From assembly GCA_002780065.1 (NCBI GenBank), contig PEWQ01000159.1:1-19227 (forward strand): a DNA stretch of 19,227 nucleotides, read 5' to 3'. The DNA is from Candidatus Hydrogenedentes bacterium CG07_land_8_20_14_0_80_42_17. Its GTDB lineage: Bacteria > UBA8481. The notes below the pieces were generated by a model. The model saw nothing but the letters and a program-made list of their open reading frames with translations. It was not told the origin of the DNA and did no database searches. A program made the translations under genes and the position numbers. Positions within the stretch are counted from its first letter, which is position 1. Each line of letters starts with the position of its first letter. Below, one piece after another: positions 1 to 19,227 of this stretch.

Positions 1-68
1 GTCAATGGACGCCCCGCGTCAAAGGGCGCCCCGCGTCAAAGGGCGCCCCGCGTCAATGGACGCCATCG
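1..68. repeat. 17-bp GC-rich tandem repeat, about four units
   Basis: Four consecutive 17-bp units start at 1, 18, 35 and 52. The two middle units are identical to each other (gtcaaagggcgccccgc). The outer two share a variant with atggac in place of aagggc, and the last unit diverges at its 3' end. The middle units contain the 8-bp palindrome GGGCGCCC. The array lies downstream of the subtilase stop codon and may continue beyond the window edge. There are no unique spacers, so it is a minisatellite-like array and not a CRISPR. Confidence 0.85.
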
Positions 69-107
69 CCTGTGCTAGCGAAGCAAACTTATCGCATACG
101 TGCCTCC
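61..107 (-). repeat. Interspersed extragenic element, copy A
   Basis: Read on the minus strand, this stretch holds GGAGGCACGT (107-98), GATAAG (93-88) and AGCACAGGCGA (76-66). The same three words occur in the same order and orientation at 7210-7279. Copy A begins 16 nt after the subtilase stop codon and points the same way as the gene. It runs directly into the 17-bp tandem array. Its function is not known; a transcript-end or REP-like role is an inference. Confidence 0.6.
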
Positions 108-123
108 AGATGAAAAGTAATTT

Positions 124-2337
124 TTATCTTCCTAATAACAGATAGTGCAGAGCAGTCATGAGCCGTCCGATTTTGAAGCTCATTAAAATATCACGGAATT
201 CTCTTAATAAATCGCTTCCGATTGGCAAATTCGAAAGAATGCATCCGCCGCCGGAACTGCCTGTGCTTCCGCTGACGAATACTGTCGGAGGTGAATTATT
301 CGTAAACGCGGCAGAGGCGTAAGCAAAAGCCTTTTCCGGAAATGTGCTGTAACGTGTTGAGGAATCCGTCGCAACAGCGTAGAAGTAATAACTTTTACCA
401 AGCTCAAGTGTCGAGAGAGACACTGCCTCATTCTGGTCATTAGAAACTGCTGAAGAAAAAATAGTTCCGTTGTAATCTTGATTGTCTGTATCCACATAAA
501 TATCTACGAGGATATCACTTGTATCGGATGAGATAGCTTTCCATCCGACAATAGCTGATCCAACTTCCGTGGTAGGAGTGCTGTGCGATTCTATTTTAAT
601 CGTCAATGCTGTCGGAAAAAGTTCGGACTGCGTAGTGCTGAATGCAAGAGAGCAGAATCTTCCTCGCGCAGATTGAGCATTACCGAGCTGATACGGTGCG
701 CCAAAATAAAGTGTATCGCTGACAGGAGGCCCGCCAGTGACTCCTGAAGAGACTTCTGAATCTCCGTTGAGCCATAGAGAAATTCCGCTATCTCCGTAAG
801 AGACCGCAACTTGATACCACTGTCCGTAATTTAATTTTGTTGACGATACCAGCGTTGCCGAATCCTGCAGTCTCAATTCCAGCTTTCTGTCGGACCTGAA
901 GATCAGGTCGAGATTTCCGCTCGAGTGCGCATTGTTTCCTTTTTGAGTAAGAACGAATGCTGTGTCAGAGTGTTGCGTCGAGTCCGGGCACCAGTAGAAT
1001 TTTATAACTCCTTTGTTCGCGTTATGTTCTTGATAGAAGCTGGCCCAAGAATCTTGATAGGAAAGAACAAGCGCCTGACTGCTTTGACGTCCTCCTGACG
1101 CCATTGCGGCAGTTTTAGCATCGGCGTTTGGAAGCGAATCGCCGTAATCGCTTCGAGCCGCGAGCGTTCGAATTAAATTGTAGAGATCGATTCTTCCGGC
1201 TCCGGTGTATTCGTCATACCCTGCAGATCCGATATCTTTTGCCGTTGAACGCAAATATGTTAGAAACTGCGCCGGAGTCAATCCCGGCCGCACACTCCGC
1301 GCAAGCGCCGCCGCGGCGGAAACAATCGGAGCGGAAAATGAAGTCCCGGAACCGCTCACTACTGTTCCATTTAGTGCGTTCGTGACAATGCCGAATCCTG
1401 GAGCCATGATGTCGACACCTGTCAATCCTGCTGCGGCTCCATAATTAGAAAACCAAACCCTCGCATCGGACGAAGTGCTGGCTCCAACACCGATTGCGTA
1501 ACTAGAACTTGCCGGATAGATTACAGGCGAAGTGCCGTCATTGCCCGCCGCGGCAACAATAATTATTCCCTTGCTGTATGCCTCTGCGAGTCTTGCCTCA
1601 ATCAGGTTGTCAACTGCGGCTCCGATAAATCCAAAAGACAGGTTGATGACTGTTGCGTTGTTGTCGATAGCTCTTTTGATGCCGCTGTCGATGGTTGCGC
1701 TTGTTCCTTTTGCCTGTTCGCCGCTCAATACTCGAAAGAAAGCCAGGTGTGAAGTCCAATCAACTCCCGCGACGTTGTAAGCATTGTTCGTCACTGCCGC
1801 GGCAATGCTTCCGACTTCGGTGCCGTGTCCCGAGCCTGACGGTGTATCAGAAGGATCATTGTCTCCGTCGTAAATATCTGAACCGGGAACTGAAACTATT
1901 CGCGCGGCAAGATCAGGCAGAGTCGAGTCGGTACCTGAATCAATAATCGCGATTGTTTCGCTGACAGAACCTTTTGTAATATCCCATGCTTTCGGAGCTC
2001 CGATAATTTCGAGATGATACTGCTGACTGTAATTTGTATCGTTTGGAATTGTGACGAGTCCGCGGTAGATGTAGTTCGGCTGAGCAAATACTACGTTGCT
2101 TTGCATAGAAAGTTCACTGACAGCTTCTTCGACTGTTTGGCCGGACTTTGTTGAGACGATGACATAATCTTTTTCAGCAGGCATTGACATGGCGCTGAAA
2201 CCGTGAGGAACAGCTCCGGAGGTCTTCATCCGCACAATAACCTCGCCGGGTACGTAAGGCAAAGGACCTGCGGCTTTGGTTTTAATTCCGACCGAAATAA
2301 TTATTAAAATAGATAAAAATAAAAACGACTTCTTCAT
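124..2337 (-). CDS. Exported subtilisin-like serine protease (S8) with LamG-like and FnIII-like domains and a CFI-box-like C-terminal tail
   Basis: This is a 737-residue secreted peptidase. Residues 1-22 form a signal peptide (KK followed by a hydrophobic core, ending near KAAG). Residues 28-92 look like an S8 inhibitor-type prodomain (GEVIVRMK). The catalytic domain spans about 115-390, with Asp133 in IIDSG, His171 in GSGHGTEVG, Asn266 in AAGND and Ser333 in GTSFSAP, so the triad is intact. Residues about 425-575 resemble a LamG/concanavalin-like sandwich, and about 577-675 a fibronectin-III-like module. After a Gly/Ser-rich linker the protein ends with GGGC (Cys699) and an LREFRD-containing 40-residue tail like that of CFI-box C-terminal proteins. 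It probably degrades extracellular protein or matures other exported proteins. The start codon has no clear Shine-Dalgarno sequence and lies 20 bp from the divergent gene start. Family and catalytic residues are secure; the downstream domain names are tentative. Confidence 0.93.
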   Translation of the reverse strand: MKKSFLFLSILIIISVGIKTKAAGPLPYVPGEVIVRMKTSGAVPHGFSAMSMPAEKDYVIVSTKSGQTVEEAVSELSMQSNVVFAQPNYIYRGLVTIPNDTNYSQQYHLEIIGAPKAWDITKGSVSETIAIIDSGTDSTLPDLAARIVSVPGSDIYDGDNDPSDTPSGSGHGTEVGSIAAAVTNNAYNVAGVDWTSHLAFFRVLSGEQAKGTSATIDSGIKRAIDNNATVINLSFGFIGAAVDNLIEARLAEAYSKGIIIVAAAGNDGTSPVIYPASSSYAIGVGASTSSDARVWFSNYGAAAGLTGVDIMAPGFGIVTNALNGTVVSGSGTSFSAPIVSAAAALARSVRPGLTPAQFLTYLRSTAKDIGSAGYDEYTGAGRIDLYNLIRTLAARSDYGDSLPNADAKTAAMASGGRQSSQALVLSYQDSWASFYQEHNANKGVIKFYWCPDSTQHSDTAFVLTQKGNNAHSSGNLDLIFRSDRKLELRLQDSATLVSSTKLNYGQWYQVAVSYGDSGISLWLNGDSEVSSGVTGGPPVSDTLYFGAPYQLGNAQSARGRFCSLAFSTTQSELFPTALTIKIESHSTPTTEVGSAIVGWKAISSDTSDILVDIYVDTDNQDYNGTIFSSAVSNDQNEAVSLSTLELGKSYYFYAVATDSSTRYSTFPEKAFAYASAAFTNNSPPTVFVSGSTGSSGGGCILSNLPIGSDLLREFRDILMSFKIGRLMTALHYLLLGR

Positions 2338-2357
2338 TTGTATGATTTAATCGTAAA

Positions 2358-3191
2358 ATGTTCGAAATGAGAAAAGAAATTTTCAAAAAACTTTTAGATG
2401 AGCTTGTGCAAAAATATAAATCCGAATACAGGGATTCCGACCCGGTCGGCGTGGTTCATGAACTTCGCGGAAGAAAAAACATCGAGATTGGAGGTTTATT
2501 CGCCTCTGCGCTTGCGCTCGGAAGAGCCGAGATGATTCGCCGAAAAGCCCGCGAATTCTTTGATAGAATGGATTCCAGGCCGTTTGAGGTAATTCGCGAA
2601 TCGTCGAAAAAAGAGATTTCAAAACGATTGAAAAATTTCAAGCACAGGTTTTTCACTTCAGAAGATTTTATTGTTTTGGCATGGCGACTGCATGAAATTT
2701 TGAATTCCAATACATCGCTTGGATCGATATGGAAAAAAAATCTGCCTTTCGAAAAGGCTCTGATTCTTTTCTGCGGCGAATTAAATGGAAACAATCCAAG
2801 CCGAAAAAAGAATAGTTTGATCTCTTCGCCGCGAGACGGCTCGCCTTGCAAGCGCATGCTTATGTATCTGCGATGGATGGTTAGACCTGATGACGGAATC
2901 GATTTTGGTTTCTGGAAATTTATTTCTCCGGCGGATTTAGTGATTCCGCTGGATACGCATGTTTTTCGAATTGCCGGCCTTTTGGGTTTGACTGCCGGAA
3001 AGGCGGCTTCGTGGCGCACAGCAGTCGAGATAACGGAGAAGCTGAAAACCTTTTCACCTGCCGATCCCGTGCGATATGATTTTGCTCTGTCGCGGATCGG
3101 AATTGTGGAGGGTTGCAAAGGCAAGAGAAGTAAGGTCTGCGACGACTGTATGTTGAAAAGCGTTTGTATGGTGTCAGGGAGAAATTTATGA
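2358..3191 (+). CDS. TIGR02757 family protein (DUF2400), HhH-GPD-like
   Basis: This 277-residue protein matches the TIGR02757/DUF2400 family through several conserved blocks: DPVGVVHELRGRKNIEIGGLFASALALGR without its last residues (29-56), KRMLMYLRWMVRPDDGIDFG with W187 following (165-184), and IPLDTHVFRIAGLLGLT (196-212). The family is a distant relative of helix-hairpin-helix DNA glycosylases, but its biochemical activity is not established. The C-terminus carries Cys253, Cys261, Cys264 and Cys270 (C-x7-C-x2-C-x5-C), close to the iron-sulfur motif of endonuclease III, so it may bind a [4Fe-4S] cluster. The start is the first ATG after the 20-bp divergent spacer; no ribosome binding site precedes it. 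Its stop codon overlaps the next gene's start by ATGA. The link to ligA in one operon suits a DNA-repair role, which is an inference. Confidence 0.88.
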   Translation: MFEMRKEIFKKLLDELVQKYKSEYRDSDPVGVVHELRGRKNIEIGGLFASALALGRAEMIRRKAREFFDRMDSRPFEVIRESSKKEISKRLKNFKHRFFTSEDFIVLAWRLHEILNSNTSLGSIWKKNLPFEKALILFCGELNGNNPSRKKNSLISSPRDGSPCKRMLMYLRWMVRPDDGIDFGFWKFISPADLVIPLDTHVFRIAGLLGLTAGKAASWRTAVEITEKLKTFSPADPVRYDFALSRIGIVEGCKGKRSKVCDDCMLKSVCMVSGRNL

Positions 3192-3976
3192 TCGAGGAAC
3201 TTCTGGAATTTTCGAAGCGCATTGCAATAGATGCCGGTGAAATTTTGAAGAAATATTTTTCTTCAAAAAAGTCGAAGCTGAACGAACGTTTGAAAAGTCC
3301 GCGAAATGTTCTTACGGAGGCTGATCTCGAGACGGAAAAATTTATTCGTAAGGAAATAGAAAAAAAATATCCCGAGCATGAAATAGTTGGAGAAGAGTTG
3401 ATTCGCAGAGAAGGAAAAAAATTTCGATGGCTTGTCGATCCATTGGATGGAACAACGAATTTTGCATCAGGTATTCCGCACTGGGCGGTTTCAATTGCAG
3501 TTTGCGATTTTAGAGGCGAAGCAGCAGGAGTAATTTACGATCCTTTGCGTGAGGAAATGTTTTTTGCGGGACGCGGATTGGGCTCCTGGCGCGGCTCAGA
3601 ACGAATCAAAGTCTCTAAAGAAAGCAAACTCGAAGATGCGCTTGCGGCAACCGGATTCGGAGCAATGCGCGGAACAAAGCCTGATCTCAATTGCATCGAA
3701 CGTTTCAAACGAGTCTTGATTGAAGTGAAAGGCGTAAGAAGAATCGGGTCTGCCGCGCTGGATCTCGCTTACGCTGCGGCAGGAAGATTCGAGTTTTTTT
3801 TCGAAGATGGACTCGGCCCGTGGGATATTGCGGCCGGCGCGCTTATTGTTCGGGAAGCCGGCGGTGTTACGATTGATTACGATGCCGGAGATGAATATTT
3901 GTCGAAAGGCTCGATTATCGCAGGCAACGAAAAAATAGTTAGAAAAGCAGTAAAGTTAATTCGAGGCAAAGAATGA
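3188..3976 (+). CDS. suhB: Inositol monophosphatase family protein
   Basis: This 262-residue Mg2+-dependent phosphatase belongs to the IMPase superfamily, which hydrolyses myo-inositol phosphates and related sugar or nucleotide phosphates. The metal and substrate motifs are present: GEE (68-70), the signature DPLDGTTNF (84-92) and the C-terminal block PWDIAAGALIVREAGG (211-226). The length is typical. I chose the ATG at 3188 over an upstream in-frame ATG at 3164. It is preceded by AGGGAG at 3176-3181 with 6-nt spacing, and it makes an ATGA overlap with the TIGR02757 stop codon. The next gene, ligA, also overlaps by 4 bp, so the three are translationally coupled. The symbol suhB is by family similarity; related members dephosphorylate NAD(P) or fructose-1,6-bisphosphate, so the substrate is unproven. 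Confidence 0.92.
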   Translation: MIEELLEFSKRIAIDAGEILKKYFSSKKSKLNERLKSPRNVLTEADLETEKFIRKEIEKKYPEHEIVGEELIRREGKKFRWLVDPLDGTTNFASGIPHWAVSIAVCDFRGEAAGVIYDPLREEMFFAGRGLGSWRGSERIKVSKESKLEDALAATGFGAMRGTKPDLNCIERFKRVLIEVKGVRRIGSAALDLAYAAAGRFEFFFEDGLGPWDIAAGALIVREAGGVTIDYDAGDEYLSKGSIIAGNEKIVRKAVKLIRGKE

Positions 3977-6000
3977 AGAGGCGAACGCATGAGAATATAG
4001 TTTCTTCGGCTAAATTACGGATGCAGGAACTTATTGATGAGATTCTCAGACACAACTGGCTTTACTATGTAACGGCTCGTCCGGAAATATCGGATCATGA
4101 ATATGATTTTATGCTGAAGGAATTAATGGAGCTCGAAAAAAAATTTCCTGAACTTGCGCGTCAGGATTCACCGACAAATAAGGTTGGAGCAACGGAGAAA
4201 AAATCTAATCAGATCAAACATGAGATTCCGCTCCTTTCGCTCGATAATACTTATTCGCCTGAAGAACTTATGGCATTTGACAATCGAGTTCGAAGCGCGG
4301 TCGGAAACAAAAATTTTAAATATGTTGTAGAACCCAAGATAGACGGTGTTGCGGTGGCTTTGCTGTATCTTGACGGGCAGTTCAAATTTGCGGCTACGCG
4401 CGGCGACGGTTTTGCGGGCGAAGATGTTTCATCTAACGTGACTACAATTAAAGAATTGCCGCTCAAAATTAAGAGGATAAAGGGAGTGACTGACGGTGCT
4501 TTGCATCTGCGCGGAGAGGTTTACATTTCGCGTGAGCGGTTCGCAAAATTATCGGAGCAGATGACGGAAGAAGGTTCGGTTCCTTTTGCGAATCCTCGTA
4601 ATACCGCGGCAGGTACTTTGAAACTTATGGCTCGGGAAGAAGTTAAGCGTAGAGAACTAAAAATTTTTATTCACAGTTTTGCGGGTAGAGATTCCGACTA
4701 TTTCAAATTTATGATGAAGCTGGAGAAGTTGGGAATGCCGGTGGTTCCGAATCGAATTCTTTACGATTCTGCTGAAAAGATTCTGACGAATTTAAAGCGG
4801 AAAGAGGAAGAAAAGCGGAGTTACTTGTTTGATACTGACGGACTTGTCATAAAAGTCGACTCTTATCGGCTACGGCGCGAACTTGGTGAAAAGGCGCGCT
4901 CTCCTCGCTGGGCTATAGCCTACAAATTTTCTCCGGAAACTGCTGAATCGAAACTGCTCGCAATTGAACTGCAGGTTGGACGAACAGGAGTAATTACTCC
5001 TGTCGCAAAATTCGAACCTGTTCATCTTTCAGGAACGACCGTATCGTCGGCTACTCTTCATAATGAAGATGAGATAAAGCGGCTCGATATTCGAGTTGGA
5101 GATTATGTCGTTGTTCAGAAAGCCGGCGAGATAATTCCTCAGATTATCAGCGTCAAACCTGCGGAGAAAAGAAACCCGCCGTTTGTAATGCCGAATAAGT
5201 GCCCGGTCTGTTTCTCTTTGCTTGAGAAAGAGGAAGGAAAGATAAAATGGAAATGCACCGGAGTGAATTGTATTGCGGCAGTGCGCGCAAAAATTCTTCA
5301 TTTCGGAAGCCGTAAGGCGATGGAGATAGACGGACTTGGAGAATCAATGGTCGATGAGCTCGTCTCGTCAGGACTTGTAAAAAATATTTCGGATCTCTAT
5401 TTTCTCTCTGCTGATCAATTGATAAGCCTTCCGCGAATGGCGGAAAAGTCTGCGAAAAATCTTTTGAAGGCGATAGCGGCATCAAAAGAAAAATCGCTTG
5501 AAAGATTTATATTCGCGCTTGGAATTTCTGGAATCGGAGAAACTACTGCGCGCGACCTTGCAAATGAATTCGGTTCTTTGAAGGCTCTGAGAGAGGCTTC
5601 GATTGAAGATTTGATTCAGGTCAGCGAAATCGGAGAGATTTTGGCGAAGAGTGTTTATGATTTTATGAGAGAACCTGCGGCGGTGGATTTGCTGGATAAA
5701 CTTCACAGTTGCGGATTGAAGGCCTGCATTGAAGAGAAGAAAAGGGAGGATGTGAATGGCCCTCTTCTTGGAAAAAAAGTTGTGGTCACAGGTTCGATTC
5801 CGGGACTTAGCCGCACTGAAGCGGAAGAAGCGGTGAGGAAGATGGGCGGAAGCATTCAATCTTCAGTATCGGGAAAGACGAACTTATTGGTTCTTGGAAA
5901 CGAACCGGGCTCAAAGTATAGCGACGCATTGAAACGTGGAATAGAGATTATGGAATATGGTAGATTTTTAGAATTGTGGAACTCACACTCGAATAGGTAA
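3973..6000 (+). CDS. ligA: NAD(+)-dependent DNA ligase LigA
   Basis: This 675-residue ligase seals nicks with 5'-phosphate and 3'-OH ends in replication and repair, using NAD+ to adenylate itself. Visible domains in order are: the N-terminal Ia NAD-binding region (about 17-75, with YYVTARPEISDHEYD); the nucleotidyltransferase domain with Lys122 in the KIDG motif (122-125); the OB fold (about 330-400); the Cys4 zinc finger (Cys410, 413, 428, 433); helix-hairpin-helix repeats (about 445-580); and a C-terminal BRCT domain (about 595-670). Length and order are those of a complete bacterial LigA. The start ATG overlaps the phosphatase stop codon (ATGA) and has GAGG at 3963-3966 with 6-nt spacing. 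A TATAAT box lies directly after its stop codon and may serve the next gene. Confidence 0.98.
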   Translation: MKRRTHENIVSSAKLRMQELIDEILRHNWLYYVTARPEISDHEYDFMLKELMELEKKFPELARQDSPTNKVGATEKKSNQIKHEIPLLSLDNTYSPEELMAFDNRVRSAVGNKNFKYVVEPKIDGVAVALLYLDGQFKFAATRGDGFAGEDVSSNVTTIKELPLKIKRIKGVTDGALHLRGEVYISRERFAKLSEQMTEEGSVPFANPRNTAAGTLKLMAREEVKRRELKIFIHSFAGRDSDYFKFMMKLEKLGMPVVPNRILYDSAEKILTNLKRKEEEKRSYLFDTDGLVIKVDSYRLRRELGEKARSPRWAIAYKFSPETAESKLLAIELQVGRTGVITPVAKFEPVHLSGTTVSSATLHNEDEIKRLDIRVGDYVVVQKAGEIIPQIISVKPAEKRNPPFVMPNKCPVCFSLLEKEEGKIKWKCTGVNCIAAVRAKILHFGSRKAMEIDGLGESMVDELVSSGLVKNISDLYFLSADQLISLPRMAEKSAKNLLKAIAASKEKSLERFIFALGISGIGETTARDLANEFGSLKALREASIEDLIQVSEIGEILAKSVYDFMREPAAVDLLDKLHSCGLKACIEEKKREDVNGPLLGKKVVVTGSIPGLSRTEAEEAVRKMGGSIQSSVSGKTNLLVLGNEPGSKYSDALKRGIEIMEYGRFLELWNSHSNR

Positions 6001-6033
6001 TATAATCGAACGTGTTTGTAAATACGAAAAGGG
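6001..6033 (+). promoter_or_regulatory. Possible promoter -10 box and ribosome binding site for the M20 gene
   Basis: A consensus TATAAT (6001-6006) directly abuts the ligA stop codon. No good -35 hexamer is seen at 16-18 nt spacing (ttgtgg at 5974-5979 is too far). AAAAGGG (6027-6033) lies 7 nt before the ATG at 6041 and is the likely ribosome binding site. The promoter could let the M20 gene be expressed separately from the ligase operon. Confidence 0.35.
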
Positions 6034-6040
6034 TTAATTG

Positions 6041-7195
6041 ATGACAATAATTGATGAAGCGATAAAAAATTCGAAAGAGATAATTGAGTTGAGAAGGTTT
6101 TTTCATGAGAATCCGGAACCTGGATTTCGTGAGGAAAAGACTGCAGAGCGAATTGAAAAGGAATTAGAACGAATCGGTGAATTTGAAGTCAGAAGAGTTG
6201 CGGGAACGGGTGTAGTCGCCGACATTGGTGAGAGCTTGTCCAGAATAATGCTTCGAGCTGATATGGATGCGCTTGAACTGGAAGAGAAGACTGATGCATC
6301 GTACGCGTCGAAGAATCAAGGTCTTATGCATGCGTGCGGACATGACGCGCACATGGCAATGCTGCTTGGCGCCGCAAAGATTATTGCCTCAAAAAAGAAA
6401 GATCTCAAAAGGGGAGTGCGGATTATTTTCCAGCCGTCGGAAGAAACTGCTCCCGGCGGCGCTCAAGCGATGATTAGTGAAGGTGTTCTTGACGGCGTGA
6501 CAGCGGCTTTTGCTCAGCATGTTTACCCTCAATTATCTGCGGGCGCAATTGGAGTAAAGAGTGGAGTGATGATGGCGGCGAGCGACGATTTCGACGTCGC
6601 ATTTATTGGGAGAGAAGGACATGCTGCGTTTCCAAATGATTGCCGAGATTCGATTGTAGCAGGCGCGGAGTTTGTCTCTCGGATACAAACTTTGATTTCG
6701 CGAAGAGTCAGTCCTTTTGACAGCGCAGTGCTCACAATAGGTTCTTTTCATGCCGGAACGAGACGAAACATAATTGCCGGTGAGACTCGAATCCAAGGCA
6801 CAATTCGAACTCTGAACCAAGAGACCGGAGAATTATTGCGGAGACAAGTTGAACAAATTGCGCGCTCGTCTGCAACTGCTCTTGAAACCGGAATCGAATT
6901 TAAACTTATCGAGAGCTATCCTATTCTTGAGAACGATATTGAGCTTACAGACTGCGTGAAGAGAACTGCGGCAGATATTCTTGGAGAGAAGAACGTAATA
7001 GAAATTAAACACCCGTCGATGGGAAGCGAGGACTTCGCATATTACGGCGGAAAAGTTCCGATTTGTTTCTTTAGATTGGGATCTGGCGGAGAGGAATCTT
7101 CGACTCGCTTCTGTCATCACAATTCAAAGTTCAACATTGACGAATCGTGTCTTCCTATCGGCGCCGCACTCATGGCTTCGTTGGTCTTCGAATAA
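6041..7195 (+). CDS. M20 family metallo-amidohydrolase (HipO / N-acyl-amino-acid amidohydrolase-like)
   Basis: This 384-residue cytoplasmic enzyme belongs to the M20D/amidohydrolase group, which removes acyl groups from N-acyl amino acids or similar amides. Metal-site motifs are visible: LRADMDALEL (71-80), the block with Cys99, His101 and His104 (MHACGHDAH), and PSEETAPGGA with paired glutamates at 134-135. His160 lies in FAQHVYP, and the C-terminal HPSMGSEDFAYY carries the last ligand. The dimerisation domain (about 180-290) lies between the halves. I chose the ATG at 6041 over a TTG three bases upstream, on the basis of AAGGG spacing. The true substrate (hippurate, IAA conjugates, N-acetyl amino acids, diaminopimelate intermediates) cannot be read from the sequence. 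Downstream lies the structured repeat element at 7210-7323. Confidence 0.92.
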   Translation: MTIIDEAIKNSKEIIELRRFFHENPEPGFREEKTAERIEKELERIGEFEVRRVAGTGVVADIGESLSRIMLRADMDALELEEKTDASYASKNQGLMHACGHDAHMAMLLGAAKIIASKKKDLKRGVRIIFQPSEETAPGGAQAMISEGVLDGVTAAFAQHVYPQLSAGAIGVKSGVMMAASDDFDVAFIGREGHAAFPNDCRDSIVAGAEFVSRIQTLISRRVSPFDSAVLTIGSFHAGTRRNIIAGETRIQGTIRTLNQETGELLRRQVEQIARSSATALETGIEFKLIESYPILENDIELTDCVKRTAADILGEKNVIEIKHPSMGSEDFAYYGGKVPICFFRLGSGGEESSTRFCHHNSKFNIDESCLPIGAALMASLVFE

Positions 7196-7209
7196 AGGAT
7201 TAAAAGATA

Positions 7210-7323
7210 GGAGGCACGTGCGCCCTCGCATGTGTTCCCCTCGCACGTGCTGGATAAGCAAGCGCGCAAGCACAGGCGAGGCGGTGTAGGGGTGAAGGCT
7301 TGCGGGAACCTCCAGCTTTTTTT
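7210..7323 (+). repeat. Interspersed extragenic element, copy B, with multi-stem fold and T-run
   Basis: This GC-rich island starts 14 nt after the M20 stop codon. It shares GGAGGCACGT (7210-7219), GATAAG (7253-7258) and AGCACAGGCGA (7269-7279) with copy A at the left edge. Copy B has an extra segment that duplicates the CACGT part. It can fold as GGAGG (7210-7214) with CCTCC (7309-7313), enclosing a perfect 9-bp stem GCACGTGCG (7214-7222) with CGCACGTGC (7242-7250) and a 7-bp stem CGCAAGC (7265-7271) with GCTTGCG (7298-7304). Seven T residues follow at 7317-7323. It could act as a rho-independent-like terminator, a REP-type element or a small structured RNA. The pairing is seen directly; the role is inferred. 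Confidence 0.55.
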
Positions 7324-7378
7324 CTTTCTGGATACTAATTCAAATTCGGTGCATAATATTTTTAAATATGAGGATAGT

Positions 7379-8209
7379 ATGATTGAAATAGCAGAAAGGG
7401 GTGGAGTGGATCTACATACGCATACAACAGCTTCTGATGGCGAATTTACTCCAAAGAAATTAGTTGAAGAGGCAGTGAAGTGCGGGCTCGATGCAATCGG
7501 AATTACTGATCATGACACTGTAGATGGAATCGATTCTGCGATTGAATGCGCGCAAAATAAAAATATTAAAATTGTTCCGGGTGTTGAAATGTCATGCGAT
7601 GTGCCTAAAGGCAACTGCCACATTCTGGGATTTTTTATTAATCACAAGTCCCCATTTCTCCGGGAACCTTTAAATTTTCTTCGCGCGCGGCGAAGAGAAC
7701 GTGCGGCTTTAATGCTCAGCAAACTTGAAAAGCTTGGAATGAAAATTGAATTGACTTCAAGGTCGAATGAAAGCTCGGTTGGAAGACCTCATATTGCGGC
7801 CGCTTTAGTCAAAGCAGGCTACGCCGGATCGATTGACGAAGCGTTTCAACTTTATTTAGCCGAGGGGCGACCGGCATATATTCCTTCACCGAAATTATTG
7901 CCGACCGAGGCTATTGACCTTGTGATTAAAGCCGGCGGTGTTCCTGCTCTCGCACATCCTCATACATTTGATAACGAGATGATGATCGAGGTATATTCCA
8001 GAGAAGGGCTTTGCGGAATTGAAGCAGATTATCTCAGCTATAATCACCAGACCATGAAGCGTTGGAGAAAAGTGGCTGACAGATTGGGATTGCTAATTGT
8101 CGGCGGAAGTGATTTTCACGGCTCGCATAGACCTGATAGAAAACTAGGTATGATTAGAGCCGATGTTTCCATTTTGGAAAAACTGATTAATAAGAGGAGA
8201 ATAATTTAG
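7379..8209 (+). CDS. PHP domain phosphoesterase (TrpH/YciV-like)
   Basis: This 276-residue metal-dependent phosphoesterase has a polymerase-and-histidinol-phosphatase (PHP) fold. The trinuclear metal motifs are all visible: DLHTHTTASDG (His13, His15, Asp20), GITDHDT (Asp44, His45), Glu70 in PGVEMS, His81 in CHILGFF, LAHPHTFD, and GSDFHGSHRPD near the C-terminus. The family includes TrpH/RNase AM, which hydrolyses 3',5'-nucleoside bisphosphates and trims RNA 5' ends. A similar role here is plausible but not proven. I chose the ATG at 7379, preceded by AGGA at 7371-7374, over a GTG at 7232. The extra N-terminal segment from 7232 would translate the repeat element and has no PHP homology. A -10-like CATAAT (7352-7357) suggests its own promoter. 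Confidence 0.9.
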   Translation: MIEIAERGGVDLHTHTTASDGEFTPKKLVEEAVKCGLDAIGITDHDTVDGIDSAIECAQNKNIKIVPGVEMSCDVPKGNCHILGFFINHKSPFLREPLNFLRARRRERAALMLSKLEKLGMKIELTSRSNESSVGRPHIAAALVKAGYAGSIDEAFQLYLAEGRPAYIPSPKLLPTEAIDLVIKAGGVPALAHPHTFDNEMMIEVYSREGLCGIEADYLSYNHQTMKRWRKVADRLGLLIVGGSDFHGSHRPDRKLGMIRADVSILEKLINKRRII

Positions 8210-8235
8210 CTCTGTGAGTTCGAATTTAAAATTGC

Positions 8236-8400
8236 TTAAGCTACTCTTTTATTCAGAAAATCAAATGATGACGGAAGCTGAATTGTGCCGCGGCCTTCTG
8301 TGATGCCTTGCCGCACTTCATCGAGCTTTTTTAGCTCGCTTTCCAATGCTTCAATCCGCTTATTGATATGTTCAATTACTTCTTCGATTCCTCGTGTCAT
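8236..8400 (-). CDS. Small coiled-coil protein, 54 aa, unknown function
   Basis: The encoded peptide begins MTRGIEEVIEHINKRIEALE and continues as a charged, heptad-like helix (residues about 4-32, with I/L/V spaced 3-4 apart). It ends in a Gly-rich turn and a polar tail. No known family is recognised. The call rests on the very strong Shine-Dalgarno AGGGGAGG (8417-8410), 9 nt before this ATG. A longer reading from 8460 would place that site inside the gene, so I prefer the ATG at 8400. It converges with the PHP gene, and its start region is overlapped on the other strand by the putative signal peptide of the next gene. It might be a small regulatory or scaffold protein, but there is no direct evidence. 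Confidence 0.55.
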   Translation of the reverse strand: MTRGIEEVIEHINKRIEALESELKKLDEVRQGITEGRGTIQLPSSFDFLNKRVA

Positions 8401-9505
8401 CTTTTCTAACCTCCCCTTAATAAGCGTTCTGGTTTTATTATCGGCAATTCCTTTCAACACTTTACAAATTTATGCAGAGTCTCGGATTTTTTTTGCAACG
8501 CGCGATGCCGCATTTGCTGAGCCTAGTAGTGATTTAGCTTTGCCTGAAGGAACTGAAGTTGAGATTATTCGCGGCAGAGAACGGCAAGTTGTTGGCAAAG
8601 GCGAAATTTTCAGAATTAGACCTGAACATGTGGCGATACAATTAATTTCGGGCAGTGCAAGGGAAGACGACATTGCAATTTCTAGCAGAACGACTGACGG
8701 TCAAAAAAATAATTCCACTCGTAATTCTTATACTCCGTTGGAGCATGAAGAAAAACCTTCGGAGATGAGAATAGTTCTGTTCAGAATTCAAAATGCTCCG
8801 AAGATTGTTGCCGATTCATTCGATTCTAGCTTTGTGAAGGCTTTGCTTGAGCAGAGCGGCTTTGCCGGCGGAACCGAGACTAGAGTGAGTCTGCTTCGTG
8901 TTCCGAATGATAGAAAAGTTGCTTTGAATAGAAATTCTATTTCTGAAATTGGAAGAGAAATGAACGGAGAGATTGTTCTAATTCCATTTTTTCAATCGAA
9001 GAAAGATGATGATGAAATAGGAGTGATAGTTTATTCAGGTAAGAATGGAAGAAAAATATCGAATTATTCGATTCGCGTAAACATATTCGAAAATCTTCAT
9101 TACTTGCCGTTGAACGAGAAAATAGGCTCGCTTGAAGTTGTAGGCAGGTATTTAGGATTGCCTGAGACTCCGGATGGAATGGAAGTTAATCGCGACGGTT
9201 CGATTTTGATGTCGTTTTCTGAGGATTTATTTCTTCTCAAAAATGGAGCGGCTCGATATTCCGGACGAAGAAGAAAATTGGATCGACTAAAAAAAGATTC
9301 GACTCGAGTTGCCGGAAATAATTATGAAATTACGGTTATGAAAGAGGAAGGCATTCGAGGCCCCGGCGAATATGTCGAGATCAAACTTGAGGGCAATATT
9401 GCTTTCAAGTCGGACACATATTCAAGAATTCATGCTGTATCTGCAAAGAAGGGCTGGATTGCAATACTTCTCGATTCAGGAATAGAGCTATTACGAATTC
9501 AATAG
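8363..9505 (+). CDS. Putative exported protein of unknown function (start uncertain)
   Basis: This open frame encodes about 380 residues from a TTG at 8363; it stays open back to GTG 8285. I do not recognise the family. After a hydrophobic stretch (LPLISVLVLLSAIPFNTL), a cleavage-like IYA-ES suggests a signal peptide. The mature part begins with a short beta-like domain (LALPEGTEVEII to about AIQLISGS), followed by a Ser/Thr/Asn-rich linker, a mixed alpha/beta middle and a C-terminal part with propeller-like strands (VNRDGSILMSFSEDLFLLKN; GWIAILLDSGIELL). No start codon with a ribosome binding site is visible. The signal-peptide region lies antisense to the 54-aa gene's leader, so either the N-terminus or that small gene could be misassigned. 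The body of the frame (8480-9505) has codon use like its neighbours and is very likely coding. Confidence 0.65.
   Translation: MICSITSSIPRVIFSNLPLISVLVLLSAIPFNTLQIYAESRIFFATRDAAFAEPSSDLALPEGTEVEIIRGRERQVVGKGEIFRIRPEHVAIQLISGSAREDDIAISSRTTDGQKNNSTRNSYTPLEHEEKPSEMRIVLFRIQNAPKIVADSFDSSFVKALLEQSGFAGGTETRVSLLRVPNDRKVALNRNSISEIGREMNGEIVLIPFFQSKKDDDEIGVIVYSGKNGRKISNYSIRVNIFENLHYLPLNEKIGSLEVVGRYLGLPETPDGMEVNRDGSILMSFSEDLFLLKNGAARYSGRRRKLDRLKKDSTRVAGNNYEITVMKEEGIRGPGEYVEIKLEGNIAFKSDTYSRIHAVSAKKGWIAILLDSGIELLRIQ
8410..8417 (-). promoter_or_regulatory. Strong ribosome binding site deciding the 54-aa start
   Basis: On the minus strand this reads AGGGGAGG, one of the best Shine-Dalgarno matches in the window. 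It has 9-nt spacing to the ATG at 8400. It supports the short coiled-coil gene as real and fixes its start. Confidence 0.6.
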
Positions 9506-9536
9506 ATACACTTTATTTTGTGTTTATAAAGCTATT
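9501..9536. terminator. Possible bidirectional terminator between convergent genes
   Basis: The 26-bp convergent gap is AT-rich and can pair as CTTTAT (9511-9516) with ATAAAG (9526-9531). This is extended, with a one-sided bulge, by AATAG (9501-9505) with CTATT (9532-9536). The stem is weak and AT-only at its core, so this is tentative. Confidence 0.25.
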
Positions 9537-9942
9537 CAGATAGTGCTTTTCTAACCACATCTAATTTTTGAAATAGCAGTTGGCAAGTCTTCAATATTCT
9601 TTCGGTGGCATCAACATAATTATCAGTATTCACTTTCGAATATTGCACCTCCGGCGTAAATGATTGAGGATAACGCGAATCAATGTATACAGCGTCAAGC
9701 AACGCCAAGTCGGATTGCTCAAAATGTTTTGAGCTGAAGAGAAAGTCAGACCATATCTTTGACAGGCTATGACTTGGATCCTTGAGACGACGCCAATCGT
9801 GACCGAGAGATAGAAGAAGCGACTTCATTGCGAGTTCTGCAGACTGATGGCAAAGAAATACGCACCATTCATTTTCGGTCGACTTTAGTTTTTTGGCTAC
9901 GCTCAGATTCCGCACTGCTTGAGTGAGAAATCTTTGGTTCAC
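9532..9942 (-). CDS. HEPN domain protein
   Basis: This all-helical protein is about 136 residues long and resembles the PF05168-type HEPN domain. Its features are an N-terminal helix (FLTQAVRNLSVAKKL), a second helix with the pattern FLCHQSAELAMKSLLLSLGH, an HSLSKIWSDF block, and the DSRYPQSF signature before the last helix. HEPN proteins are RNases, toxins or nucleotidyltransferase partners, but many PF05168 members lack the catalytic R-x4-6-H motif. I see no such motif in the usual position after the third helix. I prefer the GTG at 9942, which gives a 4-bp GTGA overlap with the winged-helix stop codon. An ATG at 9981 would add 13 residues and overlap by 43 bp. Tight coupling suggests the two proteins work together. 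Confidence 0.72.
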   Translation of the reverse strand: MNQRFLTQAVRNLSVAKKLKSTENEWCVFLCHQSAELAMKSLLLSLGHDWRRLKDPSHSLSKIWSDFLFSSKHFEQSDLALLDAVYIDSRYPQSFTPEVQYSKVNTDNYVDATERILKTCQLLFQKLDVVRKALSE

Positions 9943-10232
9943 AGCTTGCGAACCATCTGTTCGACTTTCTCTACGCCGCATGAGGAGATTCGATAAAAAT
10001 CGCCAGCTGCCGATATGTGTTCCACAAGTTTCTCGGCGACAAGTCTATTCAATATATCCTCAACCTTTCGTACTGCGATATCGAGGTCATCAGCGATACG
10101 CACGGCCAAGGTTGGCGTATCCTCATAATCTAATGGATTGACATGAGAATCATAAAGATACTTAAAGACTAAGTCCTTTTCAATGTCCCACATGTTATCT
10201 GTCAGACGACCTAAAACAGTACTTTTAACCAT
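9939..10232 (-). CDS. Winged helix-turn-helix protein, 97 aa
   Basis: This is a single small winged-helix domain. Residues about 17-30 form a first helix (DIEKDLVFKYLYDSH). Residues about 40-72 hold the helix-turn-helix (TLAVRIADDLDIAVRKVEDI, then LNRLVAEKLVEHI), followed by a beta wing (GDFYRISSCG) and a C-terminal helix. It probably binds DNA, perhaps regulating its own pair; RNA or protein binding is also possible. It overlaps the HEPN gene by 4 bp. The start has no Shine-Dalgarno sequence, and a -10-like GATAAT ends 8 nt before the ATG, so the transcript may be leaderless. The arrangement of a small DNA-binding protein followed by HEPN resembles toxin-antitoxin gene organisation, but this pairing is not one I can name. 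Confidence 0.7.
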   Translation of the reverse strand: MVKSTVLGRLTDNMWDIEKDLVFKYLYDSHVNPLDYEDTPTLAVRIADDLDIAVRKVEDILNRLVAEKLVEHISAAGDFYRISSCGVEKVEQMVRKL

Positions 10233-10240
10233 AAAAAAAG

Positions 10241-10267
10241 ATTATCACAAACAAGCATTTATTTCAA
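10241..10267 (-). promoter_or_regulatory. Likely promoter of the wHTH-HEPN pair
   Basis: On the minus strand TTGAAA (10267-10262) and GATAAT (10246-10241) are 15 nt apart. The -10 is extended by an upstream TGT (TGTGATAAT). The ATG follows 8 nt later, predicting a start at or next to the initiation codon. The spacer is shorter than ideal. Confidence 0.4.
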
Positions 10268-10315
10268 TACCATGGAACTATTTAATTTTTTGAGATAATA
10301 TGTGTATATATAAAC

Positions 10316-11572
10316 TTAAATCGTTCCTGGCGGAAGAAATCCTGCTTCAAATCCATCATTCGTGAGCCTAATCGAACCGAACTGAATAATACTGACATTT
10401 TTCAGAGATTGATGTGGAATCGGCGTCCAGACCTCTGCAATGCGCTTTTCCCATTTTAGCATTTGTATTACACCAAGCCCCATACAATCTCCGTTTTGAT
10501 TGAGCAATCCGACTAAAGCTCCTACAGCATGATGACATGGCACCCAGAAAATTTTTCCTGGTAATGCCGCCATTACTTTTGCTTTTGCTTCACCTGAGAT
10601 ATCGCTCTTATGCACGACAAGATGCCCTTCCCATGCAGATAACTTTTCAATATGGACTACTTCTTTGCCGATTCCTTTCGGCCTTTCAACAGATTTCCCG
10701 GTTCCGTAATATGCTCCCATTGTAGCAAAGGAACTTATTTCTATAAGTTTTGCTTTCGACATGTAAGCGCGCGAAACTTCTTCTCGGAGAGATTTACGCA
10801 CATCGGGCGATGTGAACGTTGCCGACTTGGATACGGTTAGTCTGAAAACATTTTTTTCAGGAATATGCTTAACCAAATGTTCTAATTCGTCGGTGCGTTG
10901 AAGCAGCACTACAAGCCCCGGAGGACATAACTCCATTTTTGCAATCTTGTATGCTCTTCCTCCGTCGCTTTGCACCCAACCTGAAGTGTTGATGAGAAGC
11001 ACGTCGGAATTTTCAAATGCGTTTCTGGTCATTCTAGCGAACGCCGATAATGCGACAGTAAAATGCATGCCAGGCGAATGACCTCCGATGAAAGCCATCG
11101 CATCGACAGGAGCTTGCGGCAAAAATGCAACAGGTTTTTTTACATAAGAGAGTCCGAAAGTTCCTGGCGGCCCTATATCCGATTGACCTGTATCACAATC
11201 AAGAATTGCCGTGCTCAATCCCGCTCGAAAAAGTCTGTTGCCCATATACGTAGTAAAAAAAGATTTTCCGGTGTCCATTTCTCCGATTACAAAAATACTT
11301 TTCGGACGCTCCTTAAGAATCTTTTCAACTAGAATATCCCAAGAACGTGGAATTGTTCGATACGGTATGGTCTCTACATGACCTTCTTCTGCGGAGAGAT
11401 TAATTTGTGAAGAAGTTACTCCCTCGATAGGAATTTTTTTGCCCTTCGGAATAAAAATTCGGTCATGACTTTTTAGAAGCGCTCCGACAGCTTCACATTC
11501 GCCGGAGACGAGCTCGATACGAGCAGGACCGTCGACAAGAATAATCTGTTCTTTCATCAAATCGAGTTTCAT
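10316..11572 (-). CDS. Clp1/Grc3-family polynucleotide 5'-hydroxyl kinase (COG1341)
   Basis: This 418-residue P-loop kinase is predicted to transfer the gamma-phosphate of ATP to the 5'-OH of RNA or DNA. The N-terminal beta-rich domain (1-75) is followed by the Clp1_P-type kinase core. The core has the Walker A motif GEMDTGKS (97-104), the family signature LDCDTGQSDIGPPGTFGL (124-141) and the lid-region block INTSGWVQSDGGRAYKIAK (194-212). The C-terminal domain (about 325-418) has the GLGVIQML and IQFGSIRL strands seen in Clp1/Grc3/NOL9. The family is standard in archaea and eukaryotes (tRNA splicing, rRNA processing) and only patchy in bacteria. Its start overlaps the 155-aa gene's stop codon by 4 bp (ATGA), and a DHH nuclease heads the operon. 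All key residues appear present, so it is probably active. Confidence 0.9.
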   Translation of the reverse strand: MKLDLMKEQIILVDGPARIELVSGECEAVGALLKSHDRIFIPKGKKIPIEGVTSSQINLSAEEGHVETIPYRTIPRSWDILVEKILKERPKSIFVIGEMDTGKSFFTTYMGNRLFRAGLSTAILDCDTGQSDIGPPGTFGLSYVKKPVAFLPQAPVDAMAFIGGHSPGMHFTVALSAFARMTRNAFENSDVLLINTSGWVQSDGGRAYKIAKMELCPPGLVVLLQRTDELEHLVKHIPEKNVFRLTVSKSATFTSPDVRKSLREEVSRAYMSKAKLIEISSFATMGAYYGTGKSVERPKGIGKEVVHIEKLSAWEGHLVVHKSDISGEAKAKVMAALPGKIFWVPCHHAVGALVGLLNQNGDCMGLGVIQMLKWEKRIAEVWTPIPHQSLKNVSIIQFGSIRLTNDGFEAGFLPPGTI

Positions 11573-12036
11573 CGTCCGCTCCTCTGCCGCTTTACAAAAG
11601 ATGGTTTAACTTTTTCAGATACAGTTTTGCTCATCTTTACTTTTTCAGAAAAAACAAGTGACGGCCATGTTCTCTGCAGAGCATCATGACTTATTTTTGT
11701 GACCTTGCCTTCAGTTAATTTGAAGTCTTTCTGTTCAAATGATTCGCAGACTGTTTCAAGATAAATACCGGAATCGTCTTTCTTTGTGATTGCGCCTGCA
11801 AATGAGCGCCCATCTTTAGACCACGTTATAAAATCGCCGATGCGAAGATCTTCATGAGTTGCTTCTTGCTTCGATGATTTTCCAACTAATGCTACGAGAC
11901 CTGGATAAAGAGAAATATTTCTGTGTATATTGAGCAACTCTTTAATCATTGCTATAGTCTCGAAAGGATTTTTTCCTTCGACAATGCGCTCTATTTCCGA
12001 AATCAAACCTGCGTAATCAGTTTCTGCAAAAGTCAT
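11569..12036 (-). CDS. Unknown protein, 155 aa, possible Sm/SH3-like core with basic tail
   Basis: No family is recognised with certainty. The N-terminal 40 residues are helical and acidic (DYAGLISEIERIVEG). The central stretch (about 65-120) is beta-rich, with DLRIGDFITWSKDGRSFAGA (64-83) followed by TKKDDSGIYLE. This pattern of dG--f-G-I---d--gi-le recalls Sm/LSm or SH3-like barrels. The tail (about 125-155) is Lys/Arg-rich (KVKPSFVKRQRSGR) and could bind nucleic acid. The gene overlaps both neighbours by 4 bp: its ATG overlaps the DHH gene's stop codon and its stop codon overlaps the kinase ATG. The three proteins are therefore probably made in matched amounts. A role as RNA-binding adaptor between nuclease and kinase is a hypothesis. 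Confidence 0.75.
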   Translation of the reverse strand: MTFAETDYAGLISEIERIVEGKNPFETIAMIKELLNIHRNISLYPGLVALVGKSSKQEATHEDLRIGDFITWSKDGRSFAGAITKKDDSGIYLETVCESFEQKDFKLTEGKVTKISHDALQRTWPSLVFSEKVKMSKTVSEKVKPSFVKRQRSGR

Positions 12037-13415
12037 GATGCAATCCCCAATTCAACAGCGCGCTTCTTATCTGAGTCTGTCCAAGAGGAACGTTTCGCTT
12101 CAAGTTCGAGAAGTTCGCGCAGCAACGAAATTCCATGATACAGAGCTATTCCGTGCGGAACGCCGGCATTTCTTGTTCTGCATTCTCCTGCTCGCGGATG
12201 ACCTCCTCCGGAAATTTCTGTTGGATTGTTGAATACTTCATTCAATCGCGCGGCTGAAGCCTGACATATCTTTCCGACATGAATTTTGTCGCTCGTGGCT
12301 CGAAGAGAAAAATGCGTTCCGAGTTTTCCCTGACTTGTGATTTCAGTATTGATCATGAAGATCATGCCTTCTCCGTCTGCGTTCTTTTTGACCTTTTCAG
12401 CAAGAGCAATGCCGCCAACCATCGGGATTAGTGGAAGCTTGTCTGAAACGAAGAGATATATTGTTGCGTCGTTAGCTCTGCCAATGGGAACAGCAGTCTC
12501 CATCTTCTTCACTACATCGGACCAGTTGCGTTTGAAAAGATCATAAGCTCTCTGCCATGCTTCTCTTTTGTCGATCAGCTTCATAAAATCTTCGAGTGAA
12601 TTTACTTTTTTAAGTTTGTCAATTTTTGTATTGAGCTTCAGATTCTCTTCAAAGCAGAGCAGAGGCTGATTCAGTTTTCCGAGTATCGGGTCATCAGGAT
12701 AGAAATATTGGAATGCGCCGCCGGTGACCGCAAAATATACCTCCGCGATTTGAGAAAGCAGAGTTGTTTTTTCGCGCTGAGCAGTGTCGAATAAAGTTGC
12801 AGTGCCCGGAATTTCTTTAAAAAGATTTTCCCATCGAGGTTTAATTTCTTCGATCCATGGCTTTACAAAATCTGCGCCGCCGAAATTTCCTGACGTAGGG
12901 TCTATTGCAAAGTCGGCTTTCAAACCTATCAACGCGTCGAATTCATCGATCGGCTCGACGCATCCGAGTAAAGTGGAAACGATTAAGCACAAGTAAGAAC
13001 CGGAACAGTATGAACGCTTTGTGAGCAAAGAGTTAAAGAGAGTGGCTTTTTTGATTTCACCCATAAGAAAATGGTGATCGATTGCAAGCGTATCGAGTCC
13101 CATTTCGACAATTTTGTCCAGCCCGTCTTTTGAACCTTTATCAACCGAAACGAAGAGGTCGAAGGGACCATACTTCGATTCAGCTTCGATTTCGTAAGGG
13201 AAAACATCGAAGCCTTCTGGGAAAACAGTGTGAACAAAAGATGCTCCTTTCTTTTCAAGTACTCGTTTGATGATTGAAGCTGATGAAGTTCCGTCCGGAT
13301 CATCATGCCCGAAGAGAAGCACGCGTTTTCCCTTCACGTCTTCTAATTTCTTCAGAAGATTTTTAAGCCCCTCCGATTCTTTTAATTCCCGATCGCAAAT
13401 TTCTTTAAAATTCAC
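12033..13415 (-). CDS. DHH-family phosphoesterase / RecJ-like nuclease
   Basis: This 460-residue manganese-type phosphoesterase has the DHH motifs: GHDDPDG (His37, Asp39, Asp41), Asp92 in VSVDKG, the signature IDHH (Asp113-His114-His115), KADFAIDP, and the DHHA1 motif GGGHPRAG (403-410). It is shorter than classical bacterial RecJ and closer in build to archaeal RecJ-like nucleases. Relatives cut single-stranded DNA or RNA 5'-to-3', or degrade nano-oligonucleotides and cyclic dinucleotides; the exact substrate is open. The GTG start has AAAGGA with about 6-nt spacing and is the first gene of a three-gene operon with overlapping ends. A leader of about 120 nt with three hairpins precedes it. 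Downstream partners (possible Sm-like protein and 5'-OH kinase) point to processing of nucleic-acid ends. Confidence 0.88.
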   Translation of the reverse strand: MNFKEICDRELKESEGLKNLLKKLEDVKGKRVLLFGHDDPDGTSSASIIKRVLEKKGASFVHTVFPEGFDVFPYEIEAESKYGPFDLFVSVDKGSKDGLDKIVEMGLDTLAIDHHFLMGEIKKATLFNSLLTKRSYCSGSYLCLIVSTLLGCVEPIDEFDALIGLKADFAIDPTSGNFGGADFVKPWIEEIKPRWENLFKEIPGTATLFDTAQREKTTLLSQIAEVYFAVTGGAFQYFYPDDPILGKLNQPLLCFEENLKLNTKIDKLKKVNSLEDFMKLIDKREAWQRAYDLFKRNWSDVVKKMETAVPIGRANDATIYLFVSDKLPLIPMVGGIALAEKVKKNADGEGMIFMINTEITSQGKLGTHFSLRATSDKIHVGKICQASAARLNEVFNNPTEISGGGHPRAGECRTRNAGVPHGIALYHGISLLRELLELEAKRSSWTDSDKKRAVELGIAS

Positions 13416-13445
13416 AGTGAATCCTTTCTCCTGCCCGTTAAAATT

Positions 13446-13503
13446 GCACTGTTGTCAGTGCCGGGTATGCCGTTATGAACGGCGGAGACGGGCGCAAAGC
13501 CCG
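13446..13503 (-). promoter_or_regulatory. Three consecutive perfect hairpins in the DHH operon leader
   Basis: Three perfect inverted repeats lie in 58 bp. They are GCACTG-4-CAGTGC (13446-13461), GCCGTT-3-AACGGC (13469-13483) and CGGGC-5-GCCCG (13489-13503). They fall between the likely DHH promoter (-10 at 13546-13551) and the GTG start at 13415, so they would be transcribed in the 5' leader. They may be a REP-like extragenic element or a cis-acting RNA regulator. No T-run follows, which argues against a simple terminator. Confidence 0.6.
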
Positions 13504-13545
13504 ACTACACATTTAGGACAGGAAGACAGAATAGCAAAAGATGAA

Positions 13546-13551
13546 ATTATA
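13546..13551 (-). promoter_or_regulatory. Possible -10 box of the DHH-kinase operon
   Basis: The minus strand reads TATAAT, a consensus -10, about 130 nt upstream of the DHH start codon. No convincing -35 hexamer is seen at standard spacing. Transcription from here would give a leader of about 124 nt containing the three hairpins. Confidence 0.35.
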
Positions 13552-13614
13552 CGCAACATCTTTTTCTAATTTTCATTTTTCAATATTTCACACGTTCCAC
13601 TGGAGAATAGTTAA

Positions 13615-13642
13615 TTGATATTTTTTCCGTTCCGTGTAGAAT
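13615..13642 (+). promoter_or_regulatory. Likely promoter of the 260-aa exported protein gene
   Basis: TTGATA (13615-13620) and TAGAAT (13637-13642) are separated by 16 nt. The ATG at 13650 begins 7 nt after the -10 box, so transcription should start at or next to the initiation codon. No Shine-Dalgarno sequence is present, which fits a leaderless mRNA. Confidence 0.5.
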
Positions 13643-13649
13643 ACTTATC

Positions 13650-14432
13650 ATGTTTGCTGTTGCATTTATATTTCAAATAATTTTTGCTGTCGGTTCAGCA
13701 GATACTGCTACTTCTGCATTTATTGAGCCGCTATCTGAAATGAAAGGAAACCTTGCTATTATTCGTTCAGATACTTCTATTTGCTTTTCAAGAGGGACAA
13801 GAAGTTTGATAGTTTTTTTTAGCTATCCAAAACCGAAAAGAGAACTTTCAGCGGCCGGCAAAATTTTTCCTGAGATTGATAGCAGTAGATGGGGCTATGG
13901 CGATGAAGTTGTATATGAATATAAACCAAACGGATTTTTGCTCGGAGTAGTTGAGCGAGGTAGAGTTTATGAACCTGATGCGGTTCTGAAGTTGGAGCGC
14001 AATTGGTCCGAGTCGCTTGGCAATGCGGAATTGAAAACATTTCCGTTTCTTCTAAACGCTGACATTGAATTGGATTCTCCTCCGGATATTTTATACAAAC
14101 TTGACATGCTCGAACTGCTCCAAATGATAATTCCAGATGTGAAGTCTCAATATATTTCTGTGAAACATAGAAAAGATGATATCTCTATTCGTTCGGTTGG
14201 AATTATTAAGAATAATATTCAAGTGGTTAACACCGAAATGAAGATAGTTAAATTCTCTTCTAATTCCGATTCGATCTCTTATTCGGTTCAGAGCCGAGTC
14301 GATGAAAGCAAGCAATTGATCATCTATGCCGGTAATAAAAAAATATCTATTGAGGTTGTGCCAGGCAGTGCAATGAATGACGGAGAAGATCTGCTTGAAA
14401 AGCTAAAATATTTTTTTAGTTTGAATTCTTAA
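13650..14432 (+). CDS. Putative exported protein of unknown function, 260 aa
   Basis: I do not recognise this family. It starts with a hydrophobic segment (MFAVAFIFQIIFAVGSADTA) that looks like a signal peptide, with possible cleavage after GSA. It lacks the usual N-terminal Lys or Arg, and no earlier in-frame start exists before the stop codon at 13608. The mature part is beta-rich (LAIIRSDTSICFSR; SLIVFFSYPKP; YGDEVVYEYKPNGFLLGVVE), followed by a helix (LDMLELLQMII) and more strands, as in secreted or periplasmic proteins. It stands alone, divergent from the DHH operon. Its 3' end overlaps the moeA 3' end by 17 bp on the opposite strand. The promoter geometry predicts a leaderless transcript. 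Confidence 0.75.
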   Translation: MFAVAFIFQIIFAVGSADTATSAFIEPLSEMKGNLAIIRSDTSICFSRGTRSLIVFFSYPKPKRELSAAGKIFPEIDSSRWGYGDEVVYEYKPNGFLLGVVERGRVYEPDAVLKLERNWSESLGNAELKTFPFLLNADIELDSPPDILYKLDMLELLQMIIPDVKSQYISVKHRKDDISIRSVGIIKNNIQVVNTEMKIVKFSSNSDSISYSVQSRVDESKQLIIYAGNKKISIEVVPGSAMNDGEDLLEKLKYFFSLNS

Positions 14433-15675
14433 TTCCGAATTCGGAGGACAGCCAGTCATCCAGTATCAAACACGGAGCAGATTCGCCTTTTGGAATGTAG
14501 ATAGTTTCCGATTCGACGAAGAGCAATCCGTTTGCGTGAAGCATTGAAGTGGTTATTCCAGAGCCTTGTTCTTTTTTAGTCGGAGATACATGATATTTTC
14601 CGGAATCAGATGAAGTCAATTTTACCCGTAAAAATTCAGGTCTGCCTGGAGCTCGTTTCAATTCTTTTTCGAGAAGAACACGTTCTGTTCTTCTGAAAAT
14701 ATTTGAGCGCCCCATAATTGTGAGAAGAGCCGGGCGAACGAATATTTCAAATGAGACTTGCGTCGAGACTGGATTTCCGGGCAGTCCAAATACGGGCTTT
14801 CCATTGAGAATTCCGAAGAGTAGCGGCTTGCCGGGTTTAACCTGCACTTTCCAGAATTTCATCTTAAATCCTAGTTCGTCAAGAACCTCTCGTATTAAAT
14901 CACGTTCTCCCATCGAGACTCCGCCTGAAATCAGAATGACGTCGGCATTTCTAGCTGAGTCAAGTTTTTCAGAAAGATCTAATTTCTCATCTCGAGCGGT
15001 TCCGAGATCGATAGATAAACATCCCAATTCTTTCAAGAGTCCGTATAGAACGATTCCGTTGGAATTTCTGACTTTTCCCGGTGATATCTCTTTATCAAAA
15101 GAAATTAATTCATCACCGCAGGTTAGAACTGCAACTGAAGGCCTTCTGATTACAGTGACGTGATCTGCGCCCGCCGCAGAGGCTGTTCCGAATGCTGCCG
15201 GAGTCATTATCGTTTCGCGTTCGAGAACGACCGAACCGGCTTTCATGTCTTCTCCAGATTTGCGAATATTTTTTTCGGCTTCAATGCAATCGCAGAAAAT
15301 TGCAAAGTTCTCTTCGATGCTAACATCTTCGACAGGAACTATTGCGTCGCATTCCTCAGGAACAATAGCTCCTGTCATGATTCTTATTGCTTCTCCGGAA
15401 TTAAGAATTCTTTGAGAACCATCGCCGGCCAATATCATTCTAGAATTAATTTTTAGTTTAATCGGATTGAGGATAGATGCCGATTTCAAATCGTAAGATC
15501 GAACTGCAAAACCATCCATTGCTGAATTATCAAGAAACGGAACATTGTCTTTGGCAATAACAGGTTCTGAAAGCACGAGCCCGAGTGAATCCTTGAGCGG
15601 AACATTTTGAGAATCGAGCGAAGAAACGGATGAAAGAATAGTTTCTATTGCAGTTCTAATTGAAATAAGCGTCAT
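14416..15675 (-). CDS. moeA: Molybdopterin molybdenumtransferase MoeA
   Basis: This 419-residue enzyme inserts molybdate into adenylylated molybdopterin in molybdenum-cofactor synthesis. The motifs in order are DNSAMDGFAVR and TGAIVPEECDAIVPVED (domains I and II), the MoCF-binding domain with PGKVRNSNG and SGGVSMGERDLI, LPGNPVSTQVSFEIFVRPAL, and a C-terminal beta domain with RPEFLRVKL. The length is normal for MoeA. GGAG precedes the ATG with suitable spacing, and folD ends 15 nt upstream, so the two are likely co-transcribed. No other cofactor genes are in the window. The presence of moeA suggests the cell has molybdo- or tungstoenzymes elsewhere; this is an inference. The gene ends inside the convergent 260-aa gene. 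Confidence 0.96.
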   Translation of the reverse strand: MTLISIRTAIETILSSVSSLDSQNVPLKDSLGLVLSEPVIAKDNVPFLDNSAMDGFAVRSYDLKSASILNPIKLKINSRMILAGDGSQRILNSGEAIRIMTGAIVPEECDAIVPVEDVSIEENFAIFCDCIEAEKNIRKSGEDMKAGSVVLERETIMTPAAFGTASAAGADHVTVIRRPSVAVLTCGDELISFDKEISPGKVRNSNGIVLYGLLKELGCLSIDLGTARDEKLDLSEKLDSARNADVILISGGVSMGERDLIREVLDELGFKMKFWKVQVKPGKPLLFGILNGKPVFGLPGNPVSTQVSFEIFVRPALLTIMGRSNIFRRTERVLLEKELKRAPGRPEFLRVKLTSSDSGKYHVSPTKKEQGSGITTSMLHANGLLFVESETIYIPKGESAPCLILDDWLSSEFGIKNSN

Positions 15676-15690
15676 TTTTATTCTCCATTT

Positions 15691-16560
15691 CTATACAGTT
15701 ATTCCGGTGAGAGATGCCTCTGCGGCTATAACAGTATTTTCGAGAAGCATTGCAACAGTCATCGGTCCGACTCCGCCCGGAACCGGTGTCCACGCATACG
15801 CGCGCTCACGGCATGAAGGAGCAACATCGCCTACAACTCGAAATCCTCTCGGATTATTTGAATCGATAATTCTGTTAACTCCGACATCAACTATTACAAC
15901 GCCTTGCGAAATCATTTCTTTGGTGATTAAACCAGGCCTTCCTACGGCTACTACCAATATCTCTGCGCGCCGCGTATGAAATGCAAGGTCTTTAGTTTCG
16001 ATATGGCATACTGTTATCGTGGCCATTCGTGAAAGAAAAAGTTCCGCAGTAGGCCGCCCCGCAATTCGCGACGCTCCGACAATTACAACTTCTTTCCCTC
16101 TCACGTCCAATCCGTATTCGTCGAGAAGTCTTAGAATTCCTTTTGGTGTGCATGGAGGAAATCCACCGACACCGGTTGCGACTCTGCCGACATTGAACGG
16201 ATGAAATCCGTCGACATCTTTTTTTGGAGAAATTGCCTCTATCACAATTTGAGTGTCTATTGACGAAGGCAGAGGAAGTTGAATGAGAATCCCGTGAGTG
16301 CTTGGGTCTTCATTCTCCTTTTGAATTGCAGAGATAAGTTCGGACTCCTCGGCAGTCTCATCAAGAATAACTGCCTTAGATTTAATTCCGCAATTTTCGC
16401 ATGCTCGAATCTTTTTACCGACATAAAGTTGTGAAGCCGGATCGGAACCGACTCTGATTGCACAAAGCCCTGGTCGGACTCCTTTTTCTTCGAGTTCAGC
16501 TACGCGTTTTTTTACATCTAAATAAACTTTTTTTGCCAGAGATTCTCCGTCTAAGATCAT
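15691..16560 (-). CDS. folD: Bifunctional methylenetetrahydrofolate dehydrogenase / methenyltetrahydrofolate cyclohydrolase
   Basis: This 289-residue enzyme interconverts 5,10-methylene-, 5,10-methenyl- and 10-formyl-tetrahydrofolate with NADP+. Signature motifs are YVGKK with catalytic Lys50, QLPLPSS, DVDGFHPFNVGR, PCTPKGILRLL, the Rossmann segment VVIVGASRIAGRPTAELFLS, VDVGVNRI, and the C-terminal TPVPGGVGPMTVAMLLENT. I place the start at the ATG at 16560, where MILDGESLAKKV begins as in other FolD proteins. This is one base after the GH57 stop codon (TAAAATG). An earlier in-frame start at 16626 would add 22 residues without FolD similarity and overlap the upstream gene. The arrangement implies translational coupling to the GH57 gene. 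Confidence 0.97.
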   Translation of the reverse strand: MILDGESLAKKVYLDVKKRVAELEEKGVRPGLCAIRVGSDPASQLYVGKKIRACENCGIKSKAVILDETAEESELISAIQKENEDPSTHGILIQLPLPSSIDTQIVIEAISPKKDVDGFHPFNVGRVATGVGGFPPCTPKGILRLLDEYGLDVRGKEVVIVGASRIAGRPTAELFLSRMATITVCHIETKDLAFHTRRAEILVVAVGRPGLITKEMISQGVVIVDVGVNRIIDSNNPRGFRVVGDVAPSCRERAYAWTPVPGGVGPMTVAMLLENTVIAAEASLTGITV

Positions 16561-16561
16561 T

Positions 16562-19087
16562 TTACGGCCACACACTAGGATCTTCGGAAAGCTTTTTCTC
16601 GAAGGGTTCGATAAGTTTTTGCTCATACGAAATGTCTATGTTCAGCCGTGCCGCTGCATCGAAAAGTTTTAATAGCGACGGATAGTTTTCGGATTTTTCC
16701 TCAAGCATCGCTCCAATCATGGAACGGCCTTCTGATCGTAACAGAGAGTAAATAATCTCCTGCCCAACTTTCGCATCGATCCTTATTTCTGCATCCTGAG
16801 CGGCTTTCATAAATGTCAGCATTCTGTCGAATTCAGGGCTTCTGACGCCTTCTTCTCCGATACGCTTTAGCATTCTATCTACTCGGTTAGAAACATCTTC
16901 CCTAACTCTTTCTTTGGATATTTCTATTCCGTAAAGTTTCATTTTATGTTCGAATATTTTTGCGTCATGAAAAAGTTCGGCGATCACATATTCATGCCAT
17001 ACATATTCGGATATTGTCTTCAAGAGCTTGATAATAGATTCATTTACTTTTAATCCGACGATATCGGAGATATCGAAAACAGGTTTCAAAAGTCCAACGA
17101 CATTTTTCAGAAGCACGCTGAATTCCTTTTCGGTTCTGTTTTCAGTCTCATTGAGAATATGCCGCGCCTCGACTCTAAATAGATCTTTCATTCCCAATAC
17201 TAACGCACCCTTGCGCTTTCCGGCAACAGGTCGAATTTCATCCCAAGTTTTTCCGCGGGGATCTCCGCCAGGCCAACGAAAATTTTCTCCGATTTCGAAA
17301 ATGATAGTTTCGGGCGGACTAGGTTGAAACTTCGAGATCCATGCAAACCGTGTTTTGCTCTCGGTGCGGACATCTAAAGCTAGAGCTGTTCCTCGTCCGA
17401 GATGTGAGATTCCGTTTGCTTTTTTTAGATTGGATTCTTCATCATTTTCGCCCCAGAACGCCTCGCCTTCAAGCCGTATCTTGTAGCGCCCTTCTTTGTG
17501 CGCCTCGATTCCGGAAAAGTTTGACAATATCGTCTGATTCAGGAATCGCTGTTTTGCTTTTAATCTCGGAGTAGTAATTGCATGAAATATTTTTGAACCG
17601 TTTCCTTCGGAAGGAATATTTGATACAGCTTCATGAAGCTTTTTTGAGAACTTTTCGATAGAACTATTTGAAATCAATTGCCCTAAAGCAGTGTGTGCCT
17701 TGCTTGCATAAAGCATTAACTGCTTCGGCTCGATGCCGGATATGTCGTCGAAGAACCAGCCGCAGGAGGTATACATCAAAAGAGCATTTCGTTGCGAAGC
17801 AAGAAGCCTCCAGCATTTTTCCGTTTCTTTTGAGATAAACCATTCGCCGGCAAACTTCCGTTTTTCTTCGGGATTGTAGCCGGAAAGAATAACGTCAATA
17901 TATGCGTTGCGCACTGCCCACGGGTCTTTGAAGCATTTCGCTCCTTCGGATTCGAAAACTTTTCTCAATGAGTCTCGGAGCGTATCGAGTGCTTCTCTTA
18001 GCGGAGTTCGCCACTTTTGATTCCAGCCGTTATCGTGATTGATTCTACAGCCGCAGTCTGATCTCCATCGCTCGACTCCGTGTGCACAGCTCCATGAAGT
18101 ACCTCCGGCTTTAAGCTTGGCTTCCAACTTTGGAGGATGCCGCTCCAGAAACGAGGCGTAGTTCGTGACTCGAATACGTTTTGAAATTTTGTTCTCTTTT
18201 CCTGAAAGATATTCTGAAAAAGTGTATGCAAGGCACATATCGCCAAACGGTTCATGATGCCCGTAAATCTCGCCGTCAGTGGCAATGTTGACCATGCTGT
18301 TTTTTTCAAAAGCTTCCATTAGACGCTCTACAAAAATTTCAGATGAATGAAGAAGATGATTAAACGAAATATCGGATGAAAGTTCAGGCTCGTAAAAAAA
18401 TGCCGCAATATTGCCGGAAGGTGTTTGAATCCAGTAGGGCTGTGAGGTGTCTATTTTTCCGTTTGAAACATCAACCCATTTTTTGTCCGGAGTTTGAACC
18501 TGCGCCGCTTGAAAAGGAGAGAGAATTACAAACTTCATGCCGTGCTTGATGACTGCTTCGAGAGTTGCAATATCGACTGCTGTTTCTGACATCCACATCG
18601 CCTCGGGCTCCCTTCCAAAATGCTTTCGGAAGTCGGCGATTCCCCATAGAATTTCAGTTTCACGATCTTTTTCGTCCGCGAGCGGCATGATGATATGATT
18701 GTAAACTTGAGCTATTGCATTGCCGTGACCATTGTTTCTTGCCATGCTGAGCGAATCGGCTTTTACAATTCTTGCAAGTGTTTGAGGATCGTATTTTTCC
18801 ATCCATGAAAGCAGTGTCGGCCCGAAATTGAAAGAGAGATAAGTATAATTGTTGACTATCTCACGTATCTTTCCGAATTCGCCGAGCACTCTTGAAACCG
18901 AGTTCGGCCTGTAGCATTCGGAATGAATTCGTTCGTTCCAGTTTGAAAACGGTTCTGCGGAAGACTCTTCCTCTATCTCCTCTGTCCACGGATCTTCGCG
19001 CGGCGGCTGATAGAAGTGACCGTGAATAATTAATTCGAGTTCTTTGTCGTCAGCATCATGAGCCTCTTTTCTTCTCTTCTCAGTCAT
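16562..19087 (-). CDS. Glycoside hydrolase family 57 protein with DUF3536
   Basis: This 841-residue protein has an N-terminal GH57 barrel and a long C-terminal DUF3536 region. The start shows IIHGHFYQPPREDPW (20-34, with His22 and His24) and the DUF3536-type block NWNERIHSECYRPNS (49-63). GH57 catalytic candidates are Glu168 in WMSETAVD (nucleophile) and Asp271 in ATDGEIYGHH (acid/base, with His277-His278). GH57 enzymes act on alpha-glucans (amylase, amylopullulanase, 4-alpha-glucanotransferase, branching enzyme), but the activity of the DUF3536 branch is not established. No signal peptide is seen, so it is probably cytoplasmic and may act on glycogen-like storage polymer. It lies 7 nt after the upstream fragment and one base before folD, in one likely operon. 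Confidence 0.93.
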   Translation of the reverse strand: MTEKRRKEAHDADDKELELIIHGHFYQPPREDPWTEEIEEESSAEPFSNWNERIHSECYRPNSVSRVLGEFGKIREIVNNYTYLSFNFGPTLLSWMEKYDPQTLARIVKADSLSMARNNGHGNAIAQVYNHIIMPLADEKDRETEILWGIADFRKHFGREPEAMWMSETAVDIATLEAVIKHGMKFVILSPFQAAQVQTPDKKWVDVSNGKIDTSQPYWIQTPSGNIAAFFYEPELSSDISFNHLLHSSEIFVERLMEAFEKNSMVNIATDGEIYGHHEPFGDMCLAYTFSEYLSGKENKISKRIRVTNYASFLERHPPKLEAKLKAGGTSWSCAHGVERWRSDCGCRINHDNGWNQKWRTPLREALDTLRDSLRKVFESEGAKCFKDPWAVRNAYIDVILSGYNPEEKRKFAGEWFISKETEKCWRLLASQRNALLMYTSCGWFFDDISGIEPKQLMLYASKAHTALGQLISNSSIEKFSKKLHEAVSNIPSEGNGSKIFHAITTPRLKAKQRFLNQTILSNFSGIEAHKEGRYKIRLEGEAFWGENDEESNLKKANGISHLGRGTALALDVRTESKTRFAWISKFQPSPPETIIFEIGENFRWPGGDPRGKTWDEIRPVAGKRKGALVLGMKDLFRVEARHILNETENRTEKEFSVLLKNVVGLLKPVFDISDIVGLKVNESIIKLLKTISEYVWHEYVIAELFHDAKIFEHKMKLYGIEISKERVREDVSNRVDRMLKRIGEEGVRSPEFDRMLTFMKAAQDAEIRIDAKVGQEIIYSLLRSEGRSMIGAMLEEKSENYPSLLKLFDAAARLNIDISYEQKLIEPFEKKLSEDPSVWP

Positions 19088-19094
19088 TTTAATA

Positions 19095-19227
19095 TCAATT
19101 TGCAGAATGTTTTTTTAGAGCTTCTGCGGCTTTGTTTGCCGCTTCTTCCCATTGCGGAGCCAGCTTCATCAATTCTGCTTTTCCTTTTTCATCAACAGTC
19201 TCTCCGCTCTCGCCTTTTCCCATTGAG
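19095..19227 (-). CDS. C-terminal end of an unidentified protein (cut by window edge)
   Basis: An open minus-strand frame enters from the right edge and ends with TGA at 19097-19095, 7 nt before the GH57 start. The 43 visible residues are charged and helical; the last part reads LAPQWEEAANKAAEALKKHS before the final AN. This looks like the C-terminal helix of a larger protein, but a short gene starting at the ATG of the second visible codon cannot be excluded. The family cannot be told from this fragment. Its tight spacing suggests co-transcription with the GH57 gene. Confidence 0.5.
   Translation of the reverse strand, partial: SMGKGESGETVDEKGKAELMKLAPQWEEAANKAAEALKKHSAN

Follow-up and report, generated by a model that had tools for sequence, protein, structure and literature searches.

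Introduction

What a Clp1/NOL9-type kinase might do beside a DHH-family phosphoesterase in a bacterium is the question raised by three adjoining genes in the stretch of Candidatus Hydrogenedentes DNA analysed here (contig PEWQ01000159.1, 19,227 nucleotides; the window). To our knowledge, no role is known for bacterial Clp1 proteins. A preliminary description of the window had proposed that the three genes form a module of a DHH nuclease, a possibly Sm-like adaptor and a kinase, in which the kinase readies 5′-OH ends left by RNase or toxin cleavage for the exonuclease, in end processing or RNA decay.

Organization of the locus

All three genes lie on the minus strand, with a 4-bp overlap at both the DHH/ORF155 and the ORF155/CLP1 junction, a layout that the preliminary description had right to the nucleotide. 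The DHH gene (12033..13415; GTG start) encodes a stand-alone DHH/DHHA1 phosphoesterase of 460 amino acids with a RecJ catalytic core and without the OB domain, ORF155 (11569..12036) encodes the 155-amino-acid dedicated partner of the CLP1 protein, and CLP1 (10316..11572) encodes a predicted long-form Clp1/NOL9-type 5′-OH polynucleotide kinase of 418 amino acids. Promoter and terminator scans gave no more signals than shuffled sequence does. HEPN and HTH genes are found 3′ of CLP1 within the window; a Las1-Grc3-like pairing of HEPN with CLP1 was considered and dropped, as HEPN does not have RxxxxH (judged by eye) and is absent from the other loci.

Conservation of gene order

Two genomes of the window's phylum were covered, its own and the sister genome G001 (RFFU01000081, deposited as Hydrogenedentota J006), which carries DHH, ORF155 and CLP1 in the same order at 42, 39, and 46% identity, respectively. 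A scan of GTDB species contigs by CLP1 alignment gave 33 loci in carriers deposited as Riflebacteria/Ozemobacter, Lindowbacteria, Elusimicrobia, Mcinerneyibacteriota, Caldiserica, Spirochaetes, Chloroflexi, and unnamed bacteria, the taxon labels of some of these bins being probably wrong. CLP1 is immediately preceded by ORF155 in 30 of the 33 loci, that is, in all 30 full-length-subfamily loci able to show it; the exceptions are one contig that starts at CLP1 (L041) and two loci with divergent CLP1 proteins (L053 and L059). No more than 20 nt separate the two genes in 25 of these 30 loci. A gene of the DHH subfamily is the neighbour of ORF155 in 14 of the 30; in six more it is found 3.0–4.7 kb upstream in the same orientation, and 27 of the 33 genomes with a CLP1 locus carry it somewhere. 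In three genomes of family f107, in which ORF155 is more divergent, DHH again adjoins it.

A phylogenetic profile of 386 genomes from 327 genera, restricted to the full-length subfamilies (E < 1e-100 for DHH and CLP1, E < 1e-15 for ORF155), recorded DHH in 16 genomes, ORF155 in 16, and CLP1 in 17, with all three genes together in 14. CLP1 and ORF155 occur without DHH in two genomes (G166 and G345), CLP1 occurs alone in one (G242), DHH occurs alone in two (G105 and G376), and ORF155 without CLP1 occurs in none of the 386. The association is strong for ORF155 with CLP1 (Fisher p = 2e-27, an optimistic value given that the genomes are related) and for DHH with CLP1 (5e-21, or 1e-13 by family label, both optimistic since the counts are not phylogenetically independent). 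The order DHH-ORF155-CLP1 therefore recurs far beyond chance and is no accident of one genome, and the module of the preliminary description is borne out by its persistence in related genomes, lack of which that description had named as a refutation. ORF155 and CLP1 behave as a unit, the former never being found without the latter in the profile, with DHH more loosely attached; its partnership with the kinase is not obligate, because DHH stands without the kinase in two genomes and is missing from two or three that carry the kinase.

The predicted kinase and its partner

CLP1 matches Pfam CLP1_P over residues 97–272 (E = 8.9e-30; 104 bits against a cut-off of 26.6), and its C-terminus is NOL9_C-like, with a weak match to Pfam NOL9_C (0.0032). 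The best PDB sequence matches are NOL9 (1.9e-15) and human Clp1 (6e-10), and the profile of the CLP1 subfamily matches human Clp1 over 17–274 (6e-21), from the N-terminal domain, which is as in eukaryotic Clp1, through the lid. Alignment with human and C. elegans Clp1 identifies the P-loop GEMDTGKS, the DxDxGQ motif DCDTGQS, the clasp TxGWV, and the lid residues R259 and R263, and the catalytic letters of the P-loop and DxDxGQ, the clasp Trp199, and the lid Arg259 and Arg263 are invariant in 30 family members. The Clp1/Grc3-type assignment made earlier, with its intact P-loop and DCDTGQS signature, thus stands, and CLP1 is predicted to phosphorylate 5′-OH ends, its presumed substrate.

ORF155 has no significant Pfam match, and its profile gave matches only at chance level against PDB sequences. 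An alignment of 31 members shows a conserved N-terminus (MTFxETDFP) and a conserved C-terminus (WPSLVF), and the structure model (pLDDT 77) is helical in its N-terminal part and contains, at residues 60–102, a small beta sheet of Sm-like topology, in which a helix and three strands resemble the first half of the Sm fold, a five-strand barrel with Sm1 and Sm2 motifs (VIA Z 4–4.5, rmsd 1.5–2.1 over 40–43 residues against Sm/LSm proteins). Foldseek matches had E-values of 0.3–1.5, yet nearly all of the top ones were Sm/LSm proteins. The earlier suggestion of an Sm-like adaptor is thus weakly supported by the modelled fold, in that the top matches agree with it but score low and are confined to residues 60–102. 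ORF155 is presumed to bind CLP1.

The DHH protein

The DHH protein matches Pfam DHH at residues 31–132 (E = 4.8e-9) and, below Pfam's own cut-off, DHHA1 (E = 1.8e-4); it has no Pfam match to the RecJ OB domain (PF17768) and falls below the cut-off of NCBIfam recJ (29.6 bits, with 396.9 required). Its motifs are H37-x-D39-x-D41-G, D92, D113-H114-H115, D168, S370-x-R372, and GGGH406, and HDDPDG, DHH, GGGH, and S370/R372/H406 are invariant among the 20–21 family members covering them, in agreement with the intact DHH/DHHA1 motifs described earlier despite the sub-threshold DHHA1 score. The structure model (pLDDT 90) fits S. aureus RecJ best (VIA Z 29.3, 352 residues, rmsd 3.0), followed by D. radiodurans RecJ (VIA Z 27.2), archaeal RecJs (23–26), and PAP phosphatase (23); nanoRNases and di-nucleotide phosphodiesterases fit less well (17–20). 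The fold and the invariant motifs together confirm an intact RecJ-core protein, as had been proposed.

The 5′-phosphate pocket of D. radiodurans RecJ is formed by Arg109, Arg280, Ser371, and Arg373, and also includes His397 (PMC4846377). Ser371/Arg373 and His397 correspond to S370/R372 and H406 of the DHH protein, matched by motif and by eye, since the profile alignment spanned only the first ~190 residues. No evident counterpart was seen for Arg109 in that local alignment, which covers DHH residues 9–192, or for motif V (NAxGR, with Arg280); these absences and the NrnA/NrnB-like GGGH motif are points against the salvage hand-off considered below. A separate 321-aa protein, of NrnA size, is encoded elsewhere in the window's genome. 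Among relatives with the same core, clade-A NrnB is a 3′-5′ enzyme (PMC12709177), NrnA is 5′-3′ (PMC9757072), and MjRecJ2 is, by its PDB title, a 3′-5′ exonuclease, so that the polarity of the DHH exonuclease is not readable from its sequence and can only be presumed, as can its 5′-phosphate dependence.

Genomic context

In other lineages, the module is surrounded by genes for an MTAP/PNP-type phosphorylase, PYNP, adenosine deaminase (ADA), cytidine deaminase (CDA), a PfkB kinase, DUF3006, and RecJ, as well as a small P-loop kinase paired with an AP_endonuc_2/epimerase-like TIM barrel. In each of seven genomes that have a single ADA gene, it lies just upstream of the module, a position that this gene would take by chance in 0.1–0.4% of cases per genome. 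In Riflebacteria, ComEC, ComEA, and an MBL protein are encoded directly upstream and an anaerobic ribonucleotide reductase follows, and in Lindowbacteria and the sister genome G001, RecJ is part of the same operon. The sister genome has PNP-PYNP-RecJ-DUF3006-DHH-ORF155-CLP1 in a single run; in the window's own copy no salvage gene is adjacent, and PNP-PYNP-RecJ-DUF3006 lies on another contig of the genome (C40), so that the operon of the sister genome seems to have been broken into two pieces here. The two genomes with DHH alone have a TIM-kinase-DHH-PNP-PfkB-TIM-kinase-ADA-DUF3006 operon from which ORF155 and CLP1 are cleanly absent as a unit, and in another locus (L036) this unit sits between ADA and DUF3006. 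Among the compared loci, the module has no recurrent ribosomal or tRNA-processing neighbour. The salvage and competence context had been overlooked in the preliminary description, and it points to nucleic-acid recycling rather than to RNA decay after toxin cleavage.

Proposed function and alternative explanations

The reading that we favour, and judge about as apt to be right as wrong, is that the module processes the ends of nucleic acids for their salvage, with a 5′-OH oligonucleotide kinase feeding DHH-type exonucleases. CLP1, with ORF155 as its obligate partner, would phosphorylate short RNA and/or DNA fragments at their 5′-OH ends and so make them good substrates for DHH-family exonucleases, namely the DHH protein of the module itself and the RecJ that several lineages encode in the same operon. 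These enzymes would cut the fragments down to 5′-mononucleotides, and the products would pass to the nucleoside phosphorylases, deaminases, and sugar kinases whose genes adjoin the module in other lineages or lie elsewhere in the window's genome. The backing for these steps is by analogy to other proteins: Ts-Clp1 has the kinase chemistry (PMC6777427), and Las1-Grc3-Rat1 has the logic of the hand-off from kinase to exonuclease (PMC10942766), which is presumed here.

A role in the maturation or repair of cellular RNA, in which CLP1-ORF155 would phosphorylate 5′-OH ends of cleaved rRNA, tRNA or mRNA and DHH would trim them as in Las1-Grc3-Rat1, with salvage genes as co-regulated housekeeping neighbours, is unlikely. 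It fits the nearest characterised relatives NOL9, Grc3, and Clp1, which act on rRNA, tRNA, or mRNA (PMC10942766), the weak Sm-like part of ORF155, and the isolation of the window's copy from salvage genes, but the linkage to nucleoside catabolism recurs in several lineages, including the sole ADA gene of seven genomes, and the neighbourhood has no recurrent RNA-processing or ribosomal component. That the adjoining genes act on nucleosides would suit a small-molecule pathway, with CLP1 as a nucleoside 5′-kinase and DHH as a phosphodiesterase or nucleotidase (its fold also matching PAP phosphatase and di-nucleotide phosphodiesterases) and no polynucleotide hand-off. The invariance of the RNA-binding clasp and lid residues, the polymer-degrading RecJ as top fold match, and the small P-loop and PfkB kinases already present in the operons make this quite unlikely.

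End processing of natural-transformation DNA or recombination intermediates, with the kinase restoring 5′-phosphates on incoming single strands for RecJ-type resection, is suggested by the ComEC-ComEA-MBL genes in the Riflebacteria clade and by the operonic RecJ in Lindowbacteria and the sister genome; because the com linkage is seen in one clade only and the neighbours elsewhere belong to nucleoside catabolism, we consider it very unlikely. A role in defence against phage or in the response to toxins, by repair or degradation of toxin-cut RNA, could draw on the toxin cleavage named in the preliminary description and on the downstream HEPN and HTH genes, but appears extremely improbable: PADLOC gave no match, no viral, plasmid, or island association was seen, the HEPN pair is neither conserved nor equipped with RxxxxH, and the operon context is stable over several phyla. 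No CLP1 relatives were found in viral contigs and plasmids, and PHROGs held only general RecJ/DHH families and an unnamed CLP1-like family.

The salvage reading can be extended, as a tentative possibility that is less likely true than not, to a bacterial kinase-exonuclease machine in which a Clp1 kinase and its obligate partner, of a new family, work with a DHH exonuclease, and which would be functionally parallel to Grc3-Rat1 and would rescue 5′-OH oligonucleotides, otherwise dead-end substrates for 5′-phosphate-dependent exonucleases, for the complete recycling of scavenged nucleic acids. The occurrence of the gene set in several poorly known phyla, usually amid nucleoside-recycling genes, suggests a previously undescribed way to ready nucleic-acid fragments for complete recycling. 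The conserved operon ties one Clp1 subfamily to nucleic-acid salvage, a concrete pathway that can be tested, and to a new partner protein family. If the reading is true, bacterial recycling would also use 5′-phosphorylation to license exonuclease decay, as eukaryotic rRNA processing is known to do, and this would point to how uncultured phyla such as Riflebacteria, Lindowbacteria, and the window's small phylum acquire nutrients.

Comparison with known systems

The components are known, and the gene combination and the ORF155 partner family are new. As the preliminary description had supposed, no published description of the three-gene combination was found, nor, within the literature searched, any paper naming Clp1 with RecJ, or a polynucleotide kinase with RecJ and a nucleoside phosphorylase. 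Ts-Clp1 of Thermus scotoductus is a proven 5′-OH kinase that prefers ssRNA, reported with no gene-neighbourhood link for bacterial Clp1 (PMC6777427); it and other bacterial Clp1 proteins share the Clp1_P kinase domain with the window's CLP1. The short bacterial Clp1 proteins encountered here (~300 aa) have neither the N-terminal domain, nor a consistent partner gene, nor a salvage setting of this kind, whereas the window's CLP1 belongs to a long subfamily (~415 aa) with ORF155 and DHH. A proposed proximity of the short forms to 5′-3′ exonucleases was dropped, one having a PHP-domain neighbour (L019) and the rest ArgJ, a peptidase, a dehydrogenase, and others.

RecJ (COG0608-type) and archaeal RecJ/GAN have the DHH and DHHA1 core in common with the window's DHH protein (VIA Z about 23–29 over about 340–360 residues), and RecJ also shares the motif VI Ser-x-Arg; the window's protein differs from RecJ in having no OB domain, in having HxDxDG and not DxDxDG as motif I, and in that motif V was not seen. 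Like NanoRNase B and NrnA, it is a stand-alone DHH-DHHA1 protein with GGGH, and both the DHH and GGGH motifs of NanoRNase B (COG2404) are present (D113-H114-H115 and G403-H406, invariant). Like NrnB of clades B and C, compared by description (PMC12709177), it is short-tailed. It forms a subfamily of its own, probably apart from NanoRNase B/NrnA. The closest functional parallel is Las1-Grc3-Rat1, in which a Clp1-family kinase has been proven to phosphorylate the 5′-OH end before a 5′-3′ exonuclease degrades the RNA (PMC10942766). The kinases are linked through NOL9, the best PDB sequence match of the window's CLP1, and no match links ORF155 to Las1. In the eukaryotic system the endonuclease Las1 is of the HEPN type and the exonuclease Rat1 of the XRN family, whereas the window's module has a DHH protein as exonuclease and its type of context is salvage.

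The long Clp1/NOL9-type kinase gene CLP1 keeps its link to nucleoside salvage even at one locus where its 155-aa partner gene ORF155 is missing (L171:6676-10004, genome G242), since two PNP-family genes there are followed immediately by a long CLP1. The salvage operons, the nucleoside-recycling gene runs found beside the DHH-ORF155-CLP1 module in other lineages, repeatedly hold a DUF3006 gene (PF11213; L027, L032, L035, L036, L038, L177, L178, and L181), and the operon of the window's own genome is among those that do. An adjacent pair comprising a small P-loop kinase gene and an AP_endonuc_2/epimerase-like TIM-barrel gene is also recurrent (L036, L037, and L176-L178), and is present in duplicate in the salvage operons of one lineage. 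In the L027 and L181 lineages, a DnaQ-like RNase_T exonuclease domain sits between the DHH and DHHA1 domains of RecJ, and the genes concerned (L027:5610-7919; L181:576-2804 on contig C40 of the window's own genome) lie in a nucleoside phosphorylase operon.

Just downstream of CLP1 in the window, and on the same strand, genes for an HTH-like protein (97 aa) and a HEPN protein (149 aa, PF05168) overlap by 43 nt (window 9532-10232). The HEPN protein contains RYP and lacks RxxxxH, and the pair was not observed at the other CLP1 loci. Among the short bacterial Clp1 genes, one has a PHP-domain gene as its immediate downstream neighbour, across a gap of 13 nt (L019:3990-5760); PHP enzymes include 5'-3' exonucleases.
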